64,000 bases of DNA from Saccharopolyspora aridisoli (GTDB taxonomy: Bacteria; Actinomycetota; Actinomycetes; Mycobacteriales; Pseudonocardiaceae): positions 124,001 to 188,000 of the forward strand of contig NZ_SMKV01000006.1 of the NCBI RefSeq assembly GCF_004348445.1, written 5' to 3'. Shown here in pieces: positions 1 to 64,000 of this stretch. Made by a program: the position numbers and the translations under genes. The notes beneath the pieces are model-generated. The model saw only the letters and a list, made by a program, of their open reading frames with translations. It made no database searches and was not told where the DNA came from. The stretch's first letter is position 1; every line of letters starts with the position of its first letter.

Positions 1-637
1 CCGCACGCGCATCGACATGTCCAGCGGCCGGCTGGTCGTGCGGGCCCCGTCGAACGCACCGCTGCGCGGAGTTCCACTCGCGGTGCGGGTCACCGCGCCG
101 CTGGGCTCCGAGGTCGGCGTGCAGAGCGGGTCCGCCGAGGTCGCCGTGTCTGGTGCTGCCGGGAAGGTCAACGTGCAGGCCGGGACGGGAACCGTCTCGA
201 TCGAGGAGGCCACCGACCGGGCCACCGTGCGCAGCGGCTCCGGACACCTCCGGCTGGGCGCCATGCGGGGCGGCGTGCACGCGCGCTCCGGGCGCGGTGA
301 TGTCGAGGTCGGCGTCATCGAGGCGCCGTCCTCGGTGGCCAACGGGTCCGGTGCCGTCTGGCTCGGCGAGGTCTCCGCCGACGTGCTGGTGCGCAGCGGC
401 AGCGGTGACATCACCCTGGCCGACGCGGTCGACGGGCAGATCGAGCTGATCACCGGGTCCGGTGAGCTGCAGGTGTCGGTCCACCGCGGCACGAGCGCCG
501 AGGTCGACCTGACCTCGTCCACCGGTGCCGCTCGCAGCGATCTGGACGTCGCTGATCAGCGACCGGAGACCGAGCCAACGCTGCGCATCTTCGGCCGCAC
601 GGGCAGCGGCGACGCCGTGCTCACCACCGCCAGCTGA
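1..637 (+). CDS. DUF4097-type beta-repeat protein, C-terminal part (5' cut by window)
   Basis: The frame is open from base 2 and ends at TGA 635-637; an ATG at 17 is internal rather than a convincing start, because the coding pattern already runs at the window edge. The visible ~210 residues are a chain of short beta-type repeats around the motif SGSG (VRSGSGHL, VRSGSGDITL, ITGSGELQV, GRTGSGDAV), typical of the DUF4097 / putative adhesin beta-helix family. Such proteins are often encoded beside sigma-factor or PspC-type envelope-stress genes, but the upstream neighbour is outside the window. No signal peptide or membrane segment is present in the visible part. Molecular function is unknown. 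Confidence 0.8.
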   Translation, partial: RTRIDMSSGRLVVRAPSNAPLRGVPLAVRVTAPLGSEVGVQSGSAEVAVSGAAGKVNVQAGTGTVSIEEATDRATVRSGSGHLRLGAMRGGVHARSGRGDVEVGVIEAPSSVANGSGAVWLGEVSADVLVRSGSGDITLADAVDGQIELITGSGELQVSVHRGTSAEVDLTSSTGAARSDLDVADQRPETEPTLRIFGRTGSGDAVLTTAS

Positions 638-713
638 CGGAGTGGGACGGGTTTGCTTGGCAGCGCCGGTAGCGGAGGCTGAGTCCTACACCGGAACAGC
701 GCCTGAGCTAAGG

Positions 714-855
714 GCGTTTTTGAACGCGGCGAAGCCGCTGTCTCAGGTGTGGGACTCAGCTCGCACCGCGGGTTCCTCAACGGCTTCGTGGCGAGCACGC
801 CGCAAGACGTACTCGAGGAGTGATGCGCGGAGTTCACGGAGCCGCTGCGCTTCCC
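714..855 (+). repeat. Dispersed intergenic repeat family 1, copy a
   Basis: A hairpin GCGGCGAAGCCGC (726-738) is followed by GCACCGCGGGTTC, ACGGCTTCG, GCGAGCACGCCGC and CGGAGCCGCT. The same blocks in the same order occur near 11.8, 18.3, 50.4 and, inverted, 62.8 kb. This copy lies between two convergent genes and supplies the last residues and the stop codon (834-836) of the minus-strand glycosylase-like gene. Bases 638-713 hold nothing else recognisable. Confidence 0.7.
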
Positions 856-2123
856 CCTTCGGGGTTTCCGGCACCCTCACCGCCACGCAGAGGAGCTCCC
901 TGATCAGTTCCTAGTTCGGCGTTCAGCGGGCGGATCAGGTCACCCCGTTCGCCGACCACGACGTCGTCGAGTCCGAGCCAGGTCGCCATCTCGCGCAGAG
1001 TGGCGGCCAGCTCAGGCGCTACGGGCGCGGCGTCGCGGCCGGGTTCCAAGAACGCTCCGGGGACCCGGAGCACGCCGGCCGCCCGGTCGGCCTTGAGATC
1101 GACGCGGGCGACGAGCTCACCGTCGAGGAGGAAGGGGAAGACGTAGTAGCCGTACTGCCGCTTGGGCTCCGGCACGTAGATCTCGATGCGGTAGCGGAAG
1201 CCGAAGATGCGCTCGGCACGCGAGCGCTCCCAGATCAGCGGGTCGAACGGGCACAGCAGCGCCCGGCCGGCCACCTCGCGGGGAGCGCGGGCCTCAGCGT
1301 GGCGGTAGGCGGGCTGACGCCATCCCCGCACCACGACCGGTTCGAGCACGCCGCCTTCGACGAGCTCCGCGACCGCCTGCTTCGACTGGTCCGGGGACAG
1401 CCGGTAGTAGTCGCGCAGATCGGTCTCGGTGCCGATGCCCAGGGCCTGGGCGGAGCGCTCCACCAGTCCGCGAACAGCTTCGGAGTCCTCGGGCTCGTGC
1501 GCGAGGACGTCGGCGGGCAGCACGCGTTCCGGCAGGTCGTAGAGCCGCTCGAAACCTCGGCGAGTGCCGGTGGTCAGCTCCCCCATCGCGAACAGCAGCT
1601 CGCAGACCCGCTTGGTGTCGGTGCGGTTCCACCACGGGCCGCGCCCCTGCCGCTCACCACCGCCGAGCTCGCGCTCCAACTGGCCCGCACCGATCGGGCC
1701 GAGTTCCTTGACGGCGTTCAGCACGTCGTTGACCAGCTCGGGGTTCTGCTCCAGCAGCTCGCGAGACCGCTTGCGCCACCCACCGCCGTGCTCGCGCATC
1801 CGCCAGCGCAGCAGCGGCCAGTCCTCGACCGGGATCAGCGACGCCTCGTGCGCCCAGTACTCGACGAGCATCCGGGGCTGCCGGGCGGTGTGCGACCACG
1901 CAGCGGTGTCGACCAGCTCCGCCGGGTAAGCACCGAGCCTGCTGAAAAGCGGCATGTAGTGGGCGCGCACCGCGACGTTGACCGAATCCAGCTGCAACAG
2001 CTTGGTCCGGGACAGGACCCGCTGGAGGTGCCGGCGGGTCACCGCTCCGCGCGGTCGCGGGTCGGCGAAGCCCTGCGCCGCCAGAGCCATTCGCCGTGCC
2101 GTGTCGTTGCTGATGGTCTGCAC
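834..2123 (-). CDS. YcaQ/AlkX-type winged-helix DNA glycosylase (HTH_42 family)
   Basis: A 429-residue protein of the winged-helix HTH_42 family, whose characterised members (E. coli YcaQ/AlkX, Streptomyces AlkZ) are glycosylases that remove bulky alkylated purines and unhook interstrand crosslinks. The YcaQ-like subgroup is described as carrying a Q-hydrophobic-D catalytic motif; here QLD is at residues 44-46 in the block LLQLDSVNVAVRAHYM. Other family landmarks are AHEASLIP, the WWNRTDTKRVCELLF wing region and QYGYYVFPFLLDG near the C terminus. GTG 2123 was chosen because family homology begins there; the frame is open further upstream but overlaps the divergent GNAT promoter. The last ~15 residues (rich in G, S and A) are encoded inside an intergenic repeat, so the native C terminus may have been replaced. 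Substrate is inferred from the family. Confidence 0.82.
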   Translation of the reverse strand: MQTISNDTARRMALAAQGFADPRPRGAVTRRHLQRVLSRTKLLQLDSVNVAVRAHYMPLFSRLGAYPAELVDTAAWSHTARQPRMLVEYWAHEASLIPVEDWPLLRWRMREHGGGWRKRSRELLEQNPELVNDVLNAVKELGPIGAGQLERELGGGERQGRGPWWNRTDTKRVCELLFAMGELTTGTRRGFERLYDLPERVLPADVLAHEPEDSEAVRGLVERSAQALGIGTETDLRDYYRLSPDQSKQAVAELVEGGVLEPVVVRGWRQPAYRHAEARAPREVAGRALLCPFDPLIWERSRAERIFGFRYRIEIYVPEPKRQYGYYVFPFLLDGELVARVDLKADRAAGVLRVPGAFLEPGRDAAPVAPELAATLREMATWLGLDDVVVGERGDLIRPLNAELGTDQGAPLRGGEGAGNPEGGSAAAP

Positions 2124-2188
2124 CTGGGCGATCGTGCCAGCACACCCCGACAACGCGGACTGCTGGCGCGTGCTCGGAACCGACACGT

Positions 2189-2194
2189 TAGGTT
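2189..2194 (+). promoter_or_regulatory. -10 box TAGGTT for a leaderless GNAT mRNA
   Basis: TAGGTT lies 7 nt before ATG 2202 and no Shine-Dalgarno sequence precedes that ATG. In actinobacteria TAnnnT at this distance places the transcription start on or next to the start codon. No clear -35 is visible. This is an inference from spacing. Confidence 0.5.
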
Positions 2195-2201
2195 GTCGCG
2201 C

Positions 2202-2765
2202 ATGGCTGAAGCCGATGTGCGCGAAGCAGTGGCGTCCGACGCCGCCGAGATCGCGCGCATTCAGGTCGAGACGTGGCAGACCGCCTACGCCGAAATCCTC
2301 TCCCCCTCCGTGCTGGCCGGGCTGGACAGCGGCGACGTCGAGCAGGAGTGGCGAGAAGCCGTCACCGCTGGCGCGGCCACCGTGCTGCTCGCGATCGAGG
2401 GTCACTGGACCGTGGGTTTCTGCGTCGCAGGCCCTGCCCCGGAATCCGAAGTCGCCGCCGCGGACGGCTCAGTCCCCGATGACGCATCGACGACGGTGCT
2501 GGTCAGCTCGCTGCTGGTGGAGCCGCGATGGGGTCGTCGGGGGCACGCCGGACGATTGCTCGGCACGATGGGGCGTCGGTTCGCCAAGCACGGCGCGACG
2601 CGTGGCATCGCGTGGGTTCCGGAGTCGGACTCCGCCTCGCTGTCGTTCTACCGCGCTGCGGGGTGGTCGCCGGACGGCACTGTTCGCACGTTGGACGCAG
2701 GTGGGCGCCCGCTTCGCGAGATGCGCCTGACCGGTCCGCTGGAATTCGAGTTCGAGCACCACTGA
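2202..2765 (+). CDS. GNAT family N-acetyltransferase
   Basis: A 187-residue single-domain acetyltransferase. The acetyl-CoA binding motif A is visible as VSSLLVEPRWGRRGHAGRLL (about residues 99-118; RRGHAG corresponds to R/Q-x-x-G-x-A/G). Motif B follows as SLSFYRAAGWSPDG. The N-terminal VREAVASDAAEIARIQVETW is typical of GNAT helix 1. The gene is divergent from the glycosylase-like gene with only 78 bp between start codons. The substrate cannot be read from sequence. ATG 2202 was chosen over the longer open frame because homology begins there and a TAnnnT box sits 7 nt upstream. Confidence 0.85.
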   Translation: MAEADVREAVASDAAEIARIQVETWQTAYAEILSPSVLAGLDSGDVEQEWREAVTAGAATVLLAIEGHWTVGFCVAGPAPESEVAAADGSVPDDASTTVLVSSLLVEPRWGRRGHAGRLLGTMGRRFAKHGATRGIAWVPESDSASLSFYRAAGWSPDGTVRTLDAGGRPLREMRLTGPLEFEFEHH

Positions 2766-2787
2766 CGCCTGTCCCCGGGAGCCGAAA

Positions 2788-3282
2788 GTGCTGACCATCA
2801 TCGGGTTGCTGTCCACCACCTTCGGTGTGTCCGTGGCCTCCGCGCTCCTCCCGCTGATCAGCGTCGAGCTGTTCGCGGTGGGCCTGGTGCTCAAGGAACC
2901 CGACATCCCCTGGTGGGTACTAGCGCTGGTCATCGCCACCGGTCAGATCGGCGGCAAGCTCCTCCACTTCTACGCGGCCAGGGGCAACATCCGCCTCCCC
3001 GCATTCATGCGCAGGGAGAAGGAGGAGAAGCCGGCGACCAAGGGCCGCTGGAAGTCGTGGCTGGAGCAGTTCCGCGAGAACTGCCGGACCCGCCCGGTCT
3101 GGGCGGGGACCGTCCTGCTGATCAGCGCCGCCGCCAGCCTTCCCCCGTTCGCGGCGGTGGCCATCATCGCCGGTTGGGCCAAGGTGCCGGTGTCGACGTT
3201 CCTGATCACCGGTTTCATCGGCCGCTTCGCCCGCTTCGGCGTCTTGGCCGCGGCCCCAGCAGCGATGGCCGCCTGGCTCTGA
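2788..3282 (+). CDS. Small VTT/DedA-like integral membrane protein (YqaA-like)
   Basis: A 164-residue membrane protein with three or four hydrophobic segments: residues 4-32, 42-60 with GQIGGKLLHFYAARG, 105-128 and 138-164. The GQxxGK/YxxGR pattern, a charged cytoplasmic loop (MRREKEEKPATKGRWKSW) and a second half ending GFIGRFARFGVLA fit the VTT (SNARE-associated, DedA/YqaA) fold, which acts in lipid or membrane homeostasis. It follows the GNAT gene by 22 bp in the same direction and probably shares its transcript. Start is GTG 2788 after CGGGAG. Function is inferred from fold only. Confidence 0.65.
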   Translation: MLTIIGLLSTTFGVSVASALLPLISVELFAVGLVLKEPDIPWWVLALVIATGQIGGKLLHFYAARGNIRLPAFMRREKEEKPATKGRWKSWLEQFRENCRTRPVWAGTVLLISAAASLPPFAAVAIIAGWAKVPVSTFLITGFIGRFARFGVLAAAPAAMAAWL

Positions 3283-3483
3283 CCGCGAGAACCCCGACCT
3301 CAGCGGAAGGGCGAGTTCCGCTCCCTCTGGAGGTCTGGAGATCACGAGCACGGCTCCGAGGTCGACGCCCGGCAGGACCCACACCGACTCGCGTTGGCGA
3401 CGCCGCCGGTGAGCAGCACGGCGCTCATGGCGAGCACACCGGAGCAGCGGCGCGGCGGAGGACTTGGACATGTTGCTCCTGGT

Positions 3484-3509
3484 CCTCCACCGGCCGCGGC
3501 CGGTGGAGG
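3484..3509 (-). terminator. Perfect GC-rich palindrome after the YeeE gene
   Basis: CCTCCACCGGCC is followed at once by its complement (arms 3484-3496 and 3497-3509), abutting the stop codon of the minus-strand transporter gene. It could terminate that transcript and the convergent VTT transcript. There is no U-tract, as is common in actinobacteria. The remaining ~200 bp down to 3283 show nothing recognisable. Confidence 0.6.
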
Positions 3510-4748
3510 TCAGCAGACGGCGTCCGAGGGCTTGGGGTTGCCCAGTCCGAACAGCGGCCGCAGCGCGACACCGGCGTAGGTGCCGACGATGGCCATCACA
3601 CCCCACAGCCAGCCGTGCAGGCTGAACGAGGCGATGCCGGAGAAGTAGGCGCCGATGTTGCAGCCGCCTGCGAAGCGCGCACCGATGCCCATCATGATCC
3701 CGCCGAGCACGGCGCCGACGGCCATCCGCCACGGGATCTTGCGGTGCAGGGTGAACGCCCCGGCCAGGGCGGCGGCGATCAGCGCGCCAACCATGATCCC
3801 GAAGTCCATCACCGAGATCCGGTCGGTGAGCACGGATGCGGTGAGCTTCGCCGCGTTCTCCGGGTCCTGCCAGAACGGGGCACCGGAGACGTCGACGCCG
3901 ATCCAGCCGAGGATCTTCGCGCCCCACAGGGCGAACGCGGAGGTGATGCCCCACGAGCTGCCGGAGACGAACAGCGTCGCCGCGTTGAGCGCGGCCAGCA
4001 GCACCGCGCCGACCCACAGCGGCCAGGAGCCGCGCAGGGCGCGCAGCACGCCCTTGGCGATCGGTGGCTGGTCGATCGGCGGAGGCGTGCGGCGCCGCTC
4101 GACCAGCAGCGACACCCCCACGACGACACCGATGATGACCAGCGTGATCAGCACTCCACCGGCGTAGCCCAGCGGGGTCTCGGCCAGCGAGACCTTCGGG
4201 CCGATGCTCTGCACGCTCTTGATGAACGGCGAGATGAACGCGGTGAACACCGAGCCGGCGATGAACCCGCCGAGGGTGAAGATGATCGCGGTCTGCCCGC
4301 TGCCGACCGCGAAGAGCGTGCCGGAGGCGCAGGAGCCGCCGACCTGCATGCCGACGCCGAACAGGAACGCACCGAACACGACGCCGAGGCCAGCGGTCTG
4401 GAGCTGCGGTTCGGGCGTGCCGGACAGCGAGTACCCGCTGCCGAGGATCCCCGCGAACAGCACGGACGCCACGCCCAGCATGAGCATGTGCGCGCGGATC
4501 GCGCGACCCTGTCCCACGGTGATCAGCTGGCGCCATGCCGAGGTGAACCCGAACCGGGAGTGGAACAGCACCAGTCCCAGGGCGAGGCCGACGCCGTAGA
4601 GCACGGTCATCTTCCACCCGGCCGCGTTGGCCACGGCGAGCCCGAGCACGACGGCGACCGCGATGCCGATCGCCACGACTCCCCGTTGCGCGGGCGGTGC
4701 CGTGCGCACCGGCCGTGGCGCCGGTCTTTCAACTTCCACGACAGACAT
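3510..4748 (-). CDS. YeeE/YedE family sulfur-compound (thiosulfate) transporter
   Basis: A 412-residue polytopic membrane protein built of two homologous YeeE/YedE (Sulf_transp) repeats. The hallmark cysteine motifs are GGSCASGTLFAVGSG in the first half and AGGCNIGAYFSGIA in the second; in the structurally studied TsuA family these cysteines line the path for thiosulfate. About nine to eleven hydrophobic segments are visible. ATG 4748 was chosen because GGAGGAG precedes it and the upstream frame lacks membrane character. No TusA, rhodanese or sulfite gene is recognisable next to it; the upstream 700 bp hold only what may be coding remnants. Confidence 0.85.
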   Translation of the reverse strand: MSVVEVERPAPRPVRTAPPAQRGVVAIGIAVAVVLGLAVANAAGWKMTVLYGVGLALGLVLFHSRFGFTSAWRQLITVGQGRAIRAHMLMLGVASVLFAGILGSGYSLSGTPEPQLQTAGLGVVFGAFLFGVGMQVGGSCASGTLFAVGSGQTAIIFTLGGFIAGSVFTAFISPFIKSVQSIGPKVSLAETPLGYAGGVLITLVIIGVVVGVSLLVERRRTPPPIDQPPIAKGVLRALRGSWPLWVGAVLLAALNAATLFVSGSSWGITSAFALWGAKILGWIGVDVSGAPFWQDPENAAKLTASVLTDRISVMDFGIMVGALIAAALAGAFTLHRKIPWRMAVGAVLGGIMMGIGARFAGGCNIGAYFSGIASFSLHGWLWGVMAIVGTYAGVALRPLFGLGNPKPSDAVC

Positions 4749-5460
4749 CTGCACTCCTACTCCTCCGTGACCGGAACCGGAGACGGCCACGATCGTCCCC
4801 TGCGGGATGACTGGCCGAGGTTCCGCCATGCTCGTACCCGCCCAGCCGCATGACGTCGACCTGGGCGGAGACGGCGATCTCGCGGCGATGTCCTCGCCGC
4901 GGGCCCACTCCCGGTATCCGGGCAGCGACGGCGGGTTGCCGAAGGCACTCGCCTGTGAGGGCGCTGCGGTCGCGCCGGTCGAAGCGCAGCGGCAGCGCCG
5001 CGCCCGACGGTCGAGTTCACCACCGGACCGTGCAACAGCCAGGGCGCGAGGTGCATTCCGCACAGGTGTTCACTGGCCCCAAAGGTGTGGGACACGTCAT
5101 CCCAGCCCGATACCCGCACCAGCGTTTCCGTCGTGGTTGTCGCTGATGGGAACGCCGCGGTGGGCGGCTTCGGCGAGGACGAGACGTCGCTCGCGGCCTT
5201 GCCGAGGGGTGTGTCGTCGCCCACGACGGACAGCGAGGACCTCCAGCTCGGCCAGGTCGCAGACCTCGCGCAGCGCGTCGGCGTCCTCGACGAGCAGTGC
5301 GTGTTCGGGCAGATCACCGGCGCTGGCGCGCCGTGCGCCACCGATGCCGAGCCCGCGGTGTACCCCGGAACCGGTCCGCAAGGCTCTGCGATGGTTCCAC
5401 GGGCACGACGCCGAGGCCGCCGCCAACGCATCGACTTGAGAGGTGCTGCTGAGCCGAGGC
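4749..5460 (-). pseudogene. Gene-free stretch with possible decayed coding remnants
   Basis: No intact frame with normal coding character exists in these 712 bp. On the minus strand protein-like stretches appear in alternating frames: GDLPEHALLVEDADALREVC then DLAELEVLAV in one frame, VGDDTPLGKAASD in a second, LVLAEAAHRGVPISDN back in the first, then VSGWDDVSHTFGASEHL in the second. Joined end to end they would read as one protein broken by about three frameshifts. I do not recognise the family. A non-coding explanation remains possible because short open stretches are common at this GC content. Confidence 0.3.
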
Positions 5461-5925
5461 TCAGGCCTTCTCGTCCCGTTCCAGGTCGATCGCCTTGCGC
5501 ATGGCCTTGCGGCCCCGGTTGCGGTCACCGGCCAGGTCGTAGGCCTGCGCGAGCGCGAACCAGCGGCGCCAGTCCTGCGGCGCCGTTTCGAGTTCGGACT
5601 GCTTGACGTCGAACCACTCGTCGGCGGCCTCCCGCACGACCCGGCCCGAGGGCCGGCGAGGCAGGTGCGAGACGTCGGGCAGCGCGCCCTCGTCGTCGAG
5701 CCTGCGGGCCAGCCGCTCGGTGGCGGCGCCGAAGCGCAGCTGGTCGGCGACGAGAACCGCGCCCAGCACGGGGAAGACCAGGATCGCCAGGCCGAGCGCG
5801 ATGAAGACCGGCTCACCGCTGGAGATCATCGTGATCGCGCGGCCGCCCATCAGCACCAGGTAGGCCAGCAGCACCAGCGCGACCACGAACGCGGCGGTGC
5901 GCGCGGTCATCAGCTGCTTGGCCAC
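5461..5925 (-). CDS. Small membrane protein with TPR-like C terminus, downstream of dapB
   Basis: A 154-residue protein with two transmembrane segments (about residues 11-33 and 40-62) followed by a cytoplasmic helical part. The C-terminal WRRWFALAQAYDLAGDRNRG resembles a single tetratricopeptide unit (W/L-x-A-x-A-Y-x-x-x-G). It starts at GTG 5925, one base after the dapB stop codon, so the two are surely co-transcribed and probably translationally coupled. Similar proteins are annotated as hypothetical in other actinobacteria. Role unknown. Confidence 0.7.
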   Translation of the reverse strand: MAKQLMTARTAAFVVALVLLAYLVLMGGRAITMISSGEPVFIALGLAILVFPVLGAVLVADQLRFGAATERLARRLDDEGALPDVSHLPRRPSGRVVREAADEWFDVKQSELETAPQDWRRWFALAQAYDLAGDRNRGRKAMRKAIDLERDEKA

Positions 5926-5926
5926 C

Positions 5927-6700
<774 letters not shown>

Positions 6701-6808
6701 TCACCCGAAGTCTAGGCATCGTGCGCGCGGCCACCCGACGACCCACCCCGCGTGGTGACCGACACCATCCCGGTGATCTGCACGAGCCCGTGGTCGTGCG
6801 CGCACGGA

Positions 6809-6876
6809 GGCGGTTGTGACCCGAACCGACCGGGCGAAAAGGGGCATCGATCCAACGCTTTCGGACCGAACTGCCC
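6809..6876. repeat. Imperfect palindromic repeat family 3, copy a
   Basis: The arms begin GGCGGTTGTGACCCGAAC and end TCGGACCGAACTGCCC, with GACCGGGCGAAA and GGCATCGATC in the middle. The same arrangement recurs at 42.4 and 56.6 kb. It lies between the M16 peptidase stop and dapB and could act as a bidirectional hairpin or REP-like element. Confidence 0.55.
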
Positions 6877-6882
6877 TCCTCC

Positions 6883-8223
6883 CTACACGCCTTCCGGGAG
6901 GTCCTCCGGAGTCTTGTAGGGGCCCACGACCGCGGTGGTGAAGTGCCGGTTGAGGAGCTCCTGCGCGAGGGTCGCGACGTCGTCGGGCGTGACCTCCTCG
7001 ATCTTGGCGAGGGTCTCCTCGACCGTGTAGTGACGGCCGTAGTTGAGCTCGGTCTTGCCGATGCGGCTCATCCGGGCCGCGCTGTCCTCCAGCCCCAGGA
7101 CCAGGCCACCCCGCAGCTGACCACGACCCCGATCGACCTCCTCCGCCGACAGGCCCTCGGCCGCGACGTCGGCGAGCACCGAGCGGATCACCGAGGCGAC
7201 CTCGCCCAAGCGCTCCGGCGTGCAGCCCGCGTAGACCGAGAACGTGCCCGCGTCCGAGTAGGCCGTGCTCGACGAGTACACCGAGTACGCCAGGCCCCGG
7301 CTCTCGCGGATCTCCTGGAACAGTCGCGAGCTCATCCCGCCACCGAGGGCCGCGTTGAGCACGCCCAGCGCGAAGCGCCGCTCGTCGTAGCGGTCCAGGG
7401 CCCGGCAACCCATCAGCAGGTGCGTCTGCTCGGTGTCGTCGGGCTGGAGCACGAGGCGCTCCTGCTTGGGCAGCCGGATCCGGCCGCCGCGCGGGGCTTG
7501 CGGGCGCTCGTCGCCGGCCAGCCGGTCGCCCAGCGCCTTGCGCAGCAGTCGCACCACCGTCGCGTGCTCGACGTTGCCCGCGACCGCGACGACCATCTTC
7601 GGCATCTGGTAGCTGCGCCGGTAGAAGCCGTGCACCCGGTTGCGGGTCATGTCGCTGATCGACTCCTCGGTCCCCAGCACCGAGCGCCCCAGCGGGCTGT
7701 CGCCGAGCACGGCCGTGGAGAACAGCTCGTGCAGCAGGTCCTCGGGATCGTCGTCGCGCATCGCGATCTCCTCCAGGACCACGTTGCGCTCCACGTCCAC
7801 GTCGGAGGCGTCGTTGACGGCGTCGAAGACCACGTCGCAGAGCATGTCGATGGCCAGCGGCAGGTCCTCGTCGAGCACGTGCGCGTAGTAGCAGGTGTGC
7901 TCCTTGGAGGTGAACGCGTTGAGCTCACCGCCGACGGCGTCGATCTCCTGCGCGATGCCCACCGCGGTCCGCTTCGCGGTCCCCTTGAACAGCAGGTGCT
8001 CCAGGTAGTGCGCAGCACCGGCTTGCGCCCTGGTCTCGTCGCGCGACCCCACGCCGACCCAGATGCCCACCGACGCGGAACGGACGCCGGGCACCGGTTC
8101 GGTGACCACGCGCAACCCGCCCGGCAACACCGTCCGCCGCACTTCCGCCGAACCGTTGTGACCGAGAACCCGGGTGGTCCCGGGACGTTGCAGGTGCCCG
8201 GCCGTCTGCTTCTGCTGCTTCAT
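6883..8223 (-). CDS. M16 family zinc metallopeptidase (PepR/MPP-beta-like)
   Basis: A 446-residue inverzincin-type peptidase related to mitochondrial processing peptidase beta. The HxxEH zinc motif is HYLEH (about residues 72-76) and the distal glutamate is in NVVLEEIAMRDDDPED. The C-terminal half keeps the family block GLAYSVYSSSTAYSDAGTF. It lies directly downstream of pnp, separated from it by a strong hairpin, and upstream of dapB; this order is widespread in actinobacteria but the natural substrate is not established. Start chosen at ATG 8223; an in-frame start at 8265 is possible and would add 14 residues. Confidence 0.9.
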   Translation of the reverse strand: MKQQKQTAGHLQRPGTTRVLGHNGSAEVRRTVLPGGLRVVTEPVPGVRSASVGIWVGVGSRDETRAQAGAAHYLEHLLFKGTAKRTAVGIAQEIDAVGGELNAFTSKEHTCYYAHVLDEDLPLAIDMLCDVVFDAVNDASDVDVERNVVLEEIAMRDDDPEDLLHELFSTAVLGDSPLGRSVLGTEESISDMTRNRVHGFYRRSYQMPKMVVAVAGNVEHATVVRLLRKALGDRLAGDERPQAPRGGRIRLPKQERLVLQPDDTEQTHLLMGCRALDRYDERRFALGVLNAALGGGMSSRLFQEIRESRGLAYSVYSSSTAYSDAGTFSVYAGCTPERLGEVASVIRSVLADVAAEGLSAEEVDRGRGQLRGGLVLGLEDSAARMSRIGKTELNYGRHYTVEETLAKIEEVTPDDVATLAQELLNRHFTTAVVGPYKTPEDLPEGV

Positions 8224-8272
8224 AACCCTGTTCTCGTCGCCTCCGCGCGTCTCCCGCGCACTCACGACAATA

Positions 8273-8302
8273 CGGCCCGCCCCGGTTGACCGGGGCGGGC
8301 CG
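8273..8302 (-). terminator. Terminator hairpin after pnp
   Basis: A 13-bp perfect GC stem, CGGCCCGCCCCGG (8273-8285) with its complement (8290-8302) around a TTGA loop, sits 20 bp beyond the pnp stop codon on the minus strand and about 50 bp before the peptidase start. Confidence 0.8.
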
Positions 8303-8322
8303 CATCGCGATTTCGGATCAGA

Positions 8323-10563
8323 TCATTCGGCGGCGGCTTCGGCCGGAGCGGCCTCGCCCTCGCCGGAGTTCTCCTCCTCGTCGACCAGCACGAGACTGAT
8401 CTTGCCGCGGTTGTCGATGTCGGCGATCTCCACGCGCAGCTTGTCGCCGACGTTCACGACGTCCTCGACCTTGCCGATTCGCTTGCCGTTGCCCAGCTTG
8501 GAGATGTGCACCAGGCCGTCCTTGCCCGGCAGCAGCGAGACGAACGCGCCGAACGCCGCGGTCTTGACCACGGTGCCCAGGAAGCGCTCGCCGACCTTCG
8601 GCAGCTGCGGGTTCGCGATGGCGTTGATCTTGTCGATCGCCGCCTCCGCGGACGGGCCGTCGGCCGCACCCACGTAGATGGTGCCGTCGTCCTCGATGCT
8701 GATCTCGGCGCCGGTCTCCTCGGTGATCGAGTTGATCATCTTGCCCTTCGGGCCGATGACCTCGCCGATCTTGTCCACCGGGACGGTCACCGAGGTCACG
8801 CGCGGCGCGTGCGGGCTCATCTCGTCGGGCTTGCCGATCGCCTCGGCCATGACCTCCAGGATGGTGAACCGGGCGTCGCGCGCCTGGCCCAGCGCCTGCG
8901 CCAGCACCTCGGACGGGATGCCGTCCAGCTTGGTGTCCAGCTGCAGCGCGGTCACGAACTCCTTCGTGCCCGCGACCTTGAAGTCCATGTCACCGAAGGC
9001 GTCCTCGGCACCGAGGATGTCGGTCAGCGCCACGTAGTGGGTCTTGCCGTCGACCTCGTCGGAGACCAGGCCCATCGCGATGCCGGCGACCGGCGCCTTC
9101 AGCGGCACACCCGCGTTGAGCAGGGACAGCGTCGAGGCGCAGACCGAGCCCATCGAGGTCGAACCGTTGGAGCCCAGCGCCTCGGAGACCTGGCGCAGGG
9201 CGTACGGGAACTCCTCGCGCGAGGGCAGCACCGGCATCAGCGCGCGCTCGGCCAGCGCTCCGTGGCCGATCTCGCGACGCTTCGGGCTGCCCACCCGGCC
9301 GGTCTCACCGGTCGAGTACGGCGGGAAGTTGTAGTGGTGCATGTACCGCTTCGTCGTCTCCGGGGAGAGCGAGTCGATGGTCTGCTCCAGCCGCAGCATG
9401 TTCAGCGTGGAGACACCCAGGATCTGGGTCTCGCCGCGCTCGAACAGCGCCGAACCGTGGGTCCGCGGGATCACGCCGACCTCGGCGGAGAGGCTGCGGA
9501 TGTCGGTCAGGCTGCGGCCGTCGATGCGGACCTGGTCGCGGATGATGCGCTGCCGGACCAGCTTCTTGGTCAGCGAGCGGAACGCCGCGCCGATCTCCTT
9601 CTCGCGGCCCTCGAACGCCTCGCCCTCGCCGGTGCCGACCTTCTCCAGGACCGACGCCTTGATCTCGTCGAGGCGGGTCTCCCGCTCCTGCTTGCCGGCG
9701 ATCTTCAGCGCCTCGGCCAGCTCGGAGGACACGGCCTGCTCGACGGCGGTGAACGCGTCCTCCTGGTAGGCCGGGAACACCGGGAAGTCCTCGGTGTCCT
9801 TGCCGACCGCCTGGGCCAGCTGCTGCTGGGCCACGCACAGGGTGCGGATGAACGGCTTGGCGGCCTCCAGACCGGCGGCCACGACCTCCTCGGTCGGCGC
9901 CTGGGCGCCACCGGCGACCAGATCGATGGTCTTGTCGGTGGCCTCGGCCTCGACCATCATGATCGCGACGTCGTCACCGACGATGCGGCCCGCGACGACC
10001 ATGTCGAACACGGCGCGCTCGAGCTGCTCGTGCGTCGGGAACGCGACCCACTGGCCGTCGATCAGCGCCATGCGGGTGGCACCGATCGGGCCGGAGAACG
10101 GCAGACCCGAACCCTGGGTGGACGCCGACGCGGCGTTGATCGCCAGCACGTCGTAGAGGTCGCCGGGCTTCAGGCTCATGACCGTGACCACGACCTGGAC
10201 CTCGTTGCGCAGGCCGTCGACGAACGACGGGCGCAGCGGGCGGTCGATCAGGCGGCAGGTCAGGATCGCGTCCGTGGACGGCCGGCCCTCGCGGCGGAAG
10301 AACGAGCCGGGGATGCGACCCGCGGCGTACATCCGCTCTTCGACGTCGACGGTCAGCGGGAAGAAGTCGAAGTGCTCCTTCGGCTGCTTGGAGGCCGTGG
10401 TGGCCGACAGCAGCATGGTTTCGTCGTCGAGGTAGGCGACGACGCTCCCTGCGGCCTGCTTCGCGAGCCGGCCGGTCTCGAAACGGACGGTACGGGTTCC
10501 GAACGCGCCGTTGTCCAGCACGGCGGTCGCCTCGTACACGCCCTCTTCGATCGCTTCAGTCAA
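8323..10563 (-). CDS. pnp: Polyribonucleotide nucleotidyltransferase (PNPase)
   Basis: A 746-residue phosphorolytic 3'-5' exoribonuclease that can also synthesise 3' tails; in actinobacteria it is the main tailing enzyme (GpsI). Domains in order are the first RNase PH core (to ~residue 230, with [15 protein letters not shown]), a helical linker, the second RNase PH core (~330-560, with FERGETQ and the metal-site region [14 protein letters not shown]), a KH domain (~600-660, with [17 protein letters not shown]) and an S1 domain (~665-725, with [11 protein letters not shown]), then an acidic Glu/Ala tail. It starts with TTG 10563 after AGGGAG, 254 bp downstream of rpsO, the classical rpsO-pnp order. 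A non-optimal TTG start may limit synthesis. Confidence 0.97.
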
Positions 10564-10776
10564 GGTGACTCCCTATCGTCACAACGCTCACGGCAGGAGC
10601 ATCCGGATCGGTGATCCGACAAGGCCGGCCATCGATCGAAGCTCCCGGGACCGTCTCGTGACGACTTGCCCGGCAGCCACTACCGAGGACCGGCGGACGC
10701 CTGCACCCAGTGCTTGCCACCGTGAGCGCTCTATTGAATTGCTGGCGGCGCCTGCGAGGCACCGCCCGGTTCTACG

Positions 10777-10812
10777 CACCGGGGGGAGCGGCCGTGGCCA
10801 CTCCCCCCGGTG
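10777..10812 (-). terminator. Terminator hairpin after rpsO
   Basis: CACCGGGGGGAG (10777-10788) pairs perfectly with CTCCCCCCGGTG (10801-10812) around a 12-nt loop, just past the rpsO stop codon on the minus strand. It probably ends or attenuates the rpsO transcript. The 213 bp from here to pnp form the pnp leader and show no other recognisable element. Confidence 0.8.
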
Positions 10813-10817
10813 TCATG

Positions 10818-11087
10818 TCAACGACGCAGACCGAGTCGCTGGATCAGCGAACGGTAGCGTTCGATGTCCACCTTGGTCAGGTAGTTGAGCAGACGCCGGC
10901 GGCGACCCACCATCAGCAGCAGACCACGACGCGAGTGGTGGTCGTGCTTGTGCTGCTTGAGGTGCTCGGTCAGGCCGATGATCCGCTTGGTCAGCAGGGC
11001 CACCTGGGCCTCCGGCGAACCGGTGTCGCCGTCCTTCACGCCGTACTCGGCCAGGATCTGCTTCTTCTCGTCAGTGGACAGCGCCAC
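10818..11087 (-). CDS. rpsO: 30S ribosomal protein S15
   Basis: An 89-residue primary 16S rRNA-binding protein of the small subunit, exactly the usual length. The family core is visible as [17 protein letters not shown], the histidine-rich [16 protein letters not shown] that contacts the three-way junction of 16S rRNA, and [10 protein letters not shown]. Start is GTG 11087 preceded by AAGGAG at 7 nt; the frame is open for six more codons, but the protein proper begins here. The ribF-truB block lies upstream and pnp downstream. Confidence 0.97.
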
Positions 11088-11235
11088 GAAATACTCCTTC
11101 TGCATGTCCCGTGTCTGTGGGCGGCGAGCTGCCGTGCGGCGCCACCGCCGTGAGGACTGGTACCCCGGAAATCGGCCACCACGGACTGCAGCCGTTCCAC
11201 AGGCCAGGATAACAGGGAAGCCCTGCTCGCCTGGG

Positions 11236-11796
11236 TTACCCCGACGCAGCGCGCGTCACCGGCACGCGGTGCACCACCCGGTGCACCGGACCGCCTTCGC
11301 CCTGGTCACTGCGCATCACCGCGAGTTCTCCGGCGGTCCACCAAGGACCGGTGTAGCCGCTGAGGAGTCCCGGCATCGACCTCCGGTCGGCACGACCGGA
11401 CGCCCACCGGGCGATGGTCAGGTGCGCCCGGAACCCGTGCGGGTCGCCACCGGCCGCGCGCACCAGCTCACCCAGGGCCAGCCGATCGGTCTCGGTGGCC
11501 GGTTCGACGCCGGTCCACAGCACGCCCCGGAAAGTTCCCGAGCCGGTCAGGCGCAGCGCGGGCGGTGCCGCGGTGACGCGCGCCATGCGGCGGTCGAGGC
11601 GGGCGGCGACGCGCTGCGGATCAGCGTCGTCGCCGTGGAAGCGCAACGTCAGGTGCCAGCGCTCGGCGGCGGTGAAGCGGAACTTGCGCACGCTCGCCGC
11701 CGCCTCGGTCACCCGCGCCGGGTCGAGGGCCGCGATCGCCTCCGACAGGTGCCGGACCGCTTCGTCGGAAGGCCACAGCGCGGTGAACAGCCGCAT
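11236..11796 (-). CDS. thpR: RNA 2',3'-cyclic phosphodiesterase (2'-5' RNA ligase family)
   Basis: A 186-residue member of the 2H phosphoesterase superfamily. Both catalytic H-x-T/S-x motifs are present: HLTL (in [13 protein letters not shown]) and HLTI (in [11 protein letters not shown]). The N-terminal [17 protein letters not shown] is typical of the LigT/ThpR group, which hydrolyses 2',3'-cyclic phosphate ends and can join 2'-5' RNA ends in vitro. ATG 11796 is the start because homology begins there. A copy of repeat family 1 lies directly upstream. The cellular substrate is unknown. Confidence 0.9.
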
Positions 11797-11820
11797 GCCG
11801 CGAGTATGGCGGCTGCGGCT

Positions 11821-11945
11821 CGTTCTCGAGTGCGGCGGGGCCACTGCTCGAGGTGTGGGACTGCGCCCTACCGCCGCGGGTTCTGAACGGCTCCGCGGCC
11901 AGTGCGCGCGACGGCGTGCATCGTCACGGCGCACGGAGTCCGACT
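11821..11945 (+). repeat. Dispersed intergenic repeat family 1, copy c
   Basis: This divergent copy starts CGTTCTCGAG, keeps a bulged version of the hairpin (11829-11845), then CCGCCGCGGGTTCTGAACGG and ends near GCACGGAGTCCG. It occupies most of the gap between the HTH regulator stop and the thpR start, so it lies in the thpR 5' region on the minus strand. Confidence 0.5.
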
Positions 11946-11978
11946 GGCACCGCTTCGAGCAGGAAGACCGAACAGCCC

Positions 11979-12461
11979 CTACTCGCTGTCGGCGGCTCGG
12001 CGCAGCAGCCCGGCCAGGCGCGGGTAGCGGCCCTCCAGCAACGACGCCGCGGCCTCCAGCTCGGTGGGTTTGGCGACCTCCAGCAGCACCGGCCAGGCGA
12101 TCTGCTCGCCGTTGGCGGTCTGCTTGACCGGCAGGTTGTCGCGCCCCACCGAGGGCTGCGACTGGCGCACGTCCTCCAATGCCTGCTTGATCGCGTCCGA
12201 CTCGCCCGCGGCCACACCCGGGATGAGGACCTTGCGCTCCAGCATCACCAGCCGGGCCAGCACCTGCGGGTTGCCGATCTTGGCGCGGCGGCCGCTCATC
12301 ACCTGGCTGAGCATCGGCGCGCTGATGCCGAGCACGTCGGCCAGCTGCGCCTGCGAGATGCGGAAGGCCACGACCAGTCGGCGCACCCGGTCTCCCAGCG
12401 GCTCGCCGTACCACTGCCGCTGCAGAGCCAGGTTTCGCTGGACGCTGCTGCTCTCCGACAC
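11979..12461 (-). CDS. XRE-like helix-turn-helix regulator
   Basis: A 160-residue protein with an N-terminal HTH of the lambda-repressor/XRE type: FRISQAQLADVLGISAPMLS then QVMSGRRAKIGNPQVLARL at about residues 30-70. The C-terminal ~90 residues (AIKQALEDVRQSQP to the end) are helical with no recognised ligand domain. GTG 12461 is preceded by GGGGGAG. It lies between ribF and thpR on the same strand. Homologues with this layout are common in actinobacteria and described only as transcriptional regulators; target unknown. Confidence 0.8.
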   Translation of the reverse strand: MSESSSVQRNLALQRQWYGEPLGDRVRRLVVAFRISQAQLADVLGISAPMLSQVMSGRRAKIGNPQVLARLVMLERKVLIPGVAAGESDAIKQALEDVRQSQPSVGRDNLPVKQTANGEQIAWPVLLEVAKPTELEAAASLLEGRYPRLAGLLRRAADSE

Positions 12462-12484
12462 CTTCGCTCCCCCTGCGTGACCGC

Positions 12485-12505
12485 CACCCCGATGAACCCG
12501 GGGTG
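12485..12505 (-). promoter_or_regulatory. Short hairpin upstream of the HTH gene
   Basis: CACCCCG (12485-12491) and CGGGGTG (12499-12505) form a 7-bp stem with a 7-nt loop, 24 bp upstream of the regulator start. It could terminate ribF transcription or be an operator for the regulator itself; sequence alone does not decide. Confidence 0.35.
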
Positions 12506-12583
12506 ATCCGGACTCGAATCCTGCCAGCTCACCGGCAGCACGGGGTCGAGAATCCGAAAACCTGTTCATCCCGGCGGCGGAGC

Positions 12584-13570
12584 TCACTCCCGCACTCCGA
12601 GGATTCGGCGGGTCTCGGCGACGTCGGCGTTCATCTGCTCGATCAGCGCGTCCACCGAGTGGTAGCGCTCCATGGCCCGCAGCCGCTGCACGAAGTCCAG
12701 ATCGACGTGCTCGCCGTAGAAGTCGGCGTCCACATCGAGCACGAAGGCTTCGACGGTGCGCTCGGTCCCGGAGAACGTCGGGTTGCTGCCCACCGACACC
12801 GCGGCGGGCATCGCCGGGCCCGGTTGGGACGCGCCACGCCTGCGGTGGGTGAACCACGCCGCGTAGACGCCGTCGGCCGGGATCGCCGTGTAGTCCGGTG
12901 TGGACAGGTTGGCGGTCGGGAACCCCAGTTCCTCGCCGCCGCGACCCGCGCCACGCACCACGATGCCCTCGATCCGGTGATGACGTCCCAGCGCCGAGGC
13001 CGCGGCCACCACGTCACCCGCGTCGATGCACGCGCGGATGTAGGTGGAGGAGAACGTCACCGAGGTGCCGTCGGCGTCGTCGGAGCGCTCCACCGGTCCG
13101 GACACCAGCGCGTCGGAGGCGACCTCGAAGCCGAAGCGCTCGCCGAGCTCGGTGAGCAGGTCGATGTTGCCGGCCGCCTTGTGGCCGAAGGTGAAGTTCT
13201 CCCCCACCACGACCTCTGCGGCGTGCAGCTTCTCGACGAGGATTTCGTGCGCGAATCCCTCTGCTGGCACCCGGGACAGCTCGCGGGTGAACGGCAGCAC
13301 GCAGAACACGTCCACGCCCAGCTGCTCGACGAGCTCGGCCCGCCGCCGCAACGTGGTCAGCTGCGCCGGGTGGCTCCCCGGGCGCACGACCTCAGCGGGG
13401 TGCGGGTCGAAGGTCATCAGCACGCACGGCAAGCCCCGCCGCCGAGCTTTCTGCACCGCGTGCGCGATGAGTTTCTGGTGGCCGCGATGCACACCGTCGA
13501 AGACACCGATGGTGACCACGCAACGGCCCCAACCACCGGGAAGCTGCTCCAAACCACGCCAACGCTGCAC
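12584..13570 (-). CDS. ribF: Bifunctional riboflavin kinase / FAD synthetase
   Basis: A 328-residue bifunctional enzyme that phosphorylates riboflavin to FMN and adenylates FMN to FAD. The N-terminal nucleotidyltransferase domain shows VTIGVFDGVHRGHQKL (HxGH-type motif) and TFDPHPAEVV, with SSTYIRACIDAGDV at its end. The C-terminal flavokinase domain shows GFPTANL (PTAN motif) and VSVGSNPTF. GTG 13570 was chosen because homologues begin with a similar RWRGL-x-x-LP segment; an upstream in-frame start at 13624 lacks homology. It lies 100 bp downstream of truB. Confidence 0.95.
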   Translation of the reverse strand: MQRWRGLEQLPGGWGRCVVTIGVFDGVHRGHQKLIAHAVQKARRRGLPCVLMTFDPHPAEVVRPGSHPAQLTTLRRRAELVEQLGVDVFCVLPFTRELSRVPAEGFAHEILVEKLHAAEVVVGENFTFGHKAAGNIDLLTELGERFGFEVASDALVSGPVERSDDADGTSVTFSSTYIRACIDAGDVVAAASALGRHHRIEGIVVRGAGRGGEELGFPTANLSTPDYTAIPADGVYAAWFTHRRRGASQPGPAMPAAVSVGSNPTFSGTERTVEAFVLDVDADFYGEHVDLDFVQRLRAMERYHSVDALIEQMNADVAETRRILGVRE

Positions 13571-13670
13571 GACCCAGAAGCCTACTTCCCCCGAACGATC
13601 ACGCGCCCAGCGGTGGAGCCCCACGCCGCCGCGTCGAAATTCGCGCGAGGTTCCGATTCCGCGGCGGGCG

Positions 13671-14579
13671 TCAGTTCCCGGGGGTGATCACCAGGACGGC
13701 CTTCGCCGTGCGGCCACGGTCGCGGACGAGGGCCACAGCCCGGCCGTCGGGGTCGAACATCCCGTAGGTCCCCTCGACACCGGCAGCGGTCACGACCTGC
13801 CCGTGCGACAGCGCGCGAGCGGTGGAGGCGTCGACGTTGCGGCGGGGGAAGGCCGTCTCGACGGCTTGGTCCAGGCCCATCGACAGCTCGGGGGTCTCCT
13901 CCAGCTGGTCGAGGGTGCGCGCCGTTGCCAGCCCGAACGGTCCCACCCGGGTGCGGCGCAGCGCCGTGAGGTGCCCCCCGACTCCGAGCTGTTCCCCGAG
14001 GTCGCGGGCCAGCGCGCGCACGTAGGTGCCCGAGGAGCACTCCACCAGCACGTCGAGTTCGGTGGTCTGGTCGGTTCGCCGCAGCGCGAGCACGTCGAAG
14101 CGCGAGACGGTGACCGGGCGGGCTGCGAGCTCGACGGTCTCCCCGCTGCGCGCGATCTCGTAGGCCCGGCGACCGTTGATCTTGACCGCGCTGACCGCGC
14201 TGGGCACCTGCTCCAGGTCCCCGGTCAGCGCCGCCACCCCGTCGCGGATCGCGCTCTCGTCCACACCGGACGCATCGATCGAGGACACGACCTCACCTTC
14301 GGCGTCGTCGGTCGTGGTCGACGCGCCGAGGGCGATGGTGGCCAGGTACGCCTTGGTGTCCAGCGCGAGGTGGCCCAGCAGCTTGGTCGCCCGCTCCAGG
14401 CCGAGCACGAGCACACCGGTGGCCATCGGGTCCAGCGTCCCCGCGTGCCCGACCTTGCGGGTGCCCATGATGCGGCGAACCCTGGAGACGACGTCGTGCG
14501 AGGTCATCCCCGCCGGTTTGTCGACCACCAGCAGGCCGGGAGGAACGGCGGGACCTTGTTTGCGGGATTGCGCGGACAC
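13671..14579 (-). CDS. truB: tRNA pseudouridine(55) synthase
   Basis: A 302-residue enzyme converting U55 to pseudouridine in the T-loop of tRNAs. Catalytic aspartate lies in the family motif HAGTLDPMATGVL (residues ~46-58); the preceding LLVVDKPAGMTSHDVV and later INGRRAYEIAR and CSSGTYVRALARDLG are further TruB signatures. The C terminus carries a PUA-like segment (ARALSHGQVV to GMFDPDGRAVAL). Start GTG 14579 is preceded by a GGGGATG region. It lies downstream of a MATE pump gene and upstream of ribF. Confidence 0.96.
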   Translation of the reverse strand: MSAQSRKQGPAVPPGLLVVDKPAGMTSHDVVSRVRRIMGTRKVGHAGTLDPMATGVLVLGLERATKLLGHLALDTKAYLATIALGASTTTDDAEGEVVSSIDASGVDESAIRDGVAALTGDLEQVPSAVSAVKINGRRAYEIARSGETVELAARPVTVSRFDVLALRRTDQTTELDVLVECSSGTYVRALARDLGEQLGVGGHLTALRRTRVGPFGLATARTLDQLEETPELSMGLDQAVETAFPRRNVDASTARALSHGQVVTAAGVEGTYGMFDPDGRAVALVRDRGRTAKAVLVITPGN

Positions 14580-14624
14580 GGCCAGCCATCATCCCCGACC
14601 CGGCGCCGCGCGATTCCGCCAGGG

Positions 14625-15950
14625 TCAGGCCGTCGCTGCCGCGGGGGTCGCGCCGACCACGGCCCACTTGCCGGAGCGGGCGCGCAGCAGCAGCGTGATC
14701 AGCCGCAGGACCATGAACAGGCTCAGCCCGGTCCAGATCCCCGCCAAGCCCCAGCCGAAGACCAGCGACAGCCAGATCAGCGGCAGGTAACCGATGACGG
14801 CGCTGAGGATCGTCGCGGTGCGCAGGTAGGCGGCGTCGCCCGCGCCGAGGAACACCCCGTCCAGCGCGAAGACCACTCCCGCCACCGGCTGCACCGCCAC
14901 GAAGAACCACCAGGCGTGCGGCATCTCGGCGAGCACGGCGGCATCGGTGGTGAACACCGACGGCAGCACGCCGGACACGGCGGTGAAGAACACGGCCAGT
15001 CCGCACCCGAAACCCAGGCTGTACCAGGTCACCTGCTTGGCGACCGCCTTCGCGCGCGGCACCGAACCGCTACCGAGGGCGGCACCGACCAGCGACTGGG
15101 CGGCGATGGCCAGCGAATCCAGCACGAGCGACTGGAACATCCACAGCTGCCACACGACCTGGTGCGCGGCCGCCGTCTCGGCGCCGATGCGGGCGGCCAC
15201 CGAGGTCGCCGACAGGAAGCAGACCTGGAAGGCCATGGTGCGCAGCACCAGGTCGCGGCCGAGGCCGAGCTGAGCGCGCATCCTCACCCAGTCGGGGCGC
15301 AGCGGCGCCTTCTCCACGAGCAGGGCGCGGATGAACAGGGCAGCGGCGATGCTCTGGCCGATCAGGTTCGCGATCGCCGAACCCTCCAGCCCGAGGCCCA
15401 CCGGGTAGACCAGGATCGGGCACAGCACGGCGGACACGCCGTTGCCGATGAGCGTGTAGCGCAACGGGCGGACGGTGTCCTGGACGCCGCGCATCCAGCC
15501 GTTGCCGGCCATGGTGATCAGCACCAGCGGGGCTCCGCAGAGCGCGATGCGCAGCCAGGTACCGGCGGCGTCGGCGACCGGGCCGGGCCCTGCCAGCAGC
15601 TCCGCGACGGGCGTGGCGACCAGTTGGGCGATCAGCGACAGCACCACGCCGACGGCGATCCCGAGCCAAGTCGCCTGCACGCCCTCGGCGACGGCTTCGG
15701 TGCGCCGACCGGCGCCGTGCAGCCGGGCCGTGCGCGCGGTGGTTCCGTAGGTCAGGAAGGTCAGCTGGCTGGAGATCAGCGTGAACAGGGTGCCGCCGAG
15801 CGCGAGCCCGGCGAGCGGGACGGCGCCGAGGTGACCGACCACGGCGGTGTCGACCAGCACGTACAGCGGCTCGGCCGCCAGCACGCCCAGTGCGGGGAAC
15901 GCGAGCCCCAGCACCTTGCGCGGTGACACGCGTTCCCCGGCCTCGGACAC
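14625..15950 (-). CDS. MATE family (DinF-type) efflux transporter
   Basis: A 441-residue polytopic membrane protein with about twelve hydrophobic segments arranged as two MatE halves. Recognisable blocks are EPLYVLVDTAVVGHLGAVPL near the N terminus and FALDGVFLGAGDAAYLR in the second half, both typical of the DinF branch of cation-coupled multidrug exporters. Start is GTG 15950 with AGGGAGA 6 nt upstream. The gene ends 45 bp before truB and is divergent from the CGNR zinc-finger gene (67 bp gap). Substrate cannot be predicted. Confidence 0.9.
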   Translation of the reverse strand: MSEAGERVSPRKVLGLAFPALGVLAAEPLYVLVDTAVVGHLGAVPLAGLALGGTLFTLISSQLTFLTYGTTARTARLHGAGRRTEAVAEGVQATWLGIAVGVVLSLIAQLVATPVAELLAGPGPVADAAGTWLRIALCGAPLVLITMAGNGWMRGVQDTVRPLRYTLIGNGVSAVLCPILVYPVGLGLEGSAIANLIGQSIAAALFIRALLVEKAPLRPDWVRMRAQLGLGRDLVLRTMAFQVCFLSATSVAARIGAETAAAHQVVWQLWMFQSLVLDSLAIAAQSLVGAALGSGSVPRAKAVAKQVTWYSLGFGCGLAVFFTAVSGVLPSVFTTDAAVLAEMPHAWWFFVAVQPVAGVVFALDGVFLGAGDAAYLRTATILSAVIGYLPLIWLSLVFGWGLAGIWTGLSLFMVLRLITLLLRARSGKWAVVGATPAAATA

Positions 15951-16017
15951 GTCATCTCCCTTGTAAGCTGCATCTCGTGGGTTCGACCCTGACAAAGGGT
16001 AGCGGTAAGGAGCGTCA

Positions 16018-16557
16018 GTGGACAGCGCCGATTACATCGAGGTCGCGCTGCGGCTCGCCAACGCCGACGTGACCGGCGTCGAGGCGGTGCGCGCCGCGCT
16101 GCACGACGAGCCCTGGTGGGCCGACCGGCTCCGGGACTCCGACCTGCCCCTGCTGCGGGAGGTCTCCGATGGCCTGCGTCGGGCGCTGGCCGCCATGGAG
16201 GCGTCGACCGGCCCGGCCCAGGACGAGACGGTCCTCACCGAGATCAACGCGCTGCTGGCCGCCCACCCCCCGCGTCCCCGGCTCTCCGGACACGGCGGTC
16301 ATGACGGAGCACCCAACTGGCACGTCCACGTCGCGGGCCCCGATGCCCCAGCGGTGGACGAGGTCGCCGCAGCGGCGGCGTGGGGCCTGGCCCAGGGCGT
16401 CGTCGCGCACGGCACCACCCGCTGGGGGCTCTGCGAGGCGGAGGGGTGCTCGACGTACTACCTGGACACCTCCACCAACCAGGCGAAGCGCTTCTGCTCA
16501 CCCCGCTGCGCCAACCGCATGCACGTGGCCGCCTTCCGAGCCCGCCAGCGCTCCTGA
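16018..16557 (+). CDS. ABATE-domain protein with CGNR zinc finger
   Basis: A 179-residue protein with the ABATE arrangement: an N-terminal helical domain of ~110 residues and a C-terminal zinc finger. Cysteines are seen in LCEAEGCSTYYLD and RFCSPRCANRMHVAAFRAR; the last block matches the CGNR motif with A in place of G (CANR). Such proteins are thought to be stress-linked transcription regulators in actinobacteria, but none is well characterised. It starts at GTG 16018 with AAGGAG upstream, is divergent from the MATE gene and converges on the nanoRNase gene with an 18 bp gap. Confidence 0.85.
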   Translation: MDSADYIEVALRLANADVTGVEAVRAALHDEPWWADRLRDSDLPLLREVSDGLRRALAAMEASTGPAQDETVLTEINALLAAHPPRPRLSGHGGHDGAPNWHVHVAGPDAPAVDEVAAAAAWGLAQGVVAHGTTRWGLCEAEGCSTYYLDTSTNQAKRFCSPRCANRMHVAAFRARQRS

Positions 16558-16575
16558 CCCGGCCCGGCGCCGCGG

Positions 16576-17625
16576 TCAGGGCGCGAGGAGAGGCGCGTTG
16601 TCCAGGGCTTTGCGGATTCCGTCGAGGATCTCGTGCTCCTCGCCGCGAGCGGTGAAGCCGGAGGCCAGGCGGTGGCCGCCACCTCCGCAGGCGTTGGCCG
16701 CGTGGCTGACGTCGACGCGGCTGTCGGCGCGCAGCGACACCGACCAGTGAGCGGGACCGATCTCCTTGAGGACGGCGGCGACCTCGGCCTCGCCGGTGGT
16801 GCGGATGAGGTCGATGACGCTGTCGACGTCCTCGCTGCCCAGACCGTCGGACTGGGCCTTGCGGACGGTGGTGTGCACGAGACCCAGGCCCTGCGCCGCC
16901 GACGGCTCCAGCTCGGCCTTCGACAGGACACCGGCGAGCATGCCCAAGAACCCGAACGGGTGGGTGTCGAGCAGCGGCTTGGTGGTCGCCTCCGGGTCGA
17001 CGCCCGCGTCGAGCAACCGGGCCGCGACCCGGTGCACCTCGGCGCTGGCGTGCCGGAACGAGCGGGTGTCGGTGACCAACCCGGCGTACAGGCAGCGGGC
17101 GGTCGGCAGGTCCAGTTCCGCGCCGAGCTCGTCCAGCAACCGCAGCACCAGCAGCACCGTCGCCTCGGCGGACTCGTCCAGGACGTGCAACGTGCCGTAG
17201 CGGGTGTTGGAGATGTGGTGGTCGAGGACGATCACATCACCACCTGCGGCGACGGTGCCCTTGACGCGGTCGGCGAGCTTGCCCAGCCGTCCGAGGCTGC
17301 CGGAGTCGCACACGACCAGCAGCGGCGGTGCGGGGGGAACCTCCGACGGGGGCACGATGAGCCCGTCGACGTCGAGGTCGCGCAGCGAGTGGGCGGGCTT
17401 GTCCGGATGCCCGAAGGACACCCGGACCGCGCTGCCGCGCTTCCTCAACGCCCTGCCCAGCGCGAGTGCGCTGCCCAGAGCGTCGGCATCGGGGTTGACG
17501 TGCCCGAACAGGGTCACATCAGGTGCTGCCGCGAGCTTGCCCGCAGCCGCCGCGACGGCCTCTCGCAGAGACTCGCCCGTCTCCGGGCCGCCCTGCCGGC
17601 CGGCGATCTCGGGTTGCCCGCGCAC
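16576..17625 (-). CDS. DHH/DHHA1 phosphoesterase (nanoRNase / pAp phosphatase type)
   Basis: A 349-residue member of the NrnA group, which degrades RNA dinucleotides and other short oligonucleotides and can dephosphorylate pAp. The DHH domain shows FGHVNPDADALGSALALG (motif I), VVCDSGS (motif II), VIVLDHHISNTRYG (DHH, motif III) and LYAGLVTDTRSFRH (motif IV). The DHHA1 domain ends with ACGGGGHRLASGF, the GGGHxxAAG-type substrate motif. GTG 17625 has GGAGG 7 nt upstream. It follows rbfA by 72 bp, the standard actinobacterial order, and pairs logically with the RNA-turnover genes downstream. Confidence 0.94.
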   Translation of the reverse strand: MRGQPEIAGRQGGPETGESLREAVAAAAGKLAAAPDVTLFGHVNPDADALGSALALGRALRKRGSAVRVSFGHPDKPAHSLRDLDVDGLIVPPSEVPPAPPLLVVCDSGSLGRLGKLADRVKGTVAAGGDVIVLDHHISNTRYGTLHVLDESAEATVLLVLRLLDELGAELDLPTARCLYAGLVTDTRSFRHASAEVHRVAARLLDAGVDPEATTKPLLDTHPFGFLGMLAGVLSKAELEPSAAQGLGLVHTTVRKAQSDGLGSEDVDSVIDLIRTTGEAEVAAVLKEIGPAHWSVSLRADSRVDVSHAANACGGGGHRLASGFTARGEEHEILDGIRKALDNAPLLAP

Positions 17626-17697
17626 ACGTCACCTCCACGTCATCGGCGGCCTCGTCAGGTCCACCGATGACCAACGCACCCGATTCGGCGCCGCGAC

Positions 17698-18204
17698 TCA
17701 ACCACCTTGTGGGCCACGACGCACATCGGCGTCAAAAGGGTCCTCGTCATCGACACCATCGGTGTCGTCGTCATCATCCTCGGTGTCAGCGCTCGCGCGG
17801 TAGGGGTCCGCGTCACCGGCCGGGACCGCACCGGAGGCCAGTCGAGCGACCTCCTCGTCGGCCTCCTTGGCCTTGGCGAGCAGCTCCTCCATCCGGCGGG
17901 CCTGGTCCGGGACGGTGTCCGCGACGAACGTCAGGGTCGGGGTGAACCGAACCCCGGTCTGGTCGCCGACCCGGGAACGCAGCACGCCGGTGGCGCTGGT
18001 GAGCGCGGCCGCCGTCGAGGCGTAGTCGGCGTCGTCGCCGAAGACGGTGTAGTAGACCGTGGCGTCCCGCAGGTCCGGGGTGACTCGCGCGTCGGTGATC
18101 GTCACCATCGCCAGTCGCGGGTCCTTGACCTCGTGCTCCAGCCCGGAAGCGACGATCTGCGCGATGCGCTTGGCCAGCCTGCGGGCGCGCGCCGTATCAG
18201 CCAC
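17698..18204 (-). CDS. rbfA: 30S ribosome-binding factor A
   Basis: A 168-residue maturation factor for the 16S 5' end with a KH-type fold. The conserved start is [17 protein letters not shown] (family consensus R-x-x-R-v-a-x-x-I), followed by [20 protein letters not shown] and [11 protein letters not shown]. The C terminus carries an acidic stretch (about residues 145-160) usual in actinobacteria. GTG 18204 was chosen because the family begins here; the open frame extends 78 codons upstream only because it runs through repeat family 1 copy b, which separates rbfA from ylxP. GGAGG precedes the start. Confidence 0.95.
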
Positions 18205-18264
18205 GACGCACCTCCTTCTTGCAAGAAAGCTTCGACACCCGCGGTGCTCCGGCGGGTGGGTCCA

Positions 18265-18450
18265 ACGTCGTTCTCGAAAGTGGCGAAGCCACTTCTTCCT
18301 CCGGTGAGCACCTGAGCAGCTCGCACCGCCGGGGCTCTGAGCGGTTTCCTGGCGAGCACGCCGCAGCGCCGATGCCCACCCTTGGCTGAGCGGAACACGC
18401 AAGAGTCCACGGAGCCGCTCAGGTTCCCCGACTCGCACCGCTGCGCAGGG
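18265..18450 (+). repeat. Dispersed intergenic repeat family 1, copy b
   Basis: It contains CGTTCTCGAA, hairpin AGTGGCGAAGCCACT (18279-18293), AGCTCGCACCGCCGGG, CTGAGCGGTT (18337-18346) and the partner AGCCGCTCAG. It sits inside the infB-ylxP-rbfA cluster, directly in front of rbfA, and creates a spurious upstream extension of the rbfA reading frame. Confidence 0.75.
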
Positions 18451-18464
18451 GCATCACCGATGAC

Positions 18465-18758
18465 CTAATCCTCGGGTCCCAGCATGCGATGCCGGGCGGA
18501 GAGGAGCTCCAGCTCTGGGCGGGCGGCGACCAACCGCTCGCACGCCTCCAGGACTTCGCGCACGTGCGAAGCGTCGCCGGAGACCACCGCGACTCCGAGC
18601 AGAGCGCGGCGGTGGAGGTCTTGGTCGCCGGCTTCGGAGACGGCTACCTCGAAGCGGCGGCGCAGTTCGGCCAGGACCGGCCGGACCACGGCCCGCTTCT
18701 GCTTCAACGAGTGGACGTCACCGAAGAGCACGTCCAGTTCGAGCGCACCGACGTACAT
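18465..18758 (-). CDS. YlxP-like protein (DUF503)
   Basis: A 97-residue protein with the DUF503 signature MYVGALELDVLFGDVHSLKQ then KRAVVRPVLAELRRRFEVAV (S-L-K-x-K-R). The family adopts a ferredoxin-like fold and is nearly always encoded between infB and rbfA, as here; a ribosome-assembly role has been proposed. The start ATG 18758 is 66 bp after the infB stop and a strong hairpin lies in that gap. Downstream, a repeat of ~185 bp intervenes before rbfA. Confidence 0.92.
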   Translation of the reverse strand: MYVGALELDVLFGDVHSLKQKRAVVRPVLAELRRRFEVAVSEAGDQDLHRRALLGVAVVSGDASHVREVLEACERLVAARPELELLSARHRMLGPED

Positions 18759-18780
18759 GGGCGGAAATCTTCCCCCGACC

Positions 18781-18815
18781 CCCGCAGGGGGTCCGTCGCG
18801 GACCCCCTGCGCGGG
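18781..18815 (-). terminator. Strong hairpin between infB and ylxP
   Basis: CGCAGGGGGTCC (18783-18794) pairs with GGACCCCCTGCG (18800-18811), extended by a further CCC/GGG. It lies in the 66 bp between infB and ylxP on the minus strand and may terminate or attenuate transcription into ylxP-rbfA. Confidence 0.65.
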
Positions 18816-18824
18816 TGTGCGGTG

Positions 18825-21788
18825 TCAGTCGCGAGGCTTCTCGCGCATCTCGTACGGCTCGATGATGTCGCCCACCTTGAGGTCGTTGTAGGACCCCAAG
18901 GTCAGACCGCACTCGAAACCGTCGCGGACCTCGGTGGCGTCTTCCTTGAACCGCTTCAGCGAGTTGATGCTGAGGTTCTCGGCGACCACCACGTTGTCCC
19001 GCAGCAGACGCGCCTTCGCGTTCCGCTTGACGATGCCGTCGGTGACCATGCAACCGGCGATCGTGCCGACCTTCGAGGACTTGAAGACCTCGCGGATCTC
19101 GGCGCGACCGAGCTCGACTTCCTCGTACTCGGGCTTGAGCATGCCCTTGAGTGCCTGCTCGATGTCCTCGATGGCGCGGTAGATCACCGAGTAGTACCGG
19201 ATCTCGACGCCCTCGCGGTTGGCGACCTCGGCCGCCTTGCCCTCGGCCCGGACGTTGAAGCCCAGGACGATGGTGTTCTCCGCGGTGGCGAGGTTGATGT
19301 CGGACTCGTTGATGCCACCGACGCCGCGGTGGATGACCCGCAGCTCGACCTCTTCGCCGACCTCGATCTTCATCAGGGACTCTTCGAGCGCCTCGACGGT
19401 ACCCGAGTTGTCACCCTTGATGATCAGGTTCAGCTGGTTGGTCTCCTTGAGCACCTTGTCCAGGTCCTCGAGGCTGACCCGCTTGCGCTTGGCGGCGTTC
19501 TGCGCCTCGCGGATGCGGGCCCCGCGGCGGTCGGCGATCTGCCGGGCGACCCGGTCCTCGTCGACCACCAGGAAGGAGTCACCGGCACCGGGCACCGACG
19601 TGAAGCCGATGACCTGGACCGGCCGCGACGGCAGCGCCGCGGTGACGTCCTCGTCGTTCTCGTTGATCATGCGGCGAACGCGGCCGTACGCGTCACCGGC
19701 GACGACCGAGTCACCGACGCGGAGCGTGCCTCGCTGCACCAGCACGGTGGCCACCGGACCGCGACCGCGGTCCAGGTGCGCCTCGATCGCGACACCCTGC
19801 GCCGACATGTTCGGGTTGGCCCGGAGGTCGAGCGAGGCGTCGGCGGTCAGCAGGATCGCTTCCAGCAGACCGTCGATGTTGGTGCCCTGCTTGGCGGAGA
19901 TCTCGACGAACATCGTCTCGCCGCCGTACTCCTCGGCCACCAGGTTGTACTCGGTGAGCTGCTGGCGGATCTTGTCCGAGTTCGCGCCCTCGACGTCGAT
20001 CTTGTTGACCGCGACCACGATCGGCACACCGGCGGCCTGGGCGTGGTTGATCGCCTCGACCGTCTGCGGCATGACGCCGTCGTCCGCGGCGATCACCAGC
20101 ACGGCGATGTCCGTCGACTTCGCACCACGGGCACGCATGGCGGTGAACGCCTCGTGACCAGGGGTGTCGATGAAGGTGACGGGCCGCTCGTTGCCCTCCA
20201 GCTCGGTGACGACCTGGTAGGCACCGATGTGCTGCGTGATGCCGCCGGCCTCGCCGGCCTGCACGTTCGCCTTCCGGATGGTGTCCAGCAGCCGCGTCTT
20301 ACCGTGGTCGACGTGACCCATGACGGTCACGACCGGCGGACGGGCGGCCAGTTCCTCCTCGGAGGAGCCCGGGTCGCCGTAGCTGATGTCGAACGACTGC
20401 AGCAGCTCCCGGTCCTCGTCCTCCGGAGAGACCATCTCGACCTTGTAGTTCATCTCCTGGCCGAGGAGCTCGAGGATCTCGTCGGAGACGGACTGGGTCG
20501 CGGTGACCATCTCACCGAGGTGGAACATCGCCTGCACCAGCGAAGCCGGGTTGGCGTTGATCTTCTCGGCGAAGTCGGTCAGCGAAGCACCGCGGCGCAG
20601 GCGGAGGGTCTCGCCGTTCCCGCGCGGGAGGCGGACGCCGCCGACAGACGGCGCCTGCATGTTCTCCATGTACTCCTGGCGCTTCTGCCGCTTCGACTTG
20701 CGACCGCGCTTCGCGGGACCACCGGGGCGACCGAAGGCACCAGCCGTGCCGCCGCGACCACCGGGACCGCCCGGACGGCCACCGCCACCGGGACGACCGC
20801 GGAAACCACCGCCGGCCGGAGCTCCACCCGGAGCGCCGCCACCGCCGCCGGGACCGCGGCCACCGCCGCCGCCACCACCGCCGGGACCGCCACGACCACG
20901 ACCGCCGCCGGGGCCACCGCCGGAGCCGCCACGGGCCGGACGCGGAGGCATCATGCCGGGGTTCGGACGCGGAGGCATCATGCCCGGGTTCGGGCGCGAA
21001 CCGCCACCGCCACCGCCGCCTTCGCCGCGCGGGGCGTTGTTGCCGCCACCGGCAGGAGCGGTCCCGGCACCCTGGCCGCCGCCACGGCGCTGGTCGTCAC
21101 GACCGCGACCGGGGCCCTGCTGGCCACCGCGGTCCTGACGCGGACCCGGGCCGGGACGACCCGGGCGCTGCTGAGGAGCACCCTGACCGACGCCGAACGG
21201 GTTGTTGCCAACGCGCGGGGGCTTCGGACCAGGCTTGGGCGCCTTCGGGCGCGAAGCATCGCCGTCGCCACCCGGCGCCTTGGACGCGGGCTTGGGACCC
21301 GGCTTGGGACCGGGCTTGGCGTCGCCCTTGGGCTTGTCGCCCTGGGGCTCGGCCTTGGGCTGCTCGAACTTGGGCTCTTCGACCTTGGGGGCCTCGGCCT
21401 TCGGCTCCGCCTGAGCGGCCGGGGCCGGCTCCTCGGCCTTCGGTTCGGCCTTCGGTTCAGGCTTGGGGGTCGGCTTCGGGCCGGGCTTGGGACCGGGCTT
21501 GGGTGCCTCGGCACGAGGGCCGGGCTTGGGTCCAGGCTTGGGCGCTGAGGATCCAGCCGCCCCTCCGGAACTGACGGCCTTGGAATCGCTCTGAGAGGGC
21601 TTGCCGTTGTCGCCGTTCTTCCTCGACGACTTGACATATGCGTCACGAAGCCTGCGCGCCACCGGGGCTTCCACGGTGGAGGACGCAGACTTGACGTACT
21701 CGCCCTGCTCGGCGAGCTTGTTCAGTACTTCCTTGCTGGTGACACCGAGCTCTTTAGCGAGCTCATGTACGCGGGCCTTGCCTGCCAC
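18825..21788 (-). CDS. infB: Translation initiation factor IF-2
   Basis: A 987-residue translational GTPase that places initiator fMet-tRNA on the 30S subunit and promotes subunit joining. The N-terminal IF2_N domain reads [20 protein letters not shown]. Residues ~60-370 are a long disordered linker: first [12 protein letters not shown] repeats rich in K, P, E and A, then Gly/Arg/Pro tracts. A second IF2_N segment precedes the G domain, whose motifs are GHVDHGKT (G1), DTPGHEAF (G3) and NKID (G4). Domains II-IV follow, with [15 protein letters not shown] near the C terminus. GTG 21788 has GAGGAGA 5 nt upstream. It is longer than most bacterial IF-2 because of the linker. Confidence 0.97.
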
Positions 21789-21880
21789 TGCTCTCCTCAT
21801 CTGGGTGAGGCCGGGCGGCAGTCCCGCTCGACCTCGTCCTATCGCCGATGCGCGTTCATGGCTTCAGCTTCACGGCTGAT

Positions 21881-22222
21881 TCATGACGGGTCGACCTGCT
21901 TTCCTTCGGTTGCCTGGCGCGGGACGGATCCCGCGTCGGTCATGTCCTGAGCCGCCGCAGGCGGTTGCCCGGCACTCAAGTGGTGTTGCACGGCTGAGGT
22001 GTCGAGAGATCCCGGCACTCGAAGTGCCCGCGGAAAAGCCCGGCGCCGTTCGGCCAGACGAAGGCAAGCCGGGTCAGGGTGCAGCCAGGCTCCCCGACCC
22101 GGTCGCCGATGCCGTGGATCGGGAATCGCGACGAGCCCCGAACCACCGACCTCAGCCACCACACGTAGCAGCTCAACGGCCGACGTCCGAGCACGACAAC
22201 CCACGCACGTACGAACCGGCAC
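21881..22222 (-). CDS. YlxR family RNA-binding protein (DUF448)
   Basis: A 113-residue basic protein with the YlxR signature PVRTCVGCRARTSAVELLRV and the block PGRGAWLHPDPACLRLA. YlxR folds as an RNA-binding domain; in Bacillus it is described as nucleoid-associated and regulatory, in other species as a modulator of RNase P. The C-terminal ~35 residues are variable. It lies in the standard place between nusA and infB, 86 bp from nusA and 92 bp from infB. Confidence 0.93.
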   Translation of the reverse strand: MPVRTCVGCRARTSAVELLRVVAEVGGSGLVAIPDPRHRRPGRGAWLHPDPACLRLAERRRAFPRALRVPGSLDTSAVQHHLSAGQPPAAAQDMTDAGSVPRQATEGKQVDPS

Positions 22223-22308
22223 ATGGCACTGGCCATTCCCGGGTGCACTCGTGTGGATTGATCGCTCCCCTCGCGTCGAGCCTCCTTGACGATTCTAACC
22301 CGAGGGCG

Positions 22309-23379
22309 TCACTCAGCCGAACCCACGGTGGGCAGTCCCTCAACCGCCGGGTCCGGACCAGCCGGTTGGACGGGCGCCTGACCGCTCGTGGTGGTGGGCG
22401 ACGACGGGTCGGCATCGCTGCGGATGTCGATCCGCCAGCCGGTCAGCCGGGCCGCCAGCCGCGCGTTCTGGCCTTCCTTGCCGATCGCCAGCGACAGCTG
22501 GAAGTCCGGCACGATCACCCGCGCGGTCTTGGTGCGCTCGTCGACCACCTCGACCGAAACCACCTTGGCCGGCGACAGCGCGTTGCCGACGAAGGTCGCC
22601 GGGTCGTCCGAGTGATCGATGATGTCGATCTTCTCGCCGCCCAGCTCGCTCATCACGTTGCGGACCCGCGCGCCCATCGGGCCGATGCAGGCGCCCTTGG
22701 CGTTGACCCCGCTGACCGTGGACCGCACCGCGATCTTCGACCGGTGCCCGGCCTCGCGGGCCACCGCCGGGATCTCCACGGTGCCGTCGGCGATCTCCGG
22801 GACCTCCAGCGCGAACAGCCGGCGGACCAAGTTGGGGTGGGTGCGCGACAAGGAGATCTGCGGGCCCCGGGCGCTGCGCGCCACGCCGTAGACGTAGCAC
22901 TTGATCCGGGTGCCGTGCTCGTAGTTCTCCCCCGGGACCTGCTCGGCACCGGGGATGACGCCTTCGCTGTCACCGATCTGCACGATCACCATGCCGCGCG
23001 AGTTGGCGCGCGCGTCGCGCTGGATCACGCCACCGATGATCTCGCCTTCCTTGGCGGCGAACTCGCCGAAGGTCCGCTCGTGCTCCGCGTCGCGCAGCCG
23101 CTGCAGGATGACCTGCCGCGCGGTCGTCGCCGCGATCCGGCCGAACCCCTCCGGGGTGTCGTCCCACTCCTCGGCAACGCTGCCGTCGGGGTTGAGGGAG
23201 TGCGCGATGACCCGCACGATGCCGGTCTTGCGGTCGACCTCCACCCGCGCGTGCGGCTGGTGCCCCTCGGTGTGACGGTATGCGGTGAGCAGTGCCGATT
23301 CGATCGCTTCAAGGACCGTTTCGAACGGGATGTCCTTGTCGCGTTCGATCGCCCGCAGCGCCGCGATGTCGACGTTCAC
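22309..23379 (-). CDS. nusA: Transcription termination/antitermination factor NusA
   Basis: A 356-residue RNA polymerase-associated elongation factor that modulates pausing, termination and rRNA antitermination. Domains in order are the N-terminal polymerase-binding domain ([20 protein letters not shown]), S1 (about 115-185, [20 protein letters not shown]), KH1 (about 200-275, [18 protein letters not shown]) and KH2 (about 280-340, [20 protein letters not shown]). It lacks the C-terminal AR repeats of the E. coli protein, as normal in actinobacteria. The start codon overlaps the rimP stop (ATGA), implying translational coupling. Confidence 0.97.
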
Positions 23380-23933
23380 CTCGACTCCTCCGTGTCTTCC
23401 CGGTCGTCCCCCTGCTGGGAAACGCCGCTCGCAGCCCGCTCCAGCTTGACCAGGTCTTCCGCCGGTGGCTGCTGGAACTCCACCTCGACCACCGCGCGCT
23501 CCACATCACGGTATGCCACCTGGCGGATCTCAGCGCCCACCAGCACCTGCACGCTCTCATCATCCGCGCTGCCGACCCGCGCCACCAGCTGCTCGCCGCT
23601 GGTCAGCCGGATCTTGACCAGCCGGTTGCGGGCGCGCTTCCAGTGTCGCTGCTTGGTCAGCGGCCGGTCCACGCCGGGAGAGGTGACCTCCAGCGTGTAG
23701 GAGCCGGCCAGCACGTGCTCGTGCGCGTCCAGGACCTTGGCGACCGAGCGGCTCACCTCGGTGATGTCGTCGAGGCCGACACCGTCATCGGAGTCGATGA
23801 CGACCTTGACCAGCCGGCGACGACCGGCCTGCTGCACGTCGAGCTCCTCGAGGTCGAAGCCCTTTTCGGCGACGGCCTCGGCGACGACGGGCTCCAGCTG
23901 CGCGGTGATCTCACCACGCGGCGGGCTGGACAC
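23376..23933 (-). CDS. rimP: Ribosome maturation factor RimP
   Basis: A 185-residue 30S assembly factor (DUF150). The N-terminal domain shows [20 protein letters not shown] and [20 protein letters not shown]; the hallmark [20 protein letters not shown] ends the first domain and leads into the SH3-like C-terminal domain. GTG 23933 was preferred over an ATG 16 codons upstream because AGGAG lies 8 nt before it. It is the first gene of the rimP-nusA-ylxR-infB cluster. A TACCCT box at 24048-24053 on the minus strand is a candidate -10 for the cluster, about 115 nt upstream. Confidence 0.95.
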
Positions 23934-24198
23934 GTTGGCACTCCTAGGTTTCGGTTCGTGGTCTTGGAAGACCTCATGCATCGCGATCCGGGCCCGAATC
24001 GCGGGCGCGAACCGCCCGCGTCCGGTCTGCTCCGGCCGCGGTCGCCCAGGGTATCGCGTCCGCCCGCACCCGAGCGCGACGCGGGACCCCTACGATCGGC
24101 GGATTCCCCCAGCCCTGAATGGATCACCGGTCCTACCGCTCCGGCGGTGGCCCCCAGGGTGCGCGCGTTGATCGCGGTGCCTGGCAGGATAGGTCGTC

Positions 24199-24687
24199 GT
24201 GGAACTTCCCCGCGCATCCCTGCCGGTGATCGAGCGCCGACGTGCTCTGCGGTTGTTCGCCGCCGCGCCCGCCGTGGCCGTGCTGGCCGCGTGCGGCACC
24301 GGCTCCGACGAGCCCGATCAGCTGCTGCCGCTGGCGACCGCCGCGAAGGCCGACGCCGCGCTGGCGAACGCGATCGCGCGCAGGCACTCGGGGATGTCCG
24401 AGACGGCGCGCGAGCTCGCCGCGGCGCGAGCCGCGCACGCCAGCGCGCTGCAGCGGGAGATCGACCGGGTCGCGTCGCGCGACCCCGAGGACCCGCCGTC
24501 GGTGCCCGATCCGGCTCCGAAGAAGGCACCGTCCTCCGCCGATGCCGCCGCCGACGCGCTGCGCGCCGCGGTGCGCGAGGGCCAGGAGCGGGCGGCGAGG
24601 CTCGTTCCGGGGCTGTCCGGCTACCGCGCGGGTCTGGTGGCGTCGGTGTCCGCGAGTTGTGCGTGCTTGCAGGAGGTGCTGGGTTGA
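24199..24687 (+). CDS. Lipoprotein paired with a DUF4439 ferritin-like protein
   Basis: A 162-residue exported lipoprotein. An arginine-rich N region (RRRALRLF) is followed by a hydrophobic stretch and the lipobox LAAC, with the lipidated cysteine near residue 32. The mature part is alanine-rich and helical (TAAKADAALANAIARRHSGM, then EIDRVASR) with cysteines near the C terminus (SASCACLQEV). It overlaps the next gene by 4 bp and the two are a conserved actinobacterial pair placed beside rimP. Its helical pattern also looks ferritin-like, so the two may form one complex at the membrane. Function unknown. Confidence 0.8.
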   Translation: MELPRASLPVIERRRALRLFAAAPAVAVLAACGTGSDEPDQLLPLATAAKADAALANAIARRHSGMSETARELAAARAAHASALQREIDRVASRDPEDPPSVPDPAPKKAPSSADAAADALRAAVREGQERAARLVPGLSGYRAGLVASVSASCACLQEVLG

Positions 24688-25133
24688 GCGGGATCTCGGA
24701 GCAGGCCGCCAAGGCCCTCGGCGACGCGCTGGGCGCAGAGCACGCGGCGCTGTGGGTCTACGGGCTGGCGAACGCCTTCGTCGGCGAGGCGCGGGTGCGC
24801 AGCGCGATCGAGGAGGCCGTCGATGCGCACACCCGGCTGCGCGACACCGCTGAGCGGGCGATGCGGCGGGCGGGCCTGACGCCGACCCCGGCTCAGCCCG
24901 CCTACGACGTCGGCGGCGACGTGGCCAACCAGTCGAAGGCGGTCGAGCTGCTGATCACCACCGAGACCGACTGCCAGGTCGGCTGGCGCTCTGTGCTGGA
25001 CAGCACCGAAGACGCCGGGATGCGCCGCACCGCGTTGGAGGGCCTGACCACCTCGGCCACCAGGGCGACCCGCTGGCGGCTGACGTTGGGACGCCAGCCC
25101 GCCGCGGAGGACTTCCCCGGCCAGCGGGCGTAG
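24684..25133 (+). CDS. DUF4439 ferritin-like domain protein
   Basis: A 149-residue helical protein with the DUF4439 layout: GAEHAALWVYGLANAFV, then VDAHTRLRDTAERAMRRAGL and the ELLITTETDCQVGWRSVLD block. E, H and D residues spaced as in ferritin-like four-helix bundles are seen, but whether they bind iron is not known. It starts at TTG 24684, inside the stop codon overlap TTGA with the lipoprotein gene, after AGGAGG. No signal peptide is present, so it would act on the cytoplasmic side while its partner is outside. Confidence 0.82.
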   Translation: MSGISEQAAKALGDALGAEHAALWVYGLANAFVGEARVRSAIEEAVDAHTRLRDTAERAMRRAGLTPTPAQPAYDVGGDVANQSKAVELLITTETDCQVGWRSVLDSTEDAGMRRTALEGLTTSATRATRWRLTLGRQPAAEDFPGQRA

Positions 25134-25175
25134 GAGCGCCTGGCCTCAGACGCGGGCGCCGACCGAGGGACCTGG

Positions 25176-26018
25176 TCATTTCGGTGCCTGGTCCTGGGGC
25201 CAGCCGAGCTTGAGCGCCTCGTTGGTGACGTCGCTGAGCGCCGGGTCCTTCTTCGAGGACTTGCTGTAGAACGCCGAGTCGCCGATCACGACCAGCCTGT
25301 CCTGCCGCCCCGAGGCGTAGGCCGCGTCGTCGAGGTCGGGCATGTCGCTCGTGCCGTCGCGCTCGTCGTCCACCAGGTCCCGGATGTTGCCCGTGCCGTC
25401 CTTGGTGGTCAGCTCGTTGAGCTGGGTGGCGATTTGCGGCGTCGGCATCAGCACGGTGATCACCGAGGTGAGGACGCGGCGGCCGTCGGGCAGGGTCGTC
25501 GTGTAGAGCGCGCGGGTGAGGTGGTCGCACTCCTGCTTGCTGAAGAAGTTCTGTATGGAGTCGGTCGAGACGCTCTTGCAGCCCTGGAACGCCTCTTCCT
25601 TGCGAACCAGGGTGAAGTCGTAGCGCAACTTCAACGGAGGCGGCGCGGCGACCTCGTCATCGGGTTTGACGGCGCTCCAGACCAGGCCGGACACGACCGC
25701 GATCAGCAGCAGCACGAGTCCCCGCAGCGCCCAGCCCATCGGCGTGACGCGCTGCGGCGGCTGCTGCCTCGGCGGCGGGGGCGGCGGCGCGGGCTGTCTG
25801 CCGGTGCCCGGGTACGGCTGCTGCGGCGCCGGGTGAGGCGCTTGCTGCGGAGTCGGCGAATGCGTGATCACCGGCCTGGTGACGTGCTCCGGGGTCGGTG
25901 CGGCCACCTGGCGGTCCTGCCTGATGTGGGCGTTGTCCCGCCTCAGCGGCGCGGTATCACGCTGCGTGTTGCCGTGCGCTCCCGTCACGTCTTCAGGCAC
26001 ACCCTGTCGGTCTGACAC
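25176..26018 (-). CDS. Proline-rich single-pass membrane protein of unknown function
   Basis: A 280-residue protein: a proline/glutamine-rich cytoplasmic N-terminal ~90 residues, one transmembrane helix (GWALRGLVLLLIAVVSGLVW, ~residues 94-115) and an extracytoplasmic domain of ~165 residues. Two cysteines (in FQGCKSVS and SKQECDH) could form a disulfide. The C-terminal domain (RALYTTTLPDGRRVLTSVIT, then RLVVIGDSAFY) does not match a family I recognise. Similar proteins occur in Pseudonocardiales. GTG 26018 lies 8 nt after a TACCGT box. Confidence 0.7.
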   Translation of the reverse strand: MSDRQGVPEDVTGAHGNTQRDTAPLRRDNAHIRQDRQVAAPTPEHVTRPVITHSPTPQQAPHPAPQQPYPGTGRQPAPPPPPPRQQPPQRVTPMGWALRGLVLLLIAVVSGLVWSAVKPDDEVAAPPPLKLRYDFTLVRKEEAFQGCKSVSTDSIQNFFSKQECDHLTRALYTTTLPDGRRVLTSVITVLMPTPQIATQLNELTTKDGTGNIRDLVDDERDGTSDMPDLDDAAYASGRQDRLVVIGDSAFYSKSSKKDPALSDVTNEALKLGWPQDQAPK

Positions 26019-26026
26019 GAGTGCCT

Positions 26027-26032
26027 ACGGTA
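26027..26032 (-). promoter_or_regulatory. -10 box TACCGT, leaderless start for the membrane-protein gene
   Basis: On the minus strand TACCGT precedes GTG 26018 by 8 nt, with no Shine-Dalgarno sequence between. This puts the expected transcription start at or just before the start codon. Confidence 0.45.
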
Positions 26033-26079
26033 GCGGTTCTGGATTGCGGGGCGAACAACCCGATACCCGGTTGCGCTGA

Positions 26080-27105
26080 TCAGAGCAGCGCGCGGACCGC
26101 CCGTTCGACGTCCTCGGCAGTGTTGTAGAGGTGGAACGACACCCTGGCCTGGCCACCGCGACTGGCGCAGGCCACACCGGCCGCGGTGAGCTTGGCCACG
26201 GCGTCCGGGCTGGCCACCGACACGATCGCCGAACCAGCGGCCGACATCCCGAGCTCGGCCCGGAACCCGTCGGCCAGGCCGCTGCAGTGCGCGGCGACGT
26301 CCGCGAGATCCAGCCGAGCCAGCCACTCCATCGACGCGGCCGCGCCGACCTGCGCGAGCCACACCGGCGAGATGTCCAGCCCGCGCGCGTCACCGGACAA
26401 CCGCAACGGCAGGCCGTAGGTGGCCTCCCACGGGTCCTCGGCGGCGTACCAGTTGGCGCTGTGCGGAACGGGTCGCGGCGCGTCGGGGTGGACCGCCAGC
26501 CAGGCCGAGCCGCGCGGGGCCATCAGCCACTTGTACCCGGCACCTGCCACCCAGTCCGCCCAGTCCAGCCGCAGCGGCATCCAGCCCGCGGCCTGCGTGA
26601 CGTCGAGCAGCACGCGCGTGCCGTGCTCCTGCTTGGCCAGCCGGAGCCCTTCGAAGTCGGCGATGCGGCCGTCCTTGGACTGCACCGCGCTGACCGCGAC
26701 GAGGTCGAAATCCGGTGCGCGCCCACCGATCTGGTCCAGCTCGACCTCGGTGACGGTGACGCCGCGACCGGCCTGCGCGGCGAACGGGAACAGCACGCTG
26801 GTGAAGTCGTCAGTGGCCACCAGCACCCGAGCGTCGTCGGGCAGGCTGGCCGCGACCAGGCCGATCACCTGAGAAGCGCTGGCGCCGATGGCGACACGGT
26901 CAGCGGGGACGCCGATGAGGCGGGCGAAGGCGTCCCGGGCGGTGGCCACGTGCCCGTCGAAGTCGCCGGGCCGGTCCGAGCCACGGCCCCAGCGCTCCAC
27001 CGCCTCGGAGACCTTCCGGACGGCCTCGGTCGGCGGGACGCCGATGCTGGCGGTGTTGAGGTAGCCGTCGGGGACGTCGAAACTCGCGTCGAAGGCCTTC
27101 CGCAT
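26080..27105 (-). CDS. Class V aminotransferase-fold PLP enzyme
   Basis: A 341-residue PLP-dependent enzyme of the cysteine desulfurase/isopenicillin epimerase-like group. The N-terminal YLNTASIGVPP block, IGASASQVIGLVAASLP, LLDVTQAAGWMPL (aspartate binding the PLP ring nitrogen) and GAGYKWLMAPRGSAWLA (Schiff-base lysine) are visible. It lacks an obvious catalytic cysteine loop, so classic cysteine desulfurase activity is unlikely. ATG 27105 was chosen because GAGG stands 9 nt upstream. It is divergent from yjbQ with 57 bp between starts. Substrate unknown. Confidence 0.85.
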   Translation of the reverse strand: MRKAFDASFDVPDGYLNTASIGVPPTEAVRKVSEAVERWGRGSDRPGDFDGHVATARDAFARLIGVPADRVAIGASASQVIGLVAASLPDDARVLVATDDFTSVLFPFAAQAGRGVTVTEVELDQIGGRAPDFDLVAVSAVQSKDGRIADFEGLRLAKQEHGTRVLLDVTQAAGWMPLRLDWADWVAGAGYKWLMAPRGSAWLAVHPDAPRPVPHSANWYAAEDPWEATYGLPLRLSGDARGLDISPVWLAQVGAAASMEWLARLDLADVAAHCSGLADGFRAELGMSAAGSAIVSVASPDAVAKLTAAGVACASRGGQARVSFHLYNTAEDVERAVRALL

Positions 27106-27150
27106 GCCCGCCATCCTCGCACCGATCAGGCCTCGGCGGTGATCTCTGCC

Positions 27151-27156
27151 TACGGT
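27151..27156 (+). promoter_or_regulatory. -10 box TACGGT, leaderless yjbQ
   Basis: TACGGT ends 6 nt before ATG 27163. The intervening AGGGGC is too close to the ATG to act as a normal Shine-Dalgarno sequence. Predicted transcription start is at the ATG. Confidence 0.5.
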
Positions 27157-27162
27157 AGGGGC

Positions 27163-27573
27163 ATGCACAGCGAAGAGATCGAGATTCGCACCGGTGACCG
27201 CGAAGTGGTCCGCGATCTGCGCGACGAGTGCCGGCAGTTCCTCAGCTCGGCGGGAGCCGGCGACGGATTGCTCAACGTGTGGGTGCCGCACGCGACCGCG
27301 GGATTGGCGATCATCGAGACCGGTGCGGGCAGCGACGACGACCTGCTCACCGCGCTGCGCGACCTGCTGCCCGACGACGACCGCTGGCGGCACCGCCACG
27401 GCTCGCCCGGTCACGGCCGCGACCACGTGATGCCCGCGTTCGTGCCGCCCTACGCGACGATCCCGGTGCTGGGCGGGCGGATGGCGCTGGGCACCTGGCA
27501 GTCGGTGTGCCTGGTGGACACCAACGTCGACAACCCGGTCCGGAAGGTGCGGCTGAGCTTCCTGCCCGGGTGA
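27163..27573 (+). CDS. YjbQ/UPF0047 family protein
   Basis: A 136-residue member of the YjbQ (UPF0047) family, reported to have weak thiamine-phosphate synthase activity in vitro but of uncertain role. Signature residues are the NVWVPHATAGLAIIE block, RHRHGSPGHGRDHVMPAF with its histidines, and GGRMALGTWQSVCLVD, where GTWQ is invariant. The fold is a trimer with metal-like histidines at the interfaces. The gene is divergent from the PLP enzyme and convergent with the phosphodiesterase gene (22 bp gap). Confidence 0.92.
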   Translation: MHSEEIEIRTGDREVVRDLRDECRQFLSSAGAGDGLLNVWVPHATAGLAIIETGAGSDDDLLTALRDLLPDDDRWRHRHGSPGHGRDHVMPAFVPPYATIPVLGGRMALGTWQSVCLVDTNVDNPVRKVRLSFLPG

Positions 27574-27595
27574 GGCGGAAGCCCAGCCGTCGCCG

Positions 27596-28429
27596 TCACG
27601 CGCTCAGGAACTCCTGGAGTCCGGCGAGGTCGTCGGTGTTGATGTGGTCGACACCGACCTCCTCGAGCACGCTCCACACGGCGTCGCGCTCGGCGCCCGC
27701 GCTGTCAGGGGTGGCCCAGAAGCGGACGCGCTGGCCGGCGGCGTGCGCGTCGTTCACCATCCGCTCCAGCTCGTCGCGCTCCTCGGCGGGCATGTCACCC
27801 GAGCCGTTCCAGGTGAACACCTGCGTCCAGTCGTCGGAGACCAGCGGAACGAGCCTGGGATCGGCGCCGATCGAACCGCCGGTGCCGCCGTCGAGGAACG
27901 CGTAGCGGTCGGACTGGCCCTCGATGAACTCGGTCGGCTTCTCGCCGGAGATCACCACCGTCACCGGTCCTTCGGTGACGGTGCCGTTCTCGTAGTGGGA
28001 GAACAGGCCCGCGTACTCGGGGTCGCGCATGATCTCGTCGAGCCGCTCGTACCCGTCCTCACCGAAGGTCTTGAAGTCGACCAGCAGTTGGAAGTCGGCG
28101 TCGTGGCCCGGGTAGATGCTGCCGCCCCCGGCGTTGAGCCGCTCCACCAGCGGGTCCAGGTACAACGACTCGATGGTCCGGTCGGGGTTGAGCTGGAAGG
28201 GGTCGTGGCCGATCAGCAGCGAGTCGCCCAGCGGGTAGATGTCGGCCTCAACGCTGGTGAACCCGTGGTCCAGCGCGTCCAGCAGCGGACGTTCGTGCAG
28301 GTAGTCGTTGTGCGCGTGCGCCTGGGCCAGGGGTTCGACGTCGGCGGCCGGTGCGGCGTGGGCCGCGACGGGCACGACCAGGGTCAGCGCTGCCAGCGCG
28401 GGCAGCACGAAACGTGAGGGGGAGCGCAT
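27596..28429 (-). CDS. Secreted PLC-like phosphodiesterase (AIM6/GDPD-type TIM barrel)
   Basis: A 277-residue exported protein. The signal peptide spans residues 1-27 (RFVLPALAALTLVVPVAAHA, cleavage after AHA). The mature part begins AQAHAHNDYLHERPLLDAL and VEADIYPLGDSLLIGHDP, giving the paired histidines and acidic residues of PI-PLC/GDPD-type barrels; VDFKTFGEDG and FWATPDSAGAERDAVW continue the barrel, and HINTDDLAGLQEFL ends it. Closest is the bacterial AIM6-like group of PI-PLC-X/GDPD proteins. ATG 28429 is 7 nt after GGAGG; a GTG directly before it is an alternative. Substrate is probably a glycerophosphodiester, by family only. Confidence 0.85.
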   Translation of the reverse strand: MRSPSRFVLPALAALTLVVPVAAHAAPAADVEPLAQAHAHNDYLHERPLLDALDHGFTSVEADIYPLGDSLLIGHDPFQLNPDRTIESLYLDPLVERLNAGGGSIYPGHDADFQLLVDFKTFGEDGYERLDEIMRDPEYAGLFSHYENGTVTEGPVTVVISGEKPTEFIEGQSDRYAFLDGGTGGSIGADPRLVPLVSDDWTQVFTWNGSGDMPAEERDELERMVNDAHAAGQRVRFWATPDSAGAERDAVWSVLEEVGVDHINTDDLAGLQEFLSA

Positions 28430-28437
28430 CACGAAGC

Positions 28438-28469
28438 CTCCGGTGATGATCGGTTGATCACCACCGGAG
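28438..28469 (-). terminator. Hairpin after proS / in the phosphodiesterase leader
   Basis: CTCCGGTG (28438-28445) pairs with CACCGGAG (28462-28469), with a nested GATGATC/GATCA pairing in the loop. It lies 41 bp past the proS stop and covers the ribosome-binding GGAGG of the next gene on one arm, so it could end proS and also limit translation of the phosphodiesterase. Confidence 0.6.
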
Positions 28470-28510
28470 ACTAGTGCGATCGCCCTGGTCGGGGCGTGCG
28501 CTGACGAGGT

Positions 28511-30256
28511 TCAGCCACGCACGACGTCGATCAGGTGCGCCACCGCCTCGTCGGCGGCGACCTCGGTGCGCTCGCCGGAGAGCCGGTCGCGGACCTCGAC
28601 GACACCGTTGGCCAGGCCCTTGCCGACCACCAGGATCGACGGGATGCCGACCAGCTCGGCGTCGGCGAACTTCACGCCCGGCGAGACCGCGCGGTCGTCG
28701 AGGATCACCTGCACGCCGGCCGCGTCGAGCTCGGCGGCCATTTCCTCGGCGCGGGCCCGGACGGTCTCGTCCTTGCCCGCGATGACCACGTGCACGTCGG
28801 CCGGGGCGACCTCGCGCGGCCACGCCAGGCCCATGTCGTCGTGGCTCTGCTCGGCGATGGCCGCGACCAGGCGGGACACGCCGACGCCGTAGGAGCCCAT
28901 GGTGATCCGCTTGGGCTTGCCGTCCTGGCCGAGCGCGTCCAGCGAGAACGCGTCGGCGTACTTGCGGCCGAGCTGGAAGATGTGCCCGATCTCGATACCG
29001 CGCGCGGCCACCAGGGTTCCCTTGCCGTCGGGCGACGGGTCGCCCTCGCGGACCTCGGCGGCCTCGATGGTGCCGTCCGGCGTGAAGTCCCGGCCGCACA
29101 CCAGGTCCAGCACGTGGTGGTCGGTCTTGTCCGCGCCGGTGACCCAGGCGGTGCCGGTGACCACGCGCGGGTCGACCACGTAGCGAACACCGTTCTCCTG
29201 CAGCGCCTTCGGGCCGATGTAGCCCTTGACCAGGAACGGGTTGGCGGCGAAGTCGGGCTCTTCCAGCAGCGCGACCTCGGCCGGTTCCAGCGAGGCTTCG
29301 AGGCGCTTCATGTCGACCTCGCGGTCGCCGGGCACGCCGATCGCCAGCAGCTGCCACTCGTCCGAACCCGGTTGGCGGGTCTTGACCAGCACGTTCTTCA
29401 GGGTGTCCGCAGCGGTGAACTTGCGGTCTGTGTTGGCGTTGAGGAAGTCGACCAGCGACTCGATGGTCGGCGTGCTCGGGGTGTGGTGCACCTCGGCGGC
29501 GGGCTTGTCCTCAATGGACTCCGCGGGCGGCGCGGGGGTGACCACTGCCTCGACGTTGGCGGCGAAACCGGATTCGGTGCTGCGGACGAAGGTGTCCTCA
29601 CCGGTGGGGCTCTCGGCCAGGAACTCCTCCGAAGCCGAACCGCCCATCGCGCCGGAGGTGGCCGCCACGATCACGTAGCGCAGACCGACCCGGTCGAAGA
29701 GCTTGATGTAGGCGTCGCGGTGCTTCTGGTAGGACGCCGACAGGCCCTCGTCGTCGATGTCGAAGGAGTAGGAGTCCTTCATGACGAACTCGCGGCCGCG
29801 CAGGATGCCCGCGCGGGGCCGCTCCTCGTCCCGGTACTTGGTCTGGATCTGGTACAGCATGACCGGGTAGTCCTTGTAGGAGCTGTACTCGCCCTTGACG
29901 GTCAGGGTGAACAGCTCCTCGTGCGTGGGCCCGAGGAGGTAGTCGGCGTTCTTGCGGTCCTTGAGCCGGAACAGGTTCGGCCCGTACTCGGTCCAGCGGT
30001 TGGACGACTCGTAGGGCTCCTTGGGCAGCAGCGCGGGGAAGTGGATCTCCTGCGCACCGATGGCGTCCATCTCCTGCCGCACGACCTCCTCGACCCGGCG
30101 CAGCACGCGCAGGCCCAGCGGCAGCCACGAGTAGATGCCCGGCGCGACGCGCCGCACGTAGCCGGCCCGCACGAGCAGCTTGTGGCTCGGCACCTCGGCG
30201 TCGGCCGGATCCTCGCGCAGCGTACGCAGGAACAACGTCGACATCCTCGTGATCAC
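28511..30256 (-). CDS. proS: Prolyl-tRNA synthetase (bacterial-type with editing domain)
   Basis: A 581-residue class II aminoacyl-tRNA synthetase. Motif 1 region reads [20 protein letters not shown], motif 2 is [20 protein letters not shown], and motif 3 lies in [17 protein letters not shown]. Between motifs 2 and 3 (about residues 225-400) is the INS/YbaK-like domain that edits mischarged Ala-tRNA(Pro). The C-terminal anticodon-binding domain contains [14 protein letters not shown] 30256 follows AGGAG at 9 nt; a minus-strand TACCCT box near 30297 is a candidate -10. Confidence 0.97.
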
Positions 30257-30479
30257 GGCTACTGGCTCCTAGTTCGGCCCGATGGGAATACAGGCAGGGT
30301 AGCGACCACGCCGACTCGCCCGTCTGCGCGGTCGCGCCACGCCACCCAGCAATCCTCCCCAAACCCAAACCCCCAGGTCAAACCATTTCCCCACCACCTC
30401 CACCACCACTCACCACCGCAACTCCCCACGACTCCGATTCCCGCGCGGAACTCCGATGGATCCCACCGCCGGCCGGTGA

Positions 30480-30590
30480 CCGGAAACCGGGACCGAGTTC
30501 CACTGAAGTCAGGAATTCGATTTCAGTGGAAATCCGGGTCCCGAGATCCACTGAAAACCGGGACCCGACTTCCACTGGAATCTCAGACAC
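30480..30590. repeat. Array of short inverted repeats, CCACTGGAA type (copy 1)
   Basis: At least four units related to TTCCACTGAA/TTTCAGTGGAA alternate in orientation, separated by GTCAGGAATTCGA, ATCCGGGTCCCGAG and ACCGGGACCCGAC. Each adjacent pair can form a hairpin. The remaining intergenic DNA (30257-30479) is unusually rich in CCA/CAC triplets and shows no gene. Confidence 0.7.
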
Positions 30591-30665
30591 CACCCGATCA
30601 GGCGGGTTTTTCGAGAGATTCGCGGGCAGGTGCATTCGTGCGAGGGGTCCGCGCCTCTTCCCCGT

Positions 30666-31295
30666 GTGAGACATCCGGAGAAGCCACCGATCATCGACGA
30701 CCCGTCCATCAAGGTCTTCCGCCGATGCGATGCCATCGCGGCGGGATGGAGCGACGAGGAGCTCCGTGGCGTGGAGTCGGCGTCGCCGGGTTTCCCCGCA
30801 TCGCGTTCGGCCTGCTCAAACACGGTCCATCACGCGGGCGGTCGCCCACTGCGACGCCCTGCTGCACGCCGGGGTCATCTCGGTGGACGAGATCGCGGGG
30901 TTCCTCGTCGGCAGGCACGATCACGGGATCCGACGTGCGCGGGCGCGGATTCCGCACTTGGACGGGCAGGCCGAATCAGTTCCCGAGTCGGTGCTCCGGG
31001 TCGAGTTCGTGCTGCGCGGGCTGCACCCGTGCCTGCGCTGGAGGTCTTCGACGGGGATCGCTTCGTCGCCCGGCTGGACCTCGCCTTCGAGGAGGCGAAG
31101 GTCGCGGTCGAGCACGACGGCGGCTGGCACGCGGATCCGGCCCAAGTCGAGCAGGACCGCGATCGTCGCGATCGACTCAGAGCGCTGGGGTGGGCGGTGA
31201 TCGTCGTGACCAACGACCGGCTCCGCGATCACGTGGACGAGGCCATCGCCGAGGTCGCGGCATCGCTGGGAGGCAGGTCCGGGGTGGCCGCATGA
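30666..31295 (+). pseudogene. Broken DUF559 (endonuclease-like) gene
   Basis: The N-terminal piece (IKVFRRCDAIAAGWSDEELR) is in the frame of GTG 30666. The middle piece (AVAHCDALLHAGVISVDEIA, then GFLVGRHDHGIRRARARIPH and VLRVEFVLRGLHPC) is in the +1 frame. The C-terminal piece returns to the first frame near 31035 and carries the DUF559/REase-like core ALEVFDGDRFVARLDLAFEE, then KVAVEHDGGWHADP and RDRRDRLRALGWAVIVVTND. Relative to intact family members, the ~80 residues between the first and second pieces are missing. It therefore has an internal deletion plus at least one further frameshift. Intact proteins have a wHTH-like front and a restriction-endonuclease-fold back of unknown role. Confidence 0.75.
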
Positions 31296-31300
31296 CCGCT

Positions 31301-31306
31301 TACCCT
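31301..31306 (+). promoter_or_regulatory. -10 box TACCCT, leaderless yaaA
   Basis: TACCCT ends 7 nt before GTG 31314, and no Shine-Dalgarno sequence precedes it. The box overlaps the end of the broken DUF559 gene. Confidence 0.5.
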
Positions 31307-31313
31307 GGTGGGC

Positions 31314-32057
31314 GTGTTGGTTCTGCTTCCTCCTTCGGAGACCAAGGCTGCTGGTGGGGACGGCGCTCCGCTGGAGCTGGCCGGGATGTCGCACCCGGAG
31401 CTGAACGGGACGCGCCGCGAACTCGTCGACGCGCTGTCCACTTTGGCCGGTGACGTGCCGCGGAGCCTGGAAGTTCTGGGGATTTCCGAGCGGCAGGTCG
31501 ACGAGGTGGAGCGCAACGCCGCGCTGTGGTCCTCGCCCACCGCTCTCGCGCTGGAGCGCTACACCGGCGTGCTCTACGACGCCCTGGACGTCGGATCCCT
31601 GGAGCCCGCCCAGCGCAAGCAAGCCGATGAACGGCTGGCAGTGGCTTCGGCGCTGTTCGGGCTGGTGCGCGGAACCGACTCGATCCCCGCCTACCGGCTC
31701 TCCGGCGGGGGCTCGCTGCCCGGGCTGGGGACGCTGCGCAGCGTGTGGCGCCCGGTCCTGGAACCCGTGCTGGCCGCGGCCGACGATCTCGTGGTGGACC
31801 TGCGCTCAGGTGCCTACGCGGCGTTGGCGAAGGTCAACGGGGCCGTCGAGGTCCGGGTGCTGTCCGAGGCCGCTTCGGGCAAGCGCAAGGTCGTCAGCCA
31901 CCACAACAAGTCCCACAAGGGCAGGTTGGCGCGGGCGCTGGCCTGCGCGCCCGAGGAGCCGCGGTCGGTGGAGGACGTCCTGGACGTCGCCTCCGAGGCG
32001 GGGCTGAGGGTGGAGCGCGAGGCCGACCGCGAGCTCTGCGTCGTCGTCACGGCCTGA
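31314..32057 (+). CDS. yaaA: Peroxide stress protein YaaA (DUF328/UPF0246)
   Basis: A 247-residue member of the YaaA family, which in E. coli lowers intracellular iron during peroxide stress and binds DNA. The signature LVLLPPSETKAAGG is at the N terminus; RYTGVLYDALDV, FGLVRGTDSIPAYRLSGGGS and SHHNKSHKGRLARAL are further family blocks. GTG 31314 was chosen over GTG 31308 because homologues start MLxLLPPSETK and the TACCCT box then lies at the leaderless distance. A weak hairpin (32075-32101) follows the stop codon. Confidence 0.92.
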   Translation: MLVLLPPSETKAAGGDGAPLELAGMSHPELNGTRRELVDALSTLAGDVPRSLEVLGISERQVDEVERNAALWSSPTALALERYTGVLYDALDVGSLEPAQRKQADERLAVASALFGLVRGTDSIPAYRLSGGGSLPGLGTLRSVWRPVLEPVLAAADDLVVDLRSGAYAALAKVNGAVEVRVLSEAASGKRKVVSHHNKSHKGRLARALACAPEEPRSVEDVLDVASEAGLRVEREADRELCVVVTA

Positions 32058-32111
32058 GGAGACGAACAGCACAGCCCGGCGCCTGTTCCCCGGACGCCGG
32101 GTTCGGTCCGA

Positions 32112-32117
32112 TAGACT
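32112..32117 (+). promoter_or_regulatory. -10 box TAGACT for the DEAD-box helicase gene
   Basis: TAGACT stands ~160 nt before the helicase start codon, predicting a long 5' leader of ~155 nt. No convincing -35 was seen. Confidence 0.4.
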
Positions 32118-32241
32118 GCGGGCTGTCTGCGGCTGGCACTCGGCCGCAATGCGAGCGGCGTCCGCCGCGTTCGCCCACCCATCGGCGCGGTATCGCGCCG
32201 GGCTCGTCCTCGTGATCGCCCGCGGAAAGACCCGCGAAGCT

Positions 32242-32270
32242 CTCCCCGTGACGTGCCTACCTCCGGGGAG
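32242..32270 (+). promoter_or_regulatory. Hairpin masking the helicase Shine-Dalgarno sequence
   Basis: CTCCCCG (32242-32248) pairs with CGGGGAG (32264-32270), a 7-bp GC stem with a 15-nt loop. The GGGGAG strand is the only Shine-Dalgarno candidate for GTG 32279, 8 nt downstream. In the folded form ribosome access would be blocked. Confidence 0.5.
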
Positions 32271-32278
32271 TACTCTTC

Positions 32279-33760
32279 GTGCCTTCTTCTTCTGCCACGC
32301 CCGCACGCCGCAACCAGTCGGGACGTCCGCGACGTCGCCGTCCGCAGGCCAAGGCGCAGCCGGTCAAGCGCAGCCTGTTCGACGAGGTCGGGGTGACGGC
32401 CGTCGACCCGGCGCCGTTCGCCGATCTCGGACTGCCCAACCGCCTGGTGCGCGCCCTGCACGACAGCGGCATGCAGGAAGCGTTCCCGATCCAGGCCGCC
32501 ACCATCCCGGACGCGCTGACGGGACGTGACGTGCTCGGCCGCGGCCAGACGGGTTCCGGCAAGACGCTGGCGTTCGGGCTTCCGCTGCTGGCGCTGCAAA
32601 CCGGGAACGCGCGTCCGATGCGCCCGCGCGGCCTGGTGCTGGTGCCCACCCGCGAACTGGCCACCCAGGTCACCGATTCACTCAAGCCGCTGGCCAAGGC
32701 CTTGGGCCTGTACGTCCGCGAGGTCGTCGGCGGCACCTCGTTCAACCGGCAGGTCGACACGCTGCGACGAGGCGTGGATGTTCTGGTCGCGACTCCGGGT
32801 CGGCTGGCCGACCACGTGCGGCAGGGCACCTGCGATCTGTCCGAGGTGGAGCGCACGGCGCTGGACGAGGCCGACCAGATGGCCGACATGGGGTTCCTGC
32901 CGCAGGTCCGGGAACTGCTCGACATGGTTCCCGCCGACGGACAGCGGCTGCTGTTCTCAGCGACTCTCGACGGTGATGTGGACAAGCTCGTCGAGCGGTA
33001 CATGACAGACCCCGTGGTGCACTCGCTGGCGCCGCCGTCGGCGAGCGTGGACAGCATGGAGCACCACCAGCTCTTGGTGTCGGCGACCGACAAGCAGGAC
33101 GTGCTGGCGCGCATCGCCGCGCGCGAAGGCCGCACCATCATGTTCGTGCGCACCAAGCACCACGCGGACCGGCTCGCCAAGAAGTTGCGCGCCGTCGGCG
33201 TGGAAGCCGGTGCGCTGCACGGTGGGAAGGCGCAGAACGCTCGCACCCGCATCCTCGACGAGTTCAAGAGCGCCTCGACCAGCACGTTGGTGGCCACCAA
33301 CGTCGCGGCGCGGGGGATCCACATCGACGACGTGAGCCTGGTGGTGCACGTCGAGCCGCCGGCCGACCCGAAGGACTACCTGCACCGGGCCGGTCGCACC
33401 GCGCGCGCGGGTTCCAGCGGCACGGTGGTGACTCTGGTGACCGACGACCAGAAGCAGGCGTTCCGCGCCATGGCGAACCAGGCCGGGGTCAAGGCCATCA
33501 CCACCGAGGTCCGGCCGCAGGACGCCGAACTGGCGCGCGTCACCGGCGCACGCGAGCCGTCCGGCACGCCGCTGGCCGCGCCGCAGCGCCAGCAGCAGAC
33601 CCCCGCGAAGTCGCGCGGCGAGCACCGCCCGCAGCGCGCCCCGCGAGGGACCGAACCGTCCCGCCGAGGCGGCTCGAACCCCAACCGCAACCGCCGTGGA
33701 GCATCGGCCGCCCGCACGGGCGCCCCGCAGCGCCCGCGCCGCTCCAACTCCCCTCGCTGA
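32279..33760 (+). CDS. DEAD-box ATP-dependent RNA helicase
   Basis: A 493-residue RNA helicase of the RhlE/CsdA-like group. Motifs in order: Q motif (AFPIQAATIP), I (GQTGSGKT), Ia (PTRELATQV), Ib (TPGR), II (LDEADQMADMGF), III (SAT), IV (IMFVRTK), V (ATNVAARGIHI) and VI (HRAGRTARAG). Short basic N-terminal (residues 1-30) and long basic C-terminal (about 425-493, rich in R, P, Q, S) tails probably bind RNA. It follows yaaA with a 221-bp gap that contains its own promoter candidate and a Shine-Dalgarno-masking hairpin. Confidence 0.94.
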   Translation: MPSSSATPARRNQSGRPRRRRPQAKAQPVKRSLFDEVGVTAVDPAPFADLGLPNRLVRALHDSGMQEAFPIQAATIPDALTGRDVLGRGQTGSGKTLAFGLPLLALQTGNARPMRPRGLVLVPTRELATQVTDSLKPLAKALGLYVREVVGGTSFNRQVDTLRRGVDVLVATPGRLADHVRQGTCDLSEVERTALDEADQMADMGFLPQVRELLDMVPADGQRLLFSATLDGDVDKLVERYMTDPVVHSLAPPSASVDSMEHHQLLVSATDKQDVLARIAAREGRTIMFVRTKHHADRLAKKLRAVGVEAGALHGGKAQNARTRILDEFKSASTSTLVATNVAARGIHIDDVSLVVHVEPPADPKDYLHRAGRTARAGSSGTVVTLVTDDQKQAFRAMANQAGVKAITTEVRPQDAELARVTGAREPSGTPLAAPQRQQQTPAKSRGEHRPQRAPRGTEPSRRGGSNPNRNRRGASAARTGAPQRPRRSNSPR

Positions 33761-33834
33761 AGCCCGCATCGCGCGAGCGCGGACGACCTCGAGACCCGTC
33801 TCGTCCGCGTCTGCCCGTCCCAATCGCAGGGGCG

Positions 33835-33925
33835 CGATTTCAGTGGAAGTCAGGTCCCGGGTTCCAGTGGAATTCCGAATCGGATTTCAATGGGATTCGG
33901 AGTTCTGATCTCCACTGGAATCCGT
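33835..33925. repeat. Array of short inverted repeats, CCACTGGAA type (copy 2)
   Basis: Units ATTTCAGTGGAAGTCAGG, TTCCAGTGGAATTCCG, TTTCAATGGGATTCGG and, inverted, CTCCACTGGAATCC follow one another. The spacers match those of the array at 30.5 kb (GTCAGG, GTCCCGGG). The array lies between the helicase stop and the terminator of the cobA gene. Confidence 0.7.
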
Positions 33926-33951
33926 TGGCCCTGGTGAGGGCGGGACGACGT

Positions 33952-33992
33952 GAAGTGCCCCTGGGAGCTGGTTGGCTCGCCAGGGGCACTTC
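33952..33992 (-). terminator. Terminator hairpin after the cobA/cysG-like gene
   Basis: GAAGTGCCCCTGG (33952-33964) pairs perfectly over 13 bp with CCAGGGGCACTTC (33980-33992). It lies 15 bp beyond the stop codon of the minus-strand operon and also faces the convergent helicase gene, so it may serve both. Confidence 0.85.
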
Positions 33993-34007
33993 CGGGTCAT
34001 GGGTGGG

Positions 34008-35219
34008 TCAGGGTTTGAGGCCCGCTACCGGACCTATGACCACTACCGCGGGGGGTTTGATGTCGTGGGTCCGGACGTCTTCTGCGACCTGGGCCAGGGT
34101 GGTCTTCAGGGAGCGCTGGGTTCCGGTGGTGGCTTCCTGGACGACCGCGACCGGCGTGTCGGCCGGTCGGCCGTTCTTGATCAGGACCTCGGCGAACGCC
34201 TCGATGCGCTGGACCGCCATGAGCAGGACCAGGGTGCCGCGCAGCCGGGCCAGGGCCTCCCAGTCCACCAGCGATCGCTCGTCGTCCGGGGCGACGTGGC
34301 CGGAGACCACGACCGCCTCGTGCGCCACGCCCCGGTGGGTGACCGGCACGTCGGCCATCGCGGGCGCCGAAAAGGCGCTGGTGATGCCCGGCACCACGGT
34401 CACGGGGACACCGGCTTCCGCGCAGGCCAGCAGCTCTTCGAAGCCGCGCCCGAACACGTACGGGTCGCCGCCCTTGAGCCGGGCCACGAACTTGCCCGCG
34501 CGGACCTCCTCGATCAGCGTCTCGTTGATCACCGACTGACTCGCCGACCGCCCGTAGGGGATCTTCGAGGCGTCGATGACCTCGACGTGCGAGCCCAGCT
34601 CCTCCAGCAGCTCCCGCGGCGCCAGGTGGTCGGTGATGACCACGTCGGCTTTGGCCAGCAGCCGCCGTCCGCGCACCGTGATCAGGTCCGGGGCACCGGG
34701 GCCGCCGCCGATCAGCGCGACGCCGGGGGCGTTCGGCTCGGGGTGCTCGTCGACCACGCCTGCCTGCATCGCTTCCAGCAGCGCGTCGCGAACTCCAGCG
34801 CTGCGGCGCGGTCTTCCGCCGGCCAGCACGCCGAGCAGCAACCCGTCGTGCTCGGCGACGGCGGGCGTGACCGCGCTGCCCTCGGTGGCGTTGTCGGAGC
34901 GGACGCAGAACACCCGGTCTCGCTCGGCTTCGGCGCCGACGGCGGCGTTGACGTCGTCGGACGAGGTCGCCGCGACGACGTACCAGGCGCCGTCGAGGTC
35001 GCCGTCGCGGTACTCGCGACGGCTCCAGCTGATCTCGCCGGAGTCGGCCAGCGCTTCCACCGCGGGCGTCGCCTGCGGGGCGATCACCTCGACGGTGGCG
35101 CCAGCGTTGATCAGCCGGGGAAGCCGCCGCTGCGCGACGGGTCCGGCACCGACCACGACCACGCGGCGACCGACGAGGTCGAGTCCGGCGAGGTAGTGGT
35201 CATCCGTTTGAGTGGCCAT
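34008..35219 (-). CDS. cobA: Fused precorrin-2 dehydrogenase / uroporphyrinogen-III C-methyltransferase
   Basis: A 403-residue CysG-like fusion. The N-terminal ~150 residues form the NAD-binding dehydrogenase domain (LVGRRVVVVGAGPVAQRRLP, then YVVAATSSDDVNAAV). From ~residue 165 the SUMT domain follows with VALIGGGPGAPDLITVRGRR (glycine-rich SAM motif), then RLKGGDPYVFGRGFEEL and VPGITSAFSAPAMADVPVTH. The predicted reaction converts uroporphyrinogen III to precorrin-2 and oxidises it to sirohydrochlorin, the substrate of CbiX encoded just upstream. It is the last gene of the riboswitch-led operon; its start lies 20 bp inside cbiX. Confidence 0.93.
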   Translation of the reverse strand: MATQTDDHYLAGLDLVGRRVVVVGAGPVAQRRLPRLINAGATVEVIAPQATPAVEALADSGEISWSRREYRDGDLDGAWYVVAATSSDDVNAAVGAEAERDRVFCVRSDNATEGSAVTPAVAEHDGLLLGVLAGGRPRRSAGVRDALLEAMQAGVVDEHPEPNAPGVALIGGGPGAPDLITVRGRRLLAKADVVITDHLAPRELLEELGSHVEVIDASKIPYGRSASQSVINETLIEEVRAGKFVARLKGGDPYVFGRGFEELLACAEAGVPVTVVPGITSAFSAPAMADVPVTHRGVAHEAVVVSGHVAPDDERSLVDWEALARLRGTLVLLMAVQRIEAFAEVLIKNGRPADTPVAVVQEATTGTQRSLKTTLAQVAEDVRTHDIKPPAVVVIGPVAGLKP

Positions 35220-36105
35220 GTGCGTGTCCGTGTGCGTGACCGTGCCCGGTCGGGTCGTCAGGGTGGTGGTGCGGCGTCTGCGGTGCGCCCAGCTTGTCCT
35301 CGAAACCCGGCAGCAGCACCCGGTACGCGCAGGTGTCGCAGTTCATCCGGATGTCGCCGTGCAGGGCCTCGTGGTATCGCTCCACGACGAGGTCGACCAG
35401 GGCGTCGCAGTCTCCCAGATATCCGGCGACGTGGAGCTGGAGCTCCGGTGCGGTCTGGGCCCACTCGCGCGCCTGCGTCACGACGCGCTGCGGCAGCACG
35501 CCGTCGAACAGGAAGTACGGGGCCACCACGACGCGCTTGGCCCCGAGCTTGCGAGCCCGGTCCAGCCCGCCAGGGACGTCCGGCGATGCCAGGGAGATGA
35601 ACGCGGTTTCAACCGTCTCGAAACCGCAGGTCTCCTGCAAGAGGCGTGAGACCTTGCACACCTCGGCGTTGGCGTCGGGGTCGGTCGAGCCGCGGCCCAC
35701 GAGGACCACGGCCGTGTCGGCCCATTCGTCGCGCGGGACCTGCTCGGCGATCCGCTCGGCGAGCAGCTCCAGCAGGATCGGGTGCGGTCCGAGCGGACGT
35801 CCGAAGACGAAGGACGTGCCCGGGTGGCGGCGGACTTCGCGTTCCAGCGCGGCGGGGATGTCGCCCTTGCCGTGCCCGGCCGCGACCAGCACCAACGGCA
35901 CCGCGGCCATTCGGCGGTGGCCCTTGTCGGTGAGTTCGGTCCAGGCTTCGGTGACCGCGGGGGCGGACAGCTCGATGAACCCGCCCGAGCTGTCGACCCC
36001 GGCTGCGGACATCCGGGCCTTGAGCCGTTCGAGGAAGGCGTGGAACTGCGCGACGCCTCGTTCGTCCACCGTGCCGTGGCCCACGACCAGCAGCGGTTCG
36101 GTCAC
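35200..36105 (-). CDS. cbiX: CbiX-type sirohydrochlorin cobaltochelatase with Fe-S motif and His-rich tail
   Basis: A 301-residue class II chelatase of the long, two-half CbiX form. The first half shows LLVVGHGTVDERGVAQF and LVLVAAGHGKGDIP; the second VVLVGRGSTDPDAN and VVVAPYFLFDGVLPQRV. The conserved histidines lie in VGHGT and AAGHGK. Near residue 265 is MNCDTC, the M-x-C-x-x-C motif reported to hold an iron-sulfur centre in B. megaterium CbiX. The last ~25 residues are mostly His and Gly and probably bind or store metal. GTG 36105 overlaps the cobH stop (GTGA). It inserts cobalt early, next to a Ni/Co importer gene. Confidence 0.92.
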   Translation of the reverse strand: MTEPLLVVGHGTVDERGVAQFHAFLERLKARMSAAGVDSSGGFIELSAPAVTEAWTELTDKGHRRMAAVPLVLVAAGHGKGDIPAALEREVRRHPGTSFVFGRPLGPHPILLELLAERIAEQVPRDEWADTAVVLVGRGSTDPDANAEVCKVSRLLQETCGFETVETAFISLASPDVPGGLDRARKLGAKRVVVAPYFLFDGVLPQRVVTQAREWAQTAPELQLHVAGYLGDCDALVDLVVERYHEALHGDIRMNCDTCAYRVLLPGFEDKLGAPQTPHHHPDDPTGHGHAHGHAHGHSNG

Positions 36106-36713
36106 CGGTTACCTCCAGGTTCTGCCCAGTAGAGCAGGGCGTTGATGGCGGCGGCGGCGATCGCCGCCCCACCACGTTCGGTCAGGGTGCTCACGGCCGG
36201 TAGGCCGCTGCGCCGCAGTGCGGCCTTGCTGTCCACGGCGCCGACGAAGCCGACCGGGACCCCGACGATCAGCGCCGGTTCCAGTTCGCCTTCCTCGGCG
36301 AGCCGGAGGAGTTCGAAGAGCGCGGTGGGGGCGTTGCCGACGGCCCACACCGCGCCGCGCGGGTGTTCTGCCGCCGCGAGCCGCATCCCGGCCGCGGAAC
36401 GGGTGAGCCCTTCGGAGGCGGCGAGTTCGGTGACTCCGGGGAAGTCCAGGCCGATGCGGGCTTCGCGGGCGGTGATGCCGGAGGCGACCATGCGCACGTC
36501 GGTGATCAGCGGTTCGCCCGCGAGCAGGGCGTCGCGCCCTTGCCGCAGCGCAGTTTCTTCCGCGACGACTTCGCCGGTCCAGCTGGGGTCGGCGGTGGTG
36601 TGCACGACGCGTTCGACGACCCCCCTCGTCAGCGGTTCGAACCGGTCGAAGTCGGCTCGCGACCGCATGATCCGGTAGGACTCGGTCTCGATCGGGTGGA
36701 CTGTGCGCCTCAT
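36102..36713 (-). CDS. cobH: Precorrin-8X methylmutase
   Basis: A 203-residue enzyme (CobH/CbiC) moving the C-11 methyl group to C-12 to form (hydrogeno/cob)yrinate. The catalytic histidine is in VVERVVHTTADP (about residue 38). Further signatures are PLITDVRMVASGI, AVGNAPTALFELLRL and IVGVPVGFVGAVDSKAAL. ATG 36713 is preceded by AGGAACGACC. It lies 15 bp after the transporter gene and overlaps cbiX. Confidence 0.95.
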   Translation of the reverse strand: MRRTVHPIETESYRIMRSRADFDRFEPLTRGVVERVVHTTADPSWTGEVVAEETALRQGRDALLAGEPLITDVRMVASGITAREARIGLDFPGVTELAASEGLTRSAAGMRLAAAEHPRGAVWAVGNAPTALFELLRLAEEGELEPALIVGVPVGFVGAVDSKAALRRSGLPAVSTLTERGGAAIAAAAINALLYWAEPGGNR

Positions 36714-36728
36714 GGTCGTTCCTGTTTC

Positions 36729-37781
36729 CTATGCGATTTCCGCGCTTTTCCGGGCGGTGAACCGCCACCACGCCGCCGCACCGCCCCAGACCAGCAGGAA
36801 CAGGCCCAAGGTCAGGTATCCGAGCAGCTCGAACTGGTCCGCGATCGCGGCGACCCCGTCGAGGTAGCCCAGGCCCGACTCGGCCAGGACTCCGCAGAGC
36901 ACGACGAAGGCGACCAGCGCGGCGAGTCCCACGGTCAGCGCCGTGGTGGTGACGTTGACCCACAGCCGCCGCAGCGGACGGGCCAGGGACCAGGTGTAGG
37001 CGCGGGACATCAGGATTCCATCCACGCTGTCCACAGTGCACATTCCGGCGGCGAACAGCAGCGGCAGGCTCAGCACGGCGATGGCCGACAGGTTCGCGCC
37101 CGGGGTGACCATCGCCAGGACGGTGATCTCGGTGGCGGTCTGCATGCCGAGGCCGAAGAGCAGGCCGATGCCGAACAGGTGCCAGGACCGGGCCACGCCC
37201 TGCATCCGGCCGCGCAGCAGTCGCGCGAGCAGGCCGCGCCGTCCGAGGACGATGTCGACCTCGGCTTCGTCGATGGCGCCGCTCCGGGCGCGGCGCAGCA
37301 GCCGCCACGCGTCGCGCAGCACGAGCGCGTTGAGCACGGCGAGGACGGTCAGCACGGCGACCACGACCAGGTCGACGGCGGTGGCCATGTGCACGCCGGT
37401 CTGCTCGGCCCACTGCTGGGCGGCGGGTCCGGCGATGAACGCGACCGCGCAGGCCAGCAGCATGACGACGCTGGCGTGGCCGAGGGCGAACCACATGCCG
37501 GTGGACACCGGACGCCTGCCGCGCTGCATCAGCAACCGGGTGGCGTCGTCGATGACGGCGACGTGGTCGGCGTCGAAACCGTGCCGCAACCCGAGCAGGT
37601 AGGCGGTGGTGCCGGCGGCGGCGAGGCCTCCGGCGGCGCTGAACGCCTGCTCGTGCAGCAGGTAGGCACCCCAGCCCGCGAGGTGCAGTGCTCCGATCGC
37701 GGCCAGCAGGACCGCTGACTTCCGGCGCTCGCGCGCCCCCCAGCCGGTGGTGTGCCGGCTCACTTCGGCATCCCGATTCAT
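36729..37781 (-). CDS. HoxN/NixA-type nickel/cobalt permease (NiCoT)
   Basis: A 350-residue membrane transporter with about eight hydrophobic segments. The NiCoT signature RHGFDADHVAVIDDATR (H-x4-D-H, about residues 50-66) binds the metal in transmembrane helix II; other family blocks are GMWFALGHASVVM, LLFGLGMQTATEI and FAAGMCTVDSVDGILM. Cobalt is the likely substrate because a cobalamin riboswitch precedes the gene and the operon continues with cobH, cbiX and cobA. ATG 37781 lies after GGAGG. Confidence 0.93.
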   Translation of the reverse strand: MNRDAEVSRHTTGWGARERRKSAVLLAAIGALHLAGWGAYLLHEQAFSAAGGLAAAGTTAYLLGLRHGFDADHVAVIDDATRLLMQRGRRPVSTGMWFALGHASVVMLLACAVAFIAGPAAQQWAEQTGVHMATAVDLVVVAVLTVLAVLNALVLRDAWRLLRRARSGAIDEAEVDIVLGRRGLLARLLRGRMQGVARSWHLFGIGLLFGLGMQTATEITVLAMVTPGANLSAIAVLSLPLLFAAGMCTVDSVDGILMSRAYTWSLARPLRRLWVNVTTTALTVGLAALVAFVVLCGVLAESGLGYLDGVAAIADQFELLGYLTLGLFLLVWGGAAAWWRFTARKSAEIA

Positions 37782-37849
37782 GGGATATCCGACCTCCTGG
37801 GTTCTCCCGCCCGGGGTTCGGTGGCCGCGCGCCGCGGGTTCGCGGCACG

Positions 37850-38010
37850 GGGCCGGCACGCAGTGTCCTGACTCCCGGATCGACGTGGTTCCCCCGCCTT
37901 CCAGCTGATGACAGCCGTGGCGATGGGTGGGGACCACTCCCCGGTCACAGTGGCGGGACCGTCCCGGACTCGCACCGGGTTCCTGCACTGTCGGCGACAG
38001 TCATCCTTGC
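37850..38010 (-). promoter_or_regulatory. Cobalamin riboswitch upstream of the Ni/Co transporter operon
   Basis: Read on the minus strand, the conserved elements are CCCGGTGCGAGTCCGGG, the B12-box-associated GCCACTGTGACCGGGGAG, and CCGGGAGTCAGGACACTG at the 3' side. The order and spacing match the AdoCbl riboswitch class. The expression platform would lie between ~37850 and the start codon at 37781. Binding of adenosylcobalamin should lower expression of the import/CbiX operon. Confidence 0.9.
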
Positions 38011-38168
38011 CTGATCTACGGTCCGAGGTCAAACCTGGTGAAATCGATCACGTTGCGTGATCTGCGCGCTGCTCCCGTCAGCCGATGGCGCTTTCAACCG
38101 GCTCAATCAGGGGTACCCGGTCGGGTGAGCACAGTGCTCCGGCTCGATGCTGCGTCAAGGAGGTCACC

Positions 38169-38438
38169 ATGAACGAGACCCACTCGATCACGCTGAACCT
38201 GCAGGTCGTGGAGGCAGGGGCGAAGACGACCGCGGACGTCGGATTCACCACACCCGCCGGGCAGGCGCTGCACGGTCACGGCACGGCCCGCAGGCACCCC
38301 GACGACCCGGAGGTACCGCAGATCGGGGACGAGATCGCCATTGCCCGAGCCCTCTACGAACTCGCCCACAAGCTCCTGGACAACGCCTCGAGCGACATCG
38401 GGGACCGACTCCACAGGCGCGTCCACCTACCCGCCTGA
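38169..38438 (+). CDS. DUF1876 family small protein
   Basis: An 89-residue protein with the DUF1876 layout: beta strands HSITLNLQVVEAGAKTTADV, the central GHGTARRHPDDPEVPQIGDE and a C-terminal helix IAIARALYELAHKLLDNA. The structurally known family (from actinobacteria) has a double-stranded-RNA-binding-like fold of unknown role. ATG 38169 follows an excellent AAGGAGG. It is divergent from the riboswitch-led operon. Confidence 0.88.
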   Translation: MNETHSITLNLQVVEAGAKTTADVGFTTPAGQALHGHGTARRHPDDPEVPQIGDEIAIARALYELAHKLLDNASSDIGDRLHRRVHLPA

Positions 38439-38909
38439 TCAGCATTTCGGGGTACTCTAGGACCGCGCGGTCGATGTCGTCGACCGTGGGCAGATCGGTG
38501 GGGTGGCGGCGATGTGCTGGCTCACCGCGCCGTCGCTGACGAGCTCTTCTTCCCGCCCGGGGTAGGTTGGCTCCGCCCCCGGACGGGAGGGAACCGGGTT
38601 CCGCCGCCAGCTGCGCTGGCGCGTCGGTAGGTCCTGCACCACCACGGGGCTCCGCGCTCACGGCGGTTCCTGCCGAGCGCGCCCATCGCCTCGGTCACCC
38701 CGGGCGGGCAGGGCGCGGACGAGGGCGAGTGGAACCCGGCGATCCGGCTCACACTGATCGGGCTGCCAGTCCACGTCTTCCGGCGGGAAGAACTCGGTCT
38801 TGCCGTTCCACCGCCGCTGCTGGCGAAACTTTCGGGCCGCGGTGGTTCTCGAGATCGCCCTGGCCACGACGCGTGCGTCCTGGGCACTCGCGGACGAGCC
38901 CGCCCGCGT
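38439..38909 (-). pseudogene. Gene-free 470 bp with possible coding remnants
   Basis: No intact gene is visible. On the minus strand, protein-like fragments in two frames adjoin: GREEELVSDGAVSQHIAA in one, then TDLPTVDDIDRAVLEYPEML in another near 38450-38560. Further upstream (38700-38867) is a short frame with KFRQQRRWNGKTEFFPPEDV. They could be remains of one decayed gene, but I do not recognise a family and chance open frames are possible. Confidence 0.3.
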
Positions 38910-40334
38910 CTAGGCCGCTCGCCGGATCCGCTCCCACGCCGCTTCGACGTGCCTGCGCTCGGTCGCCGGGGAGCCGACGGCCAGCCGCAGCAGAGTTCGC
39001 CCACCGATCTTGGTGTGGGTGAGGTAGAGGTCGCCGGAGTCGTTGAGCGCGTCCATCACCCGGTGCGTGCGCTCGTTGGCCTCGTCCACCGGGAGGTCCG
39101 GGTAGCGCGGCCGGAAGCAGACCAGCGCGAGCGGGTGCGGTTCCAGCAGCTCGAAACCGGGGTCGTCGCGCACCCAGCCGGCGAACTCCTGGGCCAGCGC
39201 GACGGTGTCGCGGATGTGCGCGCGCAGCCCTTCCGCGCCGTACCAGCGCAGCACCGACCACAGCTTCAGCGAGCGGAACCGGCGGCCGAGCGGGACCTGC
39301 CAGTCCCGGTAGTCGATCACCTCGCCGGACTCGCTGGCCTCGTTGCGCAGGTACTCCGGCAGGATCGACAACGCCTCGATCATCGGAGCCCGGTCGGCCA
39401 GCCACAGGGCGCTGCAGTCGAAGTTGGTCAGCAGCCACTTGTGCGGGTTGGTGCAGTAGGAGTCGGCGAAGTCGGCGACTCCCTCGTTGATCCAGCGCAG
39501 CTCCGGGCACACCGCCGCAACACCGGCGTAGGCCGCGTCGACGTGCATCCAGACGCCGCGCCTCCGGCAGATCTCGCCGATCTCGCGCACGGGGTCGATC
39601 GCGGTGGTCGAGGTGGTGCCGATCGTCGCGCACACCATCGTCGGCACCGCACCGGCTTCCACGTCCGCGGCGATGAGTTCGTCGAGGTGGCGCGGGTTCA
39701 TGCCGAGCGTATCCGGGTCGGTGTCGACCACCCGCACGTTATCCGCGCCGATCCCGGCCAGCCGCGCAGCCCGCTCCAGCGAGGAGTGGGTGTGCGCCGA
39801 GACGTACAGCGCATGGCGTCGGGTGATGCCCCTGCGCGCGACGTCCTCACCGGTCCGCTGCAGCGCGGCCAGGCACGCGACGAGCACGGCGCTGGACGCC
39901 GAGTCCTGGATGACCCCGCCACCAGCCGCGTCGGTGCGGAAATGCGCAGGCAGGCCGAGCAGTTCGGCCAGCCAGTCCACGACGACGGTTTCCAGCTCGG
40001 TGCAGGCCGGACTCGTGGCCCACACCATGCCCTGCACGCCGAGCCCGCTGGAGAGCAGGTCACCGAGGATCGAGGGTCCGCTCGAATTGGCCGGGAAGTA
40101 GGCGAAGAACCCCGGGTGCTGCCAGTGCGTCACACCCGGCAGCAGGATCTCGTCGAGGTCACGCAGGACCTGATCGAATCCCTCGCCCCGCTCCGGCGGA
40201 TGAGCGGGGAGCTTGTCCCGCACCTCCCCCGGCCCCACCTGCGATCGCACCGGGAACGATTCGATCCCCACCCGGTAATCCGCGATCCAGTCCACGACCT
40301 GCTTGCCGACCCGCCGGAACTCCTCCGGCGACAT
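38910..40334 (-). CDS. PLP-dependent decarboxylase (aromatic-L-amino-acid decarboxylase family)
   Basis: A 474-residue group II decarboxylase. The N-terminal EFRRVGKQVVDWIADYR, THWQHPGFFAYFPANSSGPS, then HVDAAYAGVAAVCPELR (PLP aspartate) and CTNPHKWLLTNFDCSALW (Schiff-base lysine) are the hallmarks of the AADC/tyrosine-tryptophan decarboxylase group. Substrate is probably an aromatic amino acid by family, not proven. ATG 40334 was chosen (GGTGG upstream); GTG 40346 is an alternative. It starts 40 bp after the ferredoxin gene ends and so may be the tail of the cob transcript. Confidence 0.88.
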   Translation of the reverse strand: MSPEEFRRVGKQVVDWIADYRVGIESFPVRSQVGPGEVRDKLPAHPPERGEGFDQVLRDLDEILLPGVTHWQHPGFFAYFPANSSGPSILGDLLSSGLGVQGMVWATSPACTELETVVVDWLAELLGLPAHFRTDAAGGGVIQDSASSAVLVACLAALQRTGEDVARRGITRRHALYVSAHTHSSLERAARLAGIGADNVRVVDTDPDTLGMNPRHLDELIAADVEAGAVPTMVCATIGTTSTTAIDPVREIGEICRRRGVWMHVDAAYAGVAAVCPELRWINEGVADFADSYCTNPHKWLLTNFDCSALWLADRAPMIEALSILPEYLRNEASESGEVIDYRDWQVPLGRRFRSLKLWSVLRWYGAEGLRAHIRDTVALAQEFAGWVRDDPGFELLEPHPLALVCFRPRYPDLPVDEANERTHRVMDALNDSGDLYLTHTKIGGRTLLRLAVGSPATERRHVEAAWERIRRAA

Positions 40335-40373
40335 GTCACCACCCACCCGGCCACCCTGCCACTCCGGACGCGA

Positions 40374-40556
40374 TCAGCGCAGGAGGTCGATGGCGTCCCT
40401 GGGGCAGATCTCGACGCATTCACCGCAGGACGTGCAGGCTTCCGCGAGCACGTAGGGGCGGCCCGGAGCCGGGCGGAGGGCGTGTTCCGGGCAGGTGAGC
40501 AGGCACGCGCCGCAGGCGGTGCAGGCGTCGGTGATGGTCAGCGGGTCAACGGACAT
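40374..40556 (-). CDS. 2[4Fe-4S] ferredoxin-like protein in the cob operon
   Basis: A 60-residue protein with two CxxCxxCxxxC(P) cluster motifs: CTACGACLLTCPEHAL (from residue 12) and CTSCGECVEICPRDAI (from residue 41). It would carry two [4Fe-4S] clusters. ATG 40556 lies 11 bp inside the 3' end of cbiG-cobJ, so translation is probably coupled. It may supply electrons or an Fe-S centre to a corrin step. Confidence 0.9.
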   Translation of the reverse strand: MSVDPLTITDACTACGACLLTCPEHALRPAPGRPYVLAEACTSCGECVEICPRDAIDLLR

Positions 40557-42303
40557 CGCCCGCCATCCAGCGGTAGCCGCGCGGGGTGACCATCCGGCGA
40601 CCGACCACAGTGGACTGCGAGGAGCCGACGACGACCGTGGTGAACATGTCCACGTCCGCCGGGTCGAACTCGTCGATCGAGGCGCACCAGACCTCCTGGT
40701 CCGCGCGGCTGGCCTGGCGGACCGCGCCGACCGGGGTCGTCGCCGGACGGTGCTCGGCGAGGATTTCCAGAGCACGGCCCAACTGCCAGTGGCGCTGCAC
40801 CGAACGCGGGTTGTAGAAGCAGACCACCAGATCGCCCTCGGCTGCGGCGCGGACCCGGCGTTCGATCACCTCCCACGGCGTGTGCAGGTCGGACAGGCTG
40901 ATCAGCGCGTGGTCGTGGCCGAGCGGTGCACCCAGCAGCGCCGACGCCGACAGCGCGGCGGTCACGCCCGGCACGCCGACGACCTCGATGTCCACGTCGG
41001 CCTTCTCCAGCGCGGGACTGGCCATCGCGTACACGCCCGCATCGCCCGAACCGATCAGCGCGACCGCGCGGCCCTGCTTGGCCAGCTCGACCGCCTCAGC
41101 GGCGCGAGCCTCTTCGGCGCCCAGGCCGGTGGCGCGCTCCTCGGTGCCGGGCCGCAGCAGGTGCCGGACCTGGTCGAGGTACTGGTCGAGGCCGACGACC
41201 ACCGACGCGCGGCGCAGCTCGGCGTCGGCGCGCGGCGTGCGCAGGTCGGGGGCACCCGGCCCGATGCCGACGATGGCGAGCCTGCCGCGCGGGCTGATCC
41301 GGGTGGCGGCAACGGTGACGTTGTCACCCTTGATCTTGTCCGCGACCAGCTCGACCGGGGCGCCGTAGGCGAGCTCAACGGCGGCGTGCAGCGAGGAGGC
41401 CTCGGCGACGCTGGGCGTGCCGACCTCGCTGCGCACCACCTCGCTGGGGTTGGGCACCTCGACGCCGGCCAGCACCTCGGCCGGGTAGGTCAGCAGCGAC
41501 AGCTCGTCGCCGCCGTCCTTGGAGTGCCAGAAGCCCAGGTCCTGCACCGCGTCGAGGATGCCTGCCTCGTCGGCCTTGAGGTCGACGCTGGCGAAGGCGC
41601 GGATGGCGCGCGGGTCCAGGCCGTGCTCGCTGTCGAGCCGGGCGATGGCCTCGGCGACCGCCGTGCGCGACACACCGCGCGCGGAGCCGACTCCGACGAC
41701 CAGCGTGCGCGGGATGAGGCGCAGCGTGCGCTCCTCGTCCTCGGCCGGGCGGCGGTCGTCGATCACCACCGTCCACTGCGGGTTCGCGACGTCGGCGCTG
41801 ACGTTCGGCGGCAGCGCCGGGAGCGGGAAGCCGTGCGGGTTGATCAGCCGGACCGGTTCGCCGTCGAGGATCGCCACGCCGCAGGACGGCAGGTCGCCGT
41901 CGACGGTGGCGTCTAGCTGCTCGACGAGCTCGTCGAGCGCGGTGGTACCAGTGGAGTCGGTCGCGGTGGTGATCACCGGAGTGCAGCCGAAGACGTCGGC
42001 GACCTGCTCGGCCAGCGCGTTCGCGCCGCCGCCGTGACCTCCGGTCAGGGCGATCGCGAAGCGCTGCGCCTCGTCGACGCTGACGATGCCGGGATCGGTG
42101 TGCTTGTCCTGCAGCAGCGGCGCGACCAATCGGACCGTGGCGCCGCTGGCCAGGAAGAACACGGCGGCGTCGAGGTGGTCCCAGAGGCGTCGGACGGCCG
42201 GTCCGATCGGACCGTCAGCGACCAGGGCCTCCGGCCCCAGCCGTCCGGCGAGTTCGGCGGCCGCCCGCCGTCCCGCCGCGGTCACCGCGAACAGACCGAT
42301 CAC
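40546..42303 (-). CDS. cobJ: CbiG-CobJ fusion (cobalt-precorrin-5A hydrolase / precorrin-3B C17-methyltransferase)
   Basis: A 585-residue fusion. Residues 1 to ~335 are CbiG: MIGLFAVTAAGRRAAAELA, VFFLASGATVRLVAPLLQDK, ITTATDSTGTTALDEL and the C-terminal VVGVGSARGVSRTAVAEAI and ASVDLKADEAGILDAVQDLG. Residues ~340-585 are CobJ: LAIVGIGPGAPDLRTPRADA, VALIGSGDAGVYAMASPALE, PGVTAALSASALLGAPLGHD and VVCFYNPRSVQRHWQL. CbiG removes the C2 fragment after ring contraction in the cobalt-early route; CobJ/CbiH methylates C17 and contracts the ring. It lies 152 bp downstream of cobL, with a palindromic repeat between. Confidence 0.93.
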   Translation of the reverse strand: MIGLFAVTAAGRRAAAELAGRLGPEALVADGPIGPAVRRLWDHLDAAVFFLASGATVRLVAPLLQDKHTDPGIVSVDEAQRFAIALTGGHGGGANALAEQVADVFGCTPVITTATDSTGTTALDELVEQLDATVDGDLPSCGVAILDGEPVRLINPHGFPLPALPPNVSADVANPQWTVVIDDRRPAEDEERTLRLIPRTLVVGVGSARGVSRTAVAEAIARLDSEHGLDPRAIRAFASVDLKADEAGILDAVQDLGFWHSKDGGDELSLLTYPAEVLAGVEVPNPSEVVRSEVGTPSVAEASSLHAAVELAYGAPVELVADKIKGDNVTVAATRISPRGRLAIVGIGPGAPDLRTPRADAELRRASVVVGLDQYLDQVRHLLRPGTEERATGLGAEEARAAEAVELAKQGRAVALIGSGDAGVYAMASPALEKADVDIEVVGVPGVTAALSASALLGAPLGHDHALISLSDLHTPWEVIERRVRAAAEGDLVVCFYNPRSVQRHWQLGRALEILAEHRPATTPVGAVRQASRADQEVWCASIDEFDPADVDMFTTVVVGSSQSTVVGRRMVTPRGYRWMAGDVR

Positions 42304-42369
42304 TGCTACTCCCCTATGTCGTCGTCACATGCCCGGAACGGGTGAAAACACCCTACGACACTCCCGGAC

Positions 42370-42440
42370 GGGGCAGTTCTGGTCCGAACCGCCCATGATC
42401 AATGACCTTGTGCCTGGTCAGCCCGGACCGGAAATGCCCG
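42370..42440. repeat. Imperfect palindromic repeat family 3, copy b
   Basis: The arms are GGGGCAGTTCTGGTCCGAAC and, at the other end, GACCGGAAATGCCC. It lies between cobL and cbiG-cobJ and may act as an intra-operon terminator or processing hairpin. Confidence 0.55.
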
Positions 42441-42455
42441 CTGCCTCGCGAGGGA

Positions 42456-43655
42456 TCACGCCTTCTTGCGACCTGAGACGAGGACCACCGGGTTGGCCGC
42501 CTCCAGCCGGGAGGAGCCGTCCGGGAGTTCGGCAAGGCGGGAGGCCGCGAGCTGGACGCCCTCGACCTCGTACCCCGCCGAGCGCAGCGTCTCGCGGGTC
42601 GGCCCGACCCGGTCCAGGGCCGCCAGGGCGACCACGACGCGGGAGGCTCCGGCGTGGGCGCAAGCGGTGACGACCTCGTTGCCGCCACCTCCCACGAAGA
42701 TCGAGTCCGGCTTCGGCAGCTCACGCAGCGCCTGCGGGGCCTTGCCCTCCACGATGCGCACGTCAACGCCGTGACCTGCGGCGTTGGTGACCATCCGGAC
42801 CACTTGGGCCTCGTCGGACTCGACAGCGATGGTCGCCGCGCCCATCCGGGCGCACTCCACCGCCACCGAACCCGACCCGGCGCCGACGTCCCAGACCAGG
42901 GTGCCCGGACGCGGGGCGAGCTTGGCCAGCGCCACGGCGCGCACCTCGACCTTGGTGATCATGCCGTCGCGGTGCGAGAACTCGTCCTCCGACAGCGCCC
43001 AGCCGGTGGCCGGTGGAACCGGCTCACCGCCGGCGATCCACCCGCGCGAAGGCACCTCGTCCGCATTCGCCAGGCACAGCACCACGTTCGGCTCGAACCA
43101 GCCGCGCTTGGCCGCGTCCGCCGGGTCGATGGTCACCACCGACTCGTTCGGCCCGCCCAGGTCCTCGCCGACGATCATGGTGCGCCGCCACCCGGTTAGC
43201 CCCGACGCGATCTGCGCCGGACCTGACTTCGGCGCGGTCAGCACCGCCACCGCCGGGCGCGCCCGGCACACGTTGATCGCCGCGCTCAGATCGCGGCCGT
43301 GGGCGCTGACCACCACGACGTCGTCCCAGGACCGCCCCGCGCGCGCCATCAGCCGCTGAACGCTGGAGGTCGCGGGCAGCACCGCGCACCGGACGCCGCG
43401 CTCCCGCAGCGCGCGCACGGCGCCGAAGAACCCCGGGTCACCGGAGGCGAGCACCACGCCCTGCTCGTCCCCGGACAGCGCGGACAGCGCGTTCAGAGCC
43501 GGTTCCAGAGGCCCCAGTTCGAGCCTCTTCGCCTGGTCGGGCGCATGCGCGTCGAGGTGCCGCTTGCCTCCCACGACCAGCCGCGCCTGCGCCAAGGCCT
43601 CGGCACCACCCGGCGGCAGCGCTGCCCCGTCAACCCCGATCACCGTGACTGCCAC
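42456..43655 (-). CDS. cobL: Precorrin-6Y C5,15-methyltransferase/decarboxylase (CbiE-CbiT fusion)
   Basis: A 399-residue bifunctional enzyme. The N-terminal CbiE domain (residues 1 to ~200) shows VTVIGVDGAALPPGGAEAL and VVLASGDPGFFGAVRALRER; the C-terminal CbiT domain has DEFSHRDGMITKVEVRAVAL, the SAM motif LVWDVGAGSGSVAVECARMG and IVEGKAPQALRELPKPDSIF. It methylates C5 and C15 and decarboxylates the acetate side chain at C12. GTG 43655 overlaps the cbiD stop by 16 bp. Confidence 0.95.
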   Translation of the reverse strand: MAVTVIGVDGAALPPGGAEALAQARLVVGGKRHLDAHAPDQAKRLELGPLEPALNALSALSGDEQGVVLASGDPGFFGAVRALRERGVRCAVLPATSSVQRLMARAGRSWDDVVVVSAHGRDLSAAINVCRARPAVAVLTAPKSGPAQIASGLTGWRRTMIVGEDLGGPNESVVTIDPADAAKRGWFEPNVVLCLANADEVPSRGWIAGGEPVPPATGWALSEDEFSHRDGMITKVEVRAVALAKLAPRPGTLVWDVGAGSGSVAVECARMGAATIAVESDEAQVVRMVTNAAGHGVDVRIVEGKAPQALRELPKPDSIFVGGGGNEVVTACAHAGASRVVVALAALDRVGPTRETLRSAGYEVEGVQLAASRLAELPDGSSRLEAANPVVLVSGRKKA

Positions 43656-44803
43656 GTCACCCACCTCGCCTCGGTGGCCGCGACCACGTGCTCTCCCTCG
43701 AAGTCGACCATGGCGACCCGAACACGCAGCTTGCGACCGCACTCCTCGCTGAACCGCTCCAATACTGCTGCCACCAGGTCGCACAACCGGTGCGCACACG
43801 CCGAGAAGTAGTCACCGCGCTGCCACACCTCGTACGCGCGGCGCGCGGTGGCGGCCTCGCTGACCTCGGTCACGTCCTGCTCGCTGCCGCCGAACTCCGC
43901 GGTCAGCCGTCCCAGCAGTCCGGTGTCCACCTTGGACCGCGTGTAGTGGGTCATGACGACACCGGAGGCGAGCTTGGTGAGCTTGCCGATCATGCCGACG
44001 AACACGAGCTCGTCGAGCCCGTGCTCCACCGCCCTGCGCACGGCAGCGCCGGTGAAGTCGCCGACCTCGATGAAGGCCACCTCGGGCTCATCGGGCAGCA
44101 GCCGCATCGCGACCCGCTCGGTGCGCCCGCCGGTGGACAGCACGGCCACCCGGCCCCGCTGGGCGGACAGCACCGACACGGCCTGCTCGACGCTGGACCG
44201 CCACGACGCGGTGGAGAACGGCCTGACGATGCCGGTGGTGCCGAGGATCGAGATGCCGCCGAAGATGCCCAGCCGCCGGTTGGTCGTCTTGTAGGCCATC
44301 TTCTCGCCGCCGGGCACGGTGATCGTGACGTCGGCGCCGCGCTCGCCGAGCACCTCGCGCACGGCGTCGCCGATCATCTGCCGGGGCACCGGGTTGATCG
44401 CCGGACCACCGACCTCCAGGCCCAGGCCGGGCTTGGTGACGGTGCCGACGCCCTCGCCGCCGTGCAGCACGACCTCGCCGTCCTCGCGAGGCACGACGCT
44501 GACCGTCAGCCGAGCGCCGTGCGTGACGTCCGGGTCGTCGCCCGCGTCCTTGACGACCACGGCGGTCGCCGGTTCGGCGCTGCCGGAGTCGACCTGGAAC
44601 CGACGGCGCTTGCCGTCCGGGAAGCCGATGTCCACGGTGGCCGGGAGCTGCCCGGTGACCAGCAGTTCGGCTGCCGCTCGGGCCGCCGCTGCGGAGCAGG
44701 CCCCGGTGGTGAAACCGGTGCGCAGCGCCTTGGGCCGGACCTTCGCGGTGCGCGGGAGGTCCGGCTCGCGCAGCGGCGGCTGCGGATCACTCTGACTGCT
44801 CAT
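43640..44803 (-). CDS. cbiD: Cobalt-precorrin-5B C1-methyltransferase
   Basis: A 387-residue enzyme methylating C1, specific to the cobalt-early (anaerobic-type) pathway. Signatures: LRTGFTTGACSAAAARAAAE, GGPAINPVPRQMIGDAVREV, the TTNRRLGIFGGISILGTTGI block and FVGMIGKLTKLASGVVMTHY. ATG 44803 lies 17 bp inside the 3' end of cobM. The aerobic counterpart CobF is not seen. Confidence 0.95.
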   Translation of the reverse strand: MSSQSDPQPPLREPDLPRTAKVRPKALRTGFTTGACSAAAARAAAELLVTGQLPATVDIGFPDGKRRRFQVDSGSAEPATAVVVKDAGDDPDVTHGARLTVSVVPREDGEVVLHGGEGVGTVTKPGLGLEVGGPAINPVPRQMIGDAVREVLGERGADVTITVPGGEKMAYKTTNRRLGIFGGISILGTTGIVRPFSTASWRSSVEQAVSVLSAQRGRVAVLSTGGRTERVAMRLLPDEPEVAFIEVGDFTGAAVRRAVEHGLDELVFVGMIGKLTKLASGVVMTHYTRSKVDTGLLGRLTAEFGGSEQDVTEVSEAATARRAYEVWQRGDYFSACAHRLCDLVAAVLERFSEECGRKLRVRVAMVDFEGEHVVAATEARWVTWQSR

Positions 44804-46193
44804 CCGGCTTCGCCGCGGGCTTGCGCTTGGCAGACTGCTTGTTCTTCGCCGTGTTCGGCTTGGCCGGGGCCTTGCGCTTGGCCGAGCTGGACTTCGCCGC
44901 CCCGGTCGTCTTGCGCGTGGTACCGGTGGTGGTGCTCGCGGTGCCACTGCTGGCGGTGCTGCCAGTGGCGGCGGTGGTGGTGCCACTGCTGGCGGTGCTG
45001 CCCGTGGCGGCGGTGGTGGTTGTGGTGTCTGTGCCGCCGGTGTCGGTGGCGGTTCCGCTGGTGGCGTTGGCGGCGCTGGCCGCGGTGGCCGGAGCGGTCG
45101 TGGCGCTCGACGTGGCCGACTCCTGCTGCGGCGCAGCGGTTTCGGCCTCGGCGGGCTCGTCGGCGAACAGCTGCGACTGCGATTCGTCGACCTGGGGGAT
45201 CGAGCGGTTCGCGCCGAAACGCGCTGCACCGCGCGCGGTCTCCTGCCAGTCCCGCACCGCCCACCACGCCGCGTCGGACTCCTTGAGGTTGGCCGCCTCG
45301 GACTCCTTGAGGTTGGCCGCTCCGGACTCCTCGAGGTTGGCTGAGTCGCTCTCCTCGGGCTGCTCGCGCGGCTTCTCGACGCGGCGGACGGAGCGCTCGG
45401 CGCGCAGCGCGCGACGGGCTTCCTTGTCGGCCTTGCGGTAGGTGTGGAAGTGGCCCGCGTGGTACAGGTGCGAACGGGTGCCACCCGCGGTGAGGCCCTT
45501 GCCGATGATGAACAGCGTGTGCCGCCACAACTTGTGCTTCTTGCAGTCGGCTTCGAGCTCGCCGAGCGTGCTGCGCACCAGCAGTTCGTCCGGCCAGGTC
45601 ACCTTGTAGGCCACCAGCACCGGCGTGTCGTCCGGGTAGCCGCCCGCGCGCAGCTCCTCGACCAGCTGGCCCGTGCGCGCGGCGGACAAGAACAGCGCCA
45701 TCGTGGTGCCGTGCTTGGCGAACTCGCGGACCTTCTCGCCGTCGGGCATCGGCGTCTTGCCGCCCTCCAGGCGGGTCAGCACCAGCGACTGCGCGACCTC
45801 GGGGACGGTGAGCTCGCGGCCGATCGCCGCCGCTGCGGCGGAGAAGGCCGGAACGCCGGGCACGATCTCCACCTCGACGTTCATCCGGACCGCGGCGTCG
45901 TACTGCTCCTGGACCGCACCCCACAGCGACGGGTCACCGGAGTGCACGCGCGCGACCTTGAGCTTGTCGCGCTCGGCGCGCCGGTAGATCTCCAGCGCGT
46001 TCTCGTGGGTGAGCCGGGAGGAGTCGACGAGCTCGGCATCGGAACGGGCGTGCTCCTGCACGCACTCCGGCGTGACCAGGCTCGCGGCCCAGACCACGAT
46101 GTCGGCTTCGGCGATTCGCTTGGCGCCGCGGACCGTGATCAGGTCGGCCGCGCCGGGTCCGGCGCCGATGAACGAGATCCGGCCAGTCACCAT
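44787..46193 (-). CDS. cobM: Precorrin-4 C11-methyltransferase with a long disordered C-terminal extension
   Basis: Residues 1 to ~260 form a complete CobM/CbiF: ISFIGAGPGAADLITVRGAK, VHSGDPSLWGAVQEQYDAA, EIVPGVPAFSAAAAAIGREL and LFIIGKGLTAGGTRSHLYHA. The remaining ~200 residues are unusual: an Arg-rich helix, three or four copies of a seven-residue unit (ANLKESE), then Ala/Thr/Ser/Gly low-complexity with two copies of TTAATGSTASSGT, and a Lys/Ala/Pro-rich basic end (AKRKAPAKPNTAKNKQSAKR). Normal family length is 250-280. The enzyme methylates C11 of precorrin-4. It overlaps cobI by 7 bp and cbiD by 17 bp. Confidence 0.92.
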   Translation of the reverse strand: MVTGRISFIGAGPGAADLITVRGAKRIAEADIVVWAASLVTPECVQEHARSDAELVDSSRLTHENALEIYRRAERDKLKVARVHSGDPSLWGAVQEQYDAAVRMNVEVEIVPGVPAFSAAAAAIGRELTVPEVAQSLVLTRLEGGKTPMPDGEKVREFAKHGTTMALFLSAARTGQLVEELRAGGYPDDTPVLVAYKVTWPDELLVRSTLGELEADCKKHKLWRHTLFIIGKGLTAGGTRSHLYHAGHFHTYRKADKEARRALRAERSVRRVEKPREQPEESDSANLEESGAANLKESEAANLKESDAAWWAVRDWQETARGAARFGANRSIPQVDESQSQLFADEPAEAETAAPQQESATSSATTAPATAASAANATSGTATDTGGTDTTTTTAATGSTASSGTTTAATGSTASSGTASTTTGTTRKTTGAAKSSSAKRKAPAKPNTAKNKQSAKRKPAAKPDEQSE

Positions 46194-46924
46194 TGCTCTC
46201 CTCTTCCGCCTCGGGGTGGCAGCACTACCACTGTCGACAAGTAAGGCGCATCGTCCACATCGGACACTTCAGCAAGCGGTAGTACCCGCGCATCCGGCGT
46301 GCCCAGGTGCTCGGCGTAGACCGAGCGGTCCAGAGCTCCGCAGTCGTCGATCGCGTCGCGCAGCTCACCCAGGCGTCGCCCGCCTTTGTAGGCAACGACC
46401 GTACCGCGCGCTCGCAACGCCTCCCGCAGCGCGGTGACATCCCGCAGCGTGGGAATCACGGTGAGTTGCTCCGAGCCCTCGGTGAGCGCGATGCCCGCCT
46501 GCGACGCGGTCGCCTGCATCGCGGTGATGCCGGGCACCGTCACGATCTCGACCTCGGTCAACAGCTCCACGACGGCCGCTGCCAGATAGCTGAACGTCGA
46601 GTACACGGCGGGGTCGCCCAAGGTGGCGAAGACCACCGTGCCGCCCTGATCACGCAGTCGCTTCGCGACGGTCTCTGCCGCGTCGTCCCAGTGCCTGCGG
46701 CGCCGCTCCTGCGGCCCGTCGACCGGGTCGGCGAGCGCGAACACCAGCCGCTGCACCCGCTCGTCGGAGCCCAGGTGAGCGCGCACGATGGCCTCCGCGC
46801 GGCCCTGCTCGTCGGGCGCGAGGACGGGCACGTACACGGTGTCGGCTTCGCGGATCTCGCGCAGCGCGGCCAAGGTCAGCATTTCCGGATCGCCGGGGCC
46901 GACCCCGACACCGACGAGTCTCAT
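46187..46924 (-). CDS. cobI: Precorrin-2 C20-methyltransferase
   Basis: A 245-residue SAM-dependent enzyme (CobI/CbiL) making precorrin-3A. Signatures are MRLVGVGVGPGDPEMLTLAA, VVFATLGDPAVYSTFSYLAA, VPGITAMQATASQAGIAL and VAYKGGRRLGELRDAI. ATG 46924 overlaps the cobB stop by 4 bp. It is slightly longer at the C terminus than typical, ending in an Arg/Gly-rich tail. Confidence 0.95.
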   Translation of the reverse strand: MRLVGVGVGPGDPEMLTLAALREIREADTVYVPVLAPDEQGRAEAIVRAHLGSDERVQRLVFALADPVDGPQERRRRHWDDAAETVAKRLRDQGGTVVFATLGDPAVYSTFSYLAAAVVELLTEVEIVTVPGITAMQATASQAGIALTEGSEQLTVIPTLRDVTALREALRARGTVVAYKGGRRLGELRDAIDDCGALDRSVYAEHLGTPDARVLPLAEVSDVDDAPYLSTVVVLPPRGGRGEQW

Positions 46925-48279
46925 CGCAGGCACCTCATGACGAATCGAGCTACCGAACCGGGGTTTCCGGCCGGATGGGTGTGCAGGTAGGAGGCGTGCA
47001 CCCCTCCGTGGACGAATCCCTCGCGGTGCGCCCCGGAAGGCCCGCGCCAGAACCACGCGGGAGGTTCGCCGTGACCGGGTTCGGTCGCGGTGCGGTGGAA
47101 TTCGTGCCCGCTGATGCGGGCTCCCTCGGCGAACAGCGGTGATTCGGTGGCGGCGACGGCGTCTCGGTATCCCAGGGTCAGTCGCGGCGACATGGCCGCG
47201 CGCACCGGCAGCACCCCGCACATGGGTTCGCCATCGAGCTCCTCCCCGAGGTAGAGCAGTCCACCGCATTCGGCGTGCACCGGGCCTCCACCGGTGGCGA
47301 AGGCGCGGATCTCATCGCGCAGCGCGGTGTTCGCCGACAGCGCGGAGGCGTGCTGCTCCGGGAACCCGCCCGGCAGCACCAGCCCGGCGGTCCGGGCGGG
47401 GAGTCGCTCATCGCGCAGCGGGTCCACGAGGGCCACCTCGGCACCGGCGGTTTCGAGGAGTTCGACGTGCTCGGCGTAGCCGAAGCTGAACGCGTGCCCG
47501 CCCGCCACGGCGACCACCGGCCGGCCCTGCGGCTGCACTTCGACACCTGGATCCCAGGCGGATCCGGGCAGTTCACCGGCGGTGCCGGCGAGCGCGGTGA
47601 CGGCGTCGAGGTCCACGGACCGCTCGATCACATCGGTCATCGCCTCCACGGCGCGCAGCGCTTCGGCGCCGTGCTCGACGGCGGTGACCAGTCCCAGGTG
47701 CCGCGAGGGGACTTCGAGGTCGTCGGTGCGCGGGATGGCGCCCAGCACCGGTAAACCCGCGTTCTCGGCGGCCGAGCGCAGCACCTGCTCGTGGCGCGGC
47801 GAGCCGACGCGGTTGAGCACCACGCCGGCGACCTCCACCTGCGGCCGGTAGTCGCGAAAACCGTGCAGCAGCGCGGCGAGGCTGTGGCTCTGCCCCTTGG
47901 CGTCGACGACGAGCACGACAGGGGCCTCGATCAACTGCGCGACGTGCGCGGTGGAGCCGAAGGCGAGTTCCTCGTCGCCGCCGATGCGGCCGTCGAACAG
48001 GCCCATCACGCCTTCCACGACAGCGATGTCGGCACCGGCGGATCCGTGGTGCAGCAGCGGCGCGATGCGGTCGGCTCCGACGAGCACGGGGTCGAGGTTG
48101 CGCGCGATCCGGCCGGCGGCGAGCCGGTGGTAGCCGGGATCGATGTAGTCGGGTCCCACCTTGAAGGGCGCGACCCGATCGCCGCGTCTGCGCAGCGCAC
48201 CGAGCAGGCCGGTGACCACGGTGGTCTTGCCCTGCCCCGAACCCGGAGCGGCGAAGACCACCCGATCGCGGTTCACCAC
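46921..48279 (-). CDS. cobB: Cobyrinate/hydrogenobyrinate a,c-diamide synthase
   Basis: A 452-residue glutamine-dependent amidase (CobB/CbiA). The N-terminal dethiobiotin-synthase-like domain has the P-loop APGSGQGKTTVVTGLLGAL and KVGPDYIDPGYH. The C-terminal class I glutaminase-like domain shows LVLPGGFPEQHA, the nucleophile cysteine in PVHAECGGLLYLGEEL and the histidine in SYLHTHPAGN. It starts with GTG 48279, overlapping cobO by 7 bp. It acts on the a and c acetate side chains. Confidence 0.95.
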   Translation of the reverse strand: MVNRDRVVFAAPGSGQGKTTVVTGLLGALRRRGDRVAPFKVGPDYIDPGYHRLAAGRIARNLDPVLVGADRIAPLLHHGSAGADIAVVEGVMGLFDGRIGGDEELAFGSTAHVAQLIEAPVVLVVDAKGQSHSLAALLHGFRDYRPQVEVAGVVLNRVGSPRHEQVLRSAAENAGLPVLGAIPRTDDLEVPSRHLGLVTAVEHGAEALRAVEAMTDVIERSVDLDAVTALAGTAGELPGSAWDPGVEVQPQGRPVVAVAGGHAFSFGYAEHVELLETAGAEVALVDPLRDERLPARTAGLVLPGGFPEQHASALSANTALRDEIRAFATGGGPVHAECGGLLYLGEELDGEPMCGVLPVRAAMSPRLTLGYRDAVAATESPLFAEGARISGHEFHRTATEPGHGEPPAWFWRGPSGAHREGFVHGGVHASYLHTHPAGNPGSVARFVMRCLR

Positions 48280-48887
48280 TCGATGCCCTTCTGGCCCTTC
48301 TGCCCGGCGTCCATGGGGTGCTTGACCTTGCCGGTCTCCATCACGAGGTCGGCGGCGTCGATCAGCGCCTGCGGCGCGTAGCGGCCGGTGATGACGACGT
48401 GCTGGTGGCCTTCGCGCTCGCGCAGCTTGGCGACGACCTCGTCGACGTCGACCCAGCCCCAGTGCAGCGGGTAGGTGAACTCATCGAGGACGTAGAGACC
48501 GTGGCGCTGCTCGTCGAGGCGGCGGGAGATCTCCTGCCAGCCTTCGAGCGCGGCGGTGGCGTGGTCTTGCTCGGTGCCCTTCTTGCGGGTCCAGGACCAG
48601 CCTTCACCCATCTTGTGCCACTCGACGGGGCCGCCTTCGCCGGTGTCCTCGTGGACCTTGCCGAGCGCGCGGAACGCCGACTCCTCGCCGACCTTCCACT
48701 TGGCGGACTTGACGAACTGGAAGACCCCGATGGACCAGCCCTGGTTCCACCCGCGCAGCGCGAGCCCGAAGGCGGCGGTGGACTTCCCCTTCATCTCGCC
48801 GGTGTGCACGACGACCAACGGCCGGTTGCGGCGCTGGCGGGTCGTGAGTCCATCAGCTGGCACGGAAGAAGGCTGTCCCTGAGGCAT
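48273..48887 (-). CDS. cobO: Cob(I)yrinate a,c-diamide adenosyltransferase
   Basis: A 204-residue BtuR/CobO-type enzyme attaching the 5'-deoxyadenosyl group to cobalt. The P-loop is VVVHTGEMKGKSTAAFGLAL (about residues 25-44), followed by GVFQFVKSAKWKVGEESAF and YVLDEFTYPLHWGWVD. It is the first gene of the main cob operon; a TAGGGT box lies 6 nt before ATG 48887. No riboswitch elements were recognised upstream. Confidence 0.95.
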   Translation of the reverse strand: MPQGQPSSVPADGLTTRQRRNRPLVVVHTGEMKGKSTAAFGLALRGWNQGWSIGVFQFVKSAKWKVGEESAFRALGKVHEDTGEGGPVEWHKMGEGWSWTRKKGTEQDHATAALEGWQEISRRLDEQRHGLYVLDEFTYPLHWGWVDVDEVVAKLREREGHQHVVITGRYAPQALIDAADLVMETGKVKHPMDAGQKGQKGIEW

Positions 48888-48893
48888 GCACTG

Positions 48894-48899
48894 ACCCTA
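48894..48899 (-). promoter_or_regulatory. -10 box TAGGGT, leaderless main cob operon
   Basis: On the minus strand TAGGGT is followed by CAGTGC and then ATG 48887. No Shine-Dalgarno sequence is present. The predicted transcript starts at the first codon of cobO, leaving no room for a 5' riboswitch. Confidence 0.55.
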
Positions 48900-49152
48900 A
48901 GAGGTTGCTGCCAGTGACCTGCGTGGCGGTGCAGGTAGCGGAAACCGCACGCTGATCCCGGGGTCCGCGACCGATGCACGGTGCTGCGGCTGTCCTCCCC
49001 AGACGACGTGAGGCCGCCGCGGTGCGAGTTGCTCGGGTGGCCGAAGTGACGAGGCCCAGCGCACGGCCCCGCACGAGGTGGGCAACTTCACCGCTGCAAC
49101 CGGCGTTCGACGCGTGAAGATGGACGAGCGTCCCAGCACTAGGAGCCGCCGC

Positions 49153-50313
49153 ATGCCCACCAGGCCGCCTCTGGTGCTCTCCGCAGCCTCGTTCATCAGC
49201 AGCTTCGACCGGTTCGCCGTGACCCCGATGCTCGTGCTGATCGCGCTGAGCATGCACGTCCCGATGGCCTCGGCGGTCACGGTCGCCAGCGGCTACTTCC
49301 TGGCCTACGGGCTCTCGCAACCGCTGTGGGGAATCCTCTCGGACCGCTTCGGCCGGATCCCGATCATGCGCGCCACGCTGCTCGCGGCGGCGGCCACGGG
49401 CCTGATCTCGACGTTCGCCCCCTCGCTGGCGGTGCTGATCGCGGCGCGGGTCCTGGCTGGTGCGTTCATGGGCGCGGTGGTCCCGACGACGCTGACCTAC
49501 GTCGGCGACACGGTCTGCCAGCAGAAGCGCCAGAGCGCGCTGTCGGACCTGATGGCCGCCCAGGCGGTGGGCACGGCCATGGCGACGGCGGTGGGCGGTG
49601 TGCTGGCTCACTGGCTGGACTGGCGCGTGGTCTTCGCGGTCCCGGCCCTCTGCGCGGCGATCTGCGCGCTGCTGCTGCGCGGCCTCCCGGAACCCGAGCG
49701 AGCGGCGGTCTCGGGCGGCGTGGGTTCCCACATCGGCGGAGTCCTGCGCAACCGGTGGGCGCTGCTGGTGTTCGGCCTGGTCTTCGTGGAGGGCGCGGTG
49801 CTGCTCGGCACCATGACCTTCCTGGCGTCGGCGTTGGTCTCCGAGGGCCTGGACGTCGCGGTGGCGGGCTTGGCCACGGGCGCCTACGGCATGGGCGTGC
49901 TGGTGTTCTCCAGGATCGTCAAGGCCATCAACTCCAAGGTCCCGGTCCCCCGCTTGATCGCCATCGGCGGCACGCAGGTGATCGTCGGCTACGCCCTGGT
50001 CTCCTTGGACACGAACTTGGCCACGGTGATCACCACAGCGCTCCTGCTGGGCGGAGGCTGGTCCTTCATGCACTCCTCCCTGCAGAGCTGGGCCACATCG
50101 GTGGCCCCGGAAGCGAGAGGAACAGCGGTAGCCCTCTTCGCCTGCGCCCTGTTCCTGGGCAGCGCAGCAGCCTCCGCAGCAGCAGGCCCCCTAGCTGACC
50201 ACGGCAACTACACGATCCTGTTCACCACAGCAGGAGCAGTGGCAATCCCCCTGGTAGCCACAGCCACCTGCGCAAGGCACCGCTACCACCAGAAACAACC
50301 AACCCCAGCCTGA
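49153..50313 (+). CDS. MFS transporter (drug:H+ antiporter type)
   Basis: A 386-residue permease with about twelve membrane segments. MFS motif A is seen as YGLSQPLWGILSDRFGRIPI (G-x-L-S-D-R-F-G-R), and the MGAVVPTTLTYVGDTV region resembles motif C. ATG 49153 was chosen because AGGAG lies 8 nt upstream; an earlier in-frame start at 49078 would add a charged N terminus. The last ~70 codons use A-ending synonymous codons far more than the rest. It is divergent from the cob operon. Substrate unknown; a cobinamide or corrinoid role is only a guess from position. Confidence 0.87.
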   Translation: MPTRPPLVLSAASFISSFDRFAVTPMLVLIALSMHVPMASAVTVASGYFLAYGLSQPLWGILSDRFGRIPIMRATLLAAAATGLISTFAPSLAVLIAARVLAGAFMGAVVPTTLTYVGDTVCQQKRQSALSDLMAAQAVGTAMATAVGGVLAHWLDWRVVFAVPALCAAICALLLRGLPEPERAAVSGGVGSHIGGVLRNRWALLVFGLVFVEGAVLLGTMTFLASALVSEGLDVAVAGLATGAYGMGVLVFSRIVKAINSKVPVPRLIAIGGTQVIVGYALVSLDTNLATVITTALLLGGGWSFMHSSLQSWATSVAPEARGTAVALFACALFLGSAAASAAAGPLADHGNYTILFTTAGAVAIPLVATATCARHRYHQKQPTPA

Positions 50314-50314
50314 A

Positions 50315-50470
50315 CCGTCAGGCAAGCGACGAAGTCGCTTCCTCCTTCACCACCCGAGCAGCCGGCACCGCCGCGGGTTCTGAGCGGCTTCGCGGCGAGG
50401 ACGCCGCGACGCCGTGTATCGGCACACATCAGGAGTGGCGCCCGGAGACCATGGAGCCGCTCAGGTTCCG
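50315..50470 (+). repeat. Dispersed intergenic repeat family 1, copy d (best preserved)
   Basis: It begins 2 bp after the MFS stop codon with CGTCAGGCAAGC, then hairpin AAGCGACGAAGTCGCTT (50324-50340), CCGCCGCGGGTT and CTGAGCGGCT (50380-50389), whose exact complement AGCCGCTCAG lies at 50455-50464. The latter encloses a GCGGCGAGGACGCCGC stem. Confidence 0.8.
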
Positions 50471-50519
50471 CCACCCACACCGCCAAGCAACCCAGCCACA
50501 ACAACCACGAAGAAGAAGA

Positions 50520-50562
50520 GCCCCGCGCTCAACCGGCCTGGGGGTCGCTGGGAGCGCGGGGC
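50520..50562 (-). terminator. Terminator after the ChlI/ChlD chelatase gene
   Basis: GCCCCGCGCTC (50520-50530) pairs with GAGCGCGGGGC (50552-50562). On the minus strand it is followed by TCTTCTTCTTC. A second shorter stem (GGTCCACC/GGTGGACT, 50571-50599) lies between it and the gene. Confidence 0.8.
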
Positions 50563-50667
50563 ACTTTGGAGGTCCACCCCTGGGGGTCAGGTGGACTGGT
50601 GGTCACCGTACCAATCCGACCGAAGGGTCTGTACTCACAGGGCTGAATCTCGTGACCAAAACGAGAC

Positions 50668-52695
50668 TCAAGCAGCCAACCCGCTGTCACCGCTGACGGC
50701 GCGCACGACTCCGGCGACGTGTTCGGCGGAGAGCTCTTCGAGCCGCAGGCTGGGTCCGCCCAGGGCTGTGGCCACCTGGTTCGCCAGTCCGAGCTTGACA
50801 GGGCCGTTCTCGCAGTCGACGACCACGGAGGCGGTTCCGGTATTGGCGAGCGCGCGTGCGGCGCGCAGGGCGTCGTCGACGGCCTGCTTGCTCCCGGTGG
50901 CTCCTCGGACGCCGACGGTGGCCTTGCCGTCGGTGAGCAGCACGACGAGCGGCCGGCGCTGCGGGTCGCGGGTGCTCTCGGTCTGGATGAGGTGCTTGGT
51001 GCGCAGCAGTCCGTCGGCGAGCGGGGTGCGTCCGCCGGTGCGCATCCGGCGGAGCCGGGCGGCGGCGATGTCGACCGACGAGGTGGGCGGCAGGGCGACT
51101 TCAGCCTCGTCGCCGCGGAAGGTGATCACTCCTACCTTGTCCCGCCGCTGGTACGCGTCGCGCAGCAGGGACATGACAGCGCCGCTGACGGCGGTCATCC
51201 GGTCGCGGGCGGCCATCGAGCCGGAGGCGTCGACGGCGAAGAGCACGAGGTTGCCTTCGCGGCCTTCGCGCAGGGATCGGCGGACGTCGTCGGAGCGCAG
51301 GACCAAGCCGGGTCCGCTGCGTCCGCGCGCGGCTTGGTGGGGCGCGGCCGCGGCGAGAGTAGCGGTGACGTGCAGTCCGTGGCCGTCGACGGTGGTGGCG
51401 CGGGTGGTGCGTCCGCTGCGGGAGCGTGCGCGGGACCGACGGCCGGGTGCGCCTTCGCCGAGTCCGGGCACTTCCAGCAACCGTGCGCGGAACGACTGCC
51501 CGGCGCCGACTGGGGCGCGTTCGGAGTCGCCGCCACCGGTCTGCTGCTCCTGCTCCTCGCCGCCTCCGCCTCCGGTGGGTCCGGTGGGCTCGTCCTGGGG
51601 TTCGCCGCCTCCACCGGGACCGCCGTCGGGTCCTCCGTCGGGGTCGTCGTCGGGGTCTTCCGGCGGCTGGTCCTCGGATTGCTCCGCAGCGTCGGAGAGG
51701 GCCTGTTGAAGCTGGTCCTCGGCCATGCCGGGTTCGTCGAACGGGTCGCGGCGGCGCCGGTGCGGCAAGGCCAGGCGGGCCCCGGCTTCGACGTCCTCTT
51801 CGGTGACGGCGTCGGCGCCGCGCCAGGCCGCGTGGGCGATGGCGGTGCGCGCCAGCACCAGGTCGGCGCGCATGCCGTCGACGTCGAAGGCCGCGCACAG
51901 CGCGGAGATCCGGCGCAGTTCGGAGTCGGGCAGCACGACGTTCTCGACGCGGGAACGGGCGGCGCGGATGTGCTCGGCGAGTTCGGCGTCGGTGTCGGCC
52001 CACTGGGCGGCGAACCCTGCGGGGTCGGCTTCGAAGGCGAGCCGCCGACGGACGACCTCCGTGCGGGTGCCGACCTCGCGGGAGGCGGCGACCTGCACGG
52101 TGAGCCCGAAGCGGTCGAGCAGCTGCGGCCGGAGCTCACCCTCCTCCGGGTTCATGGTGCCGACCAGCAGGAACGACGACGCGTGCGAGACGGACACGCC
52201 GTCGCGCTCGACGTGGGCGCGGCCCATGGCGGCGGCGTCGAGCAGCAGGTCCACGAGGTGGTCGTGCAGCAGGTTGACCTCGTCGACGTAAAGCACGCCG
52301 CGGTGCGCTCCGGCGAGCAGGCCGGGCTGGAAGGCGCGGACGCCTTCGGTCAGGGCGCGTTCGAGGTCGAGCGAGCCGATGAGCCGGTCCTCGGTGGCGC
52401 CGACGGGCAGTTCGACGAGCTGCGCGGGCCGGCGGGTGGCGGTGCCGCCGTGCGGTGCGTCGGGGCACTGCGGGTCGGGCGCCACGGGGTCGCAGCCGAA
52501 GCGGCAGTCGTCGACGACGTCCAGCGACGGCAGCAGCGAGGCGAGGGCGCGCACGACGGTCGACTTGGCCGTGCCCTTCTCGCCGCGCACCAGAACACCG
52601 CCGATGCGCGGGTGCACCGCGTTGAGCAGCAGCGCGAGCCGCAGGTCGTCATGGCCGACCACGGCGGAGAAGGGGAAGCGAGGGGCAGCGGACAT
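50668..52695 (-). CDS. Fused ChlI/ChlD-type AAA+ and VWA chelatase subunit (cobaltochelatase partner of CobN)
   Basis: A 675-residue fusion. Residues 1 to ~340 are the AAA+ ChlI part: [20 protein letters not shown], Walker [11 protein letters not shown], a cysteine-bearing [15 protein letters not shown] insert, Walker [10 protein letters not shown] and [21 protein letters not shown] linker (about 350-425) is rich in D, P, G, E and Q. The C-terminal VWA domain has a MIDAS motif [11 protein letters not shown] and [10 protein letters not shown]. Together with CobN this should power late cobalt insertion, replacing CobST. ATG 52695 lies downstream of a cobalamin riboswitch. Confidence 0.92.
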
Positions 52696-52749
52696 GCCGG
52701 TGTGGTTCCTTCCTCGGGGTGCGGACGCCCCGCTGTCGGGAACAAGGGG

Positions 52750-52885
52750 CCGCAGTGTCCTGACTCCCGGATCGTCACGTCCCTCCGGCCTTCCCAGGTC
52801 ACCCCGGTGGCTCGCGCGGGAGGTCCGCTCCCCGGTCACAGTGGCGCCGACCGTGCCGGACTCGCACCGGCTTCCTGCCAACACC
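52750..52885 (-). promoter_or_regulatory. Cobalamin riboswitch upstream of the ChlI/ChlD-type gene
   Basis: On the minus strand: CCGGTGCGAGTCCGGCACGG, GCCACTGTGACCGGGGAG and CCGGGAGTCAGGACACTG occur in order, as in the other riboswitches of this window. The 3' part ends ~55 nt before ATG 52695. Confidence 0.9.
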
Positions 52886-53067
52886 CCTTGCAAGCGGATT
52901 CACCGACATCGTCCCAGACGTCGATCAAGCACCCAACCTTCCGGCGCCGCAACTCACAGTTCGGAGTTGGCGGTGGTCGTTCCGCGTGGCGGTGCCGGTG
53001 GCAGAACCCGCGGCGGTGCCGAGCTGAGTTCCACACCTGCAACAGCGGCTCACGCCGCGAAGGCGCC

Positions 53068-53550
53068 TCAGCGACCAGCGATGACGCCCGCGCGGCGGGG
53101 TTCGCGTCGCATGTCGACGTGCGGAATTCCGTCTTCGAGGTACTCGTCCCCGGTCTCGACGAAGCCGAAGGAGGCGTAGAAGTCCTTGGCGTAGGTCTGG
53201 GAGGACAGCACGGCTGGCGAGTTCTGCACCTCCGCGACGACGGCGCGCATCAGCTTGCGGCCGATGCCCAGGCCGCGGGCGCTCCTGGCGGTGCAGACGC
53301 GGCCGATGCGGTAGGTGCCGTCGGGGTCTTCCAGCAGCCGCAGGTACCCGAGCACGTAGTCGTCGGCGGAGTCGACCCAGAAGTGGCGGGTGGAGTCCTC
53401 CAAGTCGCGCCCGTCGAGCTCGAGGTAGGGGCATTCCTGCTCGACGACGAAGACGTCGACCCGCAGCCGCAGCATCCGGTAGAAGTCGGAGGCGTCGAGG
53501 TCTGCGGTGTAGGCGCGTTGCACGGCGGTCGCGAGCGGCTGAAGGGTCAC
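53068..53550 (-). CDS. ElaA-like GNAT acetyltransferase
   Basis: A 160-residue acetyltransferase of the ElaA type. FYRMLRLRVDVFVVEQECPY with following LELDGRDLE is the ElaA signature. Motif A is GRVCTARSARGLGIGRKLMR (R-G-x-G-I/L-G) and the end YAKDFYASFGFVETGDEYLE with HVDMRR is also characteristic. GTG 53550 was chosen by homology; no strong Shine-Dalgarno sequence precedes it. Substrate unknown. It lies between the chelatase riboswitch and the first S1 protease gene. Confidence 0.87.
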   Translation of the reverse strand: MTLQPLATAVQRAYTADLDASDFYRMLRLRVDVFVVEQECPYLELDGRDLEDSTRHFWVDSADDYVLGYLRLLEDPDGTYRIGRVCTARSARGLGIGRKLMRAVVAEVQNSPAVLSSQTYAKDFYASFGFVETGDEYLEDGIPHVDMRREPRRAGVIAGR

Positions 53551-53629
53551 CCTTACCTGGATATCACAGGACTTCCCGGTTTCCCGCACTCGCAAGCGGC
53601 GGGAGTTGTGCAGACCACTCGCCCACCGC

Positions 53630-54448
53630 TCACAACGGGTAGTTCGACAGCCTGGTGTAGACGCCGGGCGTGCCGGGACGACCGCAGCCGGTGCCGTAGG
53701 ACACCACGCCGATGAGCCGCCCACCTGCCACGATCGGCCCGCCGGAGTCACCTGCGCAGGCGTCGCGCCCGCCTTCGGGATACCCGGCGCAGAACATGCT
53801 TCGCGGGTCGTAGTCCGGGTAGGCCGAGCGGCAGGCGTCATCGGCGGCGACGGGCACCTCTACGGAGCGCAGGCTGTCCGAGTTGGGACCGTTCTCACTG
53901 GTCCGACCCCATCCGTAGACGCGGGCCATGCTGCCCGGCTCGTACGGCGCGGTCTCGCCGGGCGCGACCACCGGCAGCGGACGCTGCGGCAGTGGAGCGC
54001 TGAGCTCGAGCACGGCGAGGTCGTCGCCGGTGGTGAAGTCCTCGTAACGCGGGTGCACCCACACGTCGTCGACCTCGGCTTCGGTGCCCTGCGAGCTGCG
54101 CAGGTCGGTGCGCCCGGCGATCACGCGGACGTCCTCGGGCGAGCGTTCAACCCCGGTGAGCGGATCGTGCGCGCAGTGCGCCGCGGTGACGACCTCGCCC
54201 GCGCGGATCAGGGTGCCGCCGCAGAACTGGTTGCCGTACCGGTCGGTCAGCGCGACCACCCAGGGAGCATCGTCGGTGGTGGCGCCCGCGCCGCTGAGGA
54301 TGCGGGACTGCGGCTGGTCGTCCCCGGTGATCGCCTTCTCCGCGTGGGCAGCGGGGCTCGCGCCCGCCAGAGCGGTGACCGCTCCGGCGATGGCGAGCGC
54401 GCGCAGCGCACGGGTCTTGTCGGCAGGTCCCTGTTCGTCGCGGCCCAA
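53630..54448 (-). CDS. Secreted trypsin-like serine protease (S1), short C terminus
   Basis: A 272-residue exported protease. The signal segment is about residues 14-36 (LRALAIAGAVTALAGASPAA). The mature enzyme begins near RILSGAGATTDDAPWVVAL. Catalytic triad: His in VTAAHC, Asp in DDLAVLEL and Ser in GDSGGP; the specificity pocket region is DACAGDSGGP with D six residues before Ser, predicting cleavage after Arg or Lys. Compared with the paralogue at 57.7 kb it stops ~10 residues earlier (GVYTRLSNYPL), lacking the usual C-terminal helix. TTG 54448 lies 9 nt after GGAGG. Confidence 0.88.
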   Translation of the reverse strand: MGRDEQGPADKTRALRALAIAGAVTALAGASPAAHAEKAITGDDQPQSRILSGAGATTDDAPWVVALTDRYGNQFCGGTLIRAGEVVTAAHCAHDPLTGVERSPEDVRVIAGRTDLRSSQGTEAEVDDVWVHPRYEDFTTGDDLAVLELSAPLPQRPLPVVAPGETAPYEPGSMARVYGWGRTSENGPNSDSLRSVEVPVAADDACRSAYPDYDPRSMFCAGYPEGGRDACAGDSGGPIVAGGRLIGVVSYGTGCGRPGTPGVYTRLSNYPL

Positions 54449-54537
54449 AGTCGGTGCCTCCAGCTGTCGCGGTCATCGGAGCGGACACACCGTAATCACC
54501 CGCACACAGGAACATCACGAGTCGCAACTCACAGCTT

Positions 54538-54585
54538 GGCAGGAAAATATTTCGTTAAAATCGACTTAGCAAGAAGATTATTTCG
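54538..54585. promoter_or_regulatory. AT-rich pair of direct repeats between protease and LysE genes
   Basis: GGCAGGAAAATATTTCG (54538-54554) and AGCAAGAAGATTATTTCG (54568-54585) are direct repeats with TATTTCG/TTATTTCG offset by 31 bp, close to three helical turns. The segment is strikingly AT-rich for this genome. It sits in the 297 bp between the divergent protease and LysE genes and looks like a pair of regulator binding sites. Confidence 0.45.
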
Positions 54586-54745
54586 CGAATGTCGCCGTTG
54601 ACAGTCGCGCCTCCATCCCAGGGCATCGCGGAACCGGCGTACCTCCAACACCGGCACCCGCCGATCTCACCTGTCCGGATGACGAGATGAACCTGATCAA
54701 GCGATGCGGCAGCGCATGCTGCCCGAAGTGGGGAGGAATTCCGCC

Positions 54746-55372
54746 GTGCTCCTGGACCCGACGCCGTTGCCCGCCTTCCTGCTGGCGAGCGCGGTCGTGA
54801 TCATCACACCGGGAGTGGACGTCTTCCTGCTGTTGCGCACGTCGCTGAACCACGGCCGCAAAGCGGGCCTGCTGGCGCTGGTCGGGATCCACAGCGCCAG
54901 CGCGCTGCAGGTCGCGCTGGTCATCTCCGGGCTGGGCGCGCTGATCACCAAGGCGCCGGGCGCGCTCGTGGCCCTGAAGTGGGTGGGCGCGGCCTACCTG
55001 CTCTACCTCGCGGCCACCATCGTGCGCGGGTACTGGCTGACCAAGCGCGAGTCCGGCTCGCTGGACGTTACGCCGCCGGAGGACGTCAACCCCTACCTGC
55101 GCGGCCTGCTCAGCAACCTGACCAACCCGAAGATGCTGCTGTTCAGCCTCGCGTTCCTGCCGCAGTTCGTCGGTTCGTCCACGCAGCCGGCGCTCCAGCT
55201 GGTCGCGCTGGGCGTGGTGTTCCTGGTGCTGGCGGCGATCTGGGAGGTCACCATCGTGCTGGCCGCCGCCGGGATCGCCGACCGGCTAAAGAACCCCCGC
55301 GTCTCGAAGTCGCTGGACGCGTTGAGCGCGACGGCTTTCGTGACCATCTCGATCGGTCTCGTCGCGAGCTGA
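54746..55372 (+). CDS. LysE family translocator (RhtB-type exporter)
   Basis: A 208-residue exporter with about six hydrophobic segments. Family signature LLASAVVIITPGVDVFLLLR near the N terminus (T-P-G-P in most; here T-P-G-V), KWVGAAYLLYLAATIVRGYW in the middle and GLLSNLTNPKMLLFSLAFLP (N-P-K) follow. GTG 54746 lies after GGAGG. Such proteins export amino acids or homoserine lactones; the substrate is not predictable. Its 3' end overlaps the convergent MFS gene by 87 bp. Confidence 0.9.
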   Translation: MLLDPTPLPAFLLASAVVIITPGVDVFLLLRTSLNHGRKAGLLALVGIHSASALQVALVISGLGALITKAPGALVALKWVGAAYLLYLAATIVRGYWLTKRESGSLDVTPPEDVNPYLRGLLSNLTNPKMLLFSLAFLPQFVGSSTQPALQLVALGVVFLVLAAIWEVTIVLAAAGIADRLKNPRVSKSLDALSATAFVTISIGLVAS

Positions 55373-56506
55373 CAAGAGGGTCAGCAGCGCCAGCCCTGCC
55401 AGCACGAGCAGCACCACCGGCACCGCCACCACACCCGACAGCAGGCTGATCACGAACGGCGTGCAGAAGCCCAGGTAGGCCAGCACCCACATGATCGCGG
55501 TCAGCCCGGCCAGCTCGGACGGTCCGGCGATGCGGCCGACCACCGTGAGGCAGTAGGTCGAGACGAAGCCGTATCCGGTGCCCAGCGTCAGCGCGGCGAG
55601 CAGGCCCAGCCACGGCTGCGCCTGCCACGCTGCGACGGCGGCCAGCACGAGCCCGGAGGCTGTCGCCAGCAGCCCGAACACGGCCGTCGCCCGCACCCCG
55701 CGCTGGGCGATCCGGCGAGCCCAGGGCTGCACGACCGCGCCGAAACCGGGCGCGCACAGCGTCGACACCCCCGCGTAGAGCACCTCGTAGTCGGGCGCGT
55801 GGACGGTGACCTGGGCGGGGAGCACGGCGAAACCGACAGTGGGGCACAGGAAGATCCACGGCGCCACCGGCGCCACCCGGCGGAGGAACCGGGGATCGCG
55901 GGCCCCCTTGCCGCGCGGCGTCCCGGCCGTCGGCTCGATGCGCGTCTCCGGGCAGCGCAGCGCCAGCGGCAGCGTCACCGCGCACAGGATCAAGTGCGGG
56001 ACGTAGGCGCAGACCAGCGGGAACGGGCCCCAGGTCGCGACCAGCGAGGACACCACGCCGCTGATGCTGAAACCGGCCGCCAGCAGCACGCCGGCCCTGC
56101 GCGCGCCGGCCCCGTCCTCGGCCGCGGTCCCGAACGGCGGGTGCGACAGATCGCGCACCCAGGCGCTCCCGGCGGCCAGCACGGCACCGGTGCTCACACC
56201 GACGATCAGCCGCCCGGCGATCAACCACGGCACCACGTGCGCCCCGAGCATCAGCGCCACCGTGGCCAGGGCGCTGAGCACGATCGCCCAGATCACCACC
56301 GGCTTGCGCCCGCGCCGATCGGCCAGCGGACCCCCGAACAACAGGCCGGGCACCAGCCCAACGACGTAGAGCGCCAGCAACCCGGTCGCCGCCGACGGGC
56401 TCAGTCCCAACTCACCCCGGTAAGCCCCCAGCAGCGGGGAGAACTGGTTCGCACCCCACCCGGCCACCATCAACAGCAGAGCGGCGGGCAACCACACGTT
56501 TCGCAC
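55286..56506 (-). CDS. MFS transporter divergent from a LysR regulator
   Basis: A 406-residue permease with about twelve membrane segments. Motif A is GLLFGGPLADRRGRKPVVIW and a motif-C-like ALATVALMLGAHVVPW follows. GTG 56506 was chosen by homology; upstream sequence has no strong Shine-Dalgarno. The C-terminal ~28 residues (SARDETDRDGHESRRAQRVQ) are charged and encoded antisense to the end of the LysE gene. The divergent LysR gene at 56761 is the likely regulator. Confidence 0.87.
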   Translation of the reverse strand: MRNVWLPAALLLMVAGWGANQFSPLLGAYRGELGLSPSAATGLLALYVVGLVPGLLFGGPLADRRGRKPVVIWAIVLSALATVALMLGAHVVPWLIAGRLIVGVSTGAVLAAGSAWVRDLSHPPFGTAAEDGAGARRAGVLLAAGFSISGVVSSLVATWGPFPLVCAYVPHLILCAVTLPLALRCPETRIEPTAGTPRGKGARDPRFLRRVAPVAPWIFLCPTVGFAVLPAQVTVHAPDYEVLYAGVSTLCAPGFGAVVQPWARRIAQRGVRATAVFGLLATASGLVLAAVAAWQAQPWLGLLAALTLGTGYGFVSTYCLTVVGRIAGPSELAGLTAIMWVLAYLGFCTPFVISLLSGVVAVPVVLLVLAGLALLTLLSARDETDRDGHESRRAQRVQRLRDAGVL

Positions 56507-56597
56507 ACCTGAAGTTCTACGCGCCGCACCCCACCACAGGCACCGACCGTTCGGATTTCCCGAACGACGGGGCTTTTCACCCCTCCGCCGCTGGGGT

Positions 56598-56666
56598 GCG
56601 GTTCTGGTTTCGAACTGACCGGGCGAAACCGACATCGACCATGGGTCGCTCGGACCAGAACCGCCC
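56598..56666. repeat. Imperfect palindromic repeat family 3, copy c
   Basis: GCGGTTCTGGTTTCGAACTG and the inverted end CTCGGACCAGAACCGCCC enclose GACCGGGCGAAACCGACATC. It lies in the intergenic region between the divergent MFS and LysR genes. The inner TCGAACTGACCGGGCGAAA block matches copy a almost exactly. Confidence 0.6.
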
Positions 56667-56748
56667 GCTGCCGGGCACACCGACACTCGTGGCGCGCATC
56701 TTCCGTCGAGTGCGCCTCATTTCGGTGGCTCCCACGATCGCCCGGCCG

Positions 56749-56754
56749 TACGTT
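56749..56754 (+). promoter_or_regulatory. -10 box TACGTT, leaderless LysR gene
   Basis: TACGTT is followed by GCCCGC and then ATG 56761, with no Shine-Dalgarno sequence. The predicted transcription start is the A of the ATG. Confidence 0.5.
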
Positions 56755-56760
56755 GCCCGC

Positions 56761-57672
56761 ATGGACTTGCGGCGCTTGGAGACGTTGCTGGTGGTGGCCG
56801 ACGAGGAGCACTTCGGCCGGGCCGCCGAGCGGTTGTTCCTGGCCAAGGCCACCGTGACCGAGCACGTCAAGCAGCTGGAGCAGGACTTCGGAACGCCGCT
56901 GCTGCACCGCAACCCGGTGCGCCTGACCCCCGCGGGCCACCGGCTCGCCCGGCACGCCCGCGCGCTGCTCGCCGCAGCCGACATCGCCCGCGCGGACGTC
57001 GCCGAAGCCGTATCGACCGAGCCGCGGACGCTGCGGGTCGGAGTCATGGGGCACGGTTCGGCGGAGCTGACACCAGCGACCGCGCAGGCGTTCCGGATGG
57101 CCCACCCCGAGATCGACCTGCGGCTGGTGCCGCTGGACTTCACCGAGCACGTGTCCGCGCTGCTGGAGCACCGCGTGGACGTGGCCTTCGTGCGCCCGGC
57201 CCCGGTGGACGAGCGCGTCGAGGTCGACGTGCTGACCACCGAGCGGCGCATCGTGGTGGTCTCGGCTCGCTGGGAGCTGGCCGACGCACCCGAGGTGCGG
57301 CTTGCCGACGTGCTCGACCTGCCGTTCATCCGGCTGCCCGAGCGCACGCCGCGCCCGTTCACCGACTACCTGTACTTCACCGCGGCGCGGGGTGGTGAGG
57401 CCCCCCGCCGCGGTCGCGACGACGCGGTCACGCCGCACGAGGTGCTCGCCACGGCGGCCGCCGGACGCGGTGCGGGTTCGGCGCTGGCATCCTTCGAGCG
57501 CTTCTACCCGTGGCCCGGCACCAGGTGCGTTCCGGTCGCGGACGCGCCGTGGGAGCACAGCGTGCTGGTCAGCCGCGCAGGCGACGAGGATCCGCAGGTG
57601 CGTGCCTTCCGGGCCTTGGCCACTGGACTCGCCCGCGAACTCGGCCCCGGGCTGCGGCTGACCCCGGTGTGA
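56761..57672 (+). CDS. LysR family transcriptional regulator
   Basis: A 303-residue LTTR. The N-terminal wHTH reads MDLRRLETLLVVADEEHFGR, AAERLFLAKATVTEHVKQLE and LLHRNPVRLTPAGHRLARHA. The effector domain follows from ~residue 90 (LRVGVMGHGSAELTPATAQA; DLRLVPLDFTEHVSALLEHR). It is divergent from the MFS transporter with a 254-bp gap and probably controls that gene. It converges with the protease gene at 57691, 18 bp away. Confidence 0.92.
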   Translation: MDLRRLETLLVVADEEHFGRAAERLFLAKATVTEHVKQLEQDFGTPLLHRNPVRLTPAGHRLARHARALLAAADIARADVAEAVSTEPRTLRVGVMGHGSAELTPATAQAFRMAHPEIDLRLVPLDFTEHVSALLEHRVDVAFVRPAPVDERVEVDVLTTERRIVVVSARWELADAPEVRLADVLDLPFIRLPERTPRPFTDYLYFTAARGGEAPRRGRDDAVTPHEVLATAAAGRGAGSALASFERFYPWPGTRCVPVADAPWEHSVLVSRAGDEDPQVRAFRALATGLARELGPGLRLTPV

Positions 57673-57690
57673 TCCGTGCTCGCCCCGTGA

Positions 57691-58494
57691 TCAGTGCTGC
57701 GCCGTGAGCTGGGCCTGGATGTCGGCTTCGTAGGTTGCGGTGCGGGTGTAGACGCCCGGGTTGCCCGGCCTCGCGCAGCCGTTGCCGGTGGAGACGATGC
57801 CGACGATCTTGCCGTCGACCACCAGCGGCCCGCCGGAGTCGCCCTGGCAGCTGTCGATGCCGCCTTCGGGGTATCCGGCGCAGACCATCGCCTGCGGGTC
57901 GTACTGGCCGTACGCCTGCTCGCAATCGGCGTCGGAGGTCAGCGGGACCTCGGCCTTCTGCAGGGTGTCCGAGGCGTCGCCGCCTTCTGAGGTTGCGCCC
58001 CAGCCGAGCACGGTCGCCATCCGGCCCGCCTCGTAGGAGGCGGTGTCGGCCGGTGTGGCCACCGGCAGCGGGGCCTGCGGGAGCTCCTGCTCGAGGGTCA
58101 GCACCCCCACGTCGGCCCCTGTGTTGGCGTCCTGGTAGTTCGGGTGGACCCAGATGTCGGTGACCGGGACCTCGACGCCGTCGGTGGAGGACTTGCTCTC
58201 CCGGCCTGCCACCACCCGCACCGACGCGGGCCGCTCGCCCTTGACGCAGTGCGCCGCCGTGATGACCTTGTTCGCCGCGCCGATGGTGCCCCCGCAGAAC
58301 TGGTTGCCCTCGGCATCGGCCAGGTAGACCACCCACGGGTGGTCGGCGATCGGAGCCGCTTGTCCCCCGACGATCGGTGGCGCAGCGGTCCCCTGCTCGC
58401 CGGCGTTGGCCGAGGTGGCCAGCAGACCACCGATCAGGCCGATCGCCGCCAGCGCTCCGGTCGCCGCCCGCATCCCGAGTTCGTACTCCGCCAT
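57691..58494 (-). CDS. Secreted trypsin-like serine protease (S1)
   Basis: A 267-residue exported protease. The signal peptide is residues ~8-31 (ATGALAAIGLIGGLLATSANA). The mature chain starts near PIVGGQAAPIADHPWVVYL. Catalytic triad: His in ITAAHC, Asp in ADVGVLTL and Ser in GDSGGP; SCQGDSGGP with preceding D suggests trypsin-like specificity. ATG 58494 lies after GGGGAGGAG. The sequence is clearly paralogous to the protease at 53.6 kb (about half of aligned positions identical), with a longer C-terminal tail (EADIQAQLTAQH). Confidence 0.9.
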   Translation of the reverse strand: MAEYELGMRAATGALAAIGLIGGLLATSANAGEQGTAAPPIVGGQAAPIADHPWVVYLADAEGNQFCGGTIGAANKVITAAHCVKGERPASVRVVAGRESKSSTDGVEVPVTDIWVHPNYQDANTGADVGVLTLEQELPQAPLPVATPADTASYEAGRMATVLGWGATSEGGDASDTLQKAEVPLTSDADCEQAYGQYDPQAMVCAGYPEGGIDSCQGDSGGPLVVDGKIVGIVSTGNGCARPGNPGVYTRTATYEADIQAQLTAQH

Positions 58495-58699
58495 GGTTCG
58501 TCTCCTCCCCGGAGCCTTCCGGCGGCCGTCCGACCGCCGCTCCGGCTCGTCCAAAGTGTCCACGAGTAAGAGGAAACGAACCCTCTGCCAGATACACCTC
58601 GGCCAGGAGCTCAACACGAACGAGTGGAATTACACGCCACTTCCCACTCGGACGGCCCAACGATTCGGTCCACTGTGGATGGTCAACGGGAGATGCGTG

Positions 58700-58730
58700 C
58701 CACCCGGGACGGCGCAGCCGGCCCGGGTGG
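58700..58730 (-). terminator. Terminator after cobN
   Basis: CCACCCGGG (58700-58708) pairs with CCCGGGTGG (58722-58730) around a 13-nt loop, 4 bp beyond the cobN stop codon on the minus strand. The intergenic stretch 58495-58699 contains nothing else recognisable. Confidence 0.75.
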
Positions 58731-58734
58731 TCGA

Positions 58735-61700
58735 TCAGTCCTCCAGCTGGCCTTCCAGCTCCAGGTACACCGACCGCAGATCGTCGAGGACCTGCTCGTC
58801 CGGTTCGGCCCACAGGCCTCGGTCCGCGGCTTCCAGCAGCCGCTCGGTCATGCCTCGCAACGCCCACGGGTTGGAGTTGCGCAGGAACTGCTGCACCTGC
58901 TCGTCGAAGACGTAGGACTCGGCCAGCTTCGCGTACATCCAGTCGTCGACGACCCCGGCGGTCGCGTCGAACCCGAACAGGTAGTCCACCGTGGCCGCGA
59001 GCTCGAAGGCGCCCTTGTAGCCGTGCCGCTGCATGGCCGAGATCCACTTCGGGTTGATCACCCGAGCCCGGAAGACCCGCTTGGTCTCCTCGCCCAGCGT
59101 GCGGGTCTTGACCGCGTGCGGCACCGCCGAGTCACCCACGTAGGCGGCCGGGCTCTGCCCGGACAGCGAGCGCACCATCGCGACCATGCCGCCGTGGTAC
59201 TGGAAGTAGTCGTCGGAGTCGGCGATGTCGTGCTCGCGGGTGTCGACGTTCTTGGCCGCCACCTGGATGCGCTTGAACGCCGTCTCCATGTCGCCGCGCG
59301 CTTCGCGGCCGTCGAGCCCCCGGCCGTAGGCGTAACCGCCCCAGGTCGCGTAGACCTCGGCGAGGTCGGCGTCGCTGCGCCAGTTGCGGGCGTCGATCAG
59401 CGGCAGCAGCCCGGCACCGTAGGCGCCCGGCTTGGAACCGAAGATGCGCGTCGATGCCCGGCGGTCGTCGCCGTGCTCGTCGACGTCGGCGCGGTAGTGG
59501 GCGGCGACGTAGTTGTCCTCGTCGGGCTCGTCGAGCTTGGCCACGGTCTGCACCGCGTCGTCGATCAGCGAGACGACGTGCGGGAACGCGTCGCGGAAGA
59601 ACCCGGAGATGCGCACCACGACGTCGATGCGCGGCCGGCCCAGCTCGGCGACCGGCACCACCTCGAAGCCGGTGACCCGTCGCGAGGCGTCGTCCCACTT
59701 CGGGCGGCAGCCCAGCAGCCAGAGGATTTCGGCGATGTCGTCGCCCTGCGTCCGCATCGCCGAGGTGCCCCACACCGTCAGGCCCACCGAGCGCGGGTTC
59801 TCACCGGTGTCGGCGACGTGCCGGGTGATCAGCGAATCCGCGAGCGCGGATCCGACGTCGAAGGCGTTGCGCGACGGGATGGCCTTGGGGTCCACGGAGT
59901 AGAAGTTGCGGCCGGTGGGCAGCACCGAGATCAACCCGCGGGTCGGCGACCCGGACGGCCCGGCGGGCACGAAGCCACCGTTGAGCGCGTGCAGGACGTG
60001 CTCGACCTCTTCGGTGGTGCGGGCCAGGCGCGGCACCAGTTCGACGCAGGCGAACCGCAGCACCCGCACGACGTCGGCGACGCCGGTGCCGATCACGTCG
60101 GTGACGACCTGCTCGGCGCGCTCGGAGTCCCAGTCGGTGTCGGCCAGCGCCTGGATCAGGTTGCGCGCCAACGACTCCACCAGGTCCACCGCGTCCGACG
60201 CCGAAGCCGACGGCCCCTCGACGAGCTCGGTCAGCTCGGCCGGAACGTCCGCGCGAGCACCGGGTTCGGCCAGCAGCGCCTGCTCGTCGAGCCCGAAGTG
60301 GTCCGACAGCGCGGAGCGCAGGCCGGGCAGCGCGCCGACCTTGCCGCCGAAGACCTGCTTCGCGCGCAGGATCGCGAGCACGTCGTTGACCAGCTCCTCG
60401 TCCCGCGGCGCGCGTCCGAGGATGTGCAGGCCGTCGCGGATCTGCACGTCCTTGATCTCGCACAGGTAGCCGTCGATGTGCATCACGAAGTCGTCGAAGG
60501 ACTCCGCGTCCGGCTGGCCCTCCTGGTGCAGGTCGTGGTGCAGCTCCGCATGGGTGACCAGCTCCCAGATCTGGTTGCGCAGAGCCGGTTTCTTCTCCGG
60601 GTCCAGGTCGGTGACCAGCGCGTACTCGTCGAGCAGCTGCTCCAGCTTGGCGATGTCGCCGTAGGCGTCGGCACGGGCCATCGGCGGGATCATGTGGTCC
60701 ACCACGGTCGCGTGCCCGCGCCGCTTGGCCTGGGTGCCCTCACCGGGGTCGTTGACGATGAACGGGTACACGAACGGCATGTCGCCCAGCACCGCGTCCG
60801 GCGCGCAGTCGGCCGCCAGCCCCAAACCCTTGCCCGGCAGCCATTCCAGGGTGCCGTGCTTGCCCAGGTGGATCACCGCGTGCGCGCCGAACTCCTCGGC
60901 CAGCCACCGGTAGGCCGCCAGGTACTGGTGCGAGGGCGGCAGGTCCGGGTCGTGGTAGATCGCGATCGGGTTCTCGCCGAACCCGCGCGGCGGCTGGATC
61001 AGGATCACCACGTTGCCGAAGCGCAGCGCGGCGACGTAGATGCAGCCCTCGTCGTCGACGTAGAGGCTGCCGGGCGGGGCGCCCCAGTGCTCGGTCATCG
61101 ACGCCCGCAGCTCTTCGGGCAGCGCGTCGAACCACTCGCGGTAGCGGGTCGTCGGGACGCGGATCGCCGCCTCGGACATCTGCTCCTCGGTCAACCACTC
61201 CACGTCGTGGCCACCTGCGGAGATCAGCCGGTGGATCAGGGTGTCGCCGTCCAGGCCGGTCACGTCCAGGCCGCCGAGGTCGTAGCCGGCGTCCTCCAGA
61301 GCGCTCAGCAGCACGACCGCCGAGGCGGGGGTGTCCAGGCCGACGGCGTTGCCGACGCGGGAGTGCTTGGTCGGGTAGGAGGAGAGCACCACGCCGAGGC
61401 GCTTGGTGGAGTTGTCCACGTGCCGCAGCCGCGCCAGCGACACAGCGGTGGAGGCCACGCGGGCCGCGCGCTCGGGGTCGGCGACGTAGACCGGGATTCC
61501 CTCCGGGCCCTCCTCCTTGAAGGAGAACGGCACGCTGATCAAGCGGCCGTCGAACTCCGGCACGGCGACCTGCATCGCGGCGTCCATCGGCGACAGCGCG
61601 GCGTCGCTGTCGGACCACACCGCGCGGCTGGTGGTCAGGCACAGGCCCTGCAGCACCGGGATGTCGAGTTCGGCCAGCGCACCGGCGTCCCAGGAGTCCT

Positions 61701-62412
61701 CGTCACCACCCGCGCTGGCGTCGGCGGCGACCGCACCGCCCGCGGCGAGAACGGTGGCGATCAGCGCATCGCACCCACCCAGCAGTTCGCGCAGACCAGC
61801 GGCGTCGGACAGGCCGCGCAGCGAGCCGCAGAACACCGGCACCACGTTGGCGCCGGCCGATTCGACCTGGTCGGCGAGGGTGTCGACGAACGCGGTATTG
61901 CCCGCCAGCGCGTGCGCCCGGTAGAAGACGACGCCGATCGTCGGCCGCGACGGGTCGTGCTCGCGCTCGCCGTGCAGGCCGAACTCCGGCATCGACTGCG
62001 GTTCGGTGAACCCGGTGCCGGTCAGCAGCACCGTGTCGGACAGGAAGTGCGCCAGCTGGGCGAGGTTGTCCGGGCCGCCTTCGACCAGGTAGGCCAGGGC
62101 CTGGGTGGACACACCGGCGGGCACCGTGGACAGCGTCATCAGCTCGGCGTCCGGGGTGGCCTCGCCACCCAGCGCCACGGTCGGCAGCCCCGACGCCAGC
62201 ACCGCGTCCAGGCCCTCCTCCCAGGCGCGACGGCCGCCCAGCAGCCGGACCACGACGACGTCAACGCCGTCGAGCAGCGCCGGAACGTCCTCAGCGGCCA
62301 CGCGGGAGGGGTTGGCGACCCGGTAGTCGGCCTCGGCGGCACGGGCGGCCAGCAGGTCGGTGTCCGCAGTGGACAGCAGCAGAACTCGGGCGTCGCGGGC
62401 AGGCTCGCTCAC
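58735..62412 (-). CDS. cobN: Cobaltochelatase large subunit CobN
   Basis: A 1225-residue large chelatase subunit of the CobN/ChlH type. Recognisable blocks include RPTIGVVFYRAHALAGNTAF near the N terminus, VVLSSYPTKHSRVGNAVGLD, then HLGKHGTLEWLPGKGLGLAA, GVADVVRVLRFACVELVPRL, DVVVRISGFFRDAFPHVVSL and RIFGSKPGAYGAGLLPLIDA towards the C terminus. It inserts cobalt into hydrogenobyrinate a,c-diamide together with ATPase subunits; here the ChlI/ChlD-type fusion is the likely partner. Start GTG 62412 is preceded by GAGAGAGG. A cobalamin riboswitch lies 40 nt upstream. Confidence 0.96.
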   Translation of the reverse strand: MSEPARDARVLLLSTADTDLLAARAAEADYRVANPSRVAAEDVPALLDGVDVVVVRLLGGRRAWEEGLDAVLASGLPTVALGGEATPDAELMTLSTVPAGVSTQALAYLVEGGPDNLAQLAHFLSDTVLLTGTGFTEPQSMPEFGLHGEREHDPSRPTIGVVFYRAHALAGNTAFVDTLADQVESAGANVVPVFCGSLRGLSDAAGLRELLGGCDALIATVLAAGGAVAADASAGGDEDSWDAGALAELDIPVLQGLCLTTSRAVWSDSDAALSPMDAAMQVAVPEFDGRLISVPFSFKEEGPEGIPVYVADPERAARVASTAVSLARLRHVDNSTKRLGVVLSSYPTKHSRVGNAVGLDTPASAVVLLSALEDAGYDLGGLDVTGLDGDTLIHRLISAGGHDVEWLTEEQMSEAAIRVPTTRYREWFDALPEELRASMTEHWGAPPGSLYVDDEGCIYVAALRFGNVVILIQPPRGFGENPIAIYHDPDLPPSHQYLAAYRWLAEEFGAHAVIHLGKHGTLEWLPGKGLGLAADCAPDAVLGDMPFVYPFIVNDPGEGTQAKRRGHATVVDHMIPPMARADAYGDIAKLEQLLDEYALVTDLDPEKKPALRNQIWELVTHAELHHDLHQEGQPDAESFDDFVMHIDGYLCEIKDVQIRDGLHILGRAPRDEELVNDVLAILRAKQVFGGKVGALPGLRSALSDHFGLDEQALLAEPGARADVPAELTELVEGPSASASDAVDLVESLARNLIQALADTDWDSERAEQVVTDVIGTGVADVVRVLRFACVELVPRLARTTEEVEHVLHALNGGFVPAGPSGSPTRGLISVLPTGRNFYSVDPKAIPSRNAFDVGSALADSLITRHVADTGENPRSVGLTVWGTSAMRTQGDDIAEILWLLGCRPKWDDASRRVTGFEVVPVAELGRPRIDVVVRISGFFRDAFPHVVSLIDDAVQTVAKLDEPDEDNYVAAHYRADVDEHGDDRRASTRIFGSKPGAYGAGLLPLIDARNWRSDADLAEVYATWGGYAYGRGLDGREARGDMETAFKRIQVAAKNVDTREHDIADSDDYFQYHGGMVAMVRSLSGQSPAAYVGDSAVPHAVKTRTLGEETKRVFRARVINPKWISAMQRHGYKGAFELAATVDYLFGFDATAGVVDDWMYAKLAESYVFDEQVQQFLRNSNPWALRGMTERLLEAADRGLWAEPDEQVLDDLRSVYLELEGQLED

Positions 62413-62449
62413 GGTGATCCTCTCTCGGGGTGCGCGCCCCGGCGGGGGT

Positions 62450-62600
62450 CACGGCGGCAGGAGTTCCTGGCTCCCGGATCCTCGCGGTGTCCCGCCTCCC
62501 AGCCCTGCGCAGGCCGTGGCTGTCGGGTTCCGCTCCCCGGTCACAGTGGCGCGACCGCCCCGGCCTCACACCGGGTTCCTCCACGTCACCGCCGTACTGG
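62450..62600 (-). promoter_or_regulatory. Cobalamin riboswitch upstream of cobN
   Basis: On the minus strand: CCCGGTGTGAGGCCGGGG, GCCACTGTGACCGGGGAG and CCGGGAGCCAGGAACTCCTG. The third riboswitch of the window, with slightly more diverged flanking helices than the other two. Confidence 0.88.
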
Positions 62601-62709
62601 CGCAGCCATCCTATCGACCCCGCGATCACCCACCACCCCACCGACGATTTCGCGAGAAAGATCTCCTCCACCCACTGCGACTCGTCTTGCTCACCGGTGC
62701 AGGGGGAGG

Positions 62710-62855
62710 ACTCGAGCGGCTGCGCGGCTCCTGGCGCCGCTGATGCATGCCGGTGCTCGGCGTCGCGGCGTCCCACCCCCCGAAGCCGCTCAGAACCCCC
62801 CGGCGGTGCCGGTCTCGCCGGTGGTGGAGGAGAGCGGCTCCGCCGCTTGCCTGAC
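62710..62855 (-). repeat. Dispersed intergenic repeat family 1, copy e (inverted)
   Basis: Read on the minus strand it starts CGTCAGGCAAGC, 8 bp after the dehydrogenase stop codon, then AAGCGGCGGAGCCGCT, GGCACCGCCGGGGGGTT, CTGAGCGGCTTCG and GACGCCGCGACGCCG. It thus has the same position relative to the preceding gene's stop codon as copy d. Bases 62601-62709 contain nothing recognisable. Confidence 0.75.
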
Positions 62856-62862
62856 GTGTTGT

Positions 62863-63774
62863 TCAGTAGCCGGCGGCTACGTTGACCAGGCCCAGGAGTG
62901 GTTGGCCTGCCATGTGGCGGCGGACGTTCTCCTCGACCCTGCGCGCCAGGGCCGGCATCTGCAGCGACGGCGGGTTGGCCGTGTGCGGGGAGATCAGCGC
63001 GCGCGGGTGGGTGAACAGCGGGTGCCCGTCGGGCAGCGGTTCCGGGTCGGTGACGTCGAGCGCGGCACCGCCGATCCGGCCGGCGTCCAGGGCATCGACC
63101 AGCGCCTCGGTGTCGACCAGCGAACCCCGCGCGATGTTGATCAGCCACGCGTCGGACTTCATCGCCCGCAACGCGGCGGCGTCGATGAGCTTCGAGGTCG
63201 CCGAGGTCGCCGGAGCCGCCACCACCACGAAGTCCGACTCCGCGAGCAGCTCCCGCACCCCGTCGGCATCCTCGGACGGCCAGGTCCGCTCGGCGCCCAG
63301 CACCGGCTTGCCGGAGCGGTTGACCGCCAGCACCCGGACGACGAAGGGACGCAGCATCTCGATCAGCGCCTTGCCGATCCCACCAGCGCCGATGATGCCG
63401 ACGGTCGAGCCGGCGAGGCTGCGCATGCCCTCGGGACGCTGCCAGGTGGTGGCTCGCGCCATCGCGACGAGCTGCCGCGAACCTGCGAGCATCAGGCCGA
63501 GGGTGTGCTCGGCGACGGTCTGGGCGAAGGTGCCCGCGGCCGAGGTGAAGGTCAGGTCCTCGCGCAGCGCGCCGGAGGCCACCCAGGATTCGATGCCGGC
63601 CGAAGGCAGCTGCACCCATTCCAGGTCCGGGCGGTCGTACTCGCCGAACCGGCTCGGCTCCCCGCCGAACCAGACCAGCGCGTTCGCCTCCTCCGCCGAG
63701 CTGAGCTCAGCACCGGCCGCTACCACGGCGGCTTCCAGCTCGGGCTGGGCGACCGGACCAACGTGGACCTTCAC
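62863..63774 (-). CDS. D-isomer-specific 2-hydroxyacid dehydrogenase
   Basis: A 303-residue NAD(P)-dependent dehydrogenase. The Rossmann motif is GSTVGIIGAGGIGKALIEML, followed by WLINIARGSLVDTEALVDAL (catalytic Arg), DVTDPEPLPDGHPLFTHPRA (Glu of the relay) and LISPHTANPP (catalytic His). The substrate cannot be assigned. GTG 63774 follows a GAGGAAGA sequence. It lies 54 bp after a KDPG-aldolase-like gene on the same strand, suggesting a sugar-acid pathway. Confidence 0.9.
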   Translation of the reverse strand: MKVHVGPVAQPELEAAVVAAGAELSSAEEANALVWFGGEPSRFGEYDRPDLEWVQLPSAGIESWVASGALREDLTFTSAAGTFAQTVAEHTLGLMLAGSRQLVAMARATTWQRPEGMRSLAGSTVGIIGAGGIGKALIEMLRPFVVRVLAVNRSGKPVLGAERTWPSEDADGVRELLAESDFVVVAAPATSATSKLIDAAALRAMKSDAWLINIARGSLVDTEALVDALDAGRIGGAALDVTDPEPLPDGHPLFTHPRALISPHTANPPSLQMPALARRVEENVRRHMAGQPLLGLVNVAAGY

Positions 63775-63806
63775 GACTCTTCCTCTCTCACGAACTGCGA
63801 ACGCGT

Positions 63807-63823
63807 CCCCCCCGGGGGGGGGG
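63807..63823. repeat. C7-G10 homopolymer junction
   Basis: Seven C followed directly by ten G, in the 53 bp between the dehydrogenase start and the aldolase stop. It is self-complementary and prone to slippage or sequencing error. The tract does not overlap a coding region. Confidence 0.8.
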
Positions 63824-63827
63824 AACG

Positions 63828-64000
63828 TCAGCCCTCGACGAGCTGTGCCAGCGCGGGCAGCTGGGACTCATCCTCCAGCGCCGAACCGACCGCGACCACG
63901 TCGGCTCCGGCCCGCAAGAACTCGGGAGCGTTGCGGGCGTTCATCCCGCCGGTGGCCACCAGGCGCAGCGAGGGGAAGGGGCCCTTCACCGCGCGGAACC
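63828..64000 (-). CDS. KDPG/KHG-type aldolase, C-terminal fragment (cut by window)
   Basis: The last 56 codons of a gene that continues beyond the window. The visible protein reads KGPFPSLRLVATGGMNARNA then PEFLRAGADVVAVGSALEDE, the phosphate-binding end (TGG..N and VAVGSAL) of class I 2-keto-3-deoxy-6-phosphogluconate / 2-keto-4-hydroxyglutarate aldolases. The Schiff-base lysine is outside the window. It probably acts upstream of or together with the 2-hydroxyacid dehydrogenase. Confidence 0.82.
   Translation of the reverse strand, partial: FRAVKGPFPSLRLVATGGMNARNAPEFLRAGADVVAVGSALEDESQLPALAQLVEG

Follow-up and report, generated by a model that had tools for sequence, protein, structure and literature searches.

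What is the short, hairpin-bearing sequence that follows directly on the stop codon of an MFS gene in Saccharopolyspora aridisoli, and what keeps it folded? An earlier note on this DNA had described it as one of five intergenic copies that share blocks in a fixed order and a 5' hairpin whose arms change in pairs, and had read it either as a REP/MITE-like element or as an RNA module in 3' UTRs. We believe the family is very probably a non-autonomous miniature transposon, a MITE of the IS5 family.

The window, by which we mean the whole stretch of 64,000 nucleotides that was analysed, was searched with a covariance model, R1, built from 24 copies in the host genome (120 positions, 29 pairs); the copy at 50315 is the only one of the five that is part of this model. 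All five places match R1 (E 1.4e-20 to 0.0011), the one at 11821 weakly, with E 0.10 in the whole-genome search. Extra hits in the window were counted at E<0.01. The copies, with the parts of the one at 50315, are as follows.

714..914, plus strand: element copy, core 763-869, E 4.4e-6; edges approximate
11815..11978, plus strand: degraded element copy, core 11868-11977, E 0.0011
18257..18464, plus strand: element copy, core 18323-18442, E 8.7e-11
48901..49054, minus strand: extra degenerate copy, core 48925-49025, upstream of a cobO/btuR-like gene
50314..50495, plus strand: element copy, 3' edge approximate, directly after the MFS gene stop (TGA, 50311-50313)
50324..50340, plus strand: 5' hairpin of the 50315 copy, AAGCGAC-GAA-GTCGCTT
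50365..50484, plus strand: conserved core of the 50315 copy, R1 match E 1.4e-20 (the copy itself is in the model)
50380..50395, plus strand: 5' arm of stem H1 of the 50315 copy, from the covariation analysis
50449..50464, plus strand: 3' arm of stem H1 of the 50315 copy, from the covariation analysis
52963..53067, minus strand: copy without the central hairpin, core ends 52988-53019
62664..62862, minus strand: element copy, core 62693-62809, E 3.4e-8, adjoining the stop of a gene for a 2-hydroxyacid dehydrogenase

The likeness among the five is looser than had been claimed. The 5' hairpin stands as described at 714, 18265, 50315 and 62855 but is imperfect at 11821, and the shared blocks are mostly approximate: GCACCGCCGCGGGTT is exact in one of the five copies, and CTGAGCGGCT, GCGAGCACGCCGC and AGCCGCTCAG are exact in two of five each. 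The 714 copy has a CAGTTC-CTAG end at 905-914, and a weak inverted match (659-774, minus strand, E 0.0029) overlaps it. An AlkZ-like gene called at 834-2090 on the minus strand has its stop at 834, inside the same copy, so its C-terminus may be derived from the element. The copy at 52988-53019 (minus strand) lacks the central hairpin that would stand between its GGTTC direct repeats, a form that slippage during replication would produce, and this joined pattern has no other exact match in the host genome.

The five copies in the window are a few members of a much larger family of short non-coding mobile elements. A DNA search of the host genome (G000, 6.0 Mb in 83 contigs) with the 50315 copy gave 238 candidates, and all 40 that were scored match. 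The search of this genome and its relatives with a covariance model, which the earlier note had proposed, bears this out: with 150 of 13,594 candidates scored, R1 finds at least 128 host matches at E<1e-3 and at least 143 at E<=1. Under stricter filters, matches at E<=1e-4 occur in 24 of 61 genomes. The element is present in 20 of the 22 genomes of the genus, with at least 50 copies in 17, in 4 of 15 other genomes of the family and in 0 of 24 others of the order. Two relatives that matter below, G003 and G013, have 100 matches and at least 150 matches at E<=1e-3. A 25-base stretch of the core is present in records from Saccharopolyspora endophytica, S. flava, S. ipomoeae and S. rhizosphaerae, and we infer that the whole genus group is Saccharopolyspora. 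The family is not described in the parts available to us of the literature on Saccharopolyspora MITEs, intergenic repeats and insertion sequences and on Streptomyces MITEs. The kind of element is known; the unusual part is a covarying core common to different ends.

That the element is mobile follows from empty and filled alleles at the same sites. Sites in the window were compared with syntenic stretches of four relatives, which do not extend to the copy at 714. At 11815-11978 three of the four show an empty site and the fourth carries an element. All four are empty at 48901-49054, and the copy at 18257-18464 has a counterpart in two of them and is absent from the rest. At 62664-62862 one relative is filled, two are empty and the remaining one is ambiguous. 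The site at 52963-53067 is occupied in a single relative, by a full copy that points the other way, and is empty in the other three. The MFS gene has orthologues in 18 of the 22 genus genomes, and in five of them an element lies directly at the point after the stop, with stems that mostly differ between genomes and match internally. In four relatives the element sequence that fills this point is a different one; a sixth orthologue has a copy further downstream, and 12 more distant ones have no copy within about 1.5 kb of the gene. A wider comparison with S. endophytica (G016), in which 40 gene-end flanks were searched and the loci came from the best 30 of at least 40 matches, gave 29 comparable sites, and at 12 of these at least 209 bp of host sequence stand against no more than 108 bp in S. 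endophytica. Five of the 12 short sites measure 10-19 bp; the rest hold remnants or diverged sequence. At the cleanest empty site (L079 against L148) CTAG is duplicated.

The ends of the unit were analysed in G003, a single-contig genome, on 20 high-scoring copies of its 100. Young copies there form a unit of 231-234 bp with the terminal inverted repeats GTGCCTGTCTTTGAAC. Both repeats are found at no more than 4 mismatches in 15 of the 20, and the flanking triplets are identical in 12 of these 15 testable copies (3 differ) and read TNA in 28 of 30 cases. L267 and L271 have other ends, one of them with CTAG on both sides, around cores that are 3 nt from the nearest copy of the common type. Several element ends in G003 adjoin CCGCTG or AACCTC. 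Copies in the host genome have ends that are different from those of G003 and poorly conserved, GAGCTGTTGAGG in some of them; some are flanked by CTAG and not TNA, and in several the two flanks are unequal. In S. flava, too, ends are poorly conserved around near-identical cores.

The same terminal repeat leads to a partner. Searching G003 with it finds pairs of repeats about 964 bp apart that enclose an open frame of 290 residues. The partner ends, GTGCCTGTCTTTGATC, are nearly the same as the element ends, and all four copies examined are flanked by TGA or TCA. The frame matches PF13340, PF01609 and, at 199.3 bits (cut-off 110), NF033580, and is an intact IS5-family transposase. G003 has nine full copies of it, and the four that were examined with their ends lie in the insertion sequence of about 964 bp. 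The insertion sequence copies L282, L283, L284 and L285 are all nested at the foot of stem H1 of an element, CCGC-TGA-GGTT, and this stem foot (CTGAG) appears to be an insertion hot spot where tandem arrays build up.

The partner transposase has homologues at E<=1e-10 in 11 of the 22 genomes of the genus. The related insertion sequences of S. flava, G006 and G007 are flanked by TNA, with the same triplet on either side in G006 and G007; their ends begin GAG.CTGTT and resemble the GAGCTGTTGAGG ends seen on some host copies. A homologous insertion sequence in G013 has the flanks CTATA/TATAG, not TNA. An inverted-repeat scan of six insertion sequence loci gave no ends at two, L303 of the host genome among them. 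Fragments of IS5-family transposase genes lie at the ends of contigs C2, C3, C8, C13, C15, C17 and C20 of S. flava (G015), as is to be expected where an assembly is broken by identical insertion sequence copies. A search of the host genome with the G003 transposase finds no close homologue and a single match, 29% identical, with an internal stop; a search there by terminal repeat gives 47 hits at no more than 2 mismatches against 161 for a reversed-pattern control. Since the host copies have other ends, CTAG flanks and unequal flanks, we infer rather than observe that an IS5-family partner acts in the host genome.

It is the combination of matching ends, TNA duplications and an IS5-family partner in G003 that argues for an IS5-family MITE. 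Like the IS5-derived MITEs already known, the element has the terminal inverted repeats of a resident insertion sequence and a 3-bp TNA duplication, both of them shown in G003, and it is intergenic and polymorphic between relatives. It differs from them in a folded core, conserved and strongly covarying, some 120 nt long and found with terminal repeats of two or more kinds, and in that no close partner was found in the host assembly. A TNA target marks the IS1031 group of IS5, and the 3-bp target of the element and its partner in G003 matches it; the G013 homologue differs. For this group the part available of one source gives three nucleotides and a single ORF (PMC2516522). IS5-family transposases would move the element in trans. 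A long covarying core that goes with different terminal repeats, near-identical cores whose ends are poorly conserved, and the orientation bias described below all lie outside what plain MITE theory predicts.

Where the copies sit was studied on 78 of the at least 143 host matches, with genes called by a codon-usage script whose starts are approximate. A few of the 78 overlap the end of a gene but no copy is contained in a called one, and the case that the earlier note had named as its refutation, that the copies are remnants of one coding gene, did not occur. By context 28 are between convergent genes, 19 are tandem and sense, 29 are tandem and antisense, and 2 are between divergent genes; in three samples 26-36% of spacer bases belong to spacers between divergent genes. 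Thus 76 of the 78 have at least one neighbouring gene whose 3' end is turned towards them, and most, not all, are near its stop. The stops that adjoin host copies are TAG in 27 of 79 cases, against 50 of the 292 stops called at the same loci, the adjoining ones included.

The placement at stop codons may be explained, in whole or for the most part, by survivorship together with TNA targets. Insertions within genes and promoters would be lost, leaving survivors on the 3' side of genes and often at a stop codon, where a TNA duplication would leave the stop in place. Insertion that seeks out stop codons is unsupported. A stop is no more than 5 nt away from 22% of the non-coding TNA triplets of G003 (234 of 1,066); the script counts 9 of 20 copies at that distance (p = 0.025), and for 7 of the 20 a stop codon is itself the flanking triplet. 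When L267, L269 and L273 are set aside, whose ends match the repeat poorly or rest on a neighbouring repeat, these counts become 6/20 and 4/20. CTAG targets are likewise unsupported as the cause of stop adjacency: the window has 11 CTAG sites where about 170 are expected from base composition, and 1 of the 11 is at a called stop.

The copies are also oriented with respect to replication. With the replication strand assigned from sampled GC skew, 68 of 100 copies in G003 (p 4e-4) and 99 of 148 in G013 (p 5e-5) have the lagging orientation; for G013 the best 150 candidates were scored and two on another contig left out. Merging neighbours gives 61/92 and 94/140. The bias was noticed first in G003, where the best strand split was reached by 3 of 2,000 shuffles, and was then repeated in G013. 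By our estimate gene orientation alone does not yield it.

This bias, with the many copies, the hairpins and the extragenic position, is what could recommend a REP-type element moved as single-stranded DNA by a Y1 transposase of the IS200/RAYT type. We consider that reading scarcely credible, given the TNA duplications and the matching IS5-family partner in G003. Y1 transposase matches occur in 9 of the 22 genus genomes, and PF01797 has no match in eight that are rich in the element, each with at least 59 copies (G000, G001, G002, G003, G004, G008, G013 and G015). The element shares with REP/BIME sequences and their RAYT transposases its many extragenic hairpins; it differs in its target duplication, its DDE-type partner and its length, 231-234 bp in G003 against the 20-40 bp given for REPs in the part available of one source (PMC3733652). 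Of the double name REP/MITE-like, the terminal repeats, target duplication, polymorphism and IS5 partner in a relative uphold the second half, and the first half falls as far as mobilisation by RAYT is concerned.

The paired changes on which the case for a structure was built are real, with covariation far above chance, but they are mostly in long inner stems and not in the hairpin that had been stressed. The core is one long interrupted hairpin of stems H1 (16 pairs), H2 (8) and H3 (5), and the short hairpin 5' of it is separate. For alignment A3, whose 24 rows were aligned without regard to structure, the covariation score reaches 0.314 against 0.156 shuffled, with 0 of 500 shuffles as high and slid structures at 0.117 or less. 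In A5, 80 distinct host-genome rows fitted to the structure, it is 0.386 against 0.173 (0 of 500; slid, 0.090 or less). A scan of all column pairs that kept those with at least 85% standard pairs and mutual information of at least 0.35 puts the pair 39-90 of stem H2 at the top, and 7 of the 12 pairs listed are in H1 or H2.

G.U exceeds A.C in H1 (100:45) and in H2 (45:15, once a pair with A.C in 59 of 77 rows is left out), and in H3 the ratio is 34:44. Because the ratio differs by stem and is near equal overall (179:163), the evidence that one strand folds is mixed. The choice of a strand by folding energy is unsupported, since 41 of 78 host copies favour the plus strand (p 0.73) and 20 S. flava copies show no difference; in G003 17 of 20 favour it, but these copies are near-identical.

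These data bear on whether the element is a functional structured RNA in 3' UTRs, a terminator, stability or regulatory element kept by the host. The strong covariation, the conserved unpaired stretches, the position of 76 of 78 host copies 3' of a neighbour gene and the excess of G.U in H1 all speak for it, and the first two are what one finds in the structured RNAs of Rfam. We nevertheless regard it as improbable. The tandem copies are antisense more often than sense, presence varies between species whose flanks are mostly 90-98% identical, G.U and A.C balance across the whole structure, and neither strand folds better in the host copies. Among the seven most similar core pairs at orthologous sites, 17 changed base pairs are broken against 14 kept. 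Unlike the Rfam families, the element is mobile, stands in both orientations to genes and has no Rfam match: at gathering scores nothing in the whole window matches the element, and for 50200-50600, at E up to 1, matches are solely downstream of it. The claim of an RNA module in 3' UTRs finds no support in the count of 19 sense, 29 antisense and 28 convergent copies. Downstream of the 50315 copy is a G+C-rich hairpin at 50514-50597 that by eye is present downstream of the MFS gene in many members of the genus and has a sub-threshold resemblance to the F6 and 6C RNA models. The window also holds an Actino-pnp RNA at 10624-10694 and three cobalamin riboswitches within 25 kb, at 37861-37985, 52731-52903 and 62462-62580 (minus strand).

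Why, then, would a MITE keep a fold? Cores at the same site can be compared in 19 pairs, 15 between the host and S. endophytica and four at the MFS gene, with L017 and L048 excluded since their cores could not be aligned from end to end. In the seven pairs with at least 0.85 identity, paired positions differ at 10.1% and unpaired ones at 7.5%, and of the changed base pairs 17 are broken, 6 still pair after a single change and 8 after two. In the other 12 the differences are 29.2% and 21.3%, with 55 broken, 28 kept by one change and 55 by two. Resident copies decay, and by our estimate double changes in same-site cores are commoner than chance. This would fit an IS5-family MITE in which many resident copies decay after insertion and the fold is perhaps kept by selection on spreading copies, as folded single-stranded DNA or transcript, and not on each resident copy.

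Our ranking of candidate causes puts selection on the spreading lineage through the folding of single-stranded DNA first, as the likeliest, and we hold it tentatively. Templated repair with gene conversion comes second and effects at the RNA level third, the latter a doubtful cause. In the second the paired changes are mutational: template switching between stems makes them and gene conversion spreads the cores, with no selection for folding. It is compatible with a MITE, and we rate it as possible without being probable. Shared-site cores are 0.73-0.98 identical where the flanks of the same pairs are 92-98% identical, the differences between L008 and L166 are mostly in stems and many are in matched blocks, and near-identical cores occur with different ends within one genome. 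The overall balance of G.T and A.C, expected if both strands count alike, shifts the odds slightly from folding selection toward this reading. Against it stands the excess of G.T over A.C among the intermediates of H1 and H2, 145:60 with the one fixed A.C pair left out, a figure that leans on two pairs (30:0 and 34:0), falls to 81:60 without them, and comes from related copies in non-independent cells. A further step beyond selection on the spreading lineage, which we think rather unlikely, would make the core a separate selfish structured module that is exchanged between transposons with different ends and needs folding, probably as single-stranded DNA at the replication fork, to spread; the mobile lineage, rather than the host, would be under selection for its structure.

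It is important to realize what such a family means for the search for RNAs. Covariation is usually a strong sign of functional RNA, and here it occurs in a mobile element. Because this covarying element stands in both orientations, varies between relatives and is partly decaying, RNA-motif searches in actinobacteria could be misled into taking such mobile families for cis-regulatory RNAs. At the same time the family, with its young and old copies and its empty sites, is a large natural data set on why a mini-transposon keeps a folded core.
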